64,000 bases of DNA from Polaribacter sp. HaHaR_3_91 (GTDB lineage Bacteria > Bacteroidota > Bacteroidia > Flavobacteriales > Flavobacteriaceae). The stretch spans positions 1,708,001 to 1,772,000 of the forward strand of contig NZ_CP058986.1 of the NCBI RefSeq assembly GCF_019278525.1, written 5' to 3'. The notes below the pieces were generated by a model that did not search any database, was not told the origin of the DNA, and saw nothing but the letters and a program-made list of their open reading frames with translations. The position numbers were made by a program, and so were the translations under genes. Below, one piece after another: positions 1 through 64,000 of the stretch (positions within the stretch are counted from its first letter, which is position 1; every line of letters begins with the position of its first letter).

Positions 1-939
1 GAACCTATTATAATTCCTTATGCACAACCTAAAACAAAACCAAAAGCATGTAACTATGGGCTGTATTTTTCTAAAGGAAAATATTTAACTATATACGATG
101 CAGAGGATATACCAGATAGTGATCAATTAAAACAAACGTATAAATTATTTCAGAAACTACCAGAAGATTATATAGCCATACAATGTGCTTTAAACTATTT
201 TAATAAGAGTGAAAACTTTTTAACGAAGATGTTTACGTTAGAGTACTCTTATTGGTTTGATTATATGCTTCCTGGGTTAGATAGTCTTAGAATTCCGATT
301 CCGTTAGGCGGTACAAGTAATCATTTTAAGTTTGATAAATTAATGGAACTTGGTGGATGGGATGGTTTTAATGTAACAGAAGATGCAGATTTAGGGTTAC
401 GTTGTTATGCTAAAGATTATAAAATTACAGTTTTAGATTCTACTACTTATGAAGAAGCAAATAACGAGTTTTTTAATTGGATAAGACAACGCTCTAGATG
501 GATTAAAGGATACATGCAAACCTATTTGGTTCACATGAGAAATCCTATAAAGTTGTACAAATCTATTGGGACTAGAGGTTTTTTTGGATTTCAGTTTTTT
601 ATTGGAGGAACGGTATTTACTTTCTTAAGTTATCCTATTTTATTACTTTTTCTATTGATTTATATATGTTTTAAAAGTAAGTGGATAGAGTTGTTGTTTC
701 CAGATTGGTTAATTATTATTTCTTTAGTTAACTTTACTTTAGGGAACTTAATTATGATTTATACCAATATGATTGCTATTTTTAAAAGAAGATCATACTC
801 ATTAATAATATACGCTTTAGCAAACCCTGTTTATTGGTTAATGCATTCTATCTCTGCATACAAAGGGTTACATCAATTAATAACCAAACCTTTTTATTGG
901 GAAAAAACCAATCATGGTTTAACTAAAAAGAAGAATTAA
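1..939 (+). CDS. Glycosyltransferase family 2, polysaccharide synthase type (5' truncated)
   Basis: The frame is open from base 1 and no start is visible, so the N-terminus lies outside the window; 312 residues remain. Motifs in order are DAED (about residues 33-36), TEDADLG (about 126-132) and QRSRWIKGY (163-171). This is the D,D,D,QxxRW signature of processive GT2 enzymes such as cellulose and hyaluronan synthases, which polymerise sugars from nucleotide-sugar donors at the inner membrane. Hydrophobic segments after the QxxRW motif fit the C-terminal membrane helices of the family. A membrane protein follows after 9 bases and a secreted GH5 glycanase converges on it, which suggests an exopolysaccharide locus. 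The polymer cannot be told from sequence. Confidence 0.85.
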   Translation, partial: EPIIIPYAQPKTKPKACNYGLYFSKGKYLTIYDAEDIPDSDQLKQTYKLFQKLPEDYIAIQCALNYFNKSENFLTKMFTLEYSYWFDYMLPGLDSLRIPIPLGGTSNHFKFDKLMELGGWDGFNVTEDADLGLRCYAKDYKITVLDSTTYEEANNEFFNWIRQRSRWIKGYMQTYLVHMRNPIKLYKSIGTRGFFGFQFFIGGTVFTFLSYPILLLFLLIYICFKSKWIELLFPDWLIIISLVNFTLGNLIMIYTNMIAIFKRRSYSLIIYALANPVYWLMHSISAYKGLHQLITKPFYWEKTNHGLTKKKN

Positions 940-948
940 AAAAAAGGT

Positions 949-2529
949 ATGGATAAAATTAAGACAAAGAGTTCAACGCTATCTTTTTTTATAATATGGT
1001 TTGTTTACTTAGCTTTTTACAGTTTTGTAACAATGGTAATTCGTGAAGATGGATATTTAAATTTTGAACCTCTATTTATTACAAGCCATATAAATACATT
1101 GTTTGATAGTGGAGAGTTGGTTAAAAATTTCTTTTTATCTTATCCTTTGTTAACGAATGTGTTATCTTATCCTTTTTCTGTATTTAGCGCAGTAGATGCT
1201 CCTTTTTTTGCATCGATATTTTATACTTCATTGTTTACAACAATGGTAGTAACTATTGTAGGGAAAGAGAAAAATAAAGTAATTAAAGTACTTTTGTTTT
1301 TATATTTCTTATTTAGTCCAATAACATTTTATACAGCAACTTCTGGTACATCGTTGTATGCTTTTTACATCTTATATTTTTTAATTTTTTATTATCTATT
1401 TAATTACATTAAAAAATTTACAACGTATCACATAGCAATACTTAGTATTATTTTAAGTTTAGCAATATTTTTAGATTATAGAATTTTATGGATACTTCTT
1501 CTTCTAGTTTTTCATGTATTTGTTTTTAGTATATACGGAGTAAAAGGATTGTTATCTTCAAATGTTATTATTAAGTATATTAAAATTACACAACATAAAT
1601 CATTAAGAAGAAAGTTTAGAGGGCGTTTAGGATCTATGGTGTTTATTATTGGTTTTTTTCCTATAACAAGTTTATTATTGTATTTATTTATCAATTATTT
1701 AATGGGAGATGATTCTTTTTATTTTTATAATTCATTAGAAACTAGATGGAATGGTAATAGTTTTTTAAGCTTAATAGATTCAGATAGTATTACAAGTTTA
1801 AAGAATAAAGCAGTAAACGATTTTTCTTTTCTTTTTATAGTTGCTTTTATAGTACCTATTTATCTGTTTGAATTGATAAGTCATTACAAGAGAGGTCTAA
1901 AAGTCTTTATTTTATTATTAGTTCCGTTATTGTTATATGTTTTGGTAAGAGGTAGTCAAATTGACTATATGGGCTTATTTTATTATGTTATTATTATAGC
2001 AGCTGGTATTGCGTCTATAGCAACTACATCACTTAAAAATTTTAAGTTAAAAAGGGTAACTTATTTTAGTTACGCATGCTTGTTTATAATTAGTATCTAT
2101 GGTGAATATTTATATTTAGAAAAATCATCGTATACTTCAGAGCAAGTTTTCTTTAAAAGTGTAGTAGAAAAAAAACAAAATAATGTGTTACAAGATTATA
2201 AAAGCGGAGGTAGGTTTTTGGCACTTAACACACCTAAAAACTCTGTAGTTTTATGTGATAAATCTATTATGTACCCTATAGTAGCTTACAGCGAAAAAAA
2301 CAACTATTTTATATCTAATGCATCAGTAGATTATGATAAAGCATTTTACAATCCAAAAAAATACTGTGATTACTTAATTATTTCAAATACCAAATCTCCT
2401 TTTTATTTTTTAGATAAGGTAGCATCAAATCTTAAGAGTATCGAAAAAAATGGGGCAAGTATTAGTAGTTACAGAAGTAAGGTAGTCTATTTTTGCAGTA
2501 CTTTTAAAATTGTTAAGATTATAAAATAA
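949..2529 (+). CDS. Multi-pass membrane protein, unknown (polysaccharide locus)
   Basis: A 526-residue protein starting 9 bases after the GT2 stop, so probably co-transcribed with it. About ten hydrophobic helices fill residues 10-400. The last 120 residues (from about 405) are soluble and include a segment reading LNTPKNSVVLCDKS, as in extracytoplasmic C-terminal domains of GT-C type membrane glycosyltransferases. I do not recognise a catalytic motif with certainty. Its likely role is transfer, export or modification of the glycan made by the upstream GT2; this is inferred only from position and topology. Its stop directly abuts the stop of the convergent GH5 gene, with no intergenic base between them. 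Confidence 0.6.
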   Translation: MDKIKTKSSTLSFFIIWFVYLAFYSFVTMVIREDGYLNFEPLFITSHINTLFDSGELVKNFFLSYPLLTNVLSYPFSVFSAVDAPFFASIFYTSLFTTMVVTIVGKEKNKVIKVLLFLYFLFSPITFYTATSGTSLYAFYILYFLIFYYLFNYIKKFTTYHIAILSIILSLAIFLDYRILWILLLLVFHVFVFSIYGVKGLLSSNVIIKYIKITQHKSLRRKFRGRLGSMVFIIGFFPITSLLLYLFINYLMGDDSFYFYNSLETRWNGNSFLSLIDSDSITSLKNKAVNDFSFLFIVAFIVPIYLFELISHYKRGLKVFILLLVPLLLYVLVRGSQIDYMGLFYYVIIIAAGIASIATTSLKNFKLKRVTYFSYACLFIISIYGEYLYLEKSSYTSEQVFFKSVVEKKQNNVLQDYKSGGRFLALNTPKNSVVLCDKSIMYPIVAYSEKNNYFISNASVDYDKAFYNPKKYCDYLIISNTKSPFYFLDKVASNLKSIEKNGASISSYRSKVVYFCSTFKIVKIIK

Positions 2530-3552
2530 TTACATACAATCAAAAATTTCAGTAATATTATCAATACCAAAATTTCCGTTGTATTCCCATAAATAACTTT
2601 TTATGTTGTTTTCTTTAAAGATGCTGATAACATCTTTAAAGTATTGGCATCTATATGCTGGATCAATAGAATTAATAGCACCAAACTCTGTACACCATAA
2701 TTCAACGTTATTTTGTTGCGCCCATTTTACAATTGTATTTATTTTATGACTTAAAGACGTCTTATTTGCCATGTCTTTATAATCTTTGTAATTAATTTCC
2801 CCAGGAGTTCCTAGTGTTTTTAAATTGATTTCAGGCATTTTAATAGAATCGTATGGATATGGAATAGCTACCGTTTTAGTTTGATTTCCACCCCAATCTG
2901 CTCCTTGATGCGTAAAAATAAAAGGTTCGTAAAAGTGAAAGACATAAACAAGGTTTTTATAAGGAAAAGGCTTTTTTCTAGCCAATTCATAAATGCTATT
3001 GTAATTGGTAGCGCCTATAAGTATCTTTGTTTTTTTGTCTTCAGTTCTTATTTCAGAAACAATTTCATGCACCATTTCATCCCATTGAGTAGGATATAAA
3101 TTAGGCTCGTTTACAATTTCGTAATAAACGTTATTAGAATATTTTTTTAATTTATGGCTAATATATTTCCAGTTTTTTTTAATAGTTTTAATGTTCGTAT
3201 AATTTGTTTCTCGATCTAAAGTATGATCAAAATAACAAACAATTAATGTCATTTCTTTTTTTCTGATGTACTTTACAATTTTAATTAAATCTCTTAAAAA
3301 TCTACGTTTAGATTTTTTTTCGAATTGATATTCAAAAGAAACAGGTAATCTAATATCCTTAATACCTTGTTTGTGTAGTTTGTCAATATCAGCAATAATA
3401 TCCTTATAATTTAGTTCTTTATCCTCCCAAAACCTCTCATAACCTGTTAGATTTATTCCTGGTGCAAAATTATTTTGTTGAGATTGTAATTTATTATTAG
3501 TTAATAATAAAAGCATAATACAAAGGGCTTTTAAAAAATTCATAGGATGCAC
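2530..3552 (-). CDS. Glycoside hydrolase family 5 (cellulase-like), secreted
   Basis: A 340-residue protein with an N-terminal signal peptide (hydrophobic residues 6-19, cleavage likely near 24). The GH5 fold is supported by IRLPVSF (67-73), the acid/base motif IVNEPN with Glu149, HFYEPF (206-211) and the nucleophile motif CTEFGA with Glu289. The spacing of the two glutamates matches retaining beta-glycanases of clan A. A second Met at position 4 is an alternative start. The enzyme probably cuts a beta-glucan or mannan in the periplasm or outside. Many synthase loci carry such a glycanase (BcsZ in cellulose loci), so it may trim the product of the convergent GT2. Substrate is not determinable here. 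Confidence 0.85.
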   Translation of the reverse strand: MHPMNFLKALCIMLLLLTNNKLQSQQNNFAPGINLTGYERFWEDKELNYKDIIADIDKLHKQGIKDIRLPVSFEYQFEKKSKRRFLRDLIKIVKYIRKKEMTLIVCYFDHTLDRETNYTNIKTIKKNWKYISHKLKKYSNNVYYEIVNEPNLYPTQWDEMVHEIVSEIRTEDKKTKILIGATNYNSIYELARKKPFPYKNLVYVFHFYEPFIFTHQGADWGGNQTKTVAIPYPYDSIKMPEINLKTLGTPGEINYKDYKDMANKTSLSHKINTIVKWAQQNNVELWCTEFGAINSIDPAYRCQYFKDVISIFKENNIKSYLWEYNGNFGIDNITEIFDCM

Positions 3553-3705
3553 ATTAATTTAGTAAAGATATTATGCTTTTATAGATCATTTTTAAAATCT
3601 AATTAATTTTATAAAATATTTATATACAAAATATTCTATTCTGTGAAGATATTTGTTTTTTTAGTGGATTGCACAAGGAATTACTAAATTAGCAATCATA
3701 AAATA

Positions 3706-4872
3706 ATGATAGAAATGAAAGAATCTAAGAAACTAGGAATAAATACTACTTGTGTTCACGTTGGAGAAGTAAAAGACGAACAGTTTAAAGGAGCTGTTTC
3801 TCCTATTTACACATCTACTTCTTATGCTTTTGATGGTGTAGATGTTAAACGTTATCCGCGTTATTTTAACACGCCAAATCAAGAAATGTTGCACAAGAAA
3901 ATTGCTGCCTTAGAAAAAACAGAGGATGCTTTAATTTTTGGTTCTGGAATGGCAGCTATTTCTGCAGCATTATTTGCTTTTTTACAAAAAGGAGATCATG
4001 TAGTTATACAGCAAGTAATTTATGGTGGAACTTATAATTTTATAGTTTCAGAATTTGATAAATTCGGAATAGAATATTCTTTTACAGAATCTGATAAAGT
4101 GGAAGATTTTAAGGCTTTAATTAAAGAAAACACAAAAGTCTTGTATATAGAAACGCCTTCTAACCCGTTATTAGGTATTACAGATATGAAAGCAATTGCT
4201 GCTTTGGCAAAAGAAAATGGTATACTAACAATGATAGATAATACGTTTGCATCACCTATAAATCAAAATCCTTTAGATTTCGGAATTGATATTATGTTGC
4301 ATTCTGCTACTAAGTATATGGGAGGTCATTCTGATATTTCTGCAGGAGCCATTGCCGCAACTACAGAGCATATTGAAAGAATATGGAAAACGGCCATCAA
4401 TTTTGGAGGAAATCTAAGTGATCAAACCGTTTGGTTGTTAGAAAGAAGTTTAAAAACACTGAATTTACGTGTAAAAGAACAGACTAAAAACGCCCAAAAA
4501 ATGGCTGAGTTCTTAGAAAATAACGCAGACATTGATAGGGTTTATTATCCCGGATTAAAAAGTCATCCGCAGTATGAATTGGCAAAGAAACAAATGAAAG
4601 GTTTTGGAGCAATGATGTCTTTTGAGTTATCTAAAGGAATTGATGCAATGAAATTTCAGAATCATTTACAATTGATAAAACCATCAATGAGTTTAGCAGG
4701 TTTAGAAAGTACCACAGTAAGTCCTGTACAAACAACACACGCTTTATTAAGTGTAGAAGAGCGTTTGGCAAGAGGAATTAAAGATGGTTTAATTCGTTTT
4801 TCTGTTGGTATAGAGGAATCAGAAGATTTAATTGAAGATATTTTACAAGCAATAAAAAAAGCAAAGAGTTAA
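3706..4872 (+). CDS. Cys/Met metabolism PLP-dependent enzyme (methionine gamma-lyase / cystathionine gamma-synthase family)
   Basis: A 388-residue fold-type I PLP enzyme. The PLP lysine is Lys203 in HSATKYMGGHSD and the ring-stacking aspartate is Asp178 in MIDNT. ETPSNP (149-154) and the glycine-rich phosphate-binding segment FGSGMAAIS are also present. Length and motifs fit the trans-sulfuration family (MetB, MetC, MGL, homocysteine synthase). Members differ by few residues, so gamma-lyase, gamma-synthase or O-acylhomoserine sulfhydrylase activity cannot be separated from sequence alone. Met4 is an alternative start. The stop codon sits in the loop of a terminator hairpin shared with the convergent pckA gene. 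Confidence 0.88.
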   Translation: MIEMKESKKLGINTTCVHVGEVKDEQFKGAVSPIYTSTSYAFDGVDVKRYPRYFNTPNQEMLHKKIAALEKTEDALIFGSGMAAISAALFAFLQKGDHVVIQQVIYGGTYNFIVSEFDKFGIEYSFTESDKVEDFKALIKENTKVLYIETPSNPLLGITDMKAIAALAKENGILTMIDNTFASPINQNPLDFGIDIMLHSATKYMGGHSDISAGAIAATTEHIERIWKTAINFGGNLSDQTVWLLERSLKTLNLRVKEQTKNAQKMAEFLENNADIDRVYYPGLKSHPQYELAKKQMKGFGAMMSFELSKGIDAMKFQNHLQLIKPSMSLAGLESTTVSPVQTTHALLSVEERLARGIKDGLIRFSVGIEESEDLIEDILQAIKKAKS

Positions 4873-4887
4873 ACTCTTTGCTTTTAA
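4857..4887. terminator. Bidirectional terminator between PLP lyase and pckA
   Basis: Arms AAGCAAAGAGT (4859-4869) and ACTCTTTGCTT (4873-4883) are perfectly complementary. The loop holds the TAA stop of the upstream gene. Runs of A before and T after allow termination of both convergent genes. Confidence 0.8.
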
Positions 4888-4908
4888 TGTAAAAAGGAAT
4901 AATAAATT

Positions 4909-6519
4909 TTACATGTGATCTAATTGGTGGTGTTCGTCAATTAATGGTCCACCTTCAATAATGTGTTCTGATGCTTCATTTGCAAATTTCTCAAAGTTTA
5001 AGTGGAAGAAGTGTGCTAAGTGAATTGCTTTACTAATATATGCACTTTTGTTTATCCAAGTATTCATTGGGTTTAACATTTCTGTTGGTACGTTAGGGCA
5101 ATATTTTGGCATAAATAATCCGAAAATTGGGTGTTGTTCAAACTCGATGTTATCTAAACTTCCGTTTAAAATTTCAGAAATCATTGCTCTTGTGTATTTT
5201 AATTTAATACGAGAACCAGTTCCGTAAGGACCTCCAGACCAACCTGTGTTAATTAACCAAACATTTACACCAGCTTCAGTCATTTTTTTACTTAGCATTT
5301 CTGCGTATTTTGTTGGGTGTAATGGCATAAAAGGCTCACCAAAACAAGCAGAGAAAGATGGTACTGGCTCTGTAATTCCTGCTTCTGTACCTGCAACTTT
5401 AGCAGTATATCCAGAGATAAAGTGGTATGCAGCTTGTCCAGGAGTTAATTTAGAAACTGGAGGCAATACACCAAAAGCATCTGCAGTTAAAAAGAAAATA
5501 TTTTTAGGGTTACTTGCATAAGAAGGTTTTGCAATGTTATCTATGTGATAAATTGGGTAACTTACACGTGTGTTTTGTGTAATTGTGCTATCCATATAAT
5601 CTACATCTCCATCTTTATTGAATACTACGTTTTCTAATAAAGCGCCTGGTTTAATTGCTCTAAAGATATCTGGTTCTTTTTCTTCTGATAAATCAATTAC
5701 TTTAGCATAACATCCACCTTCAAAGTTAAAGATATTGTTTTCTGCTGTCCATCCATGCTCATCATCACCAATTAATTTTCTTTTTGGATCTGCAGATAAA
5801 GTTGTTTTTCCTGTTCCAGATAATCCGAAGAAAATTGCTGTATCTCCATCTTCACCAACATTTGCAGAACAGTGCATTGGTAATACATCTCTTTCTACTG
5901 GTAATACTAAGTTTAATGCAGAGAAAATACCTTTTTTAATTTCTCCTGTATAAGCAGAACCTCCAATTAAAGCAATTTTATCTGTAAAGTTAATGATAGA
6001 GAAGTTTCCTTGACGAATTCCGTACGCTTTTGGGTCATCACAAACATAACCTGGTGCACATAAAACTAACCATTCTTCATCAAAATTAGCTAACTCTTCT
6101 TCAGAAGGTCTTAAGAACATGTTAAATACAAATGAACTAGACCAAGGATATTCTGTTACTGTTCTAATATCTGTTTTGTAAGTTGGATCTGCACAAACAT
6201 AACCATCTCTTACATATAATTCTCTGTTAGATAAGTAATCTACAACATTCGCTTTTAATTTATCGAAGTTTTCTTGAGAAACTGGTTTGTTGGTTTTTCC
6301 CCACCAAACTTTGTCTGCTGTATAGTCATCTTTTACAATAAATCTATCTTGAGGAGATCTACCAGTAAATTTACCTGTATTAATAGCTAAAGTTCCATTT
6401 TTGGTTTCTTTACCCATTCCTTTTTCAATAGTAATTTTTTGAAGTTCAGCAGGAGATAAGTTCCATTTTACAGTTACGTTTTTTAATCCGTAGGTTTCCA
6501 TGTTTCTGTTGGTTTCCAT
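4909..6519 (-). CDS. pckA: Phosphoenolpyruvate carboxykinase (ATP)
   Basis: A 536-residue protein of normal length for the ATP-dependent enzyme, which interconverts oxaloacetate + ATP and phosphoenolpyruvate + CO2 + ADP for gluconeogenesis. The kinase-1a (Walker A) motif GLSGTGKTT lies at 232-240. The kinase-2 and metal motif LIGDDEHGW starts near 249, and TGRSPQDRF (52-60) binds oxaloacetate. The gene is monocistronic, with a terminator shared with the convergent PLP lyase and a long divergent region (6520-6898) in front. Met7 is a possible alternative start. Cytosolic. Confidence 0.97.
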   Translation of the reverse strand: METNRNMETYGLKNVTVKWNLSPAELQKITIEKGMGKETKNGTLAINTGKFTGRSPQDRFIVKDDYTADKVWWGKTNKPVSQENFDKLKANVVDYLSNRELYVRDGYVCADPTYKTDIRTVTEYPWSSSFVFNMFLRPSEEELANFDEEWLVLCAPGYVCDDPKAYGIRQGNFSIINFTDKIALIGGSAYTGEIKKGIFSALNLVLPVERDVLPMHCSANVGEDGDTAIFFGLSGTGKTTLSADPKRKLIGDDEHGWTAENNIFNFEGGCYAKVIDLSEEKEPDIFRAIKPGALLENVVFNKDGDVDYMDSTITQNTRVSYPIYHIDNIAKPSYASNPKNIFFLTADAFGVLPPVSKLTPGQAAYHFISGYTAKVAGTEAGITEPVPSFSACFGEPFMPLHPTKYAEMLSKKMTEAGVNVWLINTGWSGGPYGTGSRIKLKYTRAMISEILNGSLDNIEFEQHPIFGLFMPKYCPNVPTEMLNPMNTWINKSAYISKAIHLAHFFHLNFEKFANEASEHIIEGGPLIDEHHQLDHM

Positions 6520-6898
6520 AATTTTATATTTATTAATTAATGTGTATTACAATTGCCAATTTGTTGGCTTTTATATTATTGTTTTTCTATACTGTAAAAT
6601 TACTCACATTATAGAGGTTGTTTTATGACATATATCATACTGGCGCCGAACAGCAAATTTTTATGATAATCCTAACAAAAAGATGCCCACTTTATATAAA
6701 ATTAAATACGAAAACGTAATAGAAATAATTTCTTATTACGTTTCTTTAAAAAATGATTATTTTTGATGATTCAATTTATTGTTTTGTTGTAGATTAATTA
6801 ATAAAACGATGAATTTGTTGTCTATTTTAAGACAACAGAATGTTTTTTATAGTAAAAACTGATAAAAAATTAATTTATATTAAATAAGTACATTATAT
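6520..6898. other. Divergent intergenic region pckA / bshB1
   Basis: This 379-base AT-rich gap must hold promoters in both directions. A TATTTTTG element (6758-6765) fits the TAnnTTTG consensus for the bshB1 side, though it lies about 130 bases from the start codon. A GC-richer patch around 6641-6657 (CTGGCGCCGAACAGC) stands out in the pckA leader and could be a regulator site. No ORF or RNA structure is evident. Confidence 0.4.
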
Positions 6899-7615
6899 AT
6901 GAAATTAGATATTTTGGCTTTTGGGGCCCATCCAGATGATGTAGAATTGGGTTGTGGAGCTACTATTGCAAAAGAAATTTCTTTAGGAAAAAAAGTAGGA
7001 ATTATAGATCTTACTAGAGGCGAATTAGGTACTCGAGGTTCTGCAGATTTAAGAGATATTGAAGCCGCTAATTCAGCAAAGATTTTAGGGGTTTCTGTAC
7101 GTGAAAATTTAAGGTTTTCTGATGGTTTTTTTACCAATGATAAAAAGCATCAATTAGCCATTATTAAAATGATACGAAAGTACCAACCAGAAATTGTTTT
7201 GTGTAATGCTGTTGATGATCGTCATATAGATCACCCAAAAGGAAGTAGTTTAGTTTCTGATGCATGCTTTTTAAGTGGTCTATTAAAAATTGAAACAGAA
7301 GTAGGAGGAGAGTTGCAAGAAAAATGGCGACCAAAATTAGTATATCATTATATACAATGGAAAAATATAACTCCAGACTTTGTAATTGATGTTACCGGGT
7401 TTATGGATATTAAGAAGAAATCTGTATTAGCCTACACTTCTCAGTTCTATGATCCAACAAGTAATGAGCCTGAAACACCTATTACAAGTAAGAATTTTAC
7501 AGATAGTGTAGATTATAGAGCAAAAGATTTAGGAAGATTGATTGGAGTGGAATCTGCAGAAGGCTTTACTACAGAGCGTTATGTGGCTGTAGAAAATTTA
7601 AGTAAATTAATTTAA
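6899..7615 (+). CDS. bshB1: Bacillithiol biosynthesis deacetylase BshB1
   Basis: A 238-residue LmbE-like deacetylase (PIG-L fold). The zinc motif AHPDD is at residues 10-14, followed by VELGCG; DDRHIDHPKG supplies the second part of the metal site. The ending with YRAKDLGRLIGVESAEGF is typical of the BshB1 subfamily. The enzyme deacetylates GlcNAc-malate to GlcN-malate in synthesis of bacillithiol, the low-molecular-weight thiol of many Bacteroidota and Firmicutes. No other bsh gene is in the window. It is followed after about 55 bases by tRNA-His. Confidence 0.92.
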   Translation: MKLDILAFGAHPDDVELGCGATIAKEISLGKKVGIIDLTRGELGTRGSADLRDIEAANSAKILGVSVRENLRFSDGFFTNDKKHQLAIIKMIRKYQPEIVLCNAVDDRHIDHPKGSSLVSDACFLSGLLKIETEVGGELQEKWRPKLVYHYIQWKNITPDFVIDVTGFMDIKKKSVLAYTSQFYDPTSNEPETPITSKNFTDSVDYRAKDLGRLIGVESAEGFTTERYVAVENLSKLI

Positions 7616-7623
7616 TATTTTAT

Positions 7624-7654
7624 TTTGTTGAATTAGAAAAAAGATATATATTTG
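7624..7654 (+). promoter_or_regulatory. Promoter of tRNA-His (TTTG-N19-TAnnTTTG)
   Basis: TTTG at 7624-7627 and TATATTTG at 7647-7654, spaced by 19 bases, match the Bacteroidota sigma-A consensus. The tRNA starts 16 bases downstream. Confidence 0.75.
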
Positions 7655-7669
7655 CAGCCGCAATTATAT

Positions 7670-7744
7670 GGTGGTTGTAGCTCAGTTGGTTAGAGTATCG
7701 GTTTGTGGTACCGAGTGTCGCGGGTTCGAGTCCCGTCTTCCACC
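7670..7744 (+). tRNA. tRNA-His (GTG)
   Basis: A cloverleaf is readable: D arm GCTC/GAGT, anticodon stem TCGGT/ACCGA with loop TTGTGGT (anticodon GTG), T arm GCGGG/CCCGT. The encoded G at 7670 is G-1, pairing with C73 at 7744, the histidine identity pair. CCA is not encoded. Oddity: acceptor positions 5-68 and 6-67 are T/T oppositions (GTGGTTG against CTTCCAC). A decayed copy of the 3' end lies about 118 bases downstream. Confidence 0.93.
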
Positions 7745-7800
7745 CAGAAAAACAAAGCTTCTTAGAAATAAGAAGCTTTTTTTGTGCCCATAGTTTTTTT
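7728..7800 (+). repeat. Direct repeat copy 1: tRNA-His 3' end plus terminator
   Basis: Begins in the T arm (GAGTCCCGTCTTCCA) and runs through the terminator to the T run near 7800. It is repeated with mismatches at 7846-7920. Confidence 0.75.
7754..7783 (+). terminator. Terminator of tRNA-His
   Basis: Arms AAAGCTTCTTA (7754-7764) and TAAGAAGCTTT (7769-7779) around loop GAAA, followed by a T run. Confidence 0.85.
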
Positions 7801-7809
7801 GAAATTAGT

Positions 7810-7846
7810 TTGGGACGATAAGTTTGTTTTGAGCTGAGTCGAAAGG
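7810..7846. repeat. Partial dispersed repeat (TTGAGCNGAGTCGAAAGG type)
   Basis: The core TTGAGCTGAGTCGAAAGG matches, with one substitution, the reverse complement of the repeat core at 31275-31292. It lies between the two tRNA-tail copies. Confidence 0.55.
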
Positions 7847-7920
7847 AGTCCCGTCTTCCATCCCCAAAAAAAAATAAAGTTTTTTAGAAATAAGAGGTTT
7901 TTTTGTGTCCTTACTTTTTT
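7846..7920 (+). repeat. Direct repeat copy 2: decayed tRNA-His tail and terminator
   Basis: GAGTCCCGTCTTCCA is identical to the tRNA 3' end. The following segment TTTTTTAGAAATAAGAGG and the ending TGTGTCCTTACTTTTTT match copy 1 with scattered substitutions, and the hairpin is weakened. It carries no tRNA 5' half, so it is not a functional tRNA. From 7920 to the next start at 8115 I see nothing beyond AT-rich leader sequence. Confidence 0.75.
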
Positions 7921-8114
7921 CTGATGATGTTTTATAAAATGATGAACTGTTGGTTAAAAAAAACTAAAAACCAATTTAAAATACTTTTATCTATGCTTTT
8001 TATCAAGCTTGCTTGTAATATTTAGAAAAGTCTTTACCTATTATGTGTTTTCTCTTCTCTAAAGTAAAATAAAAGTTTATTTTTACGCAAATTTTACAAC
8101 ACAACAAATTTATA

Positions 8115-9068
8115 ATGAAAAAATACACGTACACAGAAAAAAAAGACACTCGTTCAGGTTTTGGAGATGGTTTAACAGAATTAGGTAGAACAAACCCAAA
8201 CGTAGTTGCCTTATGTGCAGATTTAATTGGTTCTTTAAAAATGGATCAATTTATTGAAGAAAACCCTGAGAGATTTTTCCAGATTGGTATTGCAGAAGCA
8301 AATATGATTAGTATTGCTGCAGGATTAACAATTGGAGGTAAAATTCCTTTTACAGGTACATTTGCTAACTTTTCTACAGGTAGAGTGTATGACCAAATTC
8401 GTCAATCTGTGGCGTATTCTGGTAAAAACGTAAAAATTTGTGCATCTCATGCAGGAGTTACTTTAGGAGAAGATGGCGCAACACACCAAATATTAGAAGA
8501 TATTGGGTTGATGAAGATGTTACCAGGAATGACCGTAATTAATACGTGTGATTACAACCAAACAAAAGCAGCAACAATTGCAATTGCAGATTTTGATGGA
8601 CCTGTATATTTACGTTTTGGTCGTCCGAAAGTACCAGTATTTATGCCAACAGATGAAAAATTTGAAATAGGTAAAGGAATACAATTAACAGAAGGAACAG
8701 ATGTAACTATTGTTGCAACAGGACACTTAGTTTGGGAATCTTTACAAGCTGCCGAACAATTAGAAGCAGAAGGAATCTCTGTAGAGGTAATTAATATTCA
8801 TACCATTAAACCTTTAGATGAAGATATTATCTTAAAGTCTGTTGCTAAAACTGGTTGTATTGTTACTGCAGAAGAGCATAATAAATTAGGTGGATTAGGA
8901 GAGAGTGTTGCAAGAACGTTGGCTTTAAACACACCTACACCTCAAGAATTTGTTGCTACAGATGATACTTTTGGAGAATCTGGGACACCAGAACAATTAA
9001 TGGCTAAATATGGTTTAGATGCTGCCGCAGTTGTAAAAGCTGTTAAAAAAGTAATTTCTAGAAAATAA
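8115..9068 (+). CDS. Transketolase, C-terminal subunit
   Basis: A 317-residue protein covering the pyrimidine-binding and C-terminal domains of transketolase. FFQIGIAEANMIS carries the glutamate that activates thiamine diphosphate, and GVTLGEDGATHQ follows. The pentose phosphate enzyme moves two-carbon units between sugars. In Bacteroidota it is often split into an N-terminal ThDP-binding subunit and this C-terminal subunit, usually adjacent. Here no N-terminal subunit precedes it: upstream are only the decayed tRNA repeat and bshB1. The partner must be encoded elsewhere. Confidence 0.93.
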   Translation: MKKYTYTEKKDTRSGFGDGLTELGRTNPNVVALCADLIGSLKMDQFIEENPERFFQIGIAEANMISIAAGLTIGGKIPFTGTFANFSTGRVYDQIRQSVAYSGKNVKICASHAGVTLGEDGATHQILEDIGLMKMLPGMTVINTCDYNQTKAATIAIADFDGPVYLRFGRPKVPVFMPTDEKFEIGKGIQLTEGTDVTIVATGHLVWESLQAAEQLEAEGISVEVINIHTIKPLDEDIILKSVAKTGCIVTAEEHNKLGGLGESVARTLALNTPTPQEFVATDDTFGESGTPEQLMAKYGLDAAAVVKAVKKVISRK

Positions 9069-9114
9069 AAGCGTTAGTATTTTAAAGATCTTTAATAGTA
9101 ACTTAAAATAATAA

Positions 9115-9714
9115 ATGATGAAGAAAGTAATTTTAATGTTTTGTTTGGCCGTTGGATTTACACAATTTTCAAATGCTCAGATAGATTTTGGTTTAAAAGC
9201 AGGTGTAAACTATAATAATGCAGGAGAAGACGCCTTTAAAGACTCTGCAAATGATATTGCAGATGGAGCAGAAGCTAAGACTGGTTATCATGTAGGTTTG
9301 TGGTTTAGAGGAGATATTCCTGTTTTAGGTGGTTTATACTTAAGACCAGAAATTGTTTATACACAAGTTAAAACAGAGTTTGAGCAAGCAATCGGTTCAG
9401 AGGATTATTCATTTAAGAAGTTAGATGTACCTGTTTTAGTAGGTAAAAAATTCTTAGGATTTGCAAATGTTTTTATTGGTCCTTCTTTTCAATACATTTT
9501 AGATGATGAAATTACTTTTCAAGATTTGACTTCTGATGAACTTGATAAGTTCTCTGTAGGACTTCAAATGGGAGCTGGAGTAGAGTTTGGTAATATAGGT
9601 ATAGATGTACGTTGGGAAAGAGGTTTATCTGGAAACGAAGCTAAGTTTGCTGATAAATTTACCGTAGATAACAGAACGAATCAAATAATATTTGGACTTT
9701 CTTTAAAGTTGTAA
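9115..9714 (+). CDS. Outer-membrane beta-barrel protein (porin-like)
   Basis: A 199-residue protein with a signal peptide (residues 1-21, ending SNAQ). Alternating amphipathic strands follow, and the C-terminal segment IIFGLSLKL is typical of small 8-strand barrels (OmpA/OMP_b-brl type). It opens with FGLKAGVNYNN, common in this family. Two ATG codons stand in tandem at the start. It lies 46 bases after the transketolase gene and before a strong terminator. No specific substrate can be assigned. Confidence 0.8.
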   Translation: MMKKVILMFCLAVGFTQFSNAQIDFGLKAGVNYNNAGEDAFKDSANDIADGAEAKTGYHVGLWFRGDIPVLGGLYLRPEIVYTQVKTEFEQAIGSEDYSFKKLDVPVLVGKKFLGFANVFIGPSFQYILDDEITFQDLTSDELDKFSVGLQMGAGVEFGNIGIDVRWERGLSGNEAKFADKFTVDNRTNQIIFGLSLKL

Positions 9715-9736
9715 ACAAATAGGATATTTAATATTA

Positions 9737-9767
9737 AAAAGCTCTTGAAATTTTCAAGAGCTTTTTT
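9737..9767 (+). terminator. Terminator after beta-barrel gene
   Basis: Arms AAAAGCTCTTGAAA (9737-9750) and TTTCAAGAGCTTTT (9752-9765), followed by T residues. Confidence 0.85.
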
Positions 9768-10181
9768 GTTTTCTGTTGTTTTCCATATAGGTATAATAGA
9801 ACTTTAGGTGTTTATTAGGTATTAGAATCCTCTTTCTATTATTATTTATTCTACGATTTTATAAAGTGGATATTAGGCAACAAGTTGTGTATTTCTATTT
9901 TAACTTTAGTAAAATCGGTTTGTGATGTTTTAAGCTAGATGTATCTAAAACTCCTTAAAATGGTTATGTTGATGAAAACTCTATTCATTTAAAAGCTGTA
10001 AATCTTTAGAGTTACTATTTATCCATTAAAACATTTCTAAAGTACTGTGTATTCAATTGATAAGATTATATATGAAGAAGTATATCAACCTTTTTTAATG
10101 TGCTTATTTAAGTTTTTTTATCAACTCTATTTATTAAAGTTTCTAATATCGTTGTTTTGGTGAAAAGTGAAAAATTAGGAC
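9768..10181. other. Intergenic region without recognised feature
   Basis: About 410 AT-rich bases between two terminators, downstream of both flanking genes, with stops in all frames I read and no convincing repeat, promoter or RNA hairpin. It may be a remnant of lost genes. Confidence 0.4.
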
Positions 10182-10210
10182 AAAAAAAAACTCTTGAGAA
10201 ATCAAGAGTT
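10182..10210 (-). terminator. Terminator of the FKBP lipoprotein gene
   Basis: Arms AACTCTTGA (10189-10197) and TCAAGAGTT (10202-10210) around loop GAAA. The A run at 10182-10190 is the U tract on the minus strand. Confidence 0.75.
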
Positions 10211-10231
10211 CTTTGTTATTTTTTCAATTCC

Positions 10232-11098
10232 TTAATTAATATCAGGATTTAAGTAATCCGCTAAGTCAGGATTGTTAGGATCGTTACGGTCGTTAGCAGG
10301 ATTTCCATCACCGTTTGCATCTTCATTTATAGTGGAAACACCATCATTATCATCATCAGCATCAAAATAATTAGCAACACCGTCTAAATCCGTATCGTCA
10401 TCTCTAGGATCTCCATTTCCATCAGGGTCCTCCATTATAGAAGGAATTCCATCATTGTCATGATCGGTGTCCTTTACAAAATCAAATAAATCAATATAAA
10501 AGAAAATACTTTCATTTGCTAAAATACTACCACTTCCTATATTTCCGTATCCCAAGCTAGAAGGAATAAATAAAACTCCCTTTCCTCCATTTTCATAAGT
10601 AATAGGTCCGTTTTCAGTTACATTGTCTCCGCCTTTAAAGTTCGTAAAACCATGAGACCAACCTCTAATAACGCCATTAAGCGTAAACCATACACCATCG
10701 TTAGCGTCAAAAACAGTACTAATGCTATCTGTTGCCACAATTCTTTGACCAGAATACTTTACAAAAACAGAATCCATTACTGTAGGGTAGCCTTTTTCTA
10801 TACTAGGTGTACCTTCGCTATTTACATAATAATATAGTTTATAATCTATATCATTTTCAGTAATATTCATGGTTCTTACTGTTTCATAAAGAGGTGTTTG
10901 GCCTGCTACTATTGCTTTTACAGAGTCTACAGAAGTATCAAAATAATGATTTTTTAAAAATAGAACTAAAGTATCATTATCTATTAAAGCTTGTGCTTCA
11001 TAATCAAAATCATCTACTGCTACAGAACTTGTGTTACTACAGGAATATAATACAATTGAAATAATTGTAAATGCAAAAATACTTTTAATTTTATTCAT
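10232..11098 (-). CDS. FKBP-type peptidyl-prolyl isomerase lipoprotein with C-terminal calcium-type repeats
   Basis: 288 residues. The N-terminus is a lipoprotein signal with lipobox LYSC (Cys20). Residues about 70-205 form an FKBP domain: WFTLNGVIRGW, KGGDNVTENGP and the typical VLFIPSSLGYG segment. The last 75 residues are acidic repeats such as DHDNDGIPS, DTDLDGVANYFD and DDDNDGVST, resembling thrombospondin type 3 or EF-hand calcium loops. Gliding and T9SS loci of Flavobacteria encode related FKBP lipoproteins, but I see no gld gene here. It probably acts as an envelope folding catalyst. The acidic tail may bind calcium or be a surface linker. Confidence 0.85.
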   Translation of the reverse strand: MNKIKSIFAFTIISIVLYSCSNTSSVAVDDFDYEAQALIDNDTLVLFLKNHYFDTSVDSVKAIVAGQTPLYETVRTMNITENDIDYKLYYYVNSEGTPSIEKGYPTVMDSVFVKYSGQRIVATDSISTVFDANDGVWFTLNGVIRGWSHGFTNFKGGDNVTENGPITYENGGKGVLFIPSSLGYGNIGSGSILANESIFFYIDLFDFVKDTDHDNDGIPSIMEDPDGNGDPRDDDTDLDGVANYFDADDDNDGVSTINEDANGDGNPANDRNDPNNPDLADYLNPDIN

Positions 11099-11111
11099 TT
11101 AATCTATAATT

Positions 11112-11145
11112 TTTGAGCGTGCAATTTACCAATTTTATACCTTTG
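11112..11145 (+). promoter_or_regulatory. Promoter of the S4/PRTase operon
   Basis: TACCTTTG at 11138-11145 is an exact TAnnTTTG match, with TTTG at 11112-11115 upstream at 22-base spacing. Confidence 0.65.
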
Positions 11146-11178
11146 TAAAAAGACAAACGTTATATTTTAACTATTTAT

Positions 11179-11559
11179 ATGAGAATTGATAAATATTTGT
11201 GGTGTATTAGAATTTTTAAAACAAGAAGTTTAGCATCTACAGCATGTAAGAAAGGGCAAGTTAAGATAGATAATAAAAGCTTAAAGCCTTCTAAAGAAGT
11301 GTTTGGAGATGAATTGATTTTAGTAAGAAAAAATCAAATAAACTATCAAATAAAAGTTTTAGATTTACCGGAAAGTAGAGTTGGAGCTAAAATAGTAGAT
11401 CTTTATAGAAAAGATGTAACGCCTAAAGAGGAGTTTGAGAAAACAGACCTCTTAAAATACGCTAAAGACTATTACAGAAAAAAGGGTACAGGTAGGCCAA
11501 CCAAAAAAGACAGGCGAGATATAGACGATTATCAAGAAGATACAACAGAAGAAATATGA
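11179..11559 (+). CDS. RNA-binding S4 domain protein (Hsp15-like)
   Basis: A 126-residue protein with an N-terminal S4 domain: MRIDKYLWCIRIFKTR and the loop ACKKGQVKIDN. The tail is basic (RKKGTGRPTKKDRR). This is the layout of Hsp15 (HslR), which binds stalled 50S-nascent chain-tRNA complexes after heat shock. Its ATGA overlap with the next gene implies translational coupling. The Hsp15 role is inferred from family membership. Confidence 0.82.
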   Translation: MRIDKYLWCIRIFKTRSLASTACKKGQVKIDNKSLKPSKEVFGDELILVRKNQINYQIKVLDLPESRVGAKIVDLYRKDVTPKEEFEKTDLLKYAKDYYRKKGTGRPTKKDRRDIDDYQEDTTEEI

Positions 11560-12059
11560 CAACATCAGGTAGCATTATATTAAATCAATTGCAAATTTCT
11601 CAAAAAATAAGAAGGATTGCTTATCAGATCTATGAAACAAATAGTTCGGAGAAAGAAGTTATTCTTGCTGGTATTGTAGGTAATGGCTTTATTTTTGCTG
11701 AAAAATTAATGGAAGTTTTACAAGAAATATCACCTTTAAAAGTAACTCTTTGTAAAGTTAATATTGATAAAAAAAATCCTTTAAAACCTATTACCACTTC
11801 TCTAAATATTGAAGATTATAAAAATAAATCTTTGGTTTTAGTTGATGATGTTTTAAGCTCTGGAACTACGCTAATTTACGGAATTAAGCATTTTTTAGAC
11901 GTTCCTTTAAAGAGATTTAAAACAGCTGTATTGGTAAATAGAAATCATAAAAAATATCCTGTTAAGGCAGATTTTAAAGGAATTTCTCTGTCTACTTCTA
12001 TAAAAGAACATATACAAGTAGAATTTTCGGCAAATGAAGCAATTGCTTATTTAGCTTAA
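11556..12059 (+). CDS. Type I phosphoribosyltransferase (PyrR/Hpt-like)
   Basis: 167 residues. The PRPP-binding motif LVLVDDVLSSGTTL is complete (about residues 91-104), as is the N-terminal segment VGNGFIFAEKL. It overlaps the S4 gene by 4 bases (ATGA), so one operon. Size and motif allow a PyrR-like regulator/uracil PRTase or a purine PRTase; no UMP-specific motif is clear. Its stop overlaps the convergent aroK end by 9 bases. Confidence 0.82.
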   Translation: MTTSGSIILNQLQISQKIRRIAYQIYETNSSEKEVILAGIVGNGFIFAEKLMEVLQEISPLKVTLCKVNIDKKNPLKPITTSLNIEDYKNKSLVLVDDVLSSGTTLIYGIKHFLDVPLKRFKTAVLVNRNHKKYPVKADFKGISLSTSIKEHIQVEFSANEAIAYLA

Positions 12060-12566
12060 TAAGCTTTCCAATTCTTCCGCAACTTCTGCTTTAGTTTTAT
12101 TGTCTATTTTTACAATAGTCTTTGCTTGTTCATAAAAAGGGCGTCTTTCAAAAAGGTGTTTTGCTACAAACTCTGGAATTTGATCATCTCCTAAAGAAGC
12201 TATTAATGGCCTTTTAGCTTTTTTTCTAATTAATCTTTCTATCATGGTTGCTGTGCTACCTTGTAAATAGATCGATTTTGCATCAGAATTATTAATTTCT
12301 TCCATATTATTTGCATAACAAGGCGTTCCGCCACCTAAAGCAAGGATGAAATCTTTGTCTTTTGCTAGAATTTCTTTTAAATATTTGTTTTCTATCAATC
12401 TAAAATAGACTTCTCCTTTAGTTTTAAATATTTCAGAAATAGACATTTTTTCTTTTTCAATAATGTAATCATCTAAGTCTAAAAAATTCATTGACAGCTT
12501 TTTAGAAAGTCGTTTACCAATACTAGATTTTCCTGAAGCCATATAACCTAAAAGTACTATTTTCAT
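12051..12566 (-). CDS. aroK: Shikimate kinase
   Basis: 171 residues, normal for AroK. The Walker A motif GYMASGKSSIGK is at residues 7-18. DLDDYI binds shikimate and magnesium, GGGTPC provides the shikimate-binding glycines, and RPLI with FAVKHLFERRPFYEQA forms the lid. It phosphorylates shikimate at the 3-hydroxyl in the chorismate pathway. aroQ of the same pathway lies elsewhere in the window (60441-60854), so the pathway genes are scattered. It is monocistronic and convergent with the PRTase gene. Confidence 0.95.
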   Translation of the reverse strand: MKIVLLGYMASGKSSIGKRLSKKLSMNFLDLDDYIIEKEKMSISEIFKTKGEVYFRLIENKYLKEILAKDKDFILALGGGTPCYANNMEEINNSDAKSIYLQGSTATMIERLIRKKAKRPLIASLGDDQIPEFVAKHLFERRPFYEQAKTIVKIDNKTKAEVAEELESLLS

Positions 12567-12637
12567 CTATTTGTGTTTTTATGCAAATATCTATAAAAAA
12601 AAATCAATTTAATGCTTATTATTCCAATGTTTGATAG

Positions 12638-12645
12638 TATATTTG
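12638..12645 (+). promoter_or_regulatory. Minus-7 element of the tRNA-Lys promoter
   Basis: TATATTTG is an exact TAnnTTTG match 18 bases before tRNA-Lys. The upstream minus-33 element is poor. Confidence 0.65.
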
Positions 12646-12663
12646 CAACCGGTTTACAAAAAT

Positions 12664-12736
12664 GACCTGGTAGCTCAGTTGGTAGAGCATCTCCCTTTTA
12701 AGGAGAGGGTCCTGGGTTCGAGCCCCAGCCCGGTCA
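12664..12736 (+). tRNA. tRNA-Lys (TTT)
   Basis: D arm GCTC/GAGC, anticodon stem TCTCC/GGAGA with loop CTTTTAA (anticodon TTT), T arm CTGGG/CCCAG, acceptor GACCTGG/CCCGGTC with one mismatch at 5-68, discriminator A. CCA is not encoded. Confidence 0.95.
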
Positions 12737-12741
12737 CAAAG

Positions 12742-12772
12742 AAAATGTTAAGCAATATGCTTAACATTTTTG
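12742..12772 (+). terminator. Terminator-like hairpin between tRNA-Lys and tRNA-Leu
   Basis: Arms AAAATGTTAAGC (12742-12753) and GCTTAACATTTT (12759-12770) followed by T. tRNA-Leu begins only 13 bases later, so this may be a partial terminator or a processing hairpin in a shared transcript. Confidence 0.55.
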
Positions 12773-12784
12773 GTTTATACAAAT

Positions 12785-12868
12785 GCGCACGTGGCGAAAT
12801 TGGTAGACGCGCAGCCTTGAGGGGGCTGTGTTCGCAAGAACGTGGAAGTTCGAATCTTCTCGTGCGCA
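12785..12868 (+). tRNA. tRNA-Leu (GAG)
   Basis: An 84-base class II tRNA. Acceptor GCGCACG/CGTGCGC is perfect, anticodon stem CAGCC/GGCTG with loop TTGAGGG (anticodon GAG), a long variable arm (GTTCGCAAGAAC) and discriminator A. Confidence 0.95.
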
Positions 12869-12967
12869 CTTAACTACTTCTTCCGTATTAGTTGTTTAAT
12901 TTCTTTTATTTATCTTAAAGTTAACAGCTTTAACTGAAATAGTAATAAACAATCCTTATTCTCTCTT

Positions 12968-13732
12968 TTAGAAAGAATTTAGCACTTCCAATACTTCAGT
13001 TCGTTTTCTTACTGAAACTGGAATATTAGATCCATCACTAAGCATTAGATAACCACCATCAGATTTAATGAACTCTTTAATAAAGGTAGTATTTACTAAA
13101 TGACTTTGGTGTACTCTTAAAAAACCGACTTCCTTTAACATATCTGCATAATATTTTAATGTTTTAGAAACGAGTATTTTTGAATTGTCTTTAAAATAAA
13201 AGGTAGTGTAATTGTTATCAGACTTACAACGGATTATATCTTCAATATTTACAACAATTATTTTTTCTGAAGTATGTAAAGATATTTTATTAGGCTTATT
13301 ATTAGGGGCAGTTACCGCTTCTTGCAAAACATGTAGCTGTTCTTTATCTGGCTGAATTTGGCTTTGCGCTTTTTCTATTGAAACTGCCAAATCTTCATTG
13401 GAATAAGGTTTTAAAATATAATCGATTGCTGCAAACTTAAATGCTTTAATAGCAAAAGCATCACTTGCAGTAACAAAGATAATTTTCGATTTTAAATCAG
13501 GAAAAATTTCAAGAATATCAAAACCTGTTCCGTCTCCTAACATAATATCTAAAAACAAGATCTCTGGTTGTTGTTTGCGCAATAATTTTGCTGCTTCTAC
13601 AACCGATTTTGCTTTTCCTATAATTTTAATCTCTGGATGATTGTTAGTAATATCAGTTGCTAACATTTCTAGTGCTACTGGCATATCATCTACTAAAATT
13701 GCAGTTAGTTCTTTCATGTTATATTTCTTCAT
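12968..13732 (-). CDS. LytTR-family response regulator
   Basis: 254 residues: receiver domain (about 8-125) with acidic pocket Asp15/Asp16 and phospho-acceptor Asp62 in FLDIMLGDG, then a LytTR DNA-binding domain (about 150-250). This start overlaps the metallophosphoesterase stop by 14 bases. Met6 (13717), one base after that stop, is an equally plausible start. It is the third gene of an operon with a LytS-type kinase, its expected phosphodonor. LytTR proteins act as DNA-binding transcription regulators. Confidence 0.9.
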   Translation of the reverse strand: MKKYNMKELTAILVDDMPVALEMLATDITNNHPEIKIIGKAKSVVEAAKLLRKQQPEILFLDIMLGDGTGFDILEIFPDLKSKIIFVTASDAFAIKAFKFAAIDYILKPYSNEDLAVSIEKAQSQIQPDKEQLHVLQEAVTAPNNKPNKISLHTSEKIIVVNIEDIIRCKSDNNYTTFYFKDNSKILVSKTLKYYADMLKEVGFLRVHQSHLVNTTFIKEFIKSDGGYLMLSDGSNIPVSVRKRTEVLEVLNSF

Positions 13733-14564
13733 CTAATTCAAAAATGGTTATTTCGGGTCTTACATTTAATCTTACTTGGTATAAATTACCTAGTGCTCTA
13801 TTTATGTATAATGTTCTACCATCATACAAATCAAACTCGCCAGAAGAATACCTTTTGTTTTCTACAGGAAGAATAGGTGGGGGTAAAAATGGAGGTTTTA
13901 CTTGTCCGCCATGTGTGTGTCCAGATAAAATCCACCCTTTGTAATTGCTCCAAATATTTAAATCACAAACATCTGGGTTGTGGCATAAAACAAGGTTTGC
14001 TTTTTCTGCATCATATTTGGTCATAATTTTTGTTGGGTTAAAATTAGAACCCCAATAATCATCAATACCTAATATATTTAAACCACTAAAACTTACTTGT
14101 TCATTTCTTAGAATTGTAATGTTTTTTTTATCTAAAATATTAGAAATCTTATCAGCAACATCTTGTTCTAGCCAATCTATACCATAATCATGATTGCCTA
14201 AAACACCTGCAGTTCCTAATTTTCCGTTTACGGCATATTTAAACACTTCTTCTAATTGATCAAACTGTTCTGGTGTTTCATAAGAAACAAAATCTCCTGT
14301 ATAAACAACAAAATCGGGGTTATAAAGGCGTGCTTTTTTAAACGAATCTATAATATAGTTGTAATCAAATTTATTACCAACATGAACATCACTAATTTGC
14401 ATTAATGTTTTTCCTATTAAGTTTTTTGGTAAATTTTTAATGGGCATTTTTACGTGTACAAATTCCAACCAAAAAGGTTCTATTTGCCAAGAATAAAGTC
14501 CACTTAAAATACTTGCTCCAACTCCTGTAAGTAAAGTGTTTTTTATAAATTTTCTTCTTTCCAT
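13719..14564 (-). CDS. Calcineurin-like metallophosphoesterase, exported (YkuE/YaeI-like)
   Basis: 281 residues. The N-terminus ERRKFIKNTLLTGVGAS looks like a twin-arginine or membrane-anchor signal. The full metal-ligand set is present: DVHVG, GDFV, GNHDYG, CHNPDV and GHTHGGQ. YkuE- and YaeI-type members are cell-envelope phosphoesterases; YaeI-like enzymes have been linked to nucleotide-lipid hydrolysis. It starts 4 bases after the histidine kinase stop and its stop overlaps the response regulator start, an unusual position inside a two-component operon. Confidence 0.88.
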   Translation of the reverse strand: MERRKFIKNTLLTGVGASILSGLYSWQIEPFWLEFVHVKMPIKNLPKNLIGKTLMQISDVHVGNKFDYNYIIDSFKKARLYNPDFVVYTGDFVSYETPEQFDQLEEVFKYAVNGKLGTAGVLGNHDYGIDWLEQDVADKISNILDKKNITILRNEQVSFSGLNILGIDDYWGSNFNPTKIMTKYDAEKANLVLCHNPDVCDLNIWSNYKGWILSGHTHGGQVKPPFLPPPILPVENKRYSSGEFDLYDGRTLYINRALGNLYQVRLNVRPEITIFELDEEI

Positions 14565-14568
14565 TTTT

Positions 14569-16590
14569 TTAATAATCTGTTTTTAGTGGAATCTTAAACC
14601 CAACTTTGGTTCCTTTTACTTCTTTTTTGTCTTTTATTTCTTCAATAGAAAATGAGTTGTATTTCGATAAATGCTGAATTCGTTCTTTAGTAACTTCTAA
14701 AGCGACAGATTGATGATTCGATTTTACTTTTTCTTTTTTAGACTGATGAAAACCAATCCCGTTATCTTCTATGGTAAAATGTAAGAATCTATTTCTAATT
14801 TCAAAAAGAAGTTTAATTTTTGCATCGATTTTATTAGGCTGAAAAGCGTGTTTAATACAATTCTCTACAAAAGGTTGTAATAGCATTGGCGGAATTAAAA
14901 TTTCTTCTGAATCGATGTTATTTAAAGAGGTTTCAATAGCGTATTCAAAAGACATTGAATTCATTTTTTGCTCTAAATCTAAATAGTTTTTTAGGGTATC
15001 CATTTCTTCTTGTAAGCTAATTTCTTCTAATCTTGAGTTGTTTAAAACACTTCTTAAAAGTACAGAAAATTGTGAAATGGTCTTATTTAATTCTTTAGAG
15101 TTCCCAGAATTGCCAAGTGCTTTTATTCCGTTTAAAACATTAAAAATAAAATGCGGATTCATTTGCAACTGCAATGCTTTTTGTTCTAAAGTAAGTAAAT
15201 GATTTTCTACTTTTAAAGTATGAATCTTTTTCTGATTTTTTTTATTCAACTTTCTTATATGCAGCTCAACAAAAAGCGCTAAAAGTAGACATAAAATTGC
15301 GCCACATAATATTATAAACCATGCTTTTTGATAAATTGGAGTGTCAATAAAAAATGAAAAAGATACTTTTTTACTAAGTAAACTACCTTCTTTAGACTGA
15401 ACAGTAAATTGATAATTTCCTGACTTTAAATTAGCAAAATCAACCTTATTTTGAGGACTCCAAGGTGTAAAATCATCCTTTAATAGATAACGGTATTCGA
15501 TATTTTTAGGATTCTTTAAATCGATTGTTTTAAAAGAAAAGGAAATATTGTTTTCATTTGGTTTTAAGGCAAGTTTGGTTGCGTTTAAGGAATCTATAAA
15601 TTTATAATTAACTGCTATATTTTCAATGAACACTTTAGGTGTAACCGTTTCTGTAGCGGTATTATATCTATATAAACCTTTATTTAAGCTACCAATCCAA
15701 ATTGAGTTTTGCTTGTCTTTAAAAATAGTGTTTATTTGGCTAGAAATAAATGTATTGTATTTGTTTATTTTCCTTTTAAAAATATAGGTGTTGGCATCTA
15801 AAATATCTAACCCATTTTTTTTAGAAGCCACCCAAATTTCATCTTTTATTCTTTTTATGGAAGAAATGTCTTCTATTGTTAAGATATTTTTTAAAACAGT
15901 ATGATCATCAATAATTTTTAATCCCTTAGTATCTGTTACAGCAATTAATTGATTATTATTTATTAAAAAGGAAGTGGTATTCTCTTCTATAAGTTTATCC
16001 ATTTTTAAAGGTTTGTATAGTTTATCTATACTCCATAAGCCTTTTGTAGAAGCTATGTAAATAATGTTTTTAAAAGAAATGATATCATGAATTATAGAAA
16101 AATCTATTTGGTTTTGTATTTCTATAGGCTGTATTGTGTCTTTTTTTAGTTCGCAAACACCTTGTACAGTGGCTAAAATAATTTTATTGTCAATAGATTT
16201 TATTTTTAGAATTTCTTTGCTTTCAAAAAAGGTAGATTTATGATGCTGTAATACGAGAAGTCCGTTTTTTAAACCGATATAAATTTTATTCTTTTCAATA
16301 AAAATACAATTTACATTTTCTTGTTTGTAGTTGGTGAAATTTACACCGTCAAATTTAGAGTAACCATTATCTGTTGCTAGCCATAAATAGCCTATTTCGT
16401 CTTGCTGAATATCATTTATAATAGTAGATGGTAATCCATCAGAAATAGAGAAATTTTGTAGCTGAAGGTTTTGTGAATGCGTTTGGTTTATCAGAATAAA
16501 AAAAAAGAAAAACAATAAAATCAGTCGGTTCTTAGGTATACCCTTTACAGAATGACTTAATGAATATAAAATTTCAAAAAATATTATCAT
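14569..16590 (-). CDS. Sensor histidine kinase, LytS type with two-component regulator propeller
   Basis: 673 residues. A hydrophobic segment at 22-36 exports a periplasmic sensor made of propeller repeats (GYLWLATDNGYSKFDG near 67-82, SIWIGSLNKGLYRYN near 297-310) and a Y_Y_Y-like domain (about 345-415). One transmembrane helix follows (423-442), then the His_kinase domain with phospho-acceptor His480 in MNPHFIFN, N box ENCIKHAF (576-583) and G box DNGIGF (609-614). The propeller is shorter than in classic hybrid systems. The start is uncertain: a minus-7 element at 16596-16603 leaves almost no leader. First gene of the kinase, phosphoesterase and regulator operon. Confidence 0.9.
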   Translation of the reverse strand: MIIFFEILYSLSHSVKGIPKNRLILLFFFFFILINQTHSQNLQLQNFSISDGLPSTIINDIQQDEIGYLWLATDNGYSKFDGVNFTNYKQENVNCIFIEKNKIYIGLKNGLLVLQHHKSTFFESKEILKIKSIDNKIILATVQGVCELKKDTIQPIEIQNQIDFSIIHDIISFKNIIYIASTKGLWSIDKLYKPLKMDKLIEENTTSFLINNNQLIAVTDTKGLKIIDDHTVLKNILTIEDISSIKRIKDEIWVASKKNGLDILDANTYIFKRKINKYNTFISSQINTIFKDKQNSIWIGSLNKGLYRYNTATETVTPKVFIENIAVNYKFIDSLNATKLALKPNENNISFSFKTIDLKNPKNIEYRYLLKDDFTPWSPQNKVDFANLKSGNYQFTVQSKEGSLLSKKVSFSFFIDTPIYQKAWFIILCGAILCLLLALFVELHIRKLNKKNQKKIHTLKVENHLLTLEQKALQLQMNPHFIFNVLNGIKALGNSGNSKELNKTISQFSVLLRSVLNNSRLEEISLQEEMDTLKNYLDLEQKMNSMSFEYAIETSLNNIDSEEILIPPMLLQPFVENCIKHAFQPNKIDAKIKLLFEIRNRFLHFTIEDNGIGFHQSKKEKVKSNHQSVALEVTKERIQHLSKYNSFSIEEIKDKKEVKGTKVGFKIPLKTDY

Positions 16591-16595
16591 AATTA

Positions 16596-16603
16596 CAAAC
16601 TTA
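16596..16603 (-). promoter_or_regulatory. Possible minus-7 element of the LytS operon
   Basis: CAAACTTA on the plus strand is TAAGTTTG on the minus strand, an exact TAnnTTTG match immediately before the annotated start. It would make that start nearly leaderless. Confidence 0.45.
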
Positions 16604-16607
16604 CTAA

Positions 16608-16650
16608 TTAAAACGCCATTACCTCATTTTTAGTTTTGTGTAATGGCGTC
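16608..16650 (-). terminator. Terminator of the unknown lipoprotein gene
   Basis: Perfect 10-base arms ACGCCATTAC (16613-16622) and GTAATGGCGT (16640-16649) with a 17-base loop, followed on the minus strand by GTTTTAATT. Confidence 0.65.
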
Positions 16651-16673
16651 TAATCTACAATTTCTATTTCAAT

Positions 16674-17768
16674 TTACTTTATAGCATACAAACGTTTGTT
16701 ATTGGTGTCTGGCTCTATGTGTTTTAAATCTCCATACGGTTTAATTAAGGGTTTTAATACCACCAAACCCGTTGTTCTACCTCTAATAATTAAGGTACTG
16801 TTTTTACTATTCCATGTCCATCTGTATTTATTTAACGGAATGTTATAGTTATTAATTTCTACCATTAATTCTTCGTTTTGCTCAATCCAATCGATTACCT
16901 CTTTTTCTGAAGTAAATATTGGCATTTCATTATCTGTATGGTGGTAACCAAACTCCCATTTAATTGGTATAGAGAACTGAGTGGTATACGCATCGCCAAC
17001 ATATCTTTCTTCTTCATTATTTAAAGCATCATACCAGTTAATGTCTTTTTCTTCTGGATATTTATTCGCAATTTCTTTAGATAAATCTATTTTTCCAGGA
17101 GAATGAGCTGTAGGATAAAATACGTAATAAGGTTGTGCTAAATAATAGTTAGAAAATTTACCACTAAAAATGGTGTAATAAGGAGATGCAATAACTTTTG
17201 GTAATGTTGGAGCCGATAAAGCGTCTTTTAGCGTTTTTAATAATGCTGTGTTTTCAACCAATCCAGAAGCATGAAAAACTATTTTAGTATCTTTATTAAC
17301 TACATTTTTTAGCGTTGGTAAAGTACCTTGAGTTATCGTTTTTCTTAAAGTTGCTGCGGTAATTTTATCACCTTTAACAATAGTTTCTAAATTCATGCCT
17401 TTATACGGGTTGCTGTTATTTACAATATGAACATCTCCGTAAGGATTTTCGTTAGCATTTTTATTTAGCCAAACAATTATTTCTTCTAGAGAATATTGTC
17501 CGTCTATTATTTTGATGTTTTTCTCTTCAAAATAAGCTCTAGCGTTGGTGTAATAGGTTTCATTTCCGACGTCAAAACCTGTAATAAAAACAATGGGTTC
17601 TCTAGAAGTAATTTTTATAGTAGTTTCATTTTTAATAGTAGCAACATTTTCTGCAAGAACTATTGCTTTATTTTCTTTTATTATTTTCTTATTATCACAA
17701 CTAATAAACGGGCTGCTTAATAAGATTATACCTGCTGCAAATACTGATTTTTTTAATATAGTTTTCAT
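16674..17768 (-). CDS. Unknown lipoprotein
   Basis: 364 residues with a clear lipoprotein signal ending in FISC (Cys25). Not recognised. It contains VFITGFDVGNETYYTNARAY, a segment typical of extracytoplasmic Bacteroidota proteins, and an HIVNNSNPYKGMNLE stretch, but no catalytic motif I can name. The alternating strand and helix pattern suggests a globular mixed fold. It is separated from the downstream LytS operon by a terminator and is divergent from the Tricorn-like gene. The deduced cell address is the periplasmic face of a membrane or the cell surface. Confidence 0.7.
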   Translation of the reverse strand: MKTILKKSVFAAGIILLSSPFISCDNKKIIKENKAIVLAENVATIKNETTIKITSREPIVFITGFDVGNETYYTNARAYFEEKNIKIIDGQYSLEEIIVWLNKNANENPYGDVHIVNNSNPYKGMNLETIVKGDKITAATLRKTITQGTLPTLKNVVNKDTKIVFHASGLVENTALLKTLKDALSAPTLPKVIASPYYTIFSGKFSNYYLAQPYYVFYPTAHSPGKIDLSKEIANKYPEEKDINWYDALNNEEERYVGDAYTTQFSIPIKWEFGYHHTDNEMPIFTSEKEVIDWIEQNEELMVEINNYNIPLNKYRWTWNSKNSTLIIRGRTTGLVVLKPLIKPYGDLKHIEPDTNNKRLYAIK

Positions 17769-17950
17769 AATTTCTACGTTTTTAAGTGTTAATACACTGT
17801 AAAAGTAGAGGAGAAGTTGATGTTGATTTTACCGATTTTAGAATCCGTTGCTTATGAATTAGAATTCGTTAAAAAAAACTTTAACTTTTTGATATTTTAC
17901 TGTAGAAAAATTATTGATTACTTTTAAAAACTTAACCAAATTAATTAGTA

Positions 17951-20900
17951 ATGAAGTTTTTTTTAAAAATTAGTATTTTTTTATTTTCGATTTCTCTCTT
18001 TTCTCAAAAAGAGAATGTTTATTTTACTTTAAAACCAACATTAACACCTAATGGAGATGTTGTTGTTTTTAGTTATCAAGATGATTTATGGAGAGTTAAC
18101 TCTGATGGAGGAACTGCTTTTAGATTAACTGCAATGGATGGAACTGAGACAGATCCTTCTGTTTCTCCTGATGGAAATTGGTTGGCTTTTTCTAGTAATC
18201 AGTATGGTAATTATGATGTGTATTTAATGCCTTTAAACGGAGGTGAAATAAAACAACTTACTTTTCATGAAAGTGATGATCGAGTTGCTTCTTGGAATTG
18301 GGATAGTAAAACAATTAATTTTGCTTCTAATAGATATAATAGAACAACAAACTATACTATTTCAACTAAAGGAGAAACAGCAAAAAGAACCTTTAATCAT
18401 TATTTTAATACCATTCATAATGTTGTTCAGCATCCTAAAACTAAAGACATTTACTTTAATGAATCTTGGGAAAGCTCAAGTTATGCAAATAGAAAAAGAT
18501 ATAAAGGAGATTATAACCCAGATATTAAATCGTACAACACAGCTACTAAAAAGTATACAAAGCACACTTCTTATAAAGGAAAAGATTTTGGAGCAACTAT
18601 AGATTCTAAAGGAAATATTTACTTTAAATCTGATGAATATAATGGAGAATATAATTTATATACTTTAAATAATGGTGTTAAAAAACAGCTCACTGAGTTT
18701 GATACTTCTATTATGTGGCCAAAAGTGAGTGCTAATGGAGAAAAAATAGTGTTTAGAAAAGATTATCAGTTGTATATCTATGATGTAGCCTCAAAAAAAT
18801 CGAATAAATTAAATATAAATATCAACAATAATACAACCGTTAATAAAAATCAATCATACAATATAAAAGGTGAAATTACTTATTTTGATGTTTCTCCTGA
18901 TGGAAAAAAGATGGCATTTGTATCTAGAGGGAAATTATTTATTTCTGATATTGAAGGGAAGTTTGTAAAAGAAATACCTACAAGTAAAACAGAAGCAGTT
19001 GAAGAAGTAAAATGGTTAAAAAATAACACATCACTTTTATATTCTAGATCTTATAACGGTTATTATAATTGGTTTACGGTTGATGTTAATAATTTAACTG
19101 AAACAAAACAAATTACAAAAAATAGTAAGAATAATAGGTTTATTACTTTTAATAAAGAAATTTCTAAAGGTGTTTATTTAAGAGGTAGAAACGAAATTTA
19201 TACGATAGATTTAAAGAGTTTTAAAAGTAGTTTAGTTGTACAAGATGAACTTTGGGGATTCTATAACTCTAAACCATATTTTTCACCCGATGGTAAATAC
19301 ATCGTTTATAATGCTTACAAAGATTTTGAAGCAGAAATTTTAGTATATAATTTAGAAACTAAAAAGAAAATAAACCTAACCAATACAAAGGTTTCAGAAT
19401 CTGGACCAGTTTGGTCTAATGATGGAAAGTATATTTATTTTTCATCAGAAAGAACAGCTCCTAACTTTCCTAGTGGAGGAAATGGTGAGTCTAAAATATA
19501 CCAAATGGCTTTAGATAAATATGAAAAACCTTTTAAAATGGAAAAGGCAAATGAATTATTTTCTAAAAAAGATACAGCAAATAAAAAAGAAAATAAAACA
19601 ACTGTTAATGTTCAAATAAACCAAAAAGGTTTAATGACAAGGCTTACTAGAATCAGTCCAAGATTTGGTAATCAAAAAAATATTACAATTATAAATGAAG
19701 GACAAAAGACGCATGTGTTATATGTATCTAATCATGATAAAGGTGAGAATAAGTTATGGAAAACAACATTAGAACCATTTGAAGCAAATAAAACCGTTAA
19801 AATTGATGATAAAAGAGTTTTTAATTATCAACAAATAACGATAAAAAAGAAACATTATATACTTGTAAACGGATCAATTCAAACTTTAAATTTAAGTTCT
19901 AATAAATTAAAAGCAATTTCGATTGATTTTAAATTTAATAAAACTTTATCTAATGAATTTGAACAAATGTATTTTGAAGCTTGGGCAGGAATGGAAGAGA
20001 ATTTTTATGATGAAAATTTTCACGGACAAAACTGGCAAAAATTAAGAGATAGTTATAAAAAGTATTTACCTTTTATTACAAAAAGGTCAGACTTACGTTT
20101 AATTTTTAATGATATGTTAGGAGAATTAAATACATCACATTTTGGATTTAATTCTAAAGGTTCTGAAGAGAAAACATATTACGGTACCAAAACTTCATCT
20201 ACAGGAATTATTTTTAATAATGAGAATCCCTATAAAGTAGAAAGCATTGTTTTAAATAGTCCAACAGATATTGAAAGTAAAGATATCAGAAAAAATGATG
20301 TTTTAATTTCTGTAAATAATGTAAAAATTGATAAGAATAAAAATAGAGAATCCTATTTTATAAATCCTGATTTTAAAGAAGAAATTAAACTGACTTTCTC
20401 TAGAGGAAAAAAAGTGTTTACCGTTTTTGTACATGCTACAACTTATGGGCAAATTAAAAATTTAATGTACGATGATTGGCAAAATGAAAATCAGAAATAT
20501 GTAGATCAAAAATCTAATAATAATATTGCTTATGTACACATGAAAAATATGAGTGGTGGTGAGTTAACTAAGTTTTATGAAGATTTAATGAGTGATGAAG
20601 CTTATAAAAAAGGTTTAATTTTAGATTTAAGATATAATACAGGAGGAAATGTACACGATGCTGTTCTTAACTTTTTACAACAAAAACAATATTTAAGTTG
20701 GAAATATAGAGAAGGAAAACTAGCAAGTCAATCTAACTTTAATTACGGCAATAAGCCAATTGTATTATTAATAAATGAACAATCTCTTTCTGATGCAGAA
20801 ATGACAGCAGCAGGTTTTAAAGAATTAGGTTTAGGTAAAATTATAGGTACAGAAACTTATAGGTGGATTATTTTTACAACCAGTAAATCTTTAGTAGATG

Positions 20901-21073
20901 GTTCTAGTTATAGATTACCATCTTGGGGATGTTATACTTTAGATGGTAAAGATTTAGAGCTAAATGGAGTTTCGCCAGATATTTATGTAGGTAAAAGTTT
21001 TACTGATAGATTAGAAAATAAAACACCACAATTAGATAGAGCTATTGATGTTATTTTAAAAGAAATTAAGTAG
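17951..21073 (+). CDS. Tricorn-like S41 protease with beta-propeller
   Basis: 1040 residues with a signal peptide (1-19). Residues about 20-640 carry TolB/WD-like propeller blades (PSVSPDGNWLAFSSN, SPDGKKMAFVSRG, SPDGKYIVYNAY). Next come a C1 segment, a PDZ domain (about 760-820) and an S41 protease domain. The Tricorn active-site residues are recognisable: Ser729-His730 in ELNTSHFGF, Ser947-Asp948 in SLSDAEM, and a glutamate in the final DLELNGVSPD segment. Archaeal Tricorn degrades peptides downstream of the proteasome; secreted bacterial homologues probably process peptides in the periplasm. Monocistronic, closed by a terminator. Confidence 0.9.
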   Translation: MKFFLKISIFLFSISLFSQKENVYFTLKPTLTPNGDVVVFSYQDDLWRVNSDGGTAFRLTAMDGTETDPSVSPDGNWLAFSSNQYGNYDVYLMPLNGGEIKQLTFHESDDRVASWNWDSKTINFASNRYNRTTNYTISTKGETAKRTFNHYFNTIHNVVQHPKTKDIYFNESWESSSYANRKRYKGDYNPDIKSYNTATKKYTKHTSYKGKDFGATIDSKGNIYFKSDEYNGEYNLYTLNNGVKKQLTEFDTSIMWPKVSANGEKIVFRKDYQLYIYDVASKKSNKLNININNNTTVNKNQSYNIKGEITYFDVSPDGKKMAFVSRGKLFISDIEGKFVKEIPTSKTEAVEEVKWLKNNTSLLYSRSYNGYYNWFTVDVNNLTETKQITKNSKNNRFITFNKEISKGVYLRGRNEIYTIDLKSFKSSLVVQDELWGFYNSKPYFSPDGKYIVYNAYKDFEAEILVYNLETKKKINLTNTKVSESGPVWSNDGKYIYFSSERTAPNFPSGGNGESKIYQMALDKYEKPFKMEKANELFSKKDTANKKENKTTVNVQINQKGLMTRLTRISPRFGNQKNITIINEGQKTHVLYVSNHDKGENKLWKTTLEPFEANKTVKIDDKRVFNYQQITIKKKHYILVNGSIQTLNLSSNKLKAISIDFKFNKTLSNEFEQMYFEAWAGMEENFYDENFHGQNWQKLRDSYKKYLPFITKRSDLRLIFNDMLGELNTSHFGFNSKGSEEKTYYGTKTSSTGIIFNNENPYKVESIVLNSPTDIESKDIRKNDVLISVNNVKIDKNKNRESYFINPDFKEEIKLTFSRGKKVFTVFVHATTYGQIKNLMYDDWQNENQKYVDQKSNNNIAYVHMKNMSGGELTKFYEDLMSDEAYKKGLILDLRYNTGGNVHDAVLNFLQQKQYLSWKYREGKLASQSNFNYGNKPIVLLINEQSLSDAEMTAAGFKELGLGKIIGTETYRWIIFTTSKSLVDGSSYRLPSWGCYTLDGKDLELNGVSPDIYVGKSFTDRLENKTPQLDRAIDVILKEIK

Positions 21074-21116
21074 CTTTCTTTAGTTGTTAAATATCAAAAA
21101 ATATATAATTTTTAAT

Positions 21117-21154
21117 AAAAAACTCAAGATTAAATTCAATCTTGAGTTTTTTTT
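21117..21154. terminator. Bidirectional terminator
   Basis: Arms AAAACTCAAGATT (21119-21131) and AATCTTGAGTTTT (21138-21150) with A and T runs outside, between convergent genes. Confidence 0.85.
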
Positions 21155-21155
21155 A

Positions 21156-21509
21156 TTAATTTAAAATTAAAGAATAATCTATGTCTGCCGTAGATATCAT
21201 TTTGTTTTTATTACCAGAGTAAATCCCTAATAGTATTTTAAGTTCTTCAATTTCATAAGTATCAAAAACCAACACTAAATTCTGATGAAAAGTAGGTACA
21301 GGTATTTTTCTTTTTTGTGTTGTGTTTGCGCTATAGTCTAACCAATAATTAACATCTATTTCTGCAACATATTCTCTAAACTTATTCAGTTGTTCTTTAT
21401 CAAATTGAAAAAAGATATTATTAAAAATGAGGTTATAATTATTACAATCTTTACAAATTGATATTTCTCCGTTTTTAACGCTAGCTATTATTTTAGATTT
21501 TTGACACAT
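21156..21509 (-). CDS. Small CxxC protein, DUF6686-like
   Basis: 117 residues, probably cytosolic (no signal). The N-terminal half holds ISICKDCNNYNLIF, a CxxC pair in a context like DUF6686 proteins of Bacteroidota, which is how I would class it with moderate confidence. The C-terminal half is unremarkable. It starts 11 bases after the PepSY reductase stop, so it is the last gene of the haem/iron operon. The cysteine pair could bind a metal or serve a redox role; neither is shown. Confidence 0.65.
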   Translation of the reverse strand: MCQKSKIIASVKNGEISICKDCNNYNLIFNNIFFQFDKEQLNKFREYVAEIDVNYWLDYSANTTQKRKIPVPTFHQNLVLVFDTYEIEELKILLGIYSGNKNKMISTADIDYSLILN

Positions 21510-21520
21510 TGTTTTAATTT

Positions 21521-23713
21521 TTAGTAACAGTCAGTTTTTATTTGATTGTTTTCTTTAAATTTATGTAATGAAGATTGTAAATGTTTTTTAGTTATTTCTT
21601 CTAATGCTTTTGTGACTCCCTTTTCCATGTATATAGACCCGCAAATCATAATTAAACCTCCATTATGTATGGTATTCGCAATTAGTGTTCCGTGATTTAT
21701 TAATAAATCTTGAACATATATTTTCTCTTTTTCTTCTTGAGAATATGCAGCGTGGAACGAGTTGAGCGTATTATTTTCTATGGCTGTCTGTATATTGTTT
21801 TTGTAAATTTTAAAAGACTCTTTTGTTCTTCCTCCCCAAAATAAATGAGTTTTTGTATTTGATTTTTTTCTATTAATCATTCCTAAAAAAGGTGCAATTC
21901 CAGTTCCGTTGGCAATTAAAATAACTTCTTTTGTTTTTTTTGGAAGATGAAATGCTGTATTTTTTTGAATACTTGCTACCATTTTATCGGCTTTACATAA
22001 ACTATTAAAATAAGTAGAACAAAGTCCGAATTCATGTTTCTTAATACTTAACAGAATAGTATTATCTATTTTTGCAATAGAATACAAACGACTTCTTGTT
22101 TCATTTTTTGGAGTAATAGAAAGTAAATCTCCAGATTCGAAAGTTGTTTTTTTATTCGGCTTTAATTGAATTAAAAAAGTATCATCAGTATTAATAGGTG
22201 TTTTATTTATTACCGTAAATTCTTGTTCTTTTTTGTTTGTTGTTAAAAGACTTTCTGTGGTTACTATAAGTGTTGTTTTATAGAAAGCATTCCATTCTTG
22301 TAACCATTGGTTAAAATCAGAAAAAGATTGGTTATTGATCTTAAAAACAGGTAGAATAGGAGTGAATTTGTCTTGCATTTGTAAATGAGCATGTACCAAA
22401 ATAGCAAACTTACAATACTGTGTATACTCTTTAGAACCAAAACCGACTACAGAGAAATTTAAGAGATTGTTTTGCGACGTGTTTTCAATTTTAGAAATAA
22501 ATTTCTTCGCATTTATAGGGGCTTCTCCTTCACCATAAGTTGCTGTAAATATGATAATATTTGTTGCTTTTTTATAGCTTGTATATTGGTTTAATTCTGA
22601 TAAAAATACCGTTTTTTCAGAAGCGATTAAGGCCTTGTAAAAAGCAGTAGCAAAATTAAAGGTGCTTCCGGTTTCAGAACCAACTAGAATTATATATTCG
22701 GCTTCATCTTTAGTAAAATTATTTTTAACCAAGCTAGTTTTCTTCCTTCTTTTTAAAGTCATGGCAAAGCCAGAAAAAATAAAGAATAAAATAGCAAAAC
22801 AAGCTAATAATAAAACAATAGACCATAAGATAGAGCCTTTTCCGGTATGAAGTAATAAGCTATAATAAGAACCAAAAGTAACGAGTGGTTGTTTTTTTAG
22901 GCTAATAACTTGTCCCGTAATTTGATGTACAGCAACTTCTTTATCAGTAAGTTTTACATAGTAATAATCTTCTTCATCTGTAGAAAATGGGAATTCTATA
23001 CTTTTTACTTCATCTAATTTTGTAGACTCAAAAAAATCAATAATAGCATTGTTTTGTAGTGTCTTATTTTGTGTAATTTCTACATGTTTACTATTGTCTT
23101 TTGGTAATACATAAAAACGGTCTAAAGATAGATATACACCTGTTAATGTAATTACTATAATAGGTACTAGCGTATATCGACCAATAATAATATGGTAATA
23201 TTGATTAAAATCTTCTTTAATTATTTTAGAGAAGAATTTAGAAATACCACCTTGTCTTTTTGCAATTAATACAATTCCGGTAACAGAAATTAGCAGCAGT
23301 AAAAAAGATACAAATCCAATAATAAACCTACCCGTAGATTTTAAAAATAACGAACGATGTAGGTTTGTTGCAAATTCATAAATTGGTTTTTTCTCTATGA
23401 TATCTCCAATCTTTTCTCCTGTTTTTGGGTTGATGTAAAAAGTAGCGCTTTTACCATTTGTTAAAACAACATTTGCAGCTACAAAACCATTTTCATCAAC
23501 TTCTATGGTGATTACTTCATCATATTTTTGATGCAATACAACAATTGTTTCTTGAATAGAAACTGTATTAATATCTACAACATCATAAGGAGAAAGTTTA
23601 TCAGAAATTGGTTCGAAAGCCAATATAATTCCGGTTACAGAAGCGATAATAATAAATAAAGCAGAAGATATAGCCAGGGTTAAGTGGCTATATCTCCAAA
23701 TGGAAATCGTCAT
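21521..23713 (-). CDS. PepSY-TM / flavodoxin / FNR fusion reductase
   Basis: 730 residues. The N-terminal third is a PepSY_TM unit with four helices (about 10-33, 129-151, 181-199, 296-320) and periplasmic PepSY segments. His10, His119, His174 and His289 at helix edges could ligate haem b, as in the siderophore reductase FoxB. Then a flavodoxin domain (341-475; FMN loop GSETGSTFNFA, and TATYGEGEAP) and an FNR module (about 497-720; FAD motif RLYSIA at 542-547, NADPH motif GTGIAPF at 603-609, CGS at 692-694). The predicted path is NADPH to FAD to FMN to haem to periplasm. The neighbours imply reduction of haem or ferric iron taken up by the TonB receptor. Confidence 0.9.
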   Translation of the reverse strand: MTISIWRYSHLTLAISSALFIIIASVTGIILAFEPISDKLSPYDVVDINTVSIQETIVVLHQKYDEVITIEVDENGFVAANVVLTNGKSATFYINPKTGEKIGDIIEKKPIYEFATNLHRSLFLKSTGRFIIGFVSFLLLLISVTGIVLIAKRQGGISKFFSKIIKEDFNQYYHIIIGRYTLVPIIVITLTGVYLSLDRFYVLPKDNSKHVEITQNKTLQNNAIIDFFESTKLDEVKSIEFPFSTDEEDYYYVKLTDKEVAVHQITGQVISLKKQPLVTFGSYYSLLLHTGKGSILWSIVLLLACFAILFFIFSGFAMTLKRRKKTSLVKNNFTKDEAEYIILVGSETGSTFNFATAFYKALIASEKTVFLSELNQYTSYKKATNIIIFTATYGEGEAPINAKKFISKIENTSQNNLLNFSVVGFGSKEYTQYCKFAILVHAHLQMQDKFTPILPVFKINNQSFSDFNQWLQEWNAFYKTTLIVTTESLLTTNKKEQEFTVINKTPINTDDTFLIQLKPNKKTTFESGDLLSITPKNETRSRLYSIAKIDNTILLSIKKHEFGLCSTYFNSLCKADKMVASIQKNTAFHLPKKTKEVILIANGTGIAPFLGMINRKKSNTKTHLFWGGRTKESFKIYKNNIQTAIENNTLNSFHAAYSQEEKEKIYVQDLLINHGTLIANTIHNGGLIMICGSIYMEKGVTKALEEITKKHLQSSLHKFKENNQIKTDCY

Positions 23714-23724
23714 TATAATTTTTT

Positions 23725-24216
23725 TTATTGTGGCATGATTCTTATATAACGAATAAATCCTTTTCCTTCAACTTTAGATTTAACGTTTTCTGATGTTAAT
23801 TCAAACTCTACATCATCTTTGTAATATGCTTGGTTTTCCACAGAAGTTTCAAAACGGATTTTATATCCTGCATCAATTTTACTGTCATCAATTTTTAGAA
23901 CACTAATAGCACGTTCTCCTCCACTAATTGTTGCTCCTGTAATAGCATCAATATCGCTATGCTTTGTTCCTTGAAACTTCCACCATTCTTCTAGGTTAGA
24001 GTACCATTCATCATCGTCTCCTAACACATTTAGGGTTTCTTCATATTCTCCATCAGAATTTATTAGAGAAATTACAATATAAGCTCCTTCTCCGGTGTAA
24101 TTAGTTAACTGAATCATACATTTGTATGAACTTGTTTCGCTACTTTTAAAACTGAACAATGCAAATGCGATTGCAATTATAATAGGTGTTATTTTAAATA
24201 TATTTTTAGTTTTCAT
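23725..24216 (-). CDS. DUF2271 protein with flavinylation-type motif
   Basis: 163 residues. A hydrophobic N-terminus (about 8-23) exports it. The rest matches DUF2271: YKCMIQLTNYTGEGAYIVIS, a WYSNLEEWW segment and a C-terminal RYIRIMPQ strand. Residues 90-96 read D-A-I-T-G-A-T, which fits Dxx[S/T]GAT, the site where ApbE attaches FMN to a threonine in NqrC/RnfG-type proteins; Thr96 would carry the flavin. No apbE gene is in the window. Placed 11 bases before the PepSY reductase, it is a good candidate periplasmic electron carrier from that enzyme. Domain identity is solid; flavinylation is inferred. Confidence 0.8.
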   Translation of the reverse strand: MKTKNIFKITPIIIAIAFALFSFKSSETSSYKCMIQLTNYTGEGAYIVISLINSDGEYEETLNVLGDDDEWYSNLEEWWKFQGTKHSDIDAITGATISGGERAISVLKIDDSKIDAGYKIRFETSVENQAYYKDDVEFELTSENVKSKVEGKGFIRYIRIMPQ

Positions 24217-24225
24217 TCTTAAGTT

Positions 24226-25734
24226 TTATTTTAAAAATTTAATATCAGTATTTTTTAATAACTCATTTTCCAAAGCTAAATCATAAGTAGATTCTTCAAA
24301 TTCGTTTTTTATATTTTTATCTGCACCAATACTTAATAAATAATTGATAATTTTAGTGTCTTTAGATTTCATAGCTGCTAAGTGCAGTGCCGTATAACCT
24401 TCGTTATTTTTTGCGTTTACATCAATACCATAAGAATTTACTTCTTTTAATAATTTGATATTTTTATTGTCTAAAGCAAAGTGAAATAATGTGTTGTTAC
24501 CACCCTGAATTTGATTTAATTTTAATCCGTTTTTAACAAGTAGGTTCTTTTTTGTAGCAAAATTATCATTTCTTCTTTCGTTGTAACTATTAAGCAAATA
24601 GTACGCTAAAGTATTTCCGTCTTTGTCAGTTACATTTATGTTCGCTTTTTGGTTAATTAGATAAGCCACAACATCACTAGAGTTTCTTTCTACAGCTACT
24701 GAAAGAGCAGAGTTTCCTTGCTTGTTTGTGTGATTAATATCCTTTGTTTTTTCAGTTAAAAAAGTAACAATCTCCAAAGAATTTCTACCAGTTGCGTTTA
24801 ATAAAGGTGTGTTTCCTTCTTTATCAGCATGATTGATATCAACATTTTTACTTAAAAAATAATTAAAAGTAGCAATGTCTTTATTACCAGAAGCTAAAAA
24901 ATGAAATGCATTTTGTCCGTCTTTATTCGTAACATTTGCGTCAAGACCTAAGCTATTTAAGTATTTAAAAAATGCTAAAGAATTGTAACCGCCACGGCCA
25001 CCTCTTGTTGCTAATAAAAGTGCATTTTCACCATTTTTATTTAAGTTTTTGTATGGTAAACCTTTCTTTATTAATAAGTTTAGCATTTCTTTATTTCCTT
25101 TTTTAGCAACATAATTAAATGCACCGTTTCCATCATTATCAGTGCTGTTTAAAGCCAATCCTTTTGATGTAAAATAGTCTAATAAATCTAAGTTATTTAA
25201 TGACGGAAGTAATAAAAGTAAAGCGTTTGCACCGTGTCCGTTGGTGTCGGTTGCAATGTCTAATCCATTTTCAATAAATAAATCATAGATTTTGGTATTG
25301 GTATTTCCTGCATTTGCAGCAAACGTTAATGGAGAAGATTGATGAGAATCTTTTAGACTTAAATCCGCTCCGTTTTTAATTAAGTAAGCAGTAAGTTCTA
25401 AATTATCTGCATAGGCAGCCCAAAAAACATATGTTCGCTTATCGTGTGTAATTTTGTTAACATCATTCCCTTCTTTAGAAAGTAAATATTTAATGGATGC
25501 ATTTGGTGCTTTTTGCAAAATAGCATATACTACACCATCAAAACCACCTTTATTGGCTTCACTTGGGTTGTTACCTTGTGCTATTTTTTGATCAATAATC
25601 TCGATGCTTGGGTTTGTATCCCAAAAATCTCTATCTAAAAATATATTTGATGATTGCTGTTGTTTTCTTTGTGCTACAACTACTGTGCTAATAAATAATA
25701 TAGCAACAAGGGCTATTAGTTTAGTTCTTTTCAT
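24226..25734 (-). CDS. Secreted ankyrin-repeat protein
   Basis: 502 residues with a signal peptide (1-21, ending VVVAQ), so periplasmic or outer. From about residue 60 to the end there are roughly a dozen ankyrin repeats, e.g. NGADLSLKDSHQSSPLTFAA, NKEGNTPLLNA-type units and EGYTALHLAAMKSK. Ankyrin stacks bind proteins; they have no enzymatic role of their own. Its place between DUF6607 and DUF2271 genes, with 9- and 3-base gaps, ties it to the haem/iron operon. A scaffold for the receptor-reductase complex is one possible role; that is inference. Confidence 0.88.
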   Translation of the reverse strand: MKRTKLIALVAILFISTVVVAQRKQQQSSNIFLDRDFWDTNPSIEIIDQKIAQGNNPSEANKGGFDGVVYAILQKAPNASIKYLLSKEGNDVNKITHDKRTYVFWAAYADNLELTAYLIKNGADLSLKDSHQSSPLTFAANAGNTNTKIYDLFIENGLDIATDTNGHGANALLLLLPSLNNLDLLDYFTSKGLALNSTDNDGNGAFNYVAKKGNKEMLNLLIKKGLPYKNLNKNGENALLLATRGGRGGYNSLAFFKYLNSLGLDANVTNKDGQNAFHFLASGNKDIATFNYFLSKNVDINHADKEGNTPLLNATGRNSLEIVTFLTEKTKDINHTNKQGNSALSVAVERNSSDVVAYLINQKANINVTDKDGNTLAYYLLNSYNERRNDNFATKKNLLVKNGLKLNQIQGGNNTLFHFALDNKNIKLLKEVNSYGIDVNAKNNEGYTALHLAAMKSKDTKIINYLLSIGADKNIKNEFEESTYDLALENELLKNTDIKFLK

Positions 25735-25737
25735 TTT

Positions 25738-26640
25738 TTATTTTTTTACAAATGATTCTATTATGGTATTAATTTCTTTTTCTTTTGTTGTTTCATCAGA
25801 AAATAAATGTTTGTAAAGTTCTTTAAACTCAACTTTAGTTTCTAAAGATAAATTGGTGTTTCTACCATAAACTTCGTTCCATTTATTTCTAACTAACTGC
25901 CATTTGTTATTGTTTGCTTTCCACCAGTCAGAAGCCGCTTTACATTTGCTATCATCAACTTTTACGTACGTATTGTATCCTTTTTCTTTAGCTAAAACAA
26001 CATCTTCTTTTCCCGATTCACGGATAATTTTACTGTTATCTTGGTCATGAAGCCAACCGTAGCTTGTAATTTCATGTCTGTTTCCTCTTAAAGTGATGTT
26101 ATAATCGCTTCTTTTGGTGTATTCTCTTCTTGGTAAAGGAGCGGTAGTTTCGTTTTCCCAATAGCTTTTTCCGTCTACATGAACCCAAGTTCCAGAACCT
26201 TCGTAACGCGGACTGTCATCTACTTGATATACTTTTTGTGTCCATTGTTTTTTTATGTCGCTTTTACTTTTTTGCTCAAAAGTCCAGTTATTATCACCAT
26301 TATACATGTAGAAATCGTTGTTTTCATACAACCAATCTTGTCGCCAGTGTTTAATAATCATTGGGTCTTTTGGGTTACCAACTTGTAATAAATGTTGAAT
26401 TGATATTTTGTTATTACTATCTTCTACCAAACCAGCCCATTCTAAACCTTTATCTACTTTAGTTTTAGAAGGTTTGTAAGTGGAGTCTTTACTATAATTA
26501 AAAGTTTCAGCAAAATTGAAGGTTACTTCAAAACAACCACACATTTCTTTTATCGCATTTTGATCTTTCTTTTTCTTGCTTTGTGCATTTACAGAAATGG
26601 AAAGGAAAAGTAGTAGTGTACTCAATAATAGTTTATTCAT
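25738..26640 (-). CDS. DUF6607 family secreted protein
   Basis: 300 residues with a signal peptide (1-19, ending VNAQ). The body matches DUF6607 as I know it: IKEMCGCFEVTFNFAETF with a CxC pair, then tryptophan-rich segments such as KHWRQDWLYEN and NGDNNWTF. Function is unknown. First gene of the minus-strand operon; its minus-7 element lies at 26672-26679 in the divergent control region. Repeated association with iron receptors would make it a haem/iron accessory protein, but nothing in its sequence shows binding. Confidence 0.75.
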   Translation of the reverse strand: MNKLLLSTLLLFLSISVNAQSKKKKDQNAIKEMCGCFEVTFNFAETFNYSKDSTYKPSKTKVDKGLEWAGLVEDSNNKISIQHLLQVGNPKDPMIIKHWRQDWLYENNDFYMYNGDNNWTFEQKSKSDIKKQWTQKVYQVDDSPRYEGSGTWVHVDGKSYWENETTAPLPRREYTKRSDYNITLRGNRHEITSYGWLHDQDNSKIIRESGKEDVVLAKEKGYNTYVKVDDSKCKAASDWWKANNNKWQLVRNKWNEVYGRNTNLSLETKVEFKELYKHLFSDETTKEKEINTIIESFVKK

Positions 26641-26671
26641 TTTTTAAAATTTTTGGTTATAAATATTTTTA

Positions 26672-26679
26672 CAAAAATA
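26672..26679 (-). promoter_or_regulatory. Minus-7 element of the DUF6607-to-DUF6686 operon
   Basis: CAAAAATA on the plus strand is TATTTTTG on the minus strand, an exact TAnnTTTG match about 32 bases before the start codon. Confidence 0.6.
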
Positions 26680-26685
26680 TACAAT

Positions 26686-26708
26686 TTATTTAGACTGATT
26701 AAAAATAA
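26686..26708. promoter_or_regulatory. Candidate operator palindrome in the divergent control region
   Basis: A 23-base imperfect palindrome with arms TTATTT (26686-26691) and AAATAA (26703-26708) and partly symmetric centre. It lies between the two opposing minus-7 elements and covers both minus-33 positions, where one repressor could control both operons. Fur- or DtxR-type sites are AT-rich palindromes of similar size; the regulator is not known. Confidence 0.4.
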
Positions 26709-26712
26709 GGTA

Positions 26713-26720
26713 TATATTTG
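26713..26720 (+). promoter_or_regulatory. Minus-7 element of the TonB receptor/hmuY operon
   Basis: TATATTTG, an exact TAnnTTTG match, 16 bases before the ATG at 26737. It excludes the longer ORF start at 26653, which lies upstream of this promoter. Confidence 0.7.
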
Positions 26721-26736
26721 TCGAAAATTATTAAGA

Positions 26737-28866
26737 ATGTTTCTAAATAAAGAAATTACAGTTGTATTACTAATGTTTTCTATTGCTACTTTTAGTCAAG
26801 AAGTAAAAAAGGATTCAACAGAAATAACTGTTTTAGATGAAGTTGTGGTTACTGGGCAGTACAATCCTCAATCTGTAAAAAAATCTGTACATAATGTTAC
26901 TGTTATAAAAAGAGCACAAATAGAAAGTCAGGCAGCCAATAATTTAGCCGATTTATTAAACTTTAATTTAAACTTAACAATTGTACCTAGTTCTCAAACA
27001 GGTAAGTCTACGATTTCTTTCTTCGGATTAGATGCTCAATATTTTAATATTTTGGTTGATAATATTCCTTTAGTAAGTGATAATGGACTTGGAAATAACA
27101 TCGATTTAACGCAAGTAAATTTAGATGATATAGAGCGAATAGAAATTGTAGAAGGTGCAATGGGCGTAGAGTATGGCGCAAATGCGGTATCTGGAGTGAT
27201 CAATATTATTACTAAAAAATCGATAAAAAATAAGTGGAATATTAATGCTTCTTTACAAGAAGAAACGGTAAGTGATGAATATGCTTGGTTTGATGAAGGA
27301 AGGCATATACAAGCATTTAATATATCTCATAATATAGATAAGAATTGGTTTGCTAGAGTTGGTGTAAACCGCAATCAGTTTGCAGGCTTTTTTAATGATA
27401 GACAAGGAAAAAACTATTATCAAAATGATGGTTTAAGAGGATATGATTGGTTACCAAAAGAACAATTTAATTCAACTGCTTTTGTACAATATCAAAAAGA
27501 AAATTTTAAGCTGTTTTACAAATTTGAATACTTTAATGAGCTAATAAATTATTATGATGAAGCGGTTAGAGCAAATATAGATACACAGGCGCAAACGAGT
27601 AATCCGTCTGCAACGGATAGAGTTTTTAGAACGCATCGGTTTGTAAACAACTTAAATCTTGTAGGGAGTTTAAACACAGGCGCTAATTACAATGTTTCAC
27701 TTTCTTACCAGCAACAAAAACGTTATTTAAACGAGTTTAACTACTACATTTTAAGTAGAGAAAAAAGTAATGAAACGGATGATGTATATCAATCTAGTAA
27801 AGTTTTCTTTTCTAAAGGAAGTATTAACAACCTTGTTAAGAGTGATTTATTTAATTTTCAATTAGGATACGAAACAAGGTTTATCAATGGTTTTGATACA
27901 CAAGCTTCTGGCGATGTTACACAACAAGATAAGACGCAATCTCAGAGTAATTATGCTTTTTATGGTTCTGCCGAATTTAAGTTTTCTGATGCATTTTTAC
28001 TAAGACCTGGAATACGTTATGAATATAATTCTTTATTTAAGTCTAAAGTATTAGCGTCTATTAGTGCTCGTTATTTAATGAATAATGGTTTTGAGTTGCG
28101 TGGTAACATTGGTACATCTTACAGAACGCCAAATTTTGAAGAGTTGTACTATTACTTTGTAGATTCTAACCATGATGTGCGAGGAAATGAAAACCTAAAT
28201 CCAGAAAATGGCTTTTCGGCGTTTATCAACCTAAAAAAACACAGTTACTTTAATGAGTTGTCTTTATTAAATACTTTAAAAGTTAGTTATTTAGATGTTG
28301 CCGATAAAATAGATTTGGCTATTGTAAATCCTACTCCTTTACAATATCAATACATTAATATTGATGCTTATAAGTTATGGGGAATCTCTTCTGAAAATAG
28401 TATTAAAAAAGAGAATTGGACTTTTAATTTAGGTGCTACTTTACAAGGTATTTCTAGAATTGCTACCAATGAAATACATGCAGAAAACGACTTTTTATAT
28501 TCTTTTCAATTAAATACAAGTGCCAATTATAACATCAAAAAATGGAAAACAGCACTTACTGTATTGTTTAAACACAATGGTAATCAGCAAAATTATATTT
28601 CATCTGGTGTAGATGATAAAGGGAATGCTGTATTTTCTGAATCTACCACAAGCGCTTATAATTGGGTAGATGCTTCTATCAAAAAATCATTCTTTAATGA
28701 TAAAATTCAAGCCACTTTAGGCGGTAGAAACTTATTTGATGTTACTAACGTAAATGTTAGTAATGCAAGCACAGACGGAGTAGCACATGCTTCTAACAAC
28801 AATTCTTTGTTATTGGGCTACGGACGTTCTTATTACTTAAAGCTATTATATAACCTTAATTTTTAA
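26737..28866 (+). CDS. TonB-dependent haem/iron receptor
   Basis: 709 residues from the chosen start (MFLNKEITVVLLMFS), which gives a proper signal peptide ending FSQ and follows the promoter. An upstream in-frame ATG at 26653 precedes the promoter and is rejected. VLDEVVVTGQYN near the N-terminus is a TonB-box-like segment. Then come the plug (VKKSVHNVTVIKRAQIE, then IERIEIVEGAMGVEYGANAVSG) and a 22-strand-type barrel ending LKLLYNLNF. The plug start is of the HmuR/cobalamin/iron receptor type, without a carboxypeptidase-like extension. Ligand assignment to haem rests on the HmuY gene 28 bases downstream. Confidence 0.9.
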   Translation: MFLNKEITVVLLMFSIATFSQEVKKDSTEITVLDEVVVTGQYNPQSVKKSVHNVTVIKRAQIESQAANNLADLLNFNLNLTIVPSSQTGKSTISFFGLDAQYFNILVDNIPLVSDNGLGNNIDLTQVNLDDIERIEIVEGAMGVEYGANAVSGVINIITKKSIKNKWNINASLQEETVSDEYAWFDEGRHIQAFNISHNIDKNWFARVGVNRNQFAGFFNDRQGKNYYQNDGLRGYDWLPKEQFNSTAFVQYQKENFKLFYKFEYFNELINYYDEAVRANIDTQAQTSNPSATDRVFRTHRFVNNLNLVGSLNTGANYNVSLSYQQQKRYLNEFNYYILSREKSNETDDVYQSSKVFFSKGSINNLVKSDLFNFQLGYETRFINGFDTQASGDVTQQDKTQSQSNYAFYGSAEFKFSDAFLLRPGIRYEYNSLFKSKVLASISARYLMNNGFELRGNIGTSYRTPNFEELYYYFVDSNHDVRGNENLNPENGFSAFINLKKHSYFNELSLLNTLKVSYLDVADKIDLAIVNPTPLQYQYINIDAYKLWGISSENSIKKENWTFNLGATLQGISRIATNEIHAENDFLYSFQLNTSANYNIKKWKTALTVLFKHNGNQQNYISSGVDDKGNAVFSESTTSAYNWVDASIKKSFFNDKIQATLGGRNLFDVTNVNVSNASTDGVAHASNNNSLLLGYGRSYYLKLLYNLNF

Positions 28867-28894
28867 ACACTAATAATTACCAAACATTAAAATC

Positions 28895-29977
28895 ATGACA
28901 AACAAATTTTTAACTTTTATTTTATGTGCAGCTGTATTTTCTTTTACAAGTTGTGACTCTGAAGATGCACCAATAGCACCAATAGTTGTAGTTATAGACG
29001 GAGCAGCTATTTCACCTGAAGTTGGTGGACCAAATGAACCAAATCAAGTATATGTAGACTTAAGTACAAATACAACTACTGTTGTAAAAAGAGATTCTTG
29101 GGATTTAGGTTTCTATTCAGGATCAGAATTTAGAGTTAGCTTAAATGGATCAATTTCTATGGCAACCGCTGAACTATCTACAACAAATATTGATGCTGTT
29201 AAATCTTCCGATCAAGAAGTAATCGATTTACAACCATTGGTAAGAACAAATACGTATACAGATGAAAGTGTTCCTTTTGTTGATGCTCCAAATGGAGATA
29301 TTCTTGAAACTGCGATTTCTGAAATTTCTGATACGGATTCTGAGAACAAAGTATATTTAGTAAATCTTGGGTATGAAGTAGATACAACTTCACCTGCAAC
29401 AGGTAGCTATTCGGCAAATGGAGAAGCTAGAGGTTGGAAAAAAATTAGAATCTTGAAAGATGCTAACAATTATATCTTACAGTATGCTGATTTAGATGCT
29501 ACTACACACAAAGAAATTACTATCTCTAAAAAAGAAGCATATCATTTTACTTTTTTTAGTTTTAATACTGAAAATGAAGTTAGTGTAGAACCTTTAAAAA
29601 ACGAATGGGATTTAAATTTTACAATTTTCACAAACTTAATTCCTACTGCAGGACCTTATGTATATCCAGATTATGTAACAAATAATATAAAATCAGATGC
29701 CAAAGTTTATATGCTAGATACAGAAGAAGATGGGTTTACTTATGAAGATTTTTCTATTACCGATGTAGAGGCTACAAAATTTACTACAGACCAAAGAAGT
29801 ATTGGTAGTAGTTGGAGAAATGGAGGAGGACCAGGTAGTTTACCTTCTTTAAAAGACAATGTGTTTTATGTTGTTAATGATACTGATGGTAATTTATATA
29901 AATTAAAATTTTTAGCACTAACTAATGAAGCAGGAGAGCGTGGATATCCTGAATTTGTATATAGTTTATTACAATAA
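28895..29977 (+). CDS. hmuY: HmuY-family haem-binding lipoprotein
   Basis: 360 residues with lipobox FTSC (Cys20). The body opens with the HmuY-type segment NQVYVDLSTNTTTVVKRDSWDLGFYSG, and NEWDLNFTIF recurs near residue 235. Porphyromonas HmuY is an outer-membrane lipoprotein that captures haem and passes it to the HmuR receptor; the same receptor-HmuY order is seen here. At 360 residues it is clearly longer than the roughly 216-residue Porphyromonas protein, so it may hold an extra lobe. Haem ligands cannot be fixed by eye. Followed by a terminator. Confidence 0.78.
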   Translation: MTNKFLTFILCAAVFSFTSCDSEDAPIAPIVVVIDGAAISPEVGGPNEPNQVYVDLSTNTTTVVKRDSWDLGFYSGSEFRVSLNGSISMATAELSTTNIDAVKSSDQEVIDLQPLVRTNTYTDESVPFVDAPNGDILETAISEISDTDSENKVYLVNLGYEVDTTSPATGSYSANGEARGWKKIRILKDANNYILQYADLDATTHKEITISKKEAYHFTFFSFNTENEVSVEPLKNEWDLNFTIFTNLIPTAGPYVYPDYVTNNIKSDAKVYMLDTEEDGFTYEDFSITDVEATKFTTDQRSIGSSWRNGGGPGSLPSLKDNVFYVVNDTDGNLYKLKFLALTNEAGERGYPEFVYSLLQ

Positions 29978-30017
29978 AATAGTCCCTCAGCAATCTTTAG
30001 ATTGTTATTTTAGTTGG

Positions 30018-30054
30018 AAAGGCCGTTTAAACGAAAGTTTAAATGGCTTTTTTA
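30018..30054 (+). terminator. Terminator of the receptor/hmuY operon
   Basis: Left arm AAAGGCCGTTTAAAC (30018-30032), loop GAAA, right arm GTTTAAATGGCTTT, then a T run. A short CAATCT/AGATTG hairpin precedes it near 29990-30006. Confidence 0.8.
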
Positions 30055-31164
30055 TTTCTTAATTACTTGGTTGTAATTTACCAATTCTGTTAAACCTTCT
30101 TTATCTGGATCTTCGGCAAAAGAACGCAGATAAGTATCTAAATATTCGATGGCTCTATCTTCTGGATAAAACAAAACTTTGTTTTGGTCGGTAGACCATT
30201 CTATAACGTTTATATAAGTTTTACTTTCAAAAGTTCTATAGAAACTTTGTGCGCTTTCTGGCAGTTTTTCTTGCAATTCTTCATCAAGATAAATAATGTA
30301 ATATTTTAAATCTGCTGTAAAAAAATGAAATGATAACAGATTGTCATAAAAACCAGTTAGGTTGTTTGCTAACGGCAGCATAATCGTAAAAACCAAAATG
30401 GCCAATTTTTGCGTATTGAAAAACTGTATAAAAAACTCAAAGGCGTTCGATGTTTTTAACGTCCAGAATAGAATTACCACACTTACCATGTTCTGAATAT
30501 TCCAAGGCACCACATTGTAACCATATCCTAAATAAAAGAGTAAAACGGTAATTGTACCGTGCATTAAAAGAATAAACACGACTCCAAATTTTCTTGTTTT
30601 ATTAAAGAGCAATAAAATGCCCATTAAAGCTTCTAACCAAGGCACAGCATACGTAAAAGCAACTAAAAACCATTGAGGTAAAAAACTAAAATGTTTATTG
30701 ATAGCACCCAACCACTGTATATAAAAGGCTTCATTTAATTTCTGAATTCCGCTCCAAAAATAAGTAGCGAAAAAGATAAGGATAATGGCGTATAATATTT
30801 TCTTTGGATTTGCTTTTCTATTGAAAACTTCTATTGCAAAAATGGTTAAAAAACTCTGATAAAAGTAGGGCTGTAGTCGGTTTTGATCTACGAGCGCTAA
30901 AAAGAGATATAAACCAAGAATAGTCCAACCTTGCCATCTTTTATTCTGAAAAATGTAGACAATTTGTATCGCAAAAAAGAATCCGGCTAAAATATAATCG
31001 AACGGATATGTTGGTACTGGCAACCAATCGAATAACGGGATTATTGGGAAGTTTTTTGTGGTGACCCATAATTTTGGAGCGTACACCATCATTATTAAAA
31101 CAGCAAGAATAGCAAGGATTCTTACCCAGTTTATTTTCTGTTTGTCTGTTAGATTTGTGATCAT
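30052..31164 (-). CDS. HTTM/MauE-like multi-pass membrane protein
   Basis: 370 residues with about eight helices over residues 12-275 and a soluble C-terminal tail of about 90 residues. The segment FATYFWSGIQKLNEAFY followed by FSFLPQWFLVAFTYAVPWLEALMGILLL resembles the core of HTTM (vitamin-K carboxylase-like) and DoxX/MauE proteins, known for inner-membrane redox or carboxylation chemistry. The class is likely; the activity is unknown. No clear operon partner: uvrA lies upstream beyond a repeat-filled gap. Confidence 0.6.
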   Translation of the reverse strand: MITNLTDKQKINWVRILAILAVLIMMVYAPKLWVTTKNFPIIPLFDWLPVPTYPFDYILAGFFFAIQIVYIFQNKRWQGWTILGLYLFLALVDQNRLQPYFYQSFLTIFAIEVFNRKANPKKILYAIILIFFATYFWSGIQKLNEAFYIQWLGAINKHFSFLPQWFLVAFTYAVPWLEALMGILLLFNKTRKFGVVFILLMHGTITVLLFYLGYGYNVVPWNIQNMVSVVILFWTLKTSNAFEFFIQFFNTQKLAILVFTIMLPLANNLTGFYDNLLSFHFFTADLKYYIIYLDEELQEKLPESAQSFYRTFESKTYINVIEWSTDQNKVLFYPEDRAIEYLDTYLRSFAEDPDKEGLTELVNYNQVIKK

Positions 31165-31183
31165 CTTAATTATTTATTGAACC

Positions 31184-31217
31184 AGACCTCTCAGGTTTTA
31201 AAAAACCTGAGAGGTCT
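31184..31217. repeat. Perfect palindromic element
   Basis: Arms AGACCTCTCAGGTTTT (31184-31199) and AAAACCTGAGAGGTCT (31202-31217), perfect over 16 bases with a 2-base centre. No T run on the minus strand, so it is a poor uvrA terminator. It resembles the CCTGNNAGG palindromes I know from flavobacterial intergenic regions. Confidence 0.75.
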
Positions 31218-31250
31218 TTATAATCTATTTATTTTATTTTTATAAAGCTT

Positions 31251-31313
31251 GTCATTTCTAAATAAGTTTTTCAGCCTTTCGACTCCGCTCAAGATAAACT
31301 AATTAGAAATCTC
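31251..31313. repeat. Dispersed inverted-repeat element (CTTTCGACTCCGCTCAAG type)
   Basis: Outer arms ATTTCTAAATAAGTTT (31254-31269) and AAACTAATTAGAAAT (31296-31310) flank the core CCTTTCGACTCCGCTCAAG. Related cores occur at 7825-7846 and 36886-36905. Confidence 0.65.
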
Positions 31314-31397
31314 ATCATTATAACTCCATTTTTTTTAGATTACTCTTTATTTTCTACTCGGAATGATAAATAAACGCTCCTTTTCACCTTGTTTGCA

Positions 31398-31569
31398 AAC
31401 AAGTCTAGCCCTGATTGAAATGACATCCTTTTTATAGCCTTTATTAATAGGTGTCTTTGCGAGGAACGAAGCAATCTCCTTAATTAAGGGATTGCTACAG
31501 TTTACAAAAAAGTAAACTTCGCAATGACGGCTATAAAAAGATATAGTGTAAAGCAGGAAATAGCTTCTA
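31398..31569. repeat. Flavobacterial hairpin repeat interrupted by a second repeat
   Basis: The left half CTAGCCCTGATTGAAATGAC followed by ATCCTTTTTATAGCC (to about 31440) pairs imperfectly with the right half from GGCTATAAAAAGATATAG (about 31532) to AGCAGGAAATAGCTTCT (31569). The inner arms CTTTTTATAGCC and GGCTATAAAAAG are perfect. Between them lies a different hairpin repeat (about 31453-31531): GCGAGGAACGAAGCAATC, then GGATTGCTACAG and CGCAATGACG. The right edge overlaps the uvrA stop. Confidence 0.7.
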
Positions 31570-34359
31570 ATAAACTAGTTTCTCCGCCAAATATTTAGCT
31601 GTATAAGACTCCTTATTTTTAGCTAATTTTTCTGGAGTTCCTTCAAAAATAAGGTTTCCACCATTTTTACCTCCTTCTAAACCTAAATCAATTATATAAT
31701 CTGCACATTTAATCAATTCGATATTATGTTCTATGACGATTATGGAATGCCCTTTTTCGATTAAGGCATTAAACGACGCCAATAACTTTTTAATATCATG
31801 AAAATGTAAACCTGTTGTAGGTTCATCAAAAATGAATAATGCTTTGTCTTTGGTGTTTCCTTTAACTAAAAACGACGCTAATTTTATACGTTGCGCTTCT
31901 CCACCAGAAAGAGTAGAAGAAGACTGCCCTAATTGTACATAACCTAAACCTACATCTTGCAACGGTTTTAATTTACTCGCTATTTTAGGAACTAAATTTT
32001 CCGAGAAAAAAGCAACAGCATCATCGATGGTTAAGTTTAAAATATCATCAATCGATTTTCCATCGAACTTTACTTCTAAAACTTCTTTTTTAAAGCGTTT
32101 TCCGTTACAAACATCGCATTCTAAATGCACATCTGCCATAAATTGCATTTCGATAGTAACTTCTCCTTCACCTTTACAAACCTCGCAACGACCGCCTTCT
32201 ACATTAAAAGAGAAGTGTTTTGGTTTGTAGTTTCTAATACCCGATAATTTCTGATTTGCAAATAGTGAACGAATGTCATCATAAGCCTTTATATACGTTA
32301 CGGGATTAGAACGAGAAGAACGTCCAATAGGATTCTGATCGATAAATTCTACATGTTTTAGAGTGTCAAAATCTCCTTTTACTTCTGTATGCTGACCGAT
32401 TTTTTCTCCATGACCAATCAGTTTTTTTTGCATGGTTGGATACAAAATATTTTTAACCAACGTACTTTTTCCGGAACCAGAAACGCCTGTAATTACCGAT
32501 AAACAATTTAAAGGAAATGTAACATCTACATTTTTTAAATTGTTTTCTCTAGCACCAATAATTTGTATTTTATTTCTAGAAGTTCTACGTTTTGTAGGTA
32601 CTTCAATTTTTAATTCTTCGTTTAGATATTTAGCGGTTAAAGATTCTGATTTTAAGATTTCGTCAAAATTTCCTTCGGCAACTACATGTCCGCCATAAGT
32701 ACCTGCTTCCGGACCAATATCAATAATATAATCGGCTTCTCGCATAATATCTTCGTCGTGTTCTACGACTACAACGGTATTTCCAAGATCTCGTAAATCT
32801 TTTAAAACACCAATTAATCTTTCGGTATCTTTTGGATGCAAACCAATACTAGGTTCGTCTAAAATATACATAGAACCTACTAAAGAACTCCCTAATGAAG
32901 TAGCTAAATTGATACGCTGACTTTCACCTCCAGAAAGTGTATTAGAGGTTCTGTTAATGGTTAAATAAGACAAGCCAACATCGGTTAAAAATAACAAACG
33001 ATTGTTAATTTCCGTTAACAAACGTTTTCCTATTTTTTCTTCGTATTTGTCTAGTTTGATGTTCTTAAAAAAGACTGCTAATTCATCTAAAGGAAGCGTT
33101 ACTAGATCGGATATTGTCTTTTCATTTATTTTAACAAAATTAGTTTCATGCCTTAAACGTTTTCCGTTACACGATGTACATTTTGTTTTTCCGCGGTAGC
33201 GAGAAAGCATGACTCTGTTCTGTATTTTATAACTCTTTTCTTCTAAAACGGTAAAGAAATGATGAATTCCGTTGAATGATTTATTTCCGTTCCAAACTAA
33301 TTCTTTTTGTTCTTCTGTAAGTTGAAACCAAGGTTTGTGAATAGGAATATCAAATTGATACGCAACATCTATTAAGTCTTCTTTATAATGTATATAAGAA
33401 GGTGTTTTAAATGGAAAAATACAATCTTCCATAATTGATAAACCAGTATTTGGGATGACCAAATCTTCATCAATACCAATTACATTTCCATAGCCCTCAC
33501 AAGTTGGGCAAGCACCATAGGGATTGTTAAAACTAAATAAATGCGTGTTAGGTTCTAAGAAAGAAATGCCGTCTAAATCGAATTTATTGCTAAATTCAGC
33601 AACTTTATTGTCTTCTAAATTTTCTATAAAACAAATGCCTTTTCCTTCAAAAAAAGCAGTCTGAATAGCATCTGCTAATCGGTTGTAAAAATCTTCATCA
33701 TCTTTTGTTACAATTCTATCTACTACTAAATATAAAAGTTCATTTTTAAATTCTGCTTGCGGAAAATCTGATATTCTATATACTTTGTCATTCCATTTTA
33801 AACGCGCATATCCTTGTTGCTCTAAAACTTGTAAAACCGTTTTTAAATCACGGTTTTCATCAATTGTAATAGGTGCTAATAATAACAGTTTTGTTTTATC
33901 ATCAAACTCTTTTACAAAATTAACAACATCAGAAACGGTATCTTTTTTAACTTCTTTTCCTGAAATAGGAGAGAAGGTTCTACCAATTCTTGCGTATAAT
34001 AATTTTATATAGTCGTAAATTTCTGTAGAGGTTCCTACGGTAGAACGTGGATTTGTAGAGTTTACTTTTTGCTCAATGGCAATTGCTGGTGCAATACCTT
34101 TAATATAATCTACTTTTGGTTTGTGTAATTTTCCTAAAAACTGACGCGCATAAGAAGATAAACTCTCTACATAACGTCTTTGACCTTCTGCATATAGCGT
34201 ATCAAAAGCTAAAGAAGATTTTCCAGAACCAGAAAGACCTGTAATTACCACCAATTTATTTCTTGGTATAACTACATCTATATTCTTTAGGTTGTGGAGT
34301 CTAGCTCCTTTAATAATAATATTTTCTTTCGGATTTACTTTAGAAATGTCAGTCTTCAT
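31567..34359 (-). CDS. uvrA: Excinuclease ABC subunit A
   Basis: 930 residues, close to the family norm. Two ABC ATPase halves: Walker [10 protein letters not shown] at 41-49 and GVSGSGKST near 626-634, ABC signatures TLSGGESQR and TLSGGEAQR, Walker [11 protein letters not shown] and [10 protein letters not shown]. Zinc modules include [16 protein letters not shown] and the C-terminal CEVCKGEG with CDVCNGKRF. UvrA finds bulky DNA lesions and loads UvrB in nucleotide excision repair. It is monocistronic and divergent from the sigma factor gene. A dispersed repeat abuts its stop. Confidence 0.98.
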
Positions 34360-34546
34360 TCATGAAAAATATAAGCTATAAAAATACCGTTTTTTTAAAC
34401 CATTTTGAAAGAAATGTGAATGAATTTTGTTAAAATATTTGTCGATTTAAAAAATAATATTGATATTTGGCTTTCATAAGCACCACTAAATTAGACGCAT
34501 ATACATAAAAAACTACTTTTAAATTATTAATTTAATAATAAAAAAA

Positions 34547-34565
34547 GAAGAGCAACTTGTTCTTC
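34547..34565. promoter_or_regulatory. Palindrome upstream of the sigma factor gene
   Basis: GAAGAGCAA (34547-34555) and TTGTTCTTC (34557-34565) form a near-perfect palindrome about 10 bases before the sigma factor start. It could be an operator or a leader hairpin; no regulator is known. Confidence 0.35.
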
Positions 34566-34575
34566 AATAGTAGTT

Positions 34576-35163
34576 ATGACGCAGAAAAACTCAAATACAG
34601 ATAGTACTTTAGTAAGCGATTACATTAAAGGTAATGAAGCTGCTTTAGCAGTTTTAATAAAAAGACATCAGCAAAGATTGTTTAGCTTTATATATAGTAA
34701 AGTACACGATAGAGATATTACAGAAGACATTTTTCAAGACACGTTTATAAAAGTTATTAGAACTTTAAAAAAAGGAAACTATAACGAAGAGGGTAAGTTT
34801 TTACCTTGGGTTATGAGAATTGCTCATAATTTGGTGATAGATCATTTTAGAAAAACCAATAGAATGCCTTCCTTTAAGAATACAAATGAGTTTGATATCT
34901 TTTCTGTTTTAGGTGATGGAAACCTAAATGCTGAAAAACAAATTATAAAAGATCAGATTCATACGGATGTTAGAGAACTTATAAATGAATTGCCAGAAGA
35001 GCAAAAAGAGGTTTTGGTAATGCGTATGTATAAAGATATGAGTTTTAAAGAAATTAGCGAAAATACAGGTGTTAGTATCAATACTGCATTGGGTAGAATG
35101 CGTTATGCACTTATAAATATGCGTAAGTTAATAGAGAAACATAAAATTATTTTAGTAGATTAA
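34576..35163 (+). CDS. RNA polymerase sigma-70 family factor (ECF type)
   Basis: 195 residues. Region 2 covers about 24-90 (LFSFIYSKVHDRDITEDIFQDTFIKV and FLPWVMRIAHNLVIDHFRK). Region 4 covers about 135-190 (LPEEQKEVLVMRMYKDMSFKEIS, then SINTALGRMRYAL). Regions 1.1 and 3 are absent, as in ECF sigma factors. No adjacent anti-sigma gene with a membrane segment is present. Instead a 47-codon ORF and a terminator follow, so the mode of control is unclear. It directs RNA polymerase to an unknown regulon. Confidence 0.93.
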   Translation: MTQKNSNTDSTLVSDYIKGNEAALAVLIKRHQQRLFSFIYSKVHDRDITEDIFQDTFIKVIRTLKKGNYNEEGKFLPWVMRIAHNLVIDHFRKTNRMPSFKNTNEFDIFSVLGDGNLNAEKQIIKDQIHTDVRELINELPEEQKEVLVMRMYKDMSFKEISENTGVSINTALGRMRYALINMRKLIEKHKIILVD

Positions 35164-35220
35164 CAATAAATGAAAAAAGTTGTCGTTAGTAGTTTATAAC
35201 CAATTTATTAAACAAACTAT

Positions 35221-35364
35221 ATGATGCAACTTTACTCAAAAAAGCCTTCTGATTTACAGATGCAACCCAAACAAGAAACAGTTCAATTTTTGATTAATTT
35301 TTCCAAATCGCTAACTTTTGTAAAAACGAAATCAAAAGACTTCATTGAATTGAATTTGAATTAA
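35221..35364 (+). CDS. Small protein (47 aa) downstream of the sigma factor
   Basis: An ATG-to-TAA frame of 47 residues, beginning MMQLYSKKPSDLQMQ and ending FIELNLN. It is 57 bases after the sigma factor and ends 10 bases before a strong terminator, which marks this stretch as the transcribed operon end. The segment VQFLINFSKSLTFVKTK is amphipathic. I recall comparable small ORFs after this sigma factor in Flavobacteriaceae, but cannot verify that here. Function unknown; a short regulator of the sigma factor is conceivable. Confidence 0.6.
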   Translation: MMQLYSKKPSDLQMQPKQETVQFLINFSKSLTFVKTKSKDFIELNLN

Positions 35365-35373
35365 GAGAGGAAA

Positions 35374-35404
35374 AAGCTTCAACTAACGTTGGGGCTTTTT
35401 TTTG
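35374..35404 (+). terminator. Terminator of the sigma factor operon
   Basis: AAGCTTCAAC (35374-35383), loop TAAC, GTTGGGGCTT (35388-35397) with G-T pairs, then a T run. Confidence 0.85.
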
Positions 35405-35467
35405 TATGCATCTTTTTTTATGTTATATGAGTTAATATAGTCTTTGACTTTTACGGAACTTGCAATC

Positions 35468-36094
35468 ATGGAAAATATATTAGTAGCAGGTGCCAATGGT
35501 ACCACAGGAAAAAAAATAGTAAACTTATTACAAAAATCACAATATTTTAATCCAATTGCTATGGTTCGTAAAGAGAGTCAGAAAAAGCAATTTGAAGATG
35601 AAAATGTAACCACTGTTTTAGCAGATTTAGAAAAGGACGTTTCATTTACAACAGAAAATATTGATAAAATTATTTTCGCTGCCGGTTCTGGTGGCAAAAA
35701 AGTAGTAGCAGTAGATCAAGAAGGTGCTAAAAAATTAATAGACGCTGGTAAGCATACAAAAGTTAGAAAGTTTGTAATGTTAAGTTCTATGGGGGCAGAT
35801 AATCCAGAAAGTTCAGACAAACTTAAAGATTATTTAAAGGCAAAACAAAATGCAGATGTTTATTTAAGAGAAAGTAAATTACCTTATTCTATTGTGAGAC
35901 CTGGAGCATTAAATAATGAAAAAGGGAAAGGTAAAATAGAGTTGAGTAGTAAATTAAACAAACATGGAGAAATTAGTAGAGATGATGTTGCACAAACTTT
36001 AGTACATGCTTTATATGACACTGCAGCTGTTAATAATACTTTTGAAATAATAGCAGGAGAAACGTTAATAGGTGAAGCAATACCTAGTTCATAA
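35468..36094 (+). CDS. NAD(P)-binding SDR-like protein (YwnB/YhfK-like)
   Basis: 208 residues from the ATG at 35468. A longer frame begins with TTG at 35444 but would add eight residues with no domain, so the ATG start is chosen. The Rossmann motif is VAGANGTTGKK (residues 5-15). KFVMLSSMGADNP and the typical SIVRPGALNNEKG segment mark an atypical short-chain reductase of the NAD(P)H-binding (NmrA/YwnB) group. Such proteins may sense or reduce; the substrate is unknown. Single gene with a palindromic terminator. Confidence 0.85.
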   Translation: MENILVAGANGTTGKKIVNLLQKSQYFNPIAMVRKESQKKQFEDENVTTVLADLEKDVSFTTENIDKIIFAAGSGGKKVVAVDQEGAKKLIDAGKHTKVRKFVMLSSMGADNPESSDKLKDYLKAKQNADVYLRESKLPYSIVRPGALNNEKGKGKIELSSKLNKHGEISRDDVAQTLVHALYDTAAVNNTFEIIAGETLIGEAIPSS

Positions 36095-36110
36095 AACTTC
36101 TTTTTAGTAT

Positions 36111-36147
36111 AAATAATACACCTTAATTAAGGTGTATTATTTTTTTT
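36111..36147. terminator. Bidirectional terminator overlapping the nth stop
   Basis: Perfect 16-base arms AAATAATACACCTTAA (36111-36126) and TTAAGGTGTATTATTT (36127-36142), followed by T residues. It serves both convergent genes. Confidence 0.85.
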
Positions 36148-36789
36148 ATGATATTCGTCTAAAACAGATTTTCTACCAACTGTACTTGTAATAATATCTT
36201 TATCTAAATCCCAACCACGAGCAGGAGAATATTCTCTTCCGTACCAAATAATTTGTAAATGTAAATCGTTCCAAATTTCTTTTGGAAACAATCGTTTTGC
36301 ATCCTTTTCTGTTTGTGCAACACTTTTACCGTTGCTTAAGTTCCAGCGATACATTAATCTTAAGATATGAGTATCAACGGGAAAAGCAGGTATACCAAAA
36401 GCTTGACTCAATACAACTCCAGCCGTTTTATGACCAACCGCAGGTAATTCTTCTAAACCTTCGAAAGTTTGCGGAACTTCTCCATCATATTTTTCAATTA
36501 AAATTTTAGACAATCCGTAAATTCCTTTGCTTTTCATTGGTGATAAACCACAAGGACGAATAATTTCCTTAATTTCTTCTACGGTCATTTTTACCATATC
36601 AAAAGGATTATCCGCTTTAGCGAACAATAAAGGTGTTATTTTATTTACTCTAACATCTGTGCATTGCGCAGACAATAAAACAGCAATTAATAACGTATAA
36701 GGATCTTTATGGTCTAAAGGAACTGGTATTTCAGGATATTTTTCTTGAAGTGTGTCAATTACAAATTGTACTTTTTCTTTTTTTGTCAT
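36127..36789 (-). CDS. nth: Endonuclease III-like DNA glycosylase lacking the iron-sulfur motif
   Basis: 220 residues. The helix-hairpin-helix LEELPAVGHKTAGVVLS includes catalytic Lys121, and VDTHILRL has catalytic Asp139. The N-terminal LLSAQCTDVRVN segment is typical of Nth. It removes oxidised pyrimidines and nicks abasic sites. In E. coli Nth, four C-terminal cysteines (C-x6-C-x2-C-x5-C) hold a 4Fe-4S cluster. Here the only cysteines are Cys43 and Cys80, and the tail reads GREYSPARGWDLDKD, so no cluster can form. The catalytic residues remain, so activity is expected. Confidence 0.9.
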   Translation of the reverse strand: MTKKEKVQFVIDTLQEKYPEIPVPLDHKDPYTLLIAVLLSAQCTDVRVNKITPLLFAKADNPFDMVKMTVEEIKEIIRPCGLSPMKSKGIYGLSKILIEKYDGEVPQTFEGLEELPAVGHKTAGVVLSQAFGIPAFPVDTHILRLMYRWNLSNGKSVAQTEKDAKRLFPKEIWNDLHLQIIWYGREYSPARGWDLDKDIITSTVGRKSVLDEYHKKNNTP

Positions 36790-36879
36790 TATTTGAAGTT
36801 ACAAAATTTACAAGTCTGCAAGTTACAAAGTTCTAGTTGAAACCTTATTTGTTTTTATGAATTAACTTTTAGATTGAAA

Positions 36880-36915
36880 AAAATACACTTCGACAAGCTC
36901 AGTGTGATATTAGAA
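36880..36915. repeat. Fragment of dispersed repeat (CTTCGACAAGCTCAGTGTGA)
   Basis: Core CTTCGACAAGCTCAGTGTGA at about 36887-36906 in the nth/bcp divergent region. It belongs to the same repeat group as the elements at 31251 and 58640. One arm only. Confidence 0.5.
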
Positions 36916-37017
36916 ACTTTAATTGATTTATGGATGATTAAAATGGCACTTTAAAAACATATTCACTATTTATTAAGCTACCTACTTTAGACTTCAAGAA
37001 TACTTTGTTACTTTGTA

Positions 37018-37025
37018 TCTTTGTA
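37018..37025 (+). promoter_or_regulatory. Minus-7 element of bcp promoter
   Basis: TATCTTTG, an exact TAnnTTTG match 15 bases before the ATG at 37041. It argues against the longer ORF start at 37005. Confidence 0.65.
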
Positions 37026-37040
37026 ATTAAAAATAAAAAA

Positions 37041-37493
37041 ATGACATCACTAAAAATAGGAGATAACGCTCCGCAGTTTGAAGCAAAAGACAACGCAGGA
37101 AATATCATTAAACTTTCTGACTATACAGGTAAAAAATTAGTTTTATTCTTTTACCCAAAAGCAAGCACTCCAGGTTGTACTAACGAAGCTTGTGATTTAC
37201 GCGACAACTATCAATCTTTTTTAGCAAAAGGATATGATGTTTTAGGTGTAAGTGCAGATTCTGAAAAAAGACAACAAAATTTTATCAATAAAAATGAATT
37301 GCCTTTTCCGCTTTTAGCAGATGAAGACAAAGCTGTAATTGAAGCTTTTAATGTTTGGGGACCAAAGAAGTTTATGGGGAAAGAATATGATGGAATTCAC
37401 AGAACTACTTTTGTAATTGATGAAAAAGGAGTGATTGAAGATATTATCTTAAAAGTAAAAACAAAGGCACATGCTGCTCAGATTTTAGATTAA
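37041..37493 (+). CDS. bcp: Thioredoxin-dependent thiol peroxidase (BCP/PrxQ)
   Basis: 150 residues from the ATG at 37041; the longer frame from 37005 starts upstream of the promoter. The peroxidatic Cys is in PKASTPGCTNEACDLRDN and the resolving Cys is five residues later, as in atypical 2-Cys PrxQ. FKDNAGNIIKLSDYTGKKLVLFFYP-type strands and FVIDEKG complete the fold. It reduces hydrogen peroxide and organic hydroperoxides in the cytosol. A decayed copy of its last 30 codons lies at about 40936-41031. Its stop overlaps the convergent response regulator end by 4 bases. Confidence 0.93.
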   Translation: MTSLKIGDNAPQFEAKDNAGNIIKLSDYTGKKLVLFFYPKASTPGCTNEACDLRDNYQSFLAKGYDVLGVSADSEKRQQNFINKNELPFPLLADEDKAVIEAFNVWGPKKFMGKEYDGIHRTTFVIDEKGVIEDIILKVKTKAHAAQILD

Positions 37494-38116
37494 GCAATGA
37501 TTAACGATTTCTGAATTCCGAATTTTATGAGTTCAGGAGTACTTTTTGTATTCGTAATTTCAAATAGCTCTCTTTTATGAGATTTTAAAGAACTTTCTGT
37601 AATATGTAATATTGCAGAAAGTTCTTTTTCATTTTTATCAGAATGCACAAATAATGCCTGTAATATTTCTAACTTTCGTTTTGTAAACGTGTAATTATCA
37701 ATATTTATTTTTGAGGAGGTTTTACCTTTTTTTATAGATTGATGAACGAAACAATTTAGAATTACCTTTTTAAAATTTTGTAAGTCTTCATCTTTTCCTA
37801 CAAAAACATCTACCCCTTTATTTATCGCTTTTTCTTTGATGAAATTATTATTCATGGTGGTTAATGCAATGATTTTAAAATGATTATTTACTTTTTTTAT
37901 TTCATCAATAAAATCTAAAGAACATGTTCCATTAAAATTTACATCTAAGATTAAAACATCTAAGTTTTGATAATTTGTAAATACAATTAGTTCTTTTAGT
38001 GTGATAAAAGTATTGGTCACATTTAATTCCGAATGAACATTTAAGCTGTCTTTTAAAGCATCACAAAAAAAACGATTATCGTCTGCAATAACTATTCTTA
38101 TTGGGGTTTTAGTCAT
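37490..38116 (-). CDS. NarL/LuxR-type response regulator
   Basis: 208 residues. Receiver domain (1-120) with Asp12/Asp13 and phospho-acceptor Asp58 in VLILDVNFNG. C-terminal helix-turn-helix (about 145-205): FTKRKLEILQALF, then LSAILHITESSLKSHKRELFEI. The HTH is divergent from classic LuxR (no TxxExxVL match), but its layout fits. It overlaps the kinase gene by 8 bases, so the pair is co-translated. Confidence 0.88.
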   Translation of the reverse strand: MTKTPIRIVIADDNRFFCDALKDSLNVHSELNVTNTFITLKELIVFTNYQNLDVLILDVNFNGTCSLDFIDEIKKVNNHFKIIALTTMNNNFIKEKAINKGVDVFVGKDEDLQNFKKVILNCFVHQSIKKGKTSSKINIDNYTFTKRKLEILQALFVHSDKNEKELSAILHITESSLKSHKRELFEITNTKSTPELIKFGIQKSLIIA

Positions 38117-39935
38117 TTGTAATGGGGATATTGATTTCGAAATTAGAACCTTTTTTATTGGTGTTTATTTGTAAAGTTCCGTTAATTTGTTTTACTCTGT
38201 TTTTTACACTTTCTAAACCCAAACCTTTCTTGGTTATTATTTTTTCATCAAAACCAATTCCATTATCATTTACTTTTAGTGTAACTAGTTGGTTTTTATG
38301 TTGGTTTAGCGTTATTTTAATTTCTGAAGCTTTAGAGTATTTTATAGCATTTGTAGTAAGCTCAGAGATTATTCGATATAAGTGTACACATTTATCTTGC
38401 GATAATTCGATGTTTTTAAGGTTGAAATTATAACTGATTTTGTGTTTTGTTAAATGGTCTATTTTAGTACAGAATTCTATTAAACTATCAATAAAATTAT
38501 CTGCATTTACTTTTGGTGCGTATAAGCTGTTTAATAAATATCTATAATCTTTATAAAAAGCATCTAAAATTTCTTCTACTTTTTCTGGTGTTTTTTCATC
38601 TTTCTGTAATAAACGTAGTTTTAAAGCTTCTAAATATCCTCCAAAAGTATCATGAACATTATTTACTAAGTTGTTTCTTTCTGTGTGTTGAAAGGCTAAT
38701 GTTTTATTTTGAAAATTATATTTTAATTCATTACTCACTTTTTTGAGTTTAAAATATTTAAATTGAGTTTCTATGACCGAACCAAAAATAAATCGAGTAA
38801 ATAGTAATATTTCTATAACCAACGTGATATAATAAATTGTAGATCCGCTAAACTTTATATACAAACTATTGTGGACACTTGGGTTTATAATTTGACCACT
38901 TATTATTGCTAAAATTGGCAGTATAAAAGCGATAACTAAATAAATTGGTAGTTGTTTTGTAATGGTTAAATAGAGGTGATTTAGTACCCAAATAAAAGCA
39001 ATTACTTTTAAGATTGTCCAAACATAGAGGTATAAAACAATTAATCCGCCAAATAAAAATTTATAGATATAGAATAGTAAAAGTGTTAAGGCAATGTAGG
39101 CTCCTATCTTAAAAAGTAGTTTAGGAATTACTTGAGATTTATTTAATTTATAAAACTTCAGATAAAAAAAACCAATACAAGCTACTCCTATTGTTTGGCT
39201 AATACTTCTAATATTGTTGATAGCAAACTCACTTCCTGACCAGAAATATTGTACTCCAATTCCTTTACCTGCTAGAAATTCTATTAAAACAGTAAAAATA
39301 TATAATGGATAAAATAAAACAGTGTACTCTTTTTTTAAAATGGCAAAAAAGACCAGTATAAATGCCATCGAAATTAGAAACGCGATAAACATTCCGAAAT
39401 AAAAATATTCTGTTTCTACACGCTTTAAAAATTGATTTTCTGTTTCTAAAAAGAAAGACATTCTTGTTCTAGTATCCTTATTTTTAACCTCCAGAAAAAC
39501 ATCTGTTTTTATATTATTATCTACTGGTATTTTCCAAACAGGGTATCTATAAAAAATATTTTTATGCGGAAATTCTTTGTTATTAGAGACTTTGTAAAGT
39601 GTGTCGATTTGATTTTCCTTTTTTAAATAAATTTTTCCATAAGGCAAATATGGGTTTGCAATTGTAAAGTACTTGTATGCTGTTTTTGTTGAAGTTGCTG
39701 GTAATAATGAAAAGTGATTCCATAAAGTATTTCCTCCTAAATGTTTATAAATTTTAGGATGCTCTTCCTTTTCAAAATTACCTAATTCATAGTTTTTTAT
39801 AATTTCTGAAATGGAAACAGCATTTTTAGAAGGTTGTTTAAAAAAGGATATTGAATGATATATTGAAGAAGATTCCTCTTGTGAAAAAGAATTTAAAGTG
39901 AGCAATAGTAGGAGGAAGATTAGTTTTATTTTCAC
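38109..39935 (-). CDS. Sensor histidine kinase, 7TMR-DISM type
   Basis: 608 residues. Signal peptide (1-18); periplasmic 7TMR-DISM extracellular domain (about 30-170); seven helices (about 177-385); a short coiled linker; then a HisKA_3-like dimerisation segment with His428 in NNVHDTFGGYLEALK. The HATPase_c domain has N box ELTTNAIKYS (525-534) and G box DNGIGF (557-562), then GLGLESVKNR. Such receptors sense envelope ligands, often carbohydrates. Partner is the overlapping NarL-type regulator. Confidence 0.9.
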   Translation of the reverse strand: MKIKLIFLLLLLTLNSFSQEESSSIYHSISFFKQPSKNAVSISEIIKNYELGNFEKEEHPKIYKHLGGNTLWNHFSLLPATSTKTAYKYFTIANPYLPYGKIYLKKENQIDTLYKVSNNKEFPHKNIFYRYPVWKIPVDNNIKTDVFLEVKNKDTRTRMSFFLETENQFLKRVETEYFYFGMFIAFLISMAFILVFFAILKKEYTVLFYPLYIFTVLIEFLAGKGIGVQYFWSGSEFAINNIRSISQTIGVACIGFFYLKFYKLNKSQVIPKLLFKIGAYIALTLLLFYIYKFLFGGLIVLYLYVWTILKVIAFIWVLNHLYLTITKQLPIYLVIAFILPILAIISGQIINPSVHNSLYIKFSGSTIYYITLVIEILLFTRFIFGSVIETQFKYFKLKKVSNELKYNFQNKTLAFQHTERNNLVNNVHDTFGGYLEALKLRLLQKDEKTPEKVEEILDAFYKDYRYLLNSLYAPKVNADNFIDSLIEFCTKIDHLTKHKISYNFNLKNIELSQDKCVHLYRIISELTTNAIKYSKASEIKITLNQHKNQLVTLKVNDNGIGFDEKIITKKGLGLESVKNRVKQINGTLQINTNKKGSNFEINIPITND

Positions 39936-40016
39936 AAATAGAATTTAAATACCCTACTAAAGTATGGTTTTTTTTTATGACTTCCTCTTAATTTTGTAGA
40001 TGAAAAAGAAAAAAAT

Positions 40017-40424
40017 ATGGAAGTTAAAAAATTATATGATTATAATGAATTAAAAATTATTGGTAATAAATATCAAATTAAAGATAAAGAAATACCAATA
40101 AACCTTATAGAAGATTTTCTTAGTTTTTATAATTTAAATTTACACGATTTGTCTACGCTTAGTAAGTTTTCTGAAAATTTACAAGAAGAAAAGCGTTTTA
40201 AAAAATTGAATAAATCTAAATTTAATTCATTAACAAACAAAGAACTTCAAATTTTTAAATTGGTTGTTCAAGGAAATACAACAAATAAGATTGCAACACA
40301 GCTTTTCATAGAGCCGACAACTGTTAGTACGCATAGAAAAAATATAAAACAAAAATTGGAGTTAGAATCCATTTTTGATTTGTATAAATATGCAAATGCA
40401 TTTAATGTCTTTGATAAATTATAA
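40017..40424 (+). CDS. Stand-alone LuxR-type HTH regulator
   Basis: 135 residues with no receiver domain. The C-terminal half is a LuxR HTH: SLTNKELQIFKLVVQGNTTNKIATQLFIEPTTVSTHRKNI. The N-terminal 60 residues are unclassified and could bind a ligand or partner. It is divergent from the kinase/regulator operon with an 81-base gap and could control it; that is inferred from position. A weak AAAAAGTG/CACTTTTT hairpin (40451-40484) follows. Confidence 0.82.
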   Translation: MEVKKLYDYNELKIIGNKYQIKDKEIPINLIEDFLSFYNLNLHDLSTLSKFSENLQEEKRFKKLNKSKFNSLTNKELQIFKLVVQGNTTNKIATQLFIEPTTVSTHRKNIKQKLELESIFDLYKYANAFNVFDKL

Positions 40425-40525
40425 AAGGAGAAGTAAATTTGTTTGAATGAAAAAAGTGGGCAAATTAAAACGTGTTCACTTTTTATATTAAAAAAAGAGT
40501 GTAATAATTATTAAATTTAAATAAA

Positions 40526-40918
40526 ATGAAAAAAGTAATAATATTATTTATAGTTAGCTTAATGTTTATAACTCAAAATATCAATTCACAGGCAATTACA
40601 AACGTAAAAACCCTGTTAGAGGAAAATGAATATGGTAATGCTCGATTAATAATAACACCAAATACTTATGATATGACAGCGAAAAAACCTACCAAAACCT
40701 CTGGTGTTTATGGACTTTTAGTTTGTTATAGATATAAAGGCGTTCAAAAAGCGTTGCATCAAGATTTAACTTACGATTTTGCCAAAAAAGGTAAAAAGGA
40801 GTTGTTTTTAGGTATGTCTGCAAAGAAATCTAACATTTCTATTGGTCAGGTTTTATTTTATAGAAGAGATTTGGTAAATCCTAACAATTTTCCTAAAAAG
40901 TCTGATTGTTTTAAATAG
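40526..40918 (+). CDS. Small secreted protein, unknown
   Basis: 130 residues with a signal peptide (1-22, ending INSQ). The mature part has the segment KPTKTSGVYGLLVCYRYKGVQKALHQDL and two cysteines, which may form a disulfide. Not recognised. It sits alone between a LuxR-type regulator and a bcp remnant. Confidence 0.6.
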   Translation: MKKVIILFIVSLMFITQNINSQAITNVKTLLEENEYGNARLIITPNTYDMTAKKPTKTSGVYGLLVCYRYKGVQKALHQDLTYDFAKKGKKELFLGMSAKKSNISIGQVLFYRRDLVNPNNFPKKSDCFK

Positions 40919-40935
40919 TAGTCTAAAACCAAAAC

Positions 40936-41031
40936 TTCATTCCAACTTTTCTAATTGATGAAAAAGAGGTGATTGAAGATATTATTACTAAAGTAAAAAT
41001 GAAAGCACATGCTGCTTAGCTATTAGAATAA
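40936..41031 (+). pseudogene. Broken partial copy of the bcp 3' end
   Basis: Read in frame, the segment TFLIDEKEVIEDIITKVKMK, then AHAA, stop, LLE, stop matches the bcp C-terminus TFVIDEKGVIEDIILKVKTK, AHAAQILD. The Gln codon is now TAG (41017-41019) and the final TAA (41029-41031) is kept. No 5' part of bcp is found. Its DNA is closely similar to 37410-37493, 3.5 kb away in the same orientation, so it is a local duplication remnant. Confidence 0.8.
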
Positions 41032-41168
41032 AATTATTAAAACAGCGTATAGAATTAAAAGAATTACTTTTTGTCAGCGCTTGTTTTTGTTAAAAATACT
41101 CATATATAGGTATTGTAGATTGTTTTCATTTTTATTTATTTTAAATACTAATTTAACTTATATAAAAA

Positions 41169-43955
41169 ATGAAAACAAAAATACTTCTTTTCGCAACATT
41201 ATTTTTTTTGAGTCTTAATTTATTTTCTCAAACAATTGCGATTCCAGATACAAACTTTGAACAAGCTTTAATCGATTTAGGTTTTGATTCGAATGGATTA
41301 AATGGAAATATTTTAATATCAGAAGCACAAGTTATAGATAGTTTAAATATTCAAGATCCGGAAAATAATACTTTGTTACCTAACGTTTCAGCTAAAATTA
41401 AAAGTTTACAAGGAATTGAAGCAATGGCTAATTTGGTTTCCTTGGAAGCAGGAATAAATGAATTAACTTCAATAGATTTAAGTCAAAACACAGCGTTAAC
41501 CAATTTGTTTTTAAATGACAATCAATTAACAACTATTGATGTGTCTAACAACACAGCTTTAGAACGTTTTGGAATTATGAGAAATCAAATTACAACTATA
41601 GAGGTTTCTATGTTGGTGAATTTGGTAGATTTATTTGTGCATGAGAATCTAATATCAAATTTAGATGTTACAAATAATAAAGAATTAGAATGGTTATATA
41701 CTAGTAATAATCAACTGTCAACAATTAATTTATCAAAAAATACAAAATTAAGAAGAATAGACATTTATGGTAATCTACTTACGTCTATAGATGTTTCTAT
41801 GTTAGTAGATTTAGAAGATTTAAGAGTAGGTTATAATCAAATAACCTATTTAGATGTTTCTAAGAATAGTAAATTATTTGCTTTTAGTTCTAATGATAAT
41901 AATTTAGAAGCATTGAATGTGAAAAATGGCAATAACTCTTATTTCACCTATTTTTCTGCAAATAATAATGCTAATTTAACTTGTATACAAGTAGATGACG
42001 TAAGTTTTTCTACTACAAATTGGGAGTTAATTGACACAGTAGCTAATTTTAATACAGATTGTAATATTCCTGCCCCTGTTAGTATACCAGATTATAATAT
42101 GAAAACAGCTTTAGTGGCAGACAATACTATAAATAGTAATGGAGATACTGAGATTCAAGTTTCTGAAGCAGAAGCAGTAACAGGTACTATAACTTTAGAG
42201 GCTTTAGGTATAGATAATTTAACTGGTATAGCAGCATTTAAGAATATTACGGGTTTAAATGTTAGCGAAAACAACTTAACAACGGTAGATTTATCTAATA
42301 ATACTAAGCTTTCTTATTTAAGTATTTATACCAATCAATTAACAGCTTTAGATATTACTTCTCTAACAAGTTTAGAATCTCTATATGCAGGTAGTAATCA
42401 GATAACAGAAATAGATGTAACAAATAATTTACTATTAAAAAAATTATGGTTAAACATAAATAACCTAAGTGCTTTAGATATTTCTAATAACACAGATTTA
42501 GAAGAATTAGAACTAGATTGGAATTATAATTTATCTGCTATAGATTTCTCAAATAATTTAAAATTATATAGAATTCATTTATGGAAAACGGCAATTTCTA
42601 CCATTGATGTTACGCAGCTAGTAGATTTACAAAGATTGTATGTTTCTGAAACTAATTTAAAAACAATAGATATTTCTAATAACATAAAACTATATGATTT
42701 TAGATCTACAGATAATCCAGAAATACCTACTTATGATTTTTCTAATAATACAGCATTAAATAGAATAGATTTATCAAACTCAGATGTAAGCGATGTGGAT
42801 GTTTCTAAGAATATAAATTTAACACAACTATTATTAGGACAAAACAATTTAAGAACTGTAGATATTTCTAAAAACACATTATTACAGGAAGTTTATTTAA
42901 ATAATAATAAACTAGAAAATATTGATATTTCTAAAAATACAAGTGTCACAAAATTATTTTTAAACGACAACTTACTAGAAAGAGCTTATTTAAAAAACGG
43001 AAATAATACAGCAATTGTTGAGTTTGATATTACTAACAATGCAAATTTATCTTGTATTGCCGTTGATGATGTTACGTTTTCTGCAATTAATTGGACAAGT
43101 ATAGACGAATCTGTAAACTTTAATACAAATTGTGGTGCAGAGTGGGAGGTATATACAGAAGATGAAAACCTTGAAACAGCTTTATTAACAGTAGTTGGTT
43201 TAGACGCTAATAGTGATGGAGTAATTACTTATGAAGAAGCTCAAGAATTTACAGGTGATTTAGATTTAAGTGGTCAAAATATAATTTCTGTAATAGGATT
43301 AGAGGCTTTTTCAAACGCAGCAAGTATTGATGTTTCAGAAAATAGTATTACAGATATTAGTAGTTTTTTAAATGGAGAATCTGTTATACTTTCATCAAAA
43401 AGTACTGCAGAAAAAAGAGTGGTTAATAGAACAGGTACCGGAATAAAAGTTTTAAATGTTGCTAATAATTTAATAGAAAAAGCAGATATTTCTAACATAA
43501 CAAGTATTATAGATTTTGATATATCTAATAATAAATTAACGTATTTAAATTTAAATAACGAATCAAATAGTAGTTTAACAACCTTTAGTGCTATCGGTAA
43601 TCCTAATTTAAGCTGTATTCAGGTTGATGATGTTGCTATTGCAACGGCTAATACAAACTGGCAGAAAGATACAACAGCAAATTACAGTACAGATTGTGCA
43701 GCAGCAGCTTTATCTACTGATAGTTTTTTGAAAGAAAATATTGCTATTTATCCTAATCCGATACTATCAAAGATTCAAATTTCATTATTAAATAGTATAC
43801 AGTTACAAAGTGTAGAAATATATAATTTTATGGGAAAAAAAATGTTACTGAGTAAAAAAGAGTTGATAAATGTTGAAAAATTTTCAACAGGTGTTTATTT
43901 TTTGAAAATATCAACGGACAAAGGGGTATTAATTAAAAAAGTTATAAAAGATTAA
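41169..43955 (+). CDS. Leucine-rich repeat protein with T9SS sorting domain
   Basis: 928 residues; signal peptide (1-20). Three modules, each beginning with a segment such as IPDTNFEQALIDLGFDSNG, continuing with LRRs of the type DLSNNTKLSYLSIYTNQLT, and closing with a LSCIxVDDV motif followed by a Cys-containing NFNTDC/NFNTNC. The third module (from about 660) contains DANSDGVITYEEA, an EF-hand-like calcium loop. The last 75 residues are a type A T9SS tail (IYPNP, then FSTGVYFLKI, ending KKVIKD). The protein is likely exported through T9SS to the cell surface for binding or adhesion. Closed by a strong terminator. Confidence 0.9.
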   Translation: MKTKILLFATLFFLSLNLFSQTIAIPDTNFEQALIDLGFDSNGLNGNILISEAQVIDSLNIQDPENNTLLPNVSAKIKSLQGIEAMANLVSLEAGINELTSIDLSQNTALTNLFLNDNQLTTIDVSNNTALERFGIMRNQITTIEVSMLVNLVDLFVHENLISNLDVTNNKELEWLYTSNNQLSTINLSKNTKLRRIDIYGNLLTSIDVSMLVDLEDLRVGYNQITYLDVSKNSKLFAFSSNDNNLEALNVKNGNNSYFTYFSANNNANLTCIQVDDVSFSTTNWELIDTVANFNTDCNIPAPVSIPDYNMKTALVADNTINSNGDTEIQVSEAEAVTGTITLEALGIDNLTGIAAFKNITGLNVSENNLTTVDLSNNTKLSYLSIYTNQLTALDITSLTSLESLYAGSNQITEIDVTNNLLLKKLWLNINNLSALDISNNTDLEELELDWNYNLSAIDFSNNLKLYRIHLWKTAISTIDVTQLVDLQRLYVSETNLKTIDISNNIKLYDFRSTDNPEIPTYDFSNNTALNRIDLSNSDVSDVDVSKNINLTQLLLGQNNLRTVDISKNTLLQEVYLNNNKLENIDISKNTSVTKLFLNDNLLERAYLKNGNNTAIVEFDITNNANLSCIAVDDVTFSAINWTSIDESVNFNTNCGAEWEVYTEDENLETALLTVVGLDANSDGVITYEEAQEFTGDLDLSGQNIISVIGLEAFSNAASIDVSENSITDISSFLNGESVILSSKSTAEKRVVNRTGTGIKVLNVANNLIEKADISNITSIIDFDISNNKLTYLNLNNESNSSLTTFSAIGNPNLSCIQVDDVAIATANTNWQKDTTANYSTDCAAAALSTDSFLKENIAIYPNPILSKIQISLLNSIQLQSVEIYNFMGKKMLLSKKELINVEKFSTGVYFLKISTDKGVLIKKVIKD

Positions 43956-43974
43956 AGTAAAGTAGTCTTTAAAT

Positions 43975-44010
43975 AAAAAACGAGTTCAATTTAATTGAAC
44001 TCGTTTTCTT
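43975..44010. terminator. Bidirectional terminator
   Basis: Arms AAAACGAGTTCAAT (43977-43990) and ATTGAACTCGTTTT (43994-44007) between convergent genes, with flanking A and T runs. Confidence 0.88.
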
Positions 44011-44014
44011 TTAT

Positions 44015-46462
44015 TTAAAATTTCATGCCAACTTTAAAGTTTAAAACTCTTCCTGTCATATAATTCGGAATCCCGAATTGTGTTTTAGAATATACATCTC
44101 TTACCCAAGTGTTGGTAATTGAATTTTGAATATCAAACATATTAAAAAGCTCTAAACCTGCGGATAATTCTTTAAATTTAGATAACCAACCTGTTTCATA
44201 TTGTTTATTAGCATCCACAAAAATATAAGAAACGCCTAAATCTGCACGTTTATAATCTCTTAAACGACTTTGGTAGTTATACACATCTGCATAAGAAGGA
44301 GAGCCTCCAGGAACTCCTGTATTATACACCAAGTTTAAATACGCTTTTAGATTAGGTAAATTGGGTACATAATCTTGAAAAAGAATTCCGAATTTGATAC
44401 GTTGGTCAGAAGGTCTTGCAATATAACCTCGATTATCAATATTTTCCTCTGTTTTTAAATAGCCTAAACTTACCCAACTTTCGCTACCAGGAACAAATTC
44501 ACCATTTAAGCGAACGTCCAATCCGGTGGCATAAGCTTTGGTAACATTATCTGCTCTATATCGTATTCTAACATTGTCTATAGAATAGGCATTTACATCA
44601 GATAAATCTTTGTAATAGAATTCTGTAGTTAATTTAAAAGGTCTGTCCCACATATCAAAACTATAATCCATTCCTGTAACGAAGTGAATCGATTTTTGAG
44701 CTTTTACATCTACATTAATATCACCATTAAAATCTCTTAATTCTCTATATGAAGGGGGTTGAGAATACCATCCACCAGAAATTCGAAACAGCATATCTTT
44801 GTCCCAATTTGGTTTGATAGCAAGTTGACCTCTAGGACTAATAATTGTCTGGTTTTTAGATTCGATATCGTTTCCTGTAACTGACCAACTTTGAGCTCTA
44901 AGTCCTAAATTATAAAAAACTTCATGTTCATTCCAAAATGAACGTTGATTAAATTGTACAAAGGCAGAAACTCTATTAATGGCAACGTTATTATCTTTTC
45001 TGATGTTTTGATAAGGAGTGATTTCACCTTCAAAAGCTTCATAAGGTTGATTGTTAGAGGTATGGTTTGGAGGTCTTATAGAAAAGCCTAAAGAATCGAT
45101 CATTTCCCATTCTCTAATACGATCTCTAATGTCTTCTTTTTGATATTTTGCTCCAAAACTCCATTGTATATCATCTTTCTTGATAGTTCCTTTTATTTGA
45201 ATATTGGTAATTACTGCATCTAAATCGTTACGAGCATGGTTTAACTGTGAGCCAATTCCTTGAGAGAAATCTACTTCTCCAAAATTTTCTGAACCAATAT
45301 TAGCGTCAACTTCGCCTAAATTATAGGCTGCAGCAATATCAAAATGCTCTTCTTCTTGTGTGTTGTATCTAGACGCTGTAGTTGTTAATGTAAAGTTGTC
45401 ATTCACTTTATAATCCGCAGAAAAAGCACCAAACATCGTTAAATATTTATCTTGCTCTTGTCCTGAGTAAAAAACGATTAATTCTAAAGGGGCTGCAACC
45501 GTACCAAAACGTGTTCTTCTAGAAATTGGTTGATAATTATAATCGTTCAAAGAAAAATTTCCTAGAAAATTTAATGTAAATTTTTCTGAAAACTCATAAG
45601 ATAAATAGGTTTGTACGTCTGTAAATTGTGGTCTAAAATTAGTTTCAATTTGTTTACTATTTACAAATAAGCTATTGTCTCTATATCTAACACCTGTAAT
45701 TGTACTTAGTTTTTTATTTAGAAAATTACCTTCAAAAGTAACGCTTGCACCTAGTAAACTTGCATCTATTGTCGTAGCCGTTTCTGTAGGTTTCTTGTAG
45801 GTAATATCTAAAACAGAAGATAATTTATCTCCATATTTTGCTTGAAATCCACCAGCAGAAAAATTAATATTCTGCACCATATTAGAGTTGATAAAACTTA
45901 AGCCTTCTTGCTGACCAGATCTAATTAAAAAAGGTCTGTAAATTTCAATTCCGTTTACATATACCAAGTTTTCATCAAAATTACCACCTCTTACATTGTA
46001 TTGTGTGCTTAATTCGTTGTTATTGCTAACACCGGGTAAAGTCATTAATACGTTTTCTACACCCGCATTGGGTCCAATTACATTTTTAACAACAGCAACA
46101 TCAATCTTCTTTATACCTTGGGCATTTCTTACATTGTCTTTAATTATAATTTCTTTTAATTTTTCTGTTTTTGAAGAAAGAACAACAGAGTAACGGACAC
46201 CGTTTCTGCTGTTTCCAATATATTTTTTAGTAAAAGTTCTATAGGATAAATGGCTAAAAACTAAGGTGATTTCTTCTTTAAAAGGAATTCGAATAGAGTA
46301 GTTTCCATTTTTATCTGTGGTAGTACCAACGTTGTTATACTTTATAGAAACTTGTTCAATAGGTTGTTTGTTTTTATCATTAACAGTTCCTTTAAGGATT
46401 GTTGTTTTTTGAGCAAAAGCAAAAACAGGGAGAAAGTATAAAAAGAGTAAGATTTTTTTCAC
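44015..46462 (-). CDS. TonB-dependent receptor with carboxypeptidase-like domain
   Basis: 815 residues; signal peptide (1-17). Residues about 20-105 form a carboxypeptidase D regulatory-like domain (TILKGTVNDKNKQPIEQVSI). The plug follows (NVLMTLPGVSNNNELSTQYNVRGG, a classic NVRGG plug motif), then a barrel ending RVLNFKVGMKF. It is not SusC-like in length and has no SusD partner. Substrate unknown. An M23 peptidase gene lies 7 bases upstream, so they are probably co-transcribed. Confidence 0.9.
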   Translation of the reverse strand: MKKILLFLYFLPVFAFAQKTTILKGTVNDKNKQPIEQVSIKYNNVGTTTDKNGNYSIRIPFKEEITLVFSHLSYRTFTKKYIGNSRNGVRYSVVLSSKTEKLKEIIIKDNVRNAQGIKKIDVAVVKNVIGPNAGVENVLMTLPGVSNNNELSTQYNVRGGNFDENLVYVNGIEIYRPFLIRSGQQEGLSFINSNMVQNINFSAGGFQAKYGDKLSSVLDITYKKPTETATTIDASLLGASVTFEGNFLNKKLSTITGVRYRDNSLFVNSKQIETNFRPQFTDVQTYLSYEFSEKFTLNFLGNFSLNDYNYQPISRRTRFGTVAAPLELIVFYSGQEQDKYLTMFGAFSADYKVNDNFTLTTTASRYNTQEEEHFDIAAAYNLGEVDANIGSENFGEVDFSQGIGSQLNHARNDLDAVITNIQIKGTIKKDDIQWSFGAKYQKEDIRDRIREWEMIDSLGFSIRPPNHTSNNQPYEAFEGEITPYQNIRKDNNVAINRVSAFVQFNQRSFWNEHEVFYNLGLRAQSWSVTGNDIESKNQTIISPRGQLAIKPNWDKDMLFRISGGWYSQPPSYRELRDFNGDINVDVKAQKSIHFVTGMDYSFDMWDRPFKLTTEFYYKDLSDVNAYSIDNVRIRYRADNVTKAYATGLDVRLNGEFVPGSESWVSLGYLKTEENIDNRGYIARPSDQRIKFGILFQDYVPNLPNLKAYLNLVYNTGVPGGSPSYADVYNYQSRLRDYKRADLGVSYIFVDANKQYETGWLSKFKELSAGLELFNMFDIQNSITNTWVRDVYSKTQFGIPNYMTGRVLNFKVGMKF

Positions 46463-46469
46463 GTAGGTT

Positions 46470-48209
46470 TTAGTTTACTTGTTTTTTAAAGAACGTTGTA
46501 GAAAGTGTATTCGTATTCCCAACATTGTCTGAGACTACAATTTTAAAGATATGTTTGCTACCAACCAATTTTTTATCACTAAAGTTATAGGTTAATATTC
46601 TTTTTTTATGATTGTATTCCATTAAAATCCATTCTCCATCTAAAGTAGCTCTATAGTTTTTAATTCCAGAACCAATATCAGAAATCTTTACTTTAATAGT
46701 TTCTCTTTTAGAAATCCAATCGTTATTTTTAAAATACAAGACGCTAGCTTTAGGCTTATGAGTATCTGAAACTAAAGCATATTTCCCCAATGTTTTAGTG
46801 GTTGTATAAAACGTACTGTCCTTTTTTCGAGTGCTCAGGTAATATGGATATTTTGAGTTTTCTACATTCGCTATATAAAGTTGTTTTTTTTCGGCTTCAG
46901 AATATTTAGAAACATTAAAAGTTAATGTAAAACTTTTATCTAAAGGAATATTAGGAGTATGAATTTTAGCAACGCCTTTATCAACCTTAAAATCTAAATA
47001 TACATCTTCATAAAAAGTATTCTTAGGAAAAGCAACTGTAACATTTTCTTCTTTAAACTTTTGAAAGTTTTTAGCAACTATTTTATAGGCAGTGGTGTCT
47101 TTTGGTTGTGTAAAAATGGTGTTGTTTTTTACTCCAGTAATGGGAATTTTTAAGGTACTTGTATTTCCTTTATAGTCTTTTGCAATAATTTCTATATTGT
47201 AATTCAATCCATTTTCAATATTTAATATGCCATTATCTATTAATCCCTTATATGTAGATAGTTTATTGGCTTTTTCTTTATAGGTTTTCTGATATTTTTT
47301 CTTATATTTTTTATAGTGCGGATAATCTATATGTAAGTTGATGAATTTACTTTCTGCAAAAGAAAATGTTTCTACATCATGATGATAAAAACGTTTTCCA
47401 TTAACAAGCATTTCTAAACTAAATATTCCATTTTTATTGTATGCTTTGTCTAATTGGTCAAAAACATTTACACTAAAACCAATATGTCCAGAAGCAGCAA
47501 TTTTACCCACTTTATATTTTCCTTTTTCTATACTCTTTAGAGATATAACCGTACTTCTATTTTTATTATTAATTCTAGCATTCTGGTCTAGTGGATACAC
47601 TTTTAATGCTAAAAAAGTAGGTGGATTTGTATCAATAGGTTTCAACCCAAAAAACAAAGGATTAATAATGTGTTCTGTACTTGTATCTCTTATTTCGAAG
47701 TGTAAATGAGGTCCACCAGAACTACCAGTATCACCAGAAAAAGCAATGATTTCTCCTTTTTTTATAGGAAATTGATCTGGTTTTAAAAATAAATTACCGG
47801 TTTCATAATTTTCCTTTTTGTATTGTATCGCTTTTACATACTCTTGTATTTTATCAGCATATTTACTGATGTGGGCATACACGGTTGTAAATCCGTTTGG
47901 ATGCGTAATATAAATCGCTTTTCCAAAACCATATTGAGCAACTTTTATTCTAGAAATATAACCTTCTGCAGCTGCATATATTTTTAAGCCTTCTCTTCCT
48001 TGGGTTTTTATATCTACTCCAGAATGAAAGTGATTACTTCTTAATTCGCCAAAAGTACCTGATAAAATAGTAGGGATGCCTAAGGGGTTTCTAAAATAGT
48101 CTTTTGGGTATTTTTCTTGTGAAAAACTAAAAAAAGCAGATAAGAATGTGAATAACAATAGGGTTTGTCTCAAAATGAAAATGTTTTCTGCAAAAATAGG
48201 GAAAATCAT
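46470..48209 (-). CDS. M23 family metallopeptidase
   Basis: 579 residues. A hydrophobic N-terminus (about 10-30, ending SFSQ) exports it. Zinc ligands are His62 and Asp66 (NHFHSGVD) and His168/His170 (GGPHLHFE), in the LytM-type order. The rest (about 190-579) is Ig- or beta-sandwich-like with no named domain. M23 enzymes cut peptidoglycan cross-bridges or act in envelope maintenance. An internal TTG start about 13 codons later would shorten the N-terminus but keep the signal; the upstream ATG is used here. Confidence 0.88.
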   Translation of the reverse strand: MIFPIFAENIFILRQTLLLFTFLSAFFSFSQEKYPKDYFRNPLGIPTILSGTFGELRSNHFHSGVDIKTQGREGLKIYAAAEGYISRIKVAQYGFGKAIYITHPNGFTTVYAHISKYADKIQEYVKAIQYKKENYETGNLFLKPDQFPIKKGEIIAFSGDTGSSGGPHLHFEIRDTSTEHIINPLFFGLKPIDTNPPTFLALKVYPLDQNARINNKNRSTVISLKSIEKGKYKVGKIAASGHIGFSVNVFDQLDKAYNKNGIFSLEMLVNGKRFYHHDVETFSFAESKFINLHIDYPHYKKYKKKYQKTYKEKANKLSTYKGLIDNGILNIENGLNYNIEIIAKDYKGNTSTLKIPITGVKNNTIFTQPKDTTAYKIVAKNFQKFKEENVTVAFPKNTFYEDVYLDFKVDKGVAKIHTPNIPLDKSFTLTFNVSKYSEAEKKQLYIANVENSKYPYYLSTRKKDSTFYTTTKTLGKYALVSDTHKPKASVLYFKNNDWISKRETIKVKISDIGSGIKNYRATLDGEWILMEYNHKKRILTYNFSDKKLVGSKHIFKIVVSDNVGNTNTLSTTFFKKQVN

Positions 48210-48262
48210 TTTTTAGTTAAAGAGTTAATCTTTAGTTTTTTAATAAAATAAGCAACAAAATG

Positions 48263-48293
48263 TTGTAAAGTTTAAAACAGAATGTTAACTTTG
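48263..48293 (+). promoter_or_regulatory. Promoter of the coiled-coil/zapA operon
   Basis: TTG at 48263-48265 and TAACTTTG at 48286-48293 (exact TAnnTTTG), with 20-base spacing, about 29 bases before the start codon. Confidence 0.7.
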
Positions 48294-48321
48294 TAGTTAT
48301 AGTTTTATTCTTAAAATATAG

Positions 48322-48612
48322 ATGGGTAATACAATTGAGGCAATTCATTTACTGGAAGATAAGTTAGAAAGCTTATTGTCAAATTATGAATTTTTGAAGA
48401 ATGAAAATGAAATTCTGCTTCAGAATACAAGTAAATTACAACATCAATTAAAAGAAAGAGAGCAATTATTAGCAGCGCAGAAAAAAGAATATGAATTGCT
48501 TAAGGTTGCCAAAACTATAGACGGCAGTGGTACAAATACAAGAGATACAAAACTCAAAATAAATACTTTAATTCGAGAAATCGACAAGTGTATCATACAG
48601 TTACACAAATAA
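48322..48612 (+). CDS. Coiled-coil protein upstream of ZapA
   Basis: 96 residues, almost wholly predicted coiled coil (about 5-62): ledkLESLLSNYEFLKNENE type heptads, then KLQHQLKEREQLLAAQ. A basic C-terminal region follows. Its place 13 bases before zapA and its size recall ZapB, a ZapA-binding division coiled coil. Homology to ZapB is not evident by eye, so this is a positional inference. Cytosolic. Confidence 0.65.
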   Translation: MGNTIEAIHLLEDKLESLLSNYEFLKNENEILLQNTSKLQHQLKEREQLLAAQKKEYELLKVAKTIDGSGTNTRDTKLKINTLIREIDKCIIQLHK

Positions 48613-48625
48613 AGTTCATTAAATT

Positions 48626-48916
48626 GTGGGAAAACTTAAAATTAATATTGTTATAGCAGGTAGAACTTACCCTTTAAGTGTGAACAACACTAAAGAGGAA
48701 GAAGGCATGAGAAAAGCCGCAACTGCTATTAATAAATTAATTTCTATGTATGAAGAAAATTACGCAGTAAGTGATAAACAAGATGTTTTAGCTATGTGTG
48801 CGTTACAGTTTGCATCAAAAGCAGAAATAACTTCATTAGAAAAGGATTCTACAGATAGAGAAGTAGTAGATAAAATAAAAGAGTTGACTAATTTGGTTGA
48901 TTCTCATTTAAAATAA
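48626..48916 (+). CDS. zapA: Cell division protein ZapA
   Basis: 96 residues from a GTG start, after a 13-base gap. The N-terminus KLKINIVIAGRTYPLSV and the core EEEGMRKAATAINKLI are typical of ZapA, which cross-links FtsZ filaments at midcell. The context zapA, 6S RNA, rny is a recurrent arrangement in Bacteroidota, and E. coli also has ssrS beside zapA. Confidence 0.88.
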   Translation: MGKLKINIVIAGRTYPLSVNNTKEEEGMRKAATAINKLISMYEENYAVSDKQDVLAMCALQFASKAEITSLEKDSTDREVVDKIKELTNLVDSHLK

Positions 48917-48946
48917 GTTCTTTAAAATATACATTAACAACACACT

Positions 48947-49103
48947 GCCTACGTTAGTACATTGTTTATTAAACTCAACACGATTCAATTATGAAGGATG
49001 AGTCTTAACTACTATAGCAAGCCATCTAGAATGGATCCTTGAACAGTTAGTTAGTCCTATAAGTAACCATATTTGGAGTTTAAAAAACCTCACTAATGTA
49101 GGC
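48947..49103 (+). ncRNA. ssrS: 6S RNA candidate
   Basis: A 157-base non-coding stretch between zapA and rny folds into one long irregular hairpin. The closing stem GCCTACGTTAGT (48947-48958) pairs with ACTAATGTAGGC (49092-49103). AAACTC pairs with GAGTTT and TAACTA with TAGTTA. A terminal hairpin CAAG..CTTG with CCA/TGG caps it, leaving a central bubble. This is the 6S RNA architecture that mimics an open promoter to hold RNA polymerase. The closing stem runs into a T tract (49104-49111), so it also forms the terminator. Confidence 0.75.
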
Positions 49104-49111
49104 TTTTTTTT
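49092..49111 (+). terminator. T tract ending the 6S RNA closing stem
   Basis: The right arm of the closing stem is followed directly by a run of T, giving an intrinsic terminator. Confidence 0.65.
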
Positions 49112-49129
49112 ATATATTAAATTTAAATT

Positions 49130-50698
49130 ATGGATGGAATGATACTTCCCATTATTGTGGGAGTTTTGATAGGAATTGCAGGTGGATTTTTGATCGCTAA
49201 AGCGATGGAAAAAGCAAAAGGAAAAAAAATACTTAGTGGCACTAGAAAAGAGGCCGCAACAATCTTAAAAGAAGCTAAGATAGATGCCGATTCTGTAAAA
49301 AAAGAAAAGATATTACAGGCAAAGGAAAAATTTATTGAATTAAAGGCTGAGCATGAAAAAGTAATTCTTACTAGAGAGAAAAAGATTTCTGATGTAGAGA
49401 AACGTATTAGAGATAGAGAGTCTCAAGTTGCCTCTGAAGTAGATAAAAATAAAAGGTTAAATAAATCTTTAGAACACAAAGAAGGAGAGTTTAATAAAAA
49501 ATTAGACTTTTTAGAAAATAAAGAATCAGAATTAGAAAAAATGCACAAGCGTCATGTAGACATGCTAGAGCAAATTTCTGGTTTATCGGCAGAAGAAGCC
49601 AAAAAAGAATTGATTACTTCTTTAAAAGACGAAGCAAAAACAGAGGCAATGGCTTTTGTACAAACTTCTATTGAAGAAGCGAAGTTAACAGCAGAACAAG
49701 AAGCTAGAAAAGTAGTTTTAGGAACCATACAAAGAGTAGGTGTAGAGCAAGCAGTAGAAAACTGTGTGTCTGTATTTAACTTAGAGTCAGACGATGTTAA
49801 AGGTAGAATTATTGGTAGAGAAGGACGTAACATTAGAGCTTTAGAAGCAGCAACTGGTGTAGAAATCATCGTAGATGATACTCCGGAAGCAATTATCCTT
49901 TCTTGTTTTGACCCTGTTCGTAGAGAGATTGCAAGATTGTCTATGCATAAGTTAGTAACCGATGGTAGAATTCACCCAGCAAGAATTGAAGAGGTTGTTA
50001 AAAAGACAGAGAATCAAATTACCCAAGAAATTATTGAAGTTGGTAAAAGAACTGTAATAGAGTTAGGTATCCACGGATTGCATCCAGAATTGATAAAAAC
50101 GGTGGGTAGAATGAAATATCGTTCTTCTTATGGTCAGAATTTATTACAGCACTCGCGTGAAGTAGCAAATCTTTGTGGTATTATGGCTTCGGAAATGGGC
50201 TTAAATGCAAAAGTAGCAAAACGCGCTGGTTTATTACACGATATTGGTAAAGTGCCAGATACAGAAAGCGAACTTCCACACGCATTGTTAGGTATGGAAT
50301 GGGCTGAGAAATATGGTGAAAAACCGGATGTTTGTAATGCAATTGGAGCGCACCACGATGAAATTGAAATGAAAACTTTAATAGCACCAATTGTACAAGT
50401 TTGTGATGCTATTTCAGGAGCAAGACCAGGAGCAAGACGTCAGGTTTTAGATTCTTACATTCAACGTTTAAAAGATTTAGAAAATATTGCATTTGGTTTT
50501 CCAGGTGTTCAAAAAGCGTATGCTATTCAGGCAGGACGTGAATTACGTGTAATGGTAGAGAGTGGTAAGGTAAATGATACCAAAGCTGCTGAGTTATCTT
50601 TTAGTATTTCTCAGAAAATACAAAACGATATGACATATCCAGGTCAAGTAAAAGTAACTGTTATTAGAGAAACAAGAGCGGTTAATGTGGCGAAGTAG
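49130..50698 (+). CDS. rny: Ribonuclease Y
   Basis: 522 residues, family-typical. One N-terminal helix (about 5-25) anchors it to the membrane. A long coiled coil (about 40-160) follows, then a KH domain with [15 protein letters not shown] (225-239), then an HD phosphohydrolase domain with His370-Asp371 (LLHDIGK). RNase Y starts bulk mRNA decay at the membrane in many Gram-positives and in Bacteroidota. Closed by a terminator. Confidence 0.97.
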
Positions 50699-50760
50699 AT
50701 AAAGCCCATTCTTATCCTTCCCAAAGAAGGTAGACTTTTGTATTATCAAAATATTTTTAA

Positions 50761-50793
50761 AAATCCCTACCATGTTTATGGTGGGGATTTTTG
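50761..50793 (+). terminator. Terminator of rny
   Basis: AAATCCCTACCAT (50761-50773), loop GTTT, ATGGTGGGGATTT (50778-50790), then T residues. Confidence 0.82.
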
Positions 50794-51196
50794 CTTATAT
50801 ACATTTCTTAATATTTGTGTTTCTAGTCCTTTACCTTCTTTGTTGTAACATTAGCGAAGCTTTTTTATAGAGTAAATATTTGTAGTATTTACTAAGATAA
50901 AACCCACTGAAAATAAGTAAATATTTTCTTAAACTAGGATTTTAAATGCCTTATAAGAAAGGTGTTGGAGAACCCGATAAATTAAAAATTAATTAGCCTT
51001 TAGTGTATTCTTAAGGTTTTTTTATCTCCATGTTTCTTAAATTAATGTTAATATAAAATCAGAAAACCATCTCTACTTAACAAAATGGTAAGCTAATTAG
51101 TGGTTTTACTTGCAGTATGCTAACGTTCATTTTAGGTTGATTTAACTTAATATTTTTTGCTTTGTAGTTCAATAACAAAACTAAACTAACTACAAA
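50794..51196. other. Intergenic region upstream of the SusCD/phosphatase operon
   Basis: About 400 bases, AT-rich and non-coding. It holds an inverted repeat AGTAAATA (50871-50878) and TATTTACT (50886-50893). A TTGCTTTG near 51158 resembles TAnnTTTG with one mismatch and may be the promoter. No Pho-type box is recognisable. Confidence 0.4.
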
Positions 51197-54100
51197 ATGA
51201 AACACAAAATTTTAAGTAAATTTTTAATTTTAATGTCACTTTTTCTTGGGACTGCAGCTTTTTCTCAGCAAGTCTTAACAGGGAAAATAATAGATGAAAC
51301 AGGCGCTTTGTTGCCAGAAGCAAGTGTTCATATAATTAAAGATAATAAATGGACTACCTCTGATTTTGATGGGAATTTTAAAATAGAATTTACAGATCAA
51401 AACAGTATTTTAAGAGTAGAATTTCTTGGGTATCAAAGTCAAGATATTGTTATTGGAAATAGAAAAAATATTACCATTACAATGTTACCAGAGGTTAATG
51501 CTTTAAGTGAGGTAATTGTTACGGCTTTAGGTATTAAAAGAGAACAAAAGAAAGTTGGTTATGCTACTCAAAGAGTAGATGCTTCTATTATTAAAGAAGT
51601 TGTTGCTCCAAATGCTGCTGGTTTAATTACTGGTAAAGTTGCTGGTTTAACAGTTAGTAATCCAACAGGTTTATTTCAGGCACCTTCTTTTTCTTTAAGA
51701 GGGAAATCTCCATTAATTGTGGTGGATGGGATTCCTGTTAGCACAGATTTTTATGACATTTCTCCAGACGATATTGTAGATATTACGGTTTTAAAAGGAA
51801 CTTCTGCATCTGCTTTATATGGATATAGAGGAGGAAATGGGGCGATACAAATTACCACATCTAAAGGTCAAAAATCTGACGGATTAGAAATAACAGTTTC
51901 TCATAATACCATGGTGAGTGCTGGTTTTACTGTGTTTCCAGAAACACAAACAGAATATGGAAATGGTTCTAACGGTCAATATGAGTTTTGGGACGGACAG
52001 GATGGTGGTATTTCTGATGGAGATATGATTTGGGGACCAAAATTTGAGCCTGGAGTAAAAATAGCACAATGGAATAGTCCTATTAAAGACAATATTTCTG
52101 GTGATGTTACTCCTTGGTGGGGAGATGTAAGTGGAACAAAATATGATGATAAATCTCGTTATTCTAGAGTGCCAATTGATTGGGAATATCATAATAATTT
52201 AAAAGACTTTTTAAGGACAGGAGTTATCAATACGACTTCTTTTTCTGTAGCAAATTCCTCTAAAAATGGGTCTTATAGATTATCTGGTAACTACAAATCG
52301 CATACCGGTAGAGTGCCAAATACCGATTTAAAAACAGGAGGATTAACTTTTAATTCAACAACAAAGTTATCAGATAAATTAACCTTAGATAGTAAATTGG
52401 CGTATAACAAAGTTTTCTCTCCTAATTATCCAAGACATGGTTACGGACCAAAAAATCACATGTACACTATCTTAATTTGGATGGGAGATGATGTAAATGG
52501 TCAAGAATTAAATGAACACAGATACATTCCAGGTCAAGAAGGATATAGACAAGCAAACTTTAATTACGCTTGGTATAATAACGTGTATTTTGCTGCTAAT
52601 GAATTAAATCAGCGATACGACTCTAATGTTTTAAACGGACAATTAAAATTAAATTATCAAATTTCAGACGATTTTAGTATTCAGGCAATGGGTTCTGCAG
52701 TTATGAAAGACCGTTTTGAAAACAGAGAAAGTCCGAAATCTTATTTAAACTATGGTGACCCTAGAGATGGAGATTACAAAACTTGGAATACCAATTCTGT
52801 GGATGTAGATTATAATGTATTAGCGACCTATAATAAAGAAATTACAGATAAATTTTCTTTAAGTCTAAATGCAGGAGCTTCATCAGAATATCATAAATAC
52901 CAACAAGAATACAATGCTACAGATGGTATTATTGTACCAGAATTATATAGTTTAAATAATACAAAAGGAAACGTTATAGCAAGTACAGATTTTTCTGAAA
53001 GGTCTGTAAACAGTTTATACGGAATGTTAGAATTAGATTTTGATAACAAGTTATTTTTAACATTTACAGGTAGAACAGATAAGCACTCTACATTACCAAC
53101 AGATAATAATTCTTTATTTTATCCTTCAGTTTCATTAAGTACTATTGTTTCAGAATGGATTGAATTACCAGAATCTATCAACTATTTAAAAGCTTTTGGT
53201 TCTTGGGCGCAAGTAAAGAGATCTTTAAGTGCATATCAAATAAATTCTTATTATGACAACGCGGGTACTTTTGATGGAAGTCCAGAGTTGTCGTATTCAG
53301 GGAGTTTGGTAAATCCAGATATAGAAGGATCTTTAACAACCAATGTAGAATTAGGTTTAAGTGCAGGTTTTTTAAATAATAGAATAGGGTTAGATTTTGC
53401 GTATTATAATGCTATTGACGAAAATTCAATTATAGATTTACCAATTTCTTTGGGTTCTGGTTTTTCATCAAGAAAAGAAAATGCACACCAATTTACAACC
53501 AATGGTTTTGAAGTTTCTGTAAGAGCAACTCCAATTAAAAATACAGATTTTAGATGGGATGTTTTAGCAAACTGGTCTAAAAAGGTACAGCGTTTAACAA
53601 GGTTAGATGAAGGAGCAGAACAATACAATAGTTTACGTTTAAATGATAGAACTGATGCATATTATGCAACCGTTTGGGAAAAATCTGCAGAAGGAGAATT
53701 AATTTTAGATTCTAATACAGGGATGCCAACTAAAAATCCATATGAACAAAATATAGGAAATAAAAACCCTGACTTTAGATTTGGTTTAGAAAACACTTTT
53801 AAATACAAATGCTTTTCATTAAAAGTTGGTGTTGATGGTGTTTGGGGAGGTTTAATGAGATCTTTAACTGTAGAAAAAATGTGGTGGGGTGGTAAACATC
53901 CAAACTCAACAGAATATAGAGATTCAGAATATGCAAACGGAATTGGAACAGTATATGTGCCAACAGGTGTAAATGTAACTGGTGGTTCTGTGCAAAGAGA
54001 TTTAAACGGAAATGTAACATCAGATACAAGAACGTATGCAACACATATTTCTCCAGTAAGCTGGCAATCTTGGTCTCAAAACTATCCATATAGAGCGCAA

Positions 54101-54358
54101 GTTACAGAAGAAGAAAGCGAAACTTTTGCCAATGTATTCGACAGATCTTACCTTAAATTAAGAACCGTTGCTTTAAGTTACGATTTAACAAATGTGTTAA
54201 AAGTAAAAGGAATTAAACAAATTAATGCAAGTATAAATGGTTACAACTTATTCATCTTAAAAAAGGCAGATATCATTGATCCAGATTACGGAAATGATGA
54301 TAATTTACAAGATCCTTCTACAAGATATTTAGGTTTAGGTTTAACTTTTAAATTTTAA
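51197..54358 (+). CDS. SusC/RagA-type TonB-linked outer-membrane transporter
   Basis: 1053 residues; signal peptide (1-24, ending FSQ). Carboxypeptidase-like domain (about 26-100: VLTGKIIDETGALLPEASV), TonB box region LSEVIVTALGIKREQKKVGYA, plug with DGIPVSTDFYDISPDDIVDITVLKGTSASALYGYRGGNGAI, then a large barrel ending RYLGLGLTFKF. It forms the import channel of a SusCD pair with the next gene. The downstream phosphatases suggest a phosphorylated or phosphate-ester substrate rather than a plain glycan. Confidence 0.95.
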   Translation: MKHKILSKFLILMSLFLGTAAFSQQVLTGKIIDETGALLPEASVHIIKDNKWTTSDFDGNFKIEFTDQNSILRVEFLGYQSQDIVIGNRKNITITMLPEVNALSEVIVTALGIKREQKKVGYATQRVDASIIKEVVAPNAAGLITGKVAGLTVSNPTGLFQAPSFSLRGKSPLIVVDGIPVSTDFYDISPDDIVDITVLKGTSASALYGYRGGNGAIQITTSKGQKSDGLEITVSHNTMVSAGFTVFPETQTEYGNGSNGQYEFWDGQDGGISDGDMIWGPKFEPGVKIAQWNSPIKDNISGDVTPWWGDVSGTKYDDKSRYSRVPIDWEYHNNLKDFLRTGVINTTSFSVANSSKNGSYRLSGNYKSHTGRVPNTDLKTGGLTFNSTTKLSDKLTLDSKLAYNKVFSPNYPRHGYGPKNHMYTILIWMGDDVNGQELNEHRYIPGQEGYRQANFNYAWYNNVYFAANELNQRYDSNVLNGQLKLNYQISDDFSIQAMGSAVMKDRFENRESPKSYLNYGDPRDGDYKTWNTNSVDVDYNVLATYNKEITDKFSLSLNAGASSEYHKYQQEYNATDGIIVPELYSLNNTKGNVIASTDFSERSVNSLYGMLELDFDNKLFLTFTGRTDKHSTLPTDNNSLFYPSVSLSTIVSEWIELPESINYLKAFGSWAQVKRSLSAYQINSYYDNAGTFDGSPELSYSGSLVNPDIEGSLTTNVELGLSAGFLNNRIGLDFAYYNAIDENSIIDLPISLGSGFSSRKENAHQFTTNGFEVSVRATPIKNTDFRWDVLANWSKKVQRLTRLDEGAEQYNSLRLNDRTDAYYATVWEKSAEGELILDSNTGMPTKNPYEQNIGNKNPDFRFGLENTFKYKCFSLKVGVDGVWGGLMRSLTVEKMWWGGKHPNSTEYRDSEYANGIGTVYVPTGVNVTGGSVQRDLNGNVTSDTRTYATHISPVSWQSWSQNYPYRAQVTEEESETFANVFDRSYLKLRTVALSYDLTNVLKVKGIKQINASINGYNLFILKKADIIDPDYGNDDNLQDPSTRYLGLGLTFKF

Positions 54359-54363
54359 TAAAA

Positions 54364-55842
54364 ATGAAAAATTTTAAGATAATATTATTTTTAATGATGA
54401 CTGTTGTAGTCTCTTCTTGTGAAGATTTAGACATCAATGACAATCCAAATAAAGTAAGTGTAACACATCCAGATTTATTACTAACTAACATTGTAACATC
54501 TGCTTTTCAGGTAAAAGGAACAGGGGCAATGTATGCTTCAAGAATGATTGTACAAACGGATGGCGAGAGTACTTCGCAATTTTATAAATGGGACAGAGCT
54601 AGTTTTGATGGATACAATAGCTTAAGACAGGTTACCAAAATGATGGAAGAAGCAGATAGAATAGAAGATGATTCTTACAAAGGAATCGGTTACTTTTTTA
54701 AAGCTTATTATTTTTATGATTTGGCGTTAACTTTTGGAGATGTTCCTTATGCAGACGCTTTAAAAGGAGAAACGGAAGATTTATATCAACCAAAATACAG
54801 TACACAAGAAGAGGTTTTTACAGGGGTTTTAGCTGAGTTAGAAATGGCAAACACTTTGTTAGATGGAACAAGTATTATTACTGGAGATCCTATTTTTAAT
54901 GGAGATGTTAGCAAATGGAAAAAGTTAGTAAACTCTTTTCGTTTAAAAGTTTTGTTGACACTTTCTAAAAAGGAAGGAAGTTCTTCTATAAATATTAAAA
55001 ATGAATTTGCTTCTATTTACAACTCAGAATCTATAATAGCAACTCCAGAAGAAAGTGCACGTTTAGAATTTGTAGATGTGGTAGATTCTAGATATACAGA
55101 ATTCAATTCTAGTGGGTATGGTTCTGGTTTATACATGGCATCTACTTTTATAGATATGTTGGTAGAAAGAGATGATAAACGATTATTTGCTATTGCAGGT
55201 CAGACTAAAAATGCAAAAGAAGCAGGTTTGTCTATAGATGATTTTACTGCGTACGCAGGAGGAAATCCTATTGCGGCTTATAATGATGTGAATTTAGTGG
55301 CAGCAGCCGGAGATATATCTAAAGTAAATGATAGGTATACAGCAGACGCAACAACAGAGGCACATAATCTTTTAAGTTTTTCAGAGGTTCAATTTATTTT
55401 GGCAGAAGCAGCAGTAAAAGGATGGATTTCTTCAACAAGTGCTCAAATTTATTATGAAAACGGAATTAAAGCAAACTTCCAATTCTATAATACGTATGCA
55501 AAAGGTTATGAAGCGTATTATACGCAAGCTGAAGCTGTAAATTATATTGAAGGAACAAAAGTGAACTTTTTAAATGCAACTAAAGACGAAGAAAAATTAG
55601 AATTAATTCTTACTCAAAAATATTTGACTTCTTTTTTACAAGGTGGATGGAACATGTATTTTGATCATTTAAGAACAGGTTATCCAGAATTTCCATATTT
55701 AGGTTCAGATACACCTCCAACAAGATGGATTTATCCTTTAGATGAATACAATAACAATGCTACCAATGTTACGGAAGCTATTGATAGACAATTTGGAGGT
55801 TCTAATGACGGAATTAGAGAATTGACTTGGTGGTTAAAGTAA
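54364..55842 (+). CDS. SusD/RagB-type substrate-binding lipoprotein
   Basis: 492 residues, 5 bases after susC. Lipobox VSSC (Cys19). The SusD fold is shown by the TPR-like helices (IGYFFKAYYFYDLALTFGDVPYAD) and the C-terminal EKLELILTQKYLTSFLQGGWNMYFDHLRTG segment typical of SusD_like. It forms the lid of the SusC channel and binds substrate at the surface. No carbohydrate enzyme is encoded nearby. Confidence 0.93.
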   Translation: MKNFKIILFLMMTVVVSSCEDLDINDNPNKVSVTHPDLLLTNIVTSAFQVKGTGAMYASRMIVQTDGESTSQFYKWDRASFDGYNSLRQVTKMMEEADRIEDDSYKGIGYFFKAYYFYDLALTFGDVPYADALKGETEDLYQPKYSTQEEVFTGVLAELEMANTLLDGTSIITGDPIFNGDVSKWKKLVNSFRLKVLLTLSKKEGSSSINIKNEFASIYNSESIIATPEESARLEFVDVVDSRYTEFNSSGYGSGLYMASTFIDMLVERDDKRLFAIAGQTKNAKEAGLSIDDFTAYAGGNPIAAYNDVNLVAAAGDISKVNDRYTADATTEAHNLLSFSEVQFILAEAAVKGWISSTSAQIYYENGIKANFQFYNTYAKGYEAYYTQAEAVNYIEGTKVNFLNATKDEEKLELILTQKYLTSFLQGGWNMYFDHLRTGYPEFPYLGSDTPPTRWIYPLDEYNNNATNVTEAIDRQFGGSNDGIRELTWWLK

Positions 55843-55856
55843 AAGAAAAACAAACT

Positions 55857-55893
55857 AAATAAGGTTGTAATTTTAATTATGGCCTTATTTTTA
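55857..55893 (+). terminator. Hairpin between susD and phosphatase genes
   Basis: AAATAAGG (55857-55864) pairs with CCTTATTT (55883-55890), then a short T-rich stretch. It may partly stop transcription and lower phosphatase expression relative to SusCD. Confidence 0.5.
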
Positions 55894-55905
55894 ATTTAAA
55901 GAAAA

Positions 55906-57492
55906 ATGAAAAAAAAGATATTCATTACATTTTCTATATTGTTTTGTGTTCCGTTTTTGTGGGCGCAAAAAATAGAGATAAAACCTTATTTACAAGATGC
56001 AGAACCTACTTCTATTAAAATTATGTGGCAAACTGATTTTGGAGAAGAATCTATTGTTTATTGGGGAACAAAAAAGAACAAGTTAAAAAATAAAGCTTCA
56101 GGAACTTCTTTTGATATTAATTTTACAGAAAAAAGAGTGCATGAAGTTGTAATAACAGACTTAACAAGGTTTACAACCTATTTTTATAAAGTACAAACAG
56201 GTAAAGCCGTTTCTGAAGTATATCAATTTAAAACACCTCCTTTTGCAGGCGGCTCTAAAAAGATAAATCTAGTTGCTATGAGCGATATGCAAAATGATTG
56301 GCAGCATCCAACAAAATTTCAAGAAATTGTAGAAGAAGGAGTTTTACCTTATTTTAAAAAGAATTTTGAAGGCGATATTTCAGACAATCTTGCAATGGTG
56401 GTAATTCCAGGAGACTTGGTAGTTACTGGCAGTACTTTTAATCAATGGGAAGAACATTTTTTTAAACAATCAGAAAAATTATTTTCTCAAGTGCCTGTGT
56501 ATCCAGTTCCTGGGAATCATGAACGGAATTCAGATTATTTCTTTAAGTATTTTAGCCTTCCTAAAAACGGAAGTCCAGAATATGCAGAACATTGGTGGTT
56601 TAAAGATTATGCTAATACCAGAATTATTGGTTTAGACTCTAATGATGGTTATCGAAATATAAAGCAACAATTAACTTGGTTAAAAGAGCTTTTGGCTAAA
56701 ACAGCCCAAAATGATTCGATAGATTTTGTTTTTGCACAATTACATCATCCACATAAATCTGAACTATGGATTCCTGGTGAAGAAGATTTCTCAGGAAAAG
56801 TGGTAGAATTATTAGAAAACTTTACAAAAGAATCCAACAAACCAAGTTTGCACTTTTTCGGACACACACATGGCTATTCTAGAGGACAATCTAAAGAACA
56901 CAAACACTTATGGGTAAATGTTGCTTCCGCCGGAGGTGCAATTGATAATTGGGGCGAATTTGAAGGTAGAGATTACGACGAATTTACAGTAACACAAGAC
57001 GAATATGGTTTTGTTTTAGCAACCATAGATCCAGATAAAGAGAACCCTTCTTTTACCTTAAAAAGAATAAGTAGAGGTAATAATATTGAATTTAGAAATA
57101 ACGAATTAAGAGATAGTATTACGGTTTTTAAAAAAACGATTCAGCCAAAAACACCTGTTTTAGTTGGTTTTAGCAAAGAAGAACAACCTATTTATAAAGT
57201 AGTTTTAAAAGCAAATTCTTTTACAAGTGATAAAAAAGATGCTTTTCATGCAGGAGCAAATTGGCAAGTATCTACCACAGAAGATTTTGCAAAACCAACT
57301 TATGATTCATGGAAACAACATGAAAATTGGTATTACAGAGAAAACCGACAAAAGGATGATGATTTAACGGATGAGATTTTAGATAGAAAATTACAAAATG
57401 ATACCACCTATTTTGTTCGTGTACGTTACAGAGATCAATTTTTAAATTGGAGTAATTGGTCTGCGATAAAAACATTTAAAACAATTAAATAA
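55906..57492 (+). CDS. Purple-acid-phosphatase-like metallophosphoesterase, secreted
   Basis: 528 residues; signal peptide (1-20, ending LWAQ). Residues about 22-110 form a fibronectin III-type N-domain of purple acid phosphatases (KIMWQTDFGEESIVYWGTK). The metallophosphoesterase domain (about 120-340) has AMSDMQ, VIPGDLVVTG, VPGNHE, LHHPHKSE and FGHTHGYSRG, the full dimetal ligand set. A C-terminal domain (about 410-528) looks Ig-like, with an aromatic-rich NWYYRENRQ region. It releases phosphate from esters outside the cytoplasm. Its TAA stop overlaps the next ATG by one base. Confidence 0.9.
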   Translation: MKKKIFITFSILFCVPFLWAQKIEIKPYLQDAEPTSIKIMWQTDFGEESIVYWGTKKNKLKNKASGTSFDINFTEKRVHEVVITDLTRFTTYFYKVQTGKAVSEVYQFKTPPFAGGSKKINLVAMSDMQNDWQHPTKFQEIVEEGVLPYFKKNFEGDISDNLAMVVIPGDLVVTGSTFNQWEEHFFKQSEKLFSQVPVYPVPGNHERNSDYFFKYFSLPKNGSPEYAEHWWFKDYANTRIIGLDSNDGYRNIKQQLTWLKELLAKTAQNDSIDFVFAQLHHPHKSELWIPGEEDFSGKVVELLENFTKESNKPSLHFFGHTHGYSRGQSKEHKHLWVNVASAGGAIDNWGEFEGRDYDEFTVTQDEYGFVLATIDPDKENPSFTLKRISRGNNIEFRNNELRDSITVFKKTIQPKTPVLVGFSKEEQPIYKVVLKANSFTSDKKDAFHAGANWQVSTTEDFAKPTYDSWKQHENWYYRENRQKDDDLTDEILDRKLQNDTTYFVRVRYRDQFLNWSNWSAIKTFKTIK

Positions 57493-58601
57493 TGAAAATA
57501 TTAAAATTATTAAGTGTCTTTTTTTTGTTGATGTTAGCCGCGTGTTCTTCAGAAAAAAAGAATGAAATAACCTTTGTAGAAGACGATTCTAATAAGGTTT
57601 TTGTAATTACTTTAGATGGTTTACGTTGGCAAGAATTGTTTGCTGGTGCCGATTCTTTATTGGTAGGAAATAAAGAATATGTTGGGAATCCTGAAAGTTT
57701 GAAAAAAGAATTTTGGAGGGAATCTGCAACCAAAAGAAGAGAAGTGTTGCTTCCTTTTATTTGGAGTAAAGTTGCTAAAACAGGGCAAATTCACGGAAAT
57801 CGTTGGGAAGGAAGTAAAATGAATTTAACCAACGGAATGCATTTTTCGTATCCGGGTTATAATGAGATTTTAACAGGAAAGGCAGATGATGTAAGGATTA
57901 ATAGCAACAATAAAATTCCGAATCCGAATACTACGTTTTTAGAAATAGCAGAAAAATCGGACGTTTATAAAGGTAAAGTTGCTGCTTTTGGTAGTTGGGA
58001 TGTTTTTCCGTCGATTATCAATGAAGAAAGAAGCGGTTTATATGTAAATGCAGGTTTTAGAGAAGCAAAAGGTACTGATTTGTCAGATAAAGAAGTCTTC
58101 TTAAATGAATTACAAGCAGAAACTCCGAGTCCTTGGGGAGGTGTTCGTTTAGATGTTTTTACACATCATTATGCTTTAGAAACAATCAAGAAAAAACATC
58201 CGAAGTTGGTGTTTATTTCTTACGGAGAAACCGATGATTTTGCACATGACGGAGAATATGATGCGTATTTAAAATCGGCACAAAGAACAGATGCATTCCT
58301 TAAAAAACTTTGGGACTTTACAGTACAAGATCCTTTTTATAAAGGAAAAACGACTTTTATAATTACGACAGATCATGGTAGAGGTACAGAACCTTTAGAA
58401 ACCTGGAAACATCATGGAGACTCCATAAAAGATACAGACCAAGTTTGGGTAATTGCTTTTGGAAATAAAATTGAAGCAAAAGGAGAAATTGTATTGGAAG
58501 AACAATTGTATACAAATCAAGTAGCTGCTTCTGTAGGAAAGCTTTTAGATATAGAAGTAACAACAGATTCAATTGGGAAACCTTTTTCTTTTATAAAGTA
58601 A
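57492..58601 (+). CDS. Alkaline-phosphatase-superfamily lipoprotein
   Basis: 369 residues; lipobox LAAC (Cys18). FVITLDGLRWQELFAGAD gives the first metal site, and HFSYPGYNEILTG holds the likely nucleophile Ser. YGETDDFAHDGEYDAY and TTDHGRGTEP with KHHGD complete the metal sites of the alkaline phosphatase/phosphodiesterase fold. TAATG overlap with the preceding phosphatase gene shows tight coupling. It probably works with it to strip phosphate from the SusCD substrate. Confidence 0.88.
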   Translation: MKILKLLSVFFLLMLAACSSEKKNEITFVEDDSNKVFVITLDGLRWQELFAGADSLLVGNKEYVGNPESLKKEFWRESATKRREVLLPFIWSKVAKTGQIHGNRWEGSKMNLTNGMHFSYPGYNEILTGKADDVRINSNNKIPNPNTTFLEIAEKSDVYKGKVAAFGSWDVFPSIINEERSGLYVNAGFREAKGTDLSDKEVFLNELQAETPSPWGGVRLDVFTHHYALETIKKKHPKLVFISYGETDDFAHDGEYDAYLKSAQRTDAFLKKLWDFTVQDPFYKGKTTFIITTDHGRGTEPLETWKHHGDSIKDTDQVWVIAFGNKIEAKGEIVLEEQLYTNQVAASVGKLLDIEVTTDSIGKPFSFIK

Positions 58602-58738
58602 GAAGTTGTTTTTAACAAGTTAAAAAGGCTGTCTTTAAATTGTTTTTTTTGTCAACCTGAATTTATTTTAGGTTCTTAGAACTAGATGCTGAAACAAGTT
58701 CAGTATGACAAGATTTAAACTTTTTTAGACAGTCTTTT
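58602..58738. repeat. Dispersed repeat nested in a terminator-like inverted repeat
   Basis: Outer arms AAAGGCTGTCTTTAAA (about 58624-58639) and TTTTTTAGACAGTCTTTTT (58719-58738) form a bidirectional terminator. Between them is a dispersed element starting TGTCAACCTGAATTTATTTT and ending GAAACAAGTTCAGTATGACA, itself an inverted repeat. It is of the TGAACTTGTTTCAG type I know from Flavobacteriaceae. Confidence 0.65.
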
Positions 58739-59635
58739 TTATTTTCTAGGATGATAGGTTTCTACCACTTCTTTTAAATAACTTTTATCTAAATGCACAT
58801 ACACTTCGGTTGTGGTAATACTTTCATGACCTAACATTTGTTGAATAGCTCTTAAGTCTGCTCCGTTTTTTAACAAATGTGTAGCAAAAGAATGACGCAA
58901 CGTATGCGGACTAATCTTCTTTTTTAAATCAATTTCTAGAGATAGATTTTTTAGAATGATAAAAATCATTTGTCTGGTTAATCCTCTGCCGCGTCTGTTT
59001 AAGAAAACCGTGTCTTCAAAACCTTTTTGCGGTGTGATATGAGTTCTAATGTCTTTTATATAACTAGAAATATATTTTTGAGCAGCATAATGAATCGGTA
59101 CAAAACGCTGTTTATTCCCTTTTCCGATCACTCTTACAAAACCTTCTTCAAAAAATAAATCAGAAATTTGTAGTGTAATAAGTTCACTCACACGCAAACC
59201 GCAACTGTACAAAGTTTCTAAAATAGTTCTGTTTCTTTCGCCTTGAGGATGACTTAAATCGATAGCAGAAATAAGATTGTTAATTTCATCTTCGGACAAG
59301 GTATCTGGTAATTTTCTTCCAATTTTTGGAGCTTCAATTAAATCTGTCGGATTGGTTTCTCTATAATCTTCAAAAATTAAATAATCAAAAAAACTACGCA
59401 AACCAGAAATAATACGCGCTTGACTTCTAGGATTCACTTTTTTAGCAACTTCATAAATAAATTGCTGAATGGACTCTCCGTCAATAGTAATAGAAGTGTG
59501 GTTGATTTCATTTTCTTCTAAAAACAACATCAGTTTTTCTAAATCTCTCGTGTAGCTCTCAATTGTGTTTTTAGAAAGCCCTCTTTCTATCTTTAAAAAG
59601 AGTTGAAAATCTCTAATTGCGTTTTGCCATTTCAT
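58739..59635 (-). CDS. xerD: Tyrosine recombinase XerD
   Basis: 298 residues, typical of XerC/D. An N-terminal SAM-like domain covers about 1-95. Catalytic residues are Arg148 (LRVSEL), Lys172 (GKGNKQRF), His244 and Arg247 (HTLRHSF), His270 (LGHES) and Tyr279 (TEVYVHLD). The spacing and lack of mobile-element neighbours indicate the chromosomal dimer-resolution enzyme acting at dif, rather than a phage integrase. Whether it is XerC or XerD cannot be fully fixed by eye. Confidence 0.9.
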   Translation of the reverse strand: MKWQNAIRDFQLFLKIERGLSKNTIESYTRDLEKLMLFLEENEINHTSITIDGESIQQFIYEVAKKVNPRSQARIISGLRSFFDYLIFEDYRETNPTDLIEAPKIGRKLPDTLSEDEINNLISAIDLSHPQGERNRTILETLYSCGLRVSELITLQISDLFFEEGFVRVIGKGNKQRFVPIHYAAQKYISSYIKDIRTHITPQKGFEDTVFLNRRGRGLTRQMIFIILKNLSLEIDLKKKISPHTLRHSFATHLLKNGADLRAIQQMLGHESITTTEVYVHLDKSYLKEVVETYHPRK

Positions 59636-59825
59636 GGGATAAAGATATTAAAAGTTAGCAGAAAAGATAGCTAAAGAATTTTACTAGGGTTTCTTATAAA
59701 ATTATTTTTAAAAGAAACCTACTAATACAACTAGTTGAGTAGTTCTTTTTATGTTAAAAATTTACTCAATTTCATTTGAGTCAACTTTTAAATCTTTTCC
59801 GTTCATGTAAAAAGTAGTACTGATT

Positions 59826-59833
59826 TACTTTTG
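59826..59833 (+). promoter_or_regulatory. Minus-7 element of the small beta-barrel gene
   Basis: TACTTTTG, an exact TAnnTTTG match 25 bases before the ATG. Confidence 0.65.
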
Positions 59834-59858
59834 TAGAGAACTTAAAAATTTAAAAATT

Positions 59859-60362
59859 ATGAAGAAATTATTGATAGTTGCTTTTGTAACAATAATGGGT
59901 GTAGGTGCTGCAAATGCACAAGAAGGTATTTTAAATGGAGGGCTAAATGTAGGAGTGCCTACAGGTGATGCCAATGACTTTTATGGTTTAACTTTAGGAG
60001 CAGAGTTAAATTATATGTATCCTGTTGCAGATGGTTTTACTTTAGGTCCATCGATACAATATTCTCACTTTTTTGGTAAAGATGTTGATGTGTTAGGAGG
60101 GAGTTCTATTGAGGTTTCAGACGCTTCTTTTTTGCCAATATCTGGTGCTGCAAGATTTAATGTTTCAGAAAAATTTGTAGTTGGAGCAAACCTTGGTTAT
60201 GCAATAGGTTTAAGTGAAGATTTAGATGGTGGTTTTTATTATAGACCCGTAGTTGGTTATAAAATTGATGATACCACACAATTGAATGTCTCTTATTCTG
60301 GAATTTCAAATGATGGTTTAGAAATGAATAATGTTAGTTTGGGCGTAATGTTCGGAATCTAA
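59859..60362 (+). CDS. Small outer-membrane beta-barrel protein
   Basis: 167 residues; signal peptide (1-20, ending ANAQ). Glycine-rich amphipathic strands follow, e.g. LNGGLNVGVPTGDANDFYGLTLG and LGPSIQYSHFFG, with a terminal NNVSLGVMFGI strand. This fits an 8-strand OmpA-like/OMP_b-brl barrel. No specific role is visible. Monocistronic, with promoter and terminator both seen. Confidence 0.8.
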   Translation: MKKLLIVAFVTIMGVGAANAQEGILNGGLNVGVPTGDANDFYGLTLGAELNYMYPVADGFTLGPSIQYSHFFGKDVDVLGGSSIEVSDASFLPISGAARFNVSEKFVVGANLGYAIGLSEDLDGGFYYRPVVGYKIDDTTQLNVSYSGISNDGLEMNNVSLGVMFGI

Positions 60363-60386
60363 AATAGAAATATTGATTATATTTAC

Positions 60387-60416
60387 AAACGGAAGCTGAA
60401 AAGCTTCCGTTTTTTT
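60387..60416 (+). terminator. Terminator after the small beta-barrel gene
   Basis: AAACGGAAGCT (60387-60397), loop GAAA, AGCTTCCGTTT (60402-60412), then a T run. Confidence 0.88.
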
Positions 60417-60440
60417 GTTGAAAAAATGTATTTTTGATTT

Positions 60441-60854
60441 ATGAAGCTACTTATACTAAACGGACCTAATTTAAATTTATTAGGAAAAAGAGAACCAGAA
60501 ATTTATGGTTCAGAAACTTTTGAAGATTATTTTAGAACTCTTCAATTAAAGTTTAATGATGTAGAGTTGTCTTATTTTCAATCGAATAGTGAAGGTGTTA
60601 TCATCGATAAATTACACGAAGTTGGTTTTAGTTTTGATGGTGTTGTTATGAATGCAGGTGCATATACGCATACATCTGTGGCTATTGCAGATGCAATTAG
60701 TGGTATTACAACTCCAGTTGTAGAAGTGCATATTTCTAATGTACACAATAGAGAAGCTTTTAGACATAAATCTTATTTATCTCCTGTTTGTAAAGGAGTT
60801 ATTTTAGGTTTTGGTCTAAAGAGTTATGAGTTGGGAATTGAGAGTTTTTTGTAG
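60441..60854 (+). CDS. aroQ: Type II 3-dehydroquinate dehydratase
   Basis: 137 residues, slightly short of the usual 145-150. The N-terminus LILNGPNLNLLGKREPEIYG includes the catalytic Tyr (Tyr22). NAGAYTHTSVAIADAI and EVHISNVHNREAFRHKSY, with the catalytic His, are complete. It dehydrates 3-dehydroquinate to 3-dehydroshikimate in the shikimate pathway. Its stop is directly followed by the GTG start of the next gene. Confidence 0.96.
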   Translation: MKLLILNGPNLNLLGKREPEIYGSETFEDYFRTLQLKFNDVELSYFQSNSEGVIIDKLHEVGFSFDGVVMNAGAYTHTSVAIADAISGITTPVVEVHISNVHNREAFRHKSYLSPVCKGVILGFGLKSYELGIESFL

Positions 60855-61787
60855 GTGGAAAAAGAAAAAGAAATATCGGTTGTAATTCCTTTATACAGAT
60901 GTGCAAACACTATAGAAGAGCTATCTATAAGATTAATAAAAGTTTTTTCAAAATTAAATATTTCTTATGAAATTATTTTAATAAATGATGGAAGTCCAGA
61001 AAATGATTGGGAAGTAGCTTTAAAACTATCCGAAGGAAATAATAATATAAAATCTATCAATTTAAGTAGAAATTTTGGTCAACACCCAGCAATCTTTTGT
61101 GGATTGGAATTTTCAAGAGGAGAATGGGTTGTGGTTATGGATGGAGATTTACAAGATGTACCAGAGGAAATTGAAAAATTATACAACAAAGCCTTAGATG
61201 GATTTCCTATTGTTTTAGGAGCAAGAGAAGAAAGAAAAGATACGTTTACAAAGAAGTTAGGTTCGTTAATATTTTATAAAATTTTAAACTTTTTTACAGG
61301 GTCTAATTTATCACATCAAGTAGGTAATTTTGGGGTGTATCATAAAAATGTTATTCTTTCTGTTTTATCATTAGGAGATGCTATAAAGTTTTTACCTACC
61401 ATGATTAATTGGGTTGGGTATCAGAAAATAACTGTACCTGTAAAACATGCAAAAAGGCTAGCGGGTACATCTAGTTACAGTTTTGGCAAACTATTAAGTT
61501 TGGCGTTTGATAATATTGTGTCTTTTTCTAATAAGCCTTTAAAGATTTTTGTAAAGTTTGGGTTTTTGCTTGTATTTATTTCTGTATTAATGATTGTCTA
61601 CAACTTATATTTAAGTTTATCTAATCATATTGTTGTTAAAGGATATTCAACTATTATTATTTCAATATGGTTTTTATCGGGTTGTTTAATTTCTATTATG
61701 GGGGTTATCGGCGTGTATTTAGGTAAAGTATTTGATAAAGTAAAAGCAAGACCCTCTTATATTGTATATCAAAAAAAGAATATATGA
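60855..61787 (+). CDS. GtrB/DPM1-like glycosyltransferase family 2
   Basis: 310 residues from a GTG start that abuts the aroQ stop. The GT2 catalytic domain has EISVVIPLYRCANTIEEL, NDGS (44-47) and the DxD-containing DGDLQD (96-101). Two C-terminal helices (about 232-255 and 268-292) are as in GtrB, ArnC and polyprenyl-phosphate mannose synthases. It likely loads a sugar onto undecaprenyl phosphate on the cytosolic face. The ATGA overlap with the next gene joins it to the surface-glycan operon. Confidence 0.9.
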   Translation: MEKEKEISVVIPLYRCANTIEELSIRLIKVFSKLNISYEIILINDGSPENDWEVALKLSEGNNNIKSINLSRNFGQHPAIFCGLEFSRGEWVVVMDGDLQDVPEEIEKLYNKALDGFPIVLGAREERKDTFTKKLGSLIFYKILNFFTGSNLSHQVGNFGVYHKNVILSVLSLGDAIKFLPTMINWVGYQKITVPVKHAKRLAGTSSYSFGKLLSLAFDNIVSFSNKPLKIFVKFGFLLVFISVLMIVYNLYLSLSNHIVVKGYSTIIISIWFLSGCLISIMGVIGVYLGKVFDKVKARPSYIVYQKKNI

Positions 61788-62455
61788 TAGTAGAATACTT
61801 AGAATGGGATTCGATTTTTTTTGGAGTTGATGTTTATAGAGGTAAATGCAAAAGTGCTGTAAAAGCTAACGAAATACAACTTAATAAAGGATTGACTTAT
61901 TTGTTTTGTGAAGAAGAGGTAAAGTTATTAGAGAAATATTTATTTGATGTTAAAGTTACTTTTACTAAAATATTGACTCATAGAAGAATAGGGATAGATC
62001 CTAAAATAATTTCTTATCCTTTAGGTAATAAGGTTTCTAGAGAATTACTTAATTTAACTTATCAAAGTGGTCAGTATTCAAGATTTAAAATAGACCCTAA
62101 AATACCCAATGATAAATTTTTAGAATTTTATAAATTATGGATTTTAAACTCTGTAAATAGAAGTTTTAGTGATGAGGTATTTACCTATAAAATTGACGGA
62201 ATTGATGTAGGTCTGATTACCTTAAAAAAGGATAAAGAAACCTGTAAAATTGGTTTGTTGTCTGTTGATGAAGTTCAGAGAGGTAAAAAAATAGGGAGTA
62301 AGTTAATGTTGGCAGCAGAAAAGTGGGCACAAGACAATGAATGTAAAGAAATATTGGTCGAAACTCAAGAACAAAATAAAATTGCTGTCGCATTTTATAA
62401 GAGAATGAAATATAATATTGTGCAAAAAGAATATATCTATCATTTATGGAGGTAA
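61784..62455 (+). CDS. GNAT acetyltransferase, WecD/RffC-like
   Basis: 223 residues, matching the length of E. coli WecD (224). The GNAT core is in the C-terminal half: IGLLSVDEVQRGKKIGSKLM (acetyl-CoA pyrophosphate loop QRGKKIG) and AVAFYKRMKYN. WecD acetylates dTDP-4-amino-4,6-dideoxygalactose to dTDP-Fuc4NAc. The very next gene is a WecE-type transaminase, as in the E. coli enterobacterial common antigen cluster (wecD, wecE), which supports this call. Overlaps both neighbours. Confidence 0.82.
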   Translation: MIVEYLEWDSIFFGVDVYRGKCKSAVKANEIQLNKGLTYLFCEEEVKLLEKYLFDVKVTFTKILTHRRIGIDPKIISYPLGNKVSRELLNLTYQSGQYSRFKIDPKIPNDKFLEFYKLWILNSVNRSFSDEVFTYKIDGIDVGLITLKKDKETCKIGLLSVDEVQRGKKIGSKLMLAAEKWAQDNECKEILVETQEQNKIAVAFYKRMKYNIVQKEYIYHLWR

Positions 62456-63549
62456 ATACTGTAATTCCATTTAACAAGCCTTACCTAACAGGTAACGAAA
62501 CAAAATATATAGAACAAGCGGTAGCTTCTGGTAAAATTTCTGGTAATGGAATTTTTACGCAAAAATGTCAGCATTTTTTTGAAGAAAGATATGGAATAAA
62601 AAAAACACTGCTTACAACTTCTTGTACAGATGCACTAGAGATGTGTGCTATTTTATTAGGGATAAAAGAAGGAGATGAAGTTATTATGCCTTCTTATACG
62701 TTTGTGTCTACAGCGAATGCTTTTGTGTTAAGAGGCGCTAAAATTGTGTTTGCAGATTCTAGAGCAGATCAACCTAATATTGATGAAAATAAGCTAGAAG
62801 ACTTAATTACATCAAAAACAAAAGCAATTGTTGTAGTACATTATGCAGGTGTAGCTTGCGAAATGGATACAGTTATGGCATTGGCTAAAAAATATGGAAT
62901 TTATGTGGTTGAAGATGCCGCCCAAGCGATAGAATCTTTTTACAAAGGAAAAGCATTAGGAAGTATTGGTCATTTGTCGGCATTTTCTTTTCACGAAACA
63001 AAAAATGTAATTAGTGGAGAAGGTGGTTTGTTGGGTATTAATGATGAGCAATTTATAGATAGAGCAGAAATTATTTGGGAAAAAGGCACCAATCGTTCTG
63101 CTTTTTTTAGAGGAGAAATAGATAAATATGGATGGGTAGATGTGGGGTCTTCTTTTTTACCATCAGAAATCATTGCGGCTTTCTTATGGGCACAATTAGA
63201 AAATTTAGAAGATATTCAGCAAAGAAGAAAAGAAATTTGGAATACATATTATAAGTTTTTTAAAGAAGAGGAAAAGGTGTCATTACCAGTGGTGCCCGAT
63301 TATGCAACAAATAATGCACACATGTTTTATGTGCTTTTAACATCTTTAAAGAAAAGAAATGAGTTTATTGCAAGTTATAAAGAAAGAGCAATAAATCCTG
63401 TTTTTCATTATGTAAGCTTGCATTCTAGTCCTTATTTTAAAGACAAACATGATGGCAGGCAACTACCTAATTGTGATAGATATGCAGATACGTTGGTAAG
63501 AATGCCTTTGTATTATGAGTTGGAACAATCTTGTGTTATTTATGAATAA
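62446..63549 (+). CDS. wecE: dTDP-4-amino-4,6-dideoxygalactose transaminase (WecE/RffA)
   Basis: 367 residues of the DegT/DnrJ/EryC1/StrS aminotransferase family. The PLP lysine is Lys186 in SFHETKN, with EDAAQAIES and GGLLGIND nearby. IPFNKPYLTGNETKYIEQAV at the N-terminus is typical of RffA. It aminates dTDP-4-keto-6-deoxyglucose with glutamate to the 4-amino-galacto sugar. It overlaps the upstream GNAT gene by 10 bases and the downstream membrane gene by 8, consistent with one operon. Confidence 0.93.
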   Translation: MEVNTVIPFNKPYLTGNETKYIEQAVASGKISGNGIFTQKCQHFFEERYGIKKTLLTTSCTDALEMCAILLGIKEGDEVIMPSYTFVSTANAFVLRGAKIVFADSRADQPNIDENKLEDLITSKTKAIVVVHYAGVACEMDTVMALAKKYGIYVVEDAAQAIESFYKGKALGSIGHLSAFSFHETKNVISGEGGLLGINDEQFIDRAEIIWEKGTNRSAFFRGEIDKYGWVDVGSSFLPSEIIAAFLWAQLENLEDIQQRRKEIWNTYYKFFKEEEKVSLPVVPDYATNNAHMFYVLLTSLKKRNEFIASYKERAINPVFHYVSLHSSPYFKDKHDGRQLPNCDRYADTLVRMPLYYELEQSCVIYE

Positions 63550-64000
63550 GAAAAATATTTTAAATTTATTTGTAGGTTTTAGTATTCTAACCACTAGTGT
63601 TTATGCAGCTATAAGATTGTTGTCAATATTTATTCAGACAGGACTTATAAGAGATGAAGTTTTTTTTATTAAAGGATTTGATGTTTTTATAGATTCTGGG
63701 TTTTCAGAGGCAAATGTTTTAGGAAATTCAACTTTCTTTAATTGTATTTCCTTTTTATTTTATCAAGTAGGTGTAGAAAGGGTAATGGCAATGAGAATGA
63801 CTAGCTTGTTTTTTGGTCTGGCTAGTATTTTATTACTTTGGTTGTTTGTTAAAAGAAATTATAGTTATTTACCCAAACTCTATAGAAGATCCATTATAAT
63901 TACTTCTGTTAATGCCATGGTATTATTATCTTTTATATTTAAAGGCATTAACGATAGCGTATTAACTTTTTTTACGTTATTATTTTTTATAATTTTTTTC
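63542..64000 (+). CDS. Multi-pass membrane protein (3' truncated)
   Basis: An ATG at 63542 overlaps the wecE stop and the frame is open to the window end (153 codons). Visible are an N-terminal helix (about 7-30), then FFIKGFDVFIDSGFSEANV in a soluble loop, then helices (about 68-80, 90-105, 121-150). This resembles the first helices and periplasmic loop of GT-C (PMT-like) glycosyltransferases or a polymerase, but it is too incomplete to name. Part of the surface-glycan operon. Confidence 0.65.
   Translation, partial: MNKKNILNLFVGFSILTTSVYAAIRLLSIFIQTGLIRDEVFFIKGFDVFIDSGFSEANVLGNSTFFNCISFLFYQVGVERVMAMRMTSLFFGLASILLLWLFVKRNYSYLPKLYRRSIIITSVNAMVLLSFIFKGINDSVLTFFTLLFFIIFF

Follow-up and report, generated by a model that had tools for sequence, protein, structure and literature searches.

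A candidate Fur-controlled haem-iron locus in Polaribacter sp. HaHaR_3_91 that combines a two-haemophore importer with a putative periplasmic ferric reductase

The analysed window, a 64-kb (64,000 nucleotides) stretch of the genome of the marine bacterium Polaribacter sp. HaHaR_3_91, contains a divergent seven-gene locus. On balance, we read it as a Fur-controlled haem-iron locus that joins a two-haemophore importer to a periplasmic ferric reductase, with an electron-transfer chain that probably also serves the importer XusAB. This reading starts from what was observed: the parts with their motifs, their conservation and coupling across genomes, and the Fur-type sites. The electron supply for haem iron in Bacteroidota is an open question: according to a 2025 paper on HmuS, dechelation requires reduction of the bound haem, the NADH route is unsettled, and flavodoxin was named as a possibility. 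The conserved locus provides a named, testable candidate. The presence of haemophores and a dedicated NADPH-to-periplasm chain in one locus links the literature on haemophores with that on extracytosolic flavinylation, and their pairing, common to many relatives, may show how iron leaves haem.

The preliminary description had named the seven genes, with their families, order, and gaps, and all of these were borne out by the ORF coordinates and Pfam, where the named families were all above the cut-off (Table 1). The intergenic gaps of the minus-strand operon were 3, 9, 11, and 11 bases (ORF list), and 28 bases separated the TonB receptor and HmuY genes. The receptor start was corrected to the first in-frame ATG (26737); the TTG at 26653 taken by the ORF tool is doubtful because it leaves only 12 bases for a promoter. 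Rates given below come from a draw of 149 Flavobacteriaceae genomes, 55 of which encoded DUF6607; Fisher p-values over these genomes overstate the evidence, since the genomes are related.

Table 1. Features of the locus, with positions in the window
Feature	Position	Strand	Evidence or remark
DUF6686 protein, 117 aa	21156..21509	-	Pfam PF20391 E 3.6e-42; accessory
PepSY_TM-flavodoxin-FNR fusion, 730 aa	21521..23713	-	PepSY_TM 3.4e-34, Flavodoxin_1 4e-15, NAD_binding_1 5.2e-11
DUF2271, exported putative flavin carrier, ApbE-type motif DAITGAT	23725..24216	-	Pfam PF10029 E 2.4e-40
Ankyrin-repeat protein, exported, 502 aa	24226..25734	-	Pfam Ank families
DUF6607, RhuH-family haemophore (predicted)	25738..26640	-	Pfam 3e-100; PDB 8XJC E 1.4e-116
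Fur-type palindrome, box 1, divergent promoter	26686..26708	.	3 mismatches to TTATTTAGAATNATTCTAAATAA
Fur-type palindrome, box 2, overlaps receptor ATG (26737)	26728..26750	.	2 mismatches
TonB-dependent receptor, RhuR/HfpR/HmuR position	26737..28866	+	Plug and barrel (Pfam)
HmuY-family lipoprotein, two HmuY stretches, RhuA/HfpY position	28895..29977	+	Pfam PF14064 E 7.5e-29
Probable terminator, end of receptor-HmuY operon, faces convergent MauE-like gene	30020..30055	.	Inverted repeat and T run, sequence reading

The relation of DUF6607 to the haemophore RhuH had been overlooked in the preliminary description. The protein showed full-length homology with RhuH of Riemerella anatipestifer (PDB 8XJC), covering profile positions 11-301. 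The haem ligand His96 of RhuH corresponded to H98, which was invariant in 26/26 aligned sequences, as were the five propionate contacts R145, Y146, R172, R185, and Q200. The RhuH paper takes the haem contact residues from an AlphaFold3 complex and includes a His96 mutant. By family membership, DUF6607 would be a haemophore, and haem binding is predicted. A calycin/bilin-lyase idea, based on a likeness to CpeT, was dropped on finding 8XJC.

On the opposite strand, the best NCBIfam matches of the receptor (TonB-B12, E 5.7e-29; ligand-gated channel, 8.3e-28; TonB-hemin, 4e-27) were all under the cut-off; therefore, its haem specificity is assigned from context. A TonB homologue was located within 9 kb in 50 of the 55 DUF6607 loci. 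The adjoining lipoprotein belongs to the HmuY family by its Pfam domain, lipobox (FTSC, sequence reading), and gene order, and it matched 6EU8 ("putative heme binding protein") weakly (E 0.003).

The two palindromes between the operons were the only Fur-type sites with ≤3 mismatches in the 64 kb of the window, where 0.02 were expected. Their core resembled one published R. anatipestifer Fur box, and the palindrome differed from another putative box of that species, GATAATGATAATCATTATC (PMC7976709). Upstream of DUF6607, the palindrome was detected in 49/55 regions vs 0/1,100 shuffles. FeoB is encoded in the genome, and a palindrome was found 260 bases upstream of the feoB frame. Genome-wide, the loose pattern (≤3 mismatches) gave 47 sites compared with 42 in the reversed control and was set aside as uninformative by itself outside promoters. 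The best reading of the predicted sites is that the locus would be under Fur control.

The electron-transfer half is a triad (ankyrin protein, DUF2271, and PepSY/diflavin reductase). The kinship of the reductase with FoxB (7ABW) was accepted from a profile match of its membrane portion (E 6.7e-13), in which the four haem-ligand His were aligned; these residues were invariant in 106/106 reductase copies. Structure comparison of the whole reductase model identified the diflavin module, and the 50 matches listed were all to this part, with FoxB not among them. The fusion protein is proposed to be an inner-membrane reductase that carries electrons from NADPH through FAD, FMN, and haem b to the periplasm. 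The DUF2271 motif DAITGAT agreed with the [S/T]GA[S/T] flavinylation pattern, and D..[TS]GAT was present in 30 of 36 copies, with GET instead of GAT in the other six. ApbE, frequent though not required in PepSY/DUF2271 clusters, was absent from the locus cluster; the single ApbE gene of the genome lies in trans, 2.1 Mb off (G000:C1:3839990), and ApbE was found in 147/149 genomes, including this one. The ankyrin protein is proposed to act as a docking protein or haem chaperone. DUF6686, previously described as a CxxC protein, contained one CxxC in the locus copy and no visible signal peptide; its AlphaFold2 model (mean pLDDT 76.6) matched none of the PDB folds at E≤0.001. A DUF6686-like protein was also encoded at a second iron locus of the same genome.

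In the favoured reading, the RhuH-type DUF6607 protein and HmuY would feed one TonB receptor, with a promoter region shared with the reductase operon. Electrons of cytosolic NADPH would pass through the FAD and FMN domains to haem b on the four PepSY His, then to covalent FMN on exported DUF2271, and finally to the ferric iron that enters the periplasm, while the ankyrin protein would probably dock the carrier or haem. Reduction would loosen iron or haem, and Fe2+ could exit via FeoB, or haem could be passed on. The same chain would probably act in trans for XusAB, an importer of siderophores, as well. The haemophore and ferric reductase functions are ascribed from knowledge of the families, and we infer that haem iron is an electron acceptor at the locus. 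The preliminary description had proposed that the locus imports haem or iron and reduces it with NADPH electrons. Haem uptake (by comparison with RhuH, RhuR-RhuA, and HfpR-HfpY), the NADPH-type entry, the flavinylation-motif carrier, and the recurring coupling agree with this proposal; the substrate, haem or siderophore iron, is less certain, as the triad also occurs behind XusA-XusB.

Both halves of the locus are known in print, and their pairing was partly anticipated there. In the accessible portions of two papers on R. anatipestifer (PMC11967795, PMC5429918), RhuH is divergent from RhuR-RhuA and has a bidirectional Fur-box promoter, similar to the DUF6607 haemophore divergent from the TonB receptor and HmuY; however, these portions place no reductase next to rhuH. 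The likely triad of that species, B739_0175-0177, recognised by annotation and order only, has locus tags far from rhuH, and a run of TBDR, hypothetical, ankyrin, periplasmic protein, and "NO synthase" genes is reported to be upregulated in iron limitation. According to a study of F. psychrophilum (PMC9331221), the hfp genes belong to an iron-responsive region of 19 kb that also encodes transmembrane proteins for electron transfer. The iron-repressed HfpR-HfpY likewise combine a TonB receptor with a HmuY-family haem-binding protein amid electron-transfer genes, but a DoxX gene dispensable for haem use lies between the hfp genes. Flavinylation clusters of the PepSY-like/DUF2271 type (PMC8238504, the text of which has 0 occurrences of HmuY) share the PepSY_TM protein, in some cases with a NAD-binding domain, and DUF2271. 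They often contain DUF4198, whereas here ankyrin and haemophore genes take its place and ApbE lies outside. FoxB and XusABC share the PepSY_TM core, the four conserved His, and a TonB receptor alongside, but the locus has its own diflavin module, a flavinylation-motif carrier, and haemophores rather than a siderophore lipoprotein. No description of HmuY/RhuH, DUF2271, and ankyrin as one system was found among the matches listed for main texts of the open PMC subset. The earlier suggestion that this is not a described system holds only in part: both halves have been published, and electron-transfer genes are reported for the hfp region.

A serious alternative, which we nevertheless consider rather doubtful, is that the triad resembles XusC in reducing ferri-siderophores, on behalf of XusAB and other TonB receptors encoded elsewhere in the genome. 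Adjacency to the haem genes would then provide nothing more than Fur control of its promoter, and haem would not be a substrate. XusC has been described as a siderophore-iron reductase, and in eight fetched loci the triad followed XusA-XusB in the order receptor-XusB-ankyrin-DUF2271-reductase, with a XusB-type lipoprotein matching B. fragilis XusB (9HQE) at E 1.5e-5. In the source genome, xusAB stands alone, 2.2 Mb from the locus and with no reductase beside it; no XusB-type lipoprotein was present in the locus, the one match of the genome at E≤1e-10 being at 3942871. DUF2271 was also present in 20/23 XusB genomes (p 4.7e-9). However, DUF2271 was also present in 22 of the 38 DUF6607 genomes that had no match to XusB, and on the reductase tree (midpoint root) seven of the eight Xus-linked copies formed one clade nested among haem-locus copies. 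Two more PepSY_TM proteins of the source genome, encoded near other TonB receptors, also speak against this alternative.

The hmuYRSTUV system of Bacteroides and Porphyromonas resembles the locus in HmuY and the TonB receptor, but its CobN-like HmuS family (PF02514) is absent from the source genome. This family was detected in 12/149 genomes and in only 5/55 DUF6607 genomes; HmuY was present in 11 of these 12 (p 0.0006), and 55 of the 66 HmuY genomes were without it. Because of its absence here and its rarity among DUF6607 genomes, another iron-release route seems needed. A speculative and unlikely version of the favoured reading is a HmuS-independent release in the periplasm, in which haem captured by RhuH/HmuY would be imported, bound by the ankyrin protein, and reduced with NADPH electrons via flavinylated DUF2271, with Fe2+ passing to FeoB, and one reductase per genome would form a shared electron hub for haem and siderophores. 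No report of haem reduction by the triad was found in the accessible parts of the literature searched; this, the GET copies of DUF2271, and the association of HmuY with the CobN family count against the favoured reading.

It is improbable that the chain frees no iron and only shifts the haem redox state for carrier-to-carrier passage. The affinity of Met-ligand HmuY proteins for haem is indeed far higher in the ferrous than in the ferric state (published Kd for T. forsythia HmuY, ~1e-9 reduced vs ~1e-6 oxidised), and Campylobacter has a haem-trafficking ankyrin protein, Cj1386, albeit one listed as cytoplasmic in a review. However, no His or Met past the protein start was invariant in 31 aligned copies of the HmuY class (M89 and H205 in 26/31); furthermore, HmuY lipoproteins are expected at the cell surface, whereas DUF2271 should be periplasmic.

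Co-occurrence of the families in relatives, proposed in the preliminary description as a test, was confirmed: DUF6607 was located within 10 kb of HmuY in 49/55 genomes (Fisher p 2.6e-23) and of DUF2271 in 30/55, over many genera (p 7.2e-11; both values overstated by relatedness), which argues that the pairing is not accidental. That the operons are chance neighbours with only a common promoter region is hardly credible: 25/55 DUF6607 genomes without DUF2271 within 10 kb and the small number of independent gain or loss events on the tree would fit it, but the adjacency across many genera, the completion of the triad by the ankyrin gene (28/29 DUF6607 loci with both DUF2271 and the reductase), and the Fur-type boxes common to both operons do not. 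Given these 25 genomes and the apparently separate RhuH and triad of R. anatipestifer, the triad is not needed in cis for haem uptake. On the DUF6607 tree, four changes suffice for the triad; thus, its linkage reflects few evolutionary events. The haem-locus label changed 10 times (at least 6) on the reductase tree, indicating that the reductase moved between neighbours. DUF6607, HmuY, DUF2271, and DUF6686 were all absent from the sole same-genus genome in the draw (G131). The named set of loci, in which the 584 confirmed matches are represented by the 80 most similar to the query, is biased to triad-bearing relatives (69/80).

DoxX was considered as a replacement electron source, being near DUF6607 in 0/29 triad-bearing vs 12/25 triad-less loci (p 1.5e-5); replacement is not claimed because the tree holds at most four independent pairs and the F. 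psychrophilum DoxX mutant used haemoglobin normally. Replacement of DUF2271 by an FMN_bind protein, although suggestive, was also set aside: it occurred in 9/55 loci, eight of them triad-less, was clade-structured, and had no reductase beside it in the maps; the Pfam check covered two copies, both in L034 and one barely above the cut-off. Distance correlations with DUF6607 over 27 loci, which ignore kinship and were not used in the argument, were 0.62 for the reductase, 0.40 for DUF2271, 0.22 for the TonB receptor, and 0.14 for the ankyrin protein.

The preliminary description had placed seven genes in two divergent operons of the window; all of them were confirmed by open reading frame coordinates, and the Pfam families named there scored above the cut-off. 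The first in-frame ATG of the receptor lies at 26737, with which the divergent promoter spans 96 bases. The receptor itself gave weak family matches of differing type (B12, channel, and hemin), each under the cut-off; thus, its ligand was inferred from the context. With the profile of the neighboring MauE-like protein, no homologue was detected in any of the 60 other loci scanned.

Locations of the described features in the window genome (G000, contig C1; L208 and L211, further loci of this genome)
Feature	Location	Content or setting
Window	G000:C1:1708001-1772000	4.2-Mb single-contig genome
Minus-strand operon		DUF6607, ankyrin, DUF2271, PepSY_TM-flavodoxin-FNR, DUF6686; 3-11 base gaps
Plus-strand operon		TonB receptor, then HmuY; ended by terminator-like repeat
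MauE-like membrane protein	window 30052-31164	convergent to HmuY
Second iron locus	L208:5201-12039 = G000:C1:1825200-1832038	874-aa TonB receptor, 687-aa PepSY_TM, separate flavodoxin; DUF6686-like protein divergent
Palindromes of second iron locus	1831181, 1831603, 1831651	
One-mismatch Fur-type palindrome	G000:C1:1667626	between AraC regulator and hemA
xusA-xusB pair	L211:5443-9230 = G000:C1:3940442-3944229 (3.94 Mb)	no adjoining reductase

Judged by sequence kinship, DUF6607 is a haemophore family. The window protein shares 92% identity with named Polaribacter proteins, and the profile of 26 DUF6607 homologues matched a sole solved relative, 8XJC, named “haemophore” (E 1.4e-116); the second-best match (0.048) was unrelated. 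According to the available portion of PMC11967795, 8XJC is RhuH of Riemerella anatipestifer, which binds haem with a Kd of 3.44e-11 M through the iron ligand His96 and extracts it from haemoglobin, and like activity was demonstrated for the corresponding proteins of Flavobacterium columnare and F. soli, which are homologues of RhuH. His96 corresponds to H98 in the window protein and is invariant in 26/26 homologues, as are the five residues contacting the propionates in the modelled complex of that paper. Therefore, given the kinship of DUF6607 to RhuH, a counterpart of the haem half of the locus has already been published, although not under the name “DUF6607”, which was not found in the open PMC literature searched.

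Among the 149 Flavobacteriaceae genomes surveyed, DUF6607 was found in 55, HmuY in 66, and DUF2271, the proposed flavin carrier, above the cut-off in 48. HmuY lay within 10 kb of DUF6607 in 49 of the 55 genomes and DUF2271 in 30; the association of DUF6686 was looser (12/55, a count using 21 of 26 genomes, with five weak ones left out). All four families were absent from the sole same-genus genome drawn (G131). Gene maps of the 55 DUF6607 loci revealed a recurrent order, with HmuY and the TonB receptor on one side and DUF6607, ankyrin, DUF2271, and reductase on the other. DUF2271 and the reductase occurred together in 29 of these loci, 28 of which also had the ankyrin gene completing the triad, and both were present in 69 of the best 80 named relatives by likeness to the query, a biased set (Polaribacter, Tenacibaculum, Winogradskyella, Kordia, Aquimarina, Maribacter, and others). 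Only four changes on the DUF6607 tree sufficed to account for the triad, which was therefore rarely gained or lost, and then kept.

Several variations were observed among these loci. At the DUF2271 flavinylation site, GET replaces GAT in L057, L061, L070, L073, L075, and L077. Tandem HmuY-family gene pairs stand beside a single receptor in L036, L038, L043, L044, L048, L054, L061, L072, and others. An FMN_bind-type protein, which is a different flavinylation-type carrier in roughly the same place, was found close to DUF6607 in 9/55 loci (L034, L035, L037-L042, L078), eight of them without the triad. DoxX occurred near HmuY in 0/29 triad-bearing versus 12/25 triad-less loci (L033, L034, L036, L037, L039, L040, L042, L045, L047, L053, L059, and L066), a difference that lost significance once the tree was considered.

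The 23-base palindrome TTATTTAGAATNATTCTAAATAA scored at least 19/23 in 49 of the 55 regions upstream of DUF6607 and in 0/1,100 mononucleotide shuffles. Four of the six failing regions (L038, L054, L061, and L072) belong to loci with a same-strand order, in which DUF6607 follows the receptor and HmuY instead of facing them. With up to three mismatches, the 64-kb window contains two sites, both in the divergent promoter (0.02 expected from dinucleotide shuffles); the shorter 19-base core gave three sites versus 0.75 expected. The palindrome is nearly identical to ATTTAGAATTATCCTAAAT, a published Fur box in the R. anatipestifer rhuB promoter, for which the part of PMC10986502 available describes a gel shift; PMC7976709 names a different putative Fur box in this species. 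One-mismatch palindromes occur at four sites in the window genome: beside hemA, upstream of feoB, and in the gaps separating a TonB receptor from a DUF6686-like gene and a cytochrome c from a SPOR-domain gene. The hemA-side site hints that haem synthesis may be under iron control too. The loose pattern was not enriched genome-wide (47 sites versus 42 in the control).

In the proposed mechanism, RhuH and HmuY would capture haem, which would enter through the TonB receptor; on the economical reading, the triad would reduce the incoming ferric iron in the periplasm, with Fe2+ uptake next. FeoB is encoded in the window genome. We further infer haem as an electron acceptor of the triad. The dechelatase HmuS, encoded in the hmu operon of Bacteroides, requires reduced haem, by an electron path that the authors call not yet known in the portion of PMC12583661 available. 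The CobN/HmuS family was absent from the window genome, from 50/55 DUF6607 genomes, and from 55/66 HmuY genomes; HmuY was present in 11/12 CobN genomes. Alternatively, haem hand-over may be redox-gated, which is consistent with the tighter binding of ferrous haem by Met-ligated HmuY proteins (PMC12106395, in part). As a second alternative, the triad may act on siderophore iron only. Among ankyrin proteins, Cj1386 is known to traffic haem; the accessible text of PMC11442138 lists it as cytoplasmic.

The association of the triad extends beyond haem genes. All 20 DUF2271 places outside the DUF6607 loci were examined; at eight, ankyrin-DUF2271-reductase directly follows the genes for a large TonB receptor and a lipoprotein of 424-463 aa. 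The family of this lipoprotein matched XusB of B. fragilis (9HQE, E 1.5e-5), a protein whose structure has been solved with ferrichrome bound; in Bacteroides, XusC is the PepSY partner (PMC13142918, in part). XusB-type genes were found in 23/149 genomes, 20 of which also had DUF2271; however, a role of the triad purely in siderophore iron is opposed by the presence of DUF2271 in 22 of the 38 DUF6607 genomes without XusB. The 50 DUF2271 places were distributed over 48 genomes, so that 46 had only one. The xusA-xusB pair of the window genome, with three-mismatch palindromes just upstream, stands alone; therefore, the single DUF2271 chain could serve both haem and Xus importers. Two further TonB receptors of this genome have other PepSY proteins nearby. 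On the reductase tree, 7/8 Xus-linked copies grouped in a single clade (SH-aLRT 96) that sits within the haem-linked copies, and the haem label required 10 changes; with midpoint rooting, the tree weakly favours the haem-locus association as the older state.

A run in R. anatipestifer, B739_0173-0177, encodes a TonB receptor, a hypothetical protein, an ankyrin protein, a predicted periplasmic protein, and a “nitric oxide synthase”; iron limitation raises all five (table values 3.31, 3.64, 2.41, 3.06, and 1.05), and Fur binds the B739_0173 promoter (PMC7976709, in part). We regard it as equivalent to the Xus-type triad run on the basis of gene order and annotation rather than sequence. PepSY-domain genes are also marked in some of the Bacteroidota hmu clusters drawn in PMC12106395, according to the figure legend; general background was taken from portions of PMC11334425, PMC10434189, and PMC12424826. 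Both halves and hints of their pairing are already in print; the combined system was not found named in the open PMC literature among the matches listed.

The window genome contains another iron locus with a PepSY_TM protein (L208), and PepSY iron loci may be accompanied by DUF6686-like proteins.
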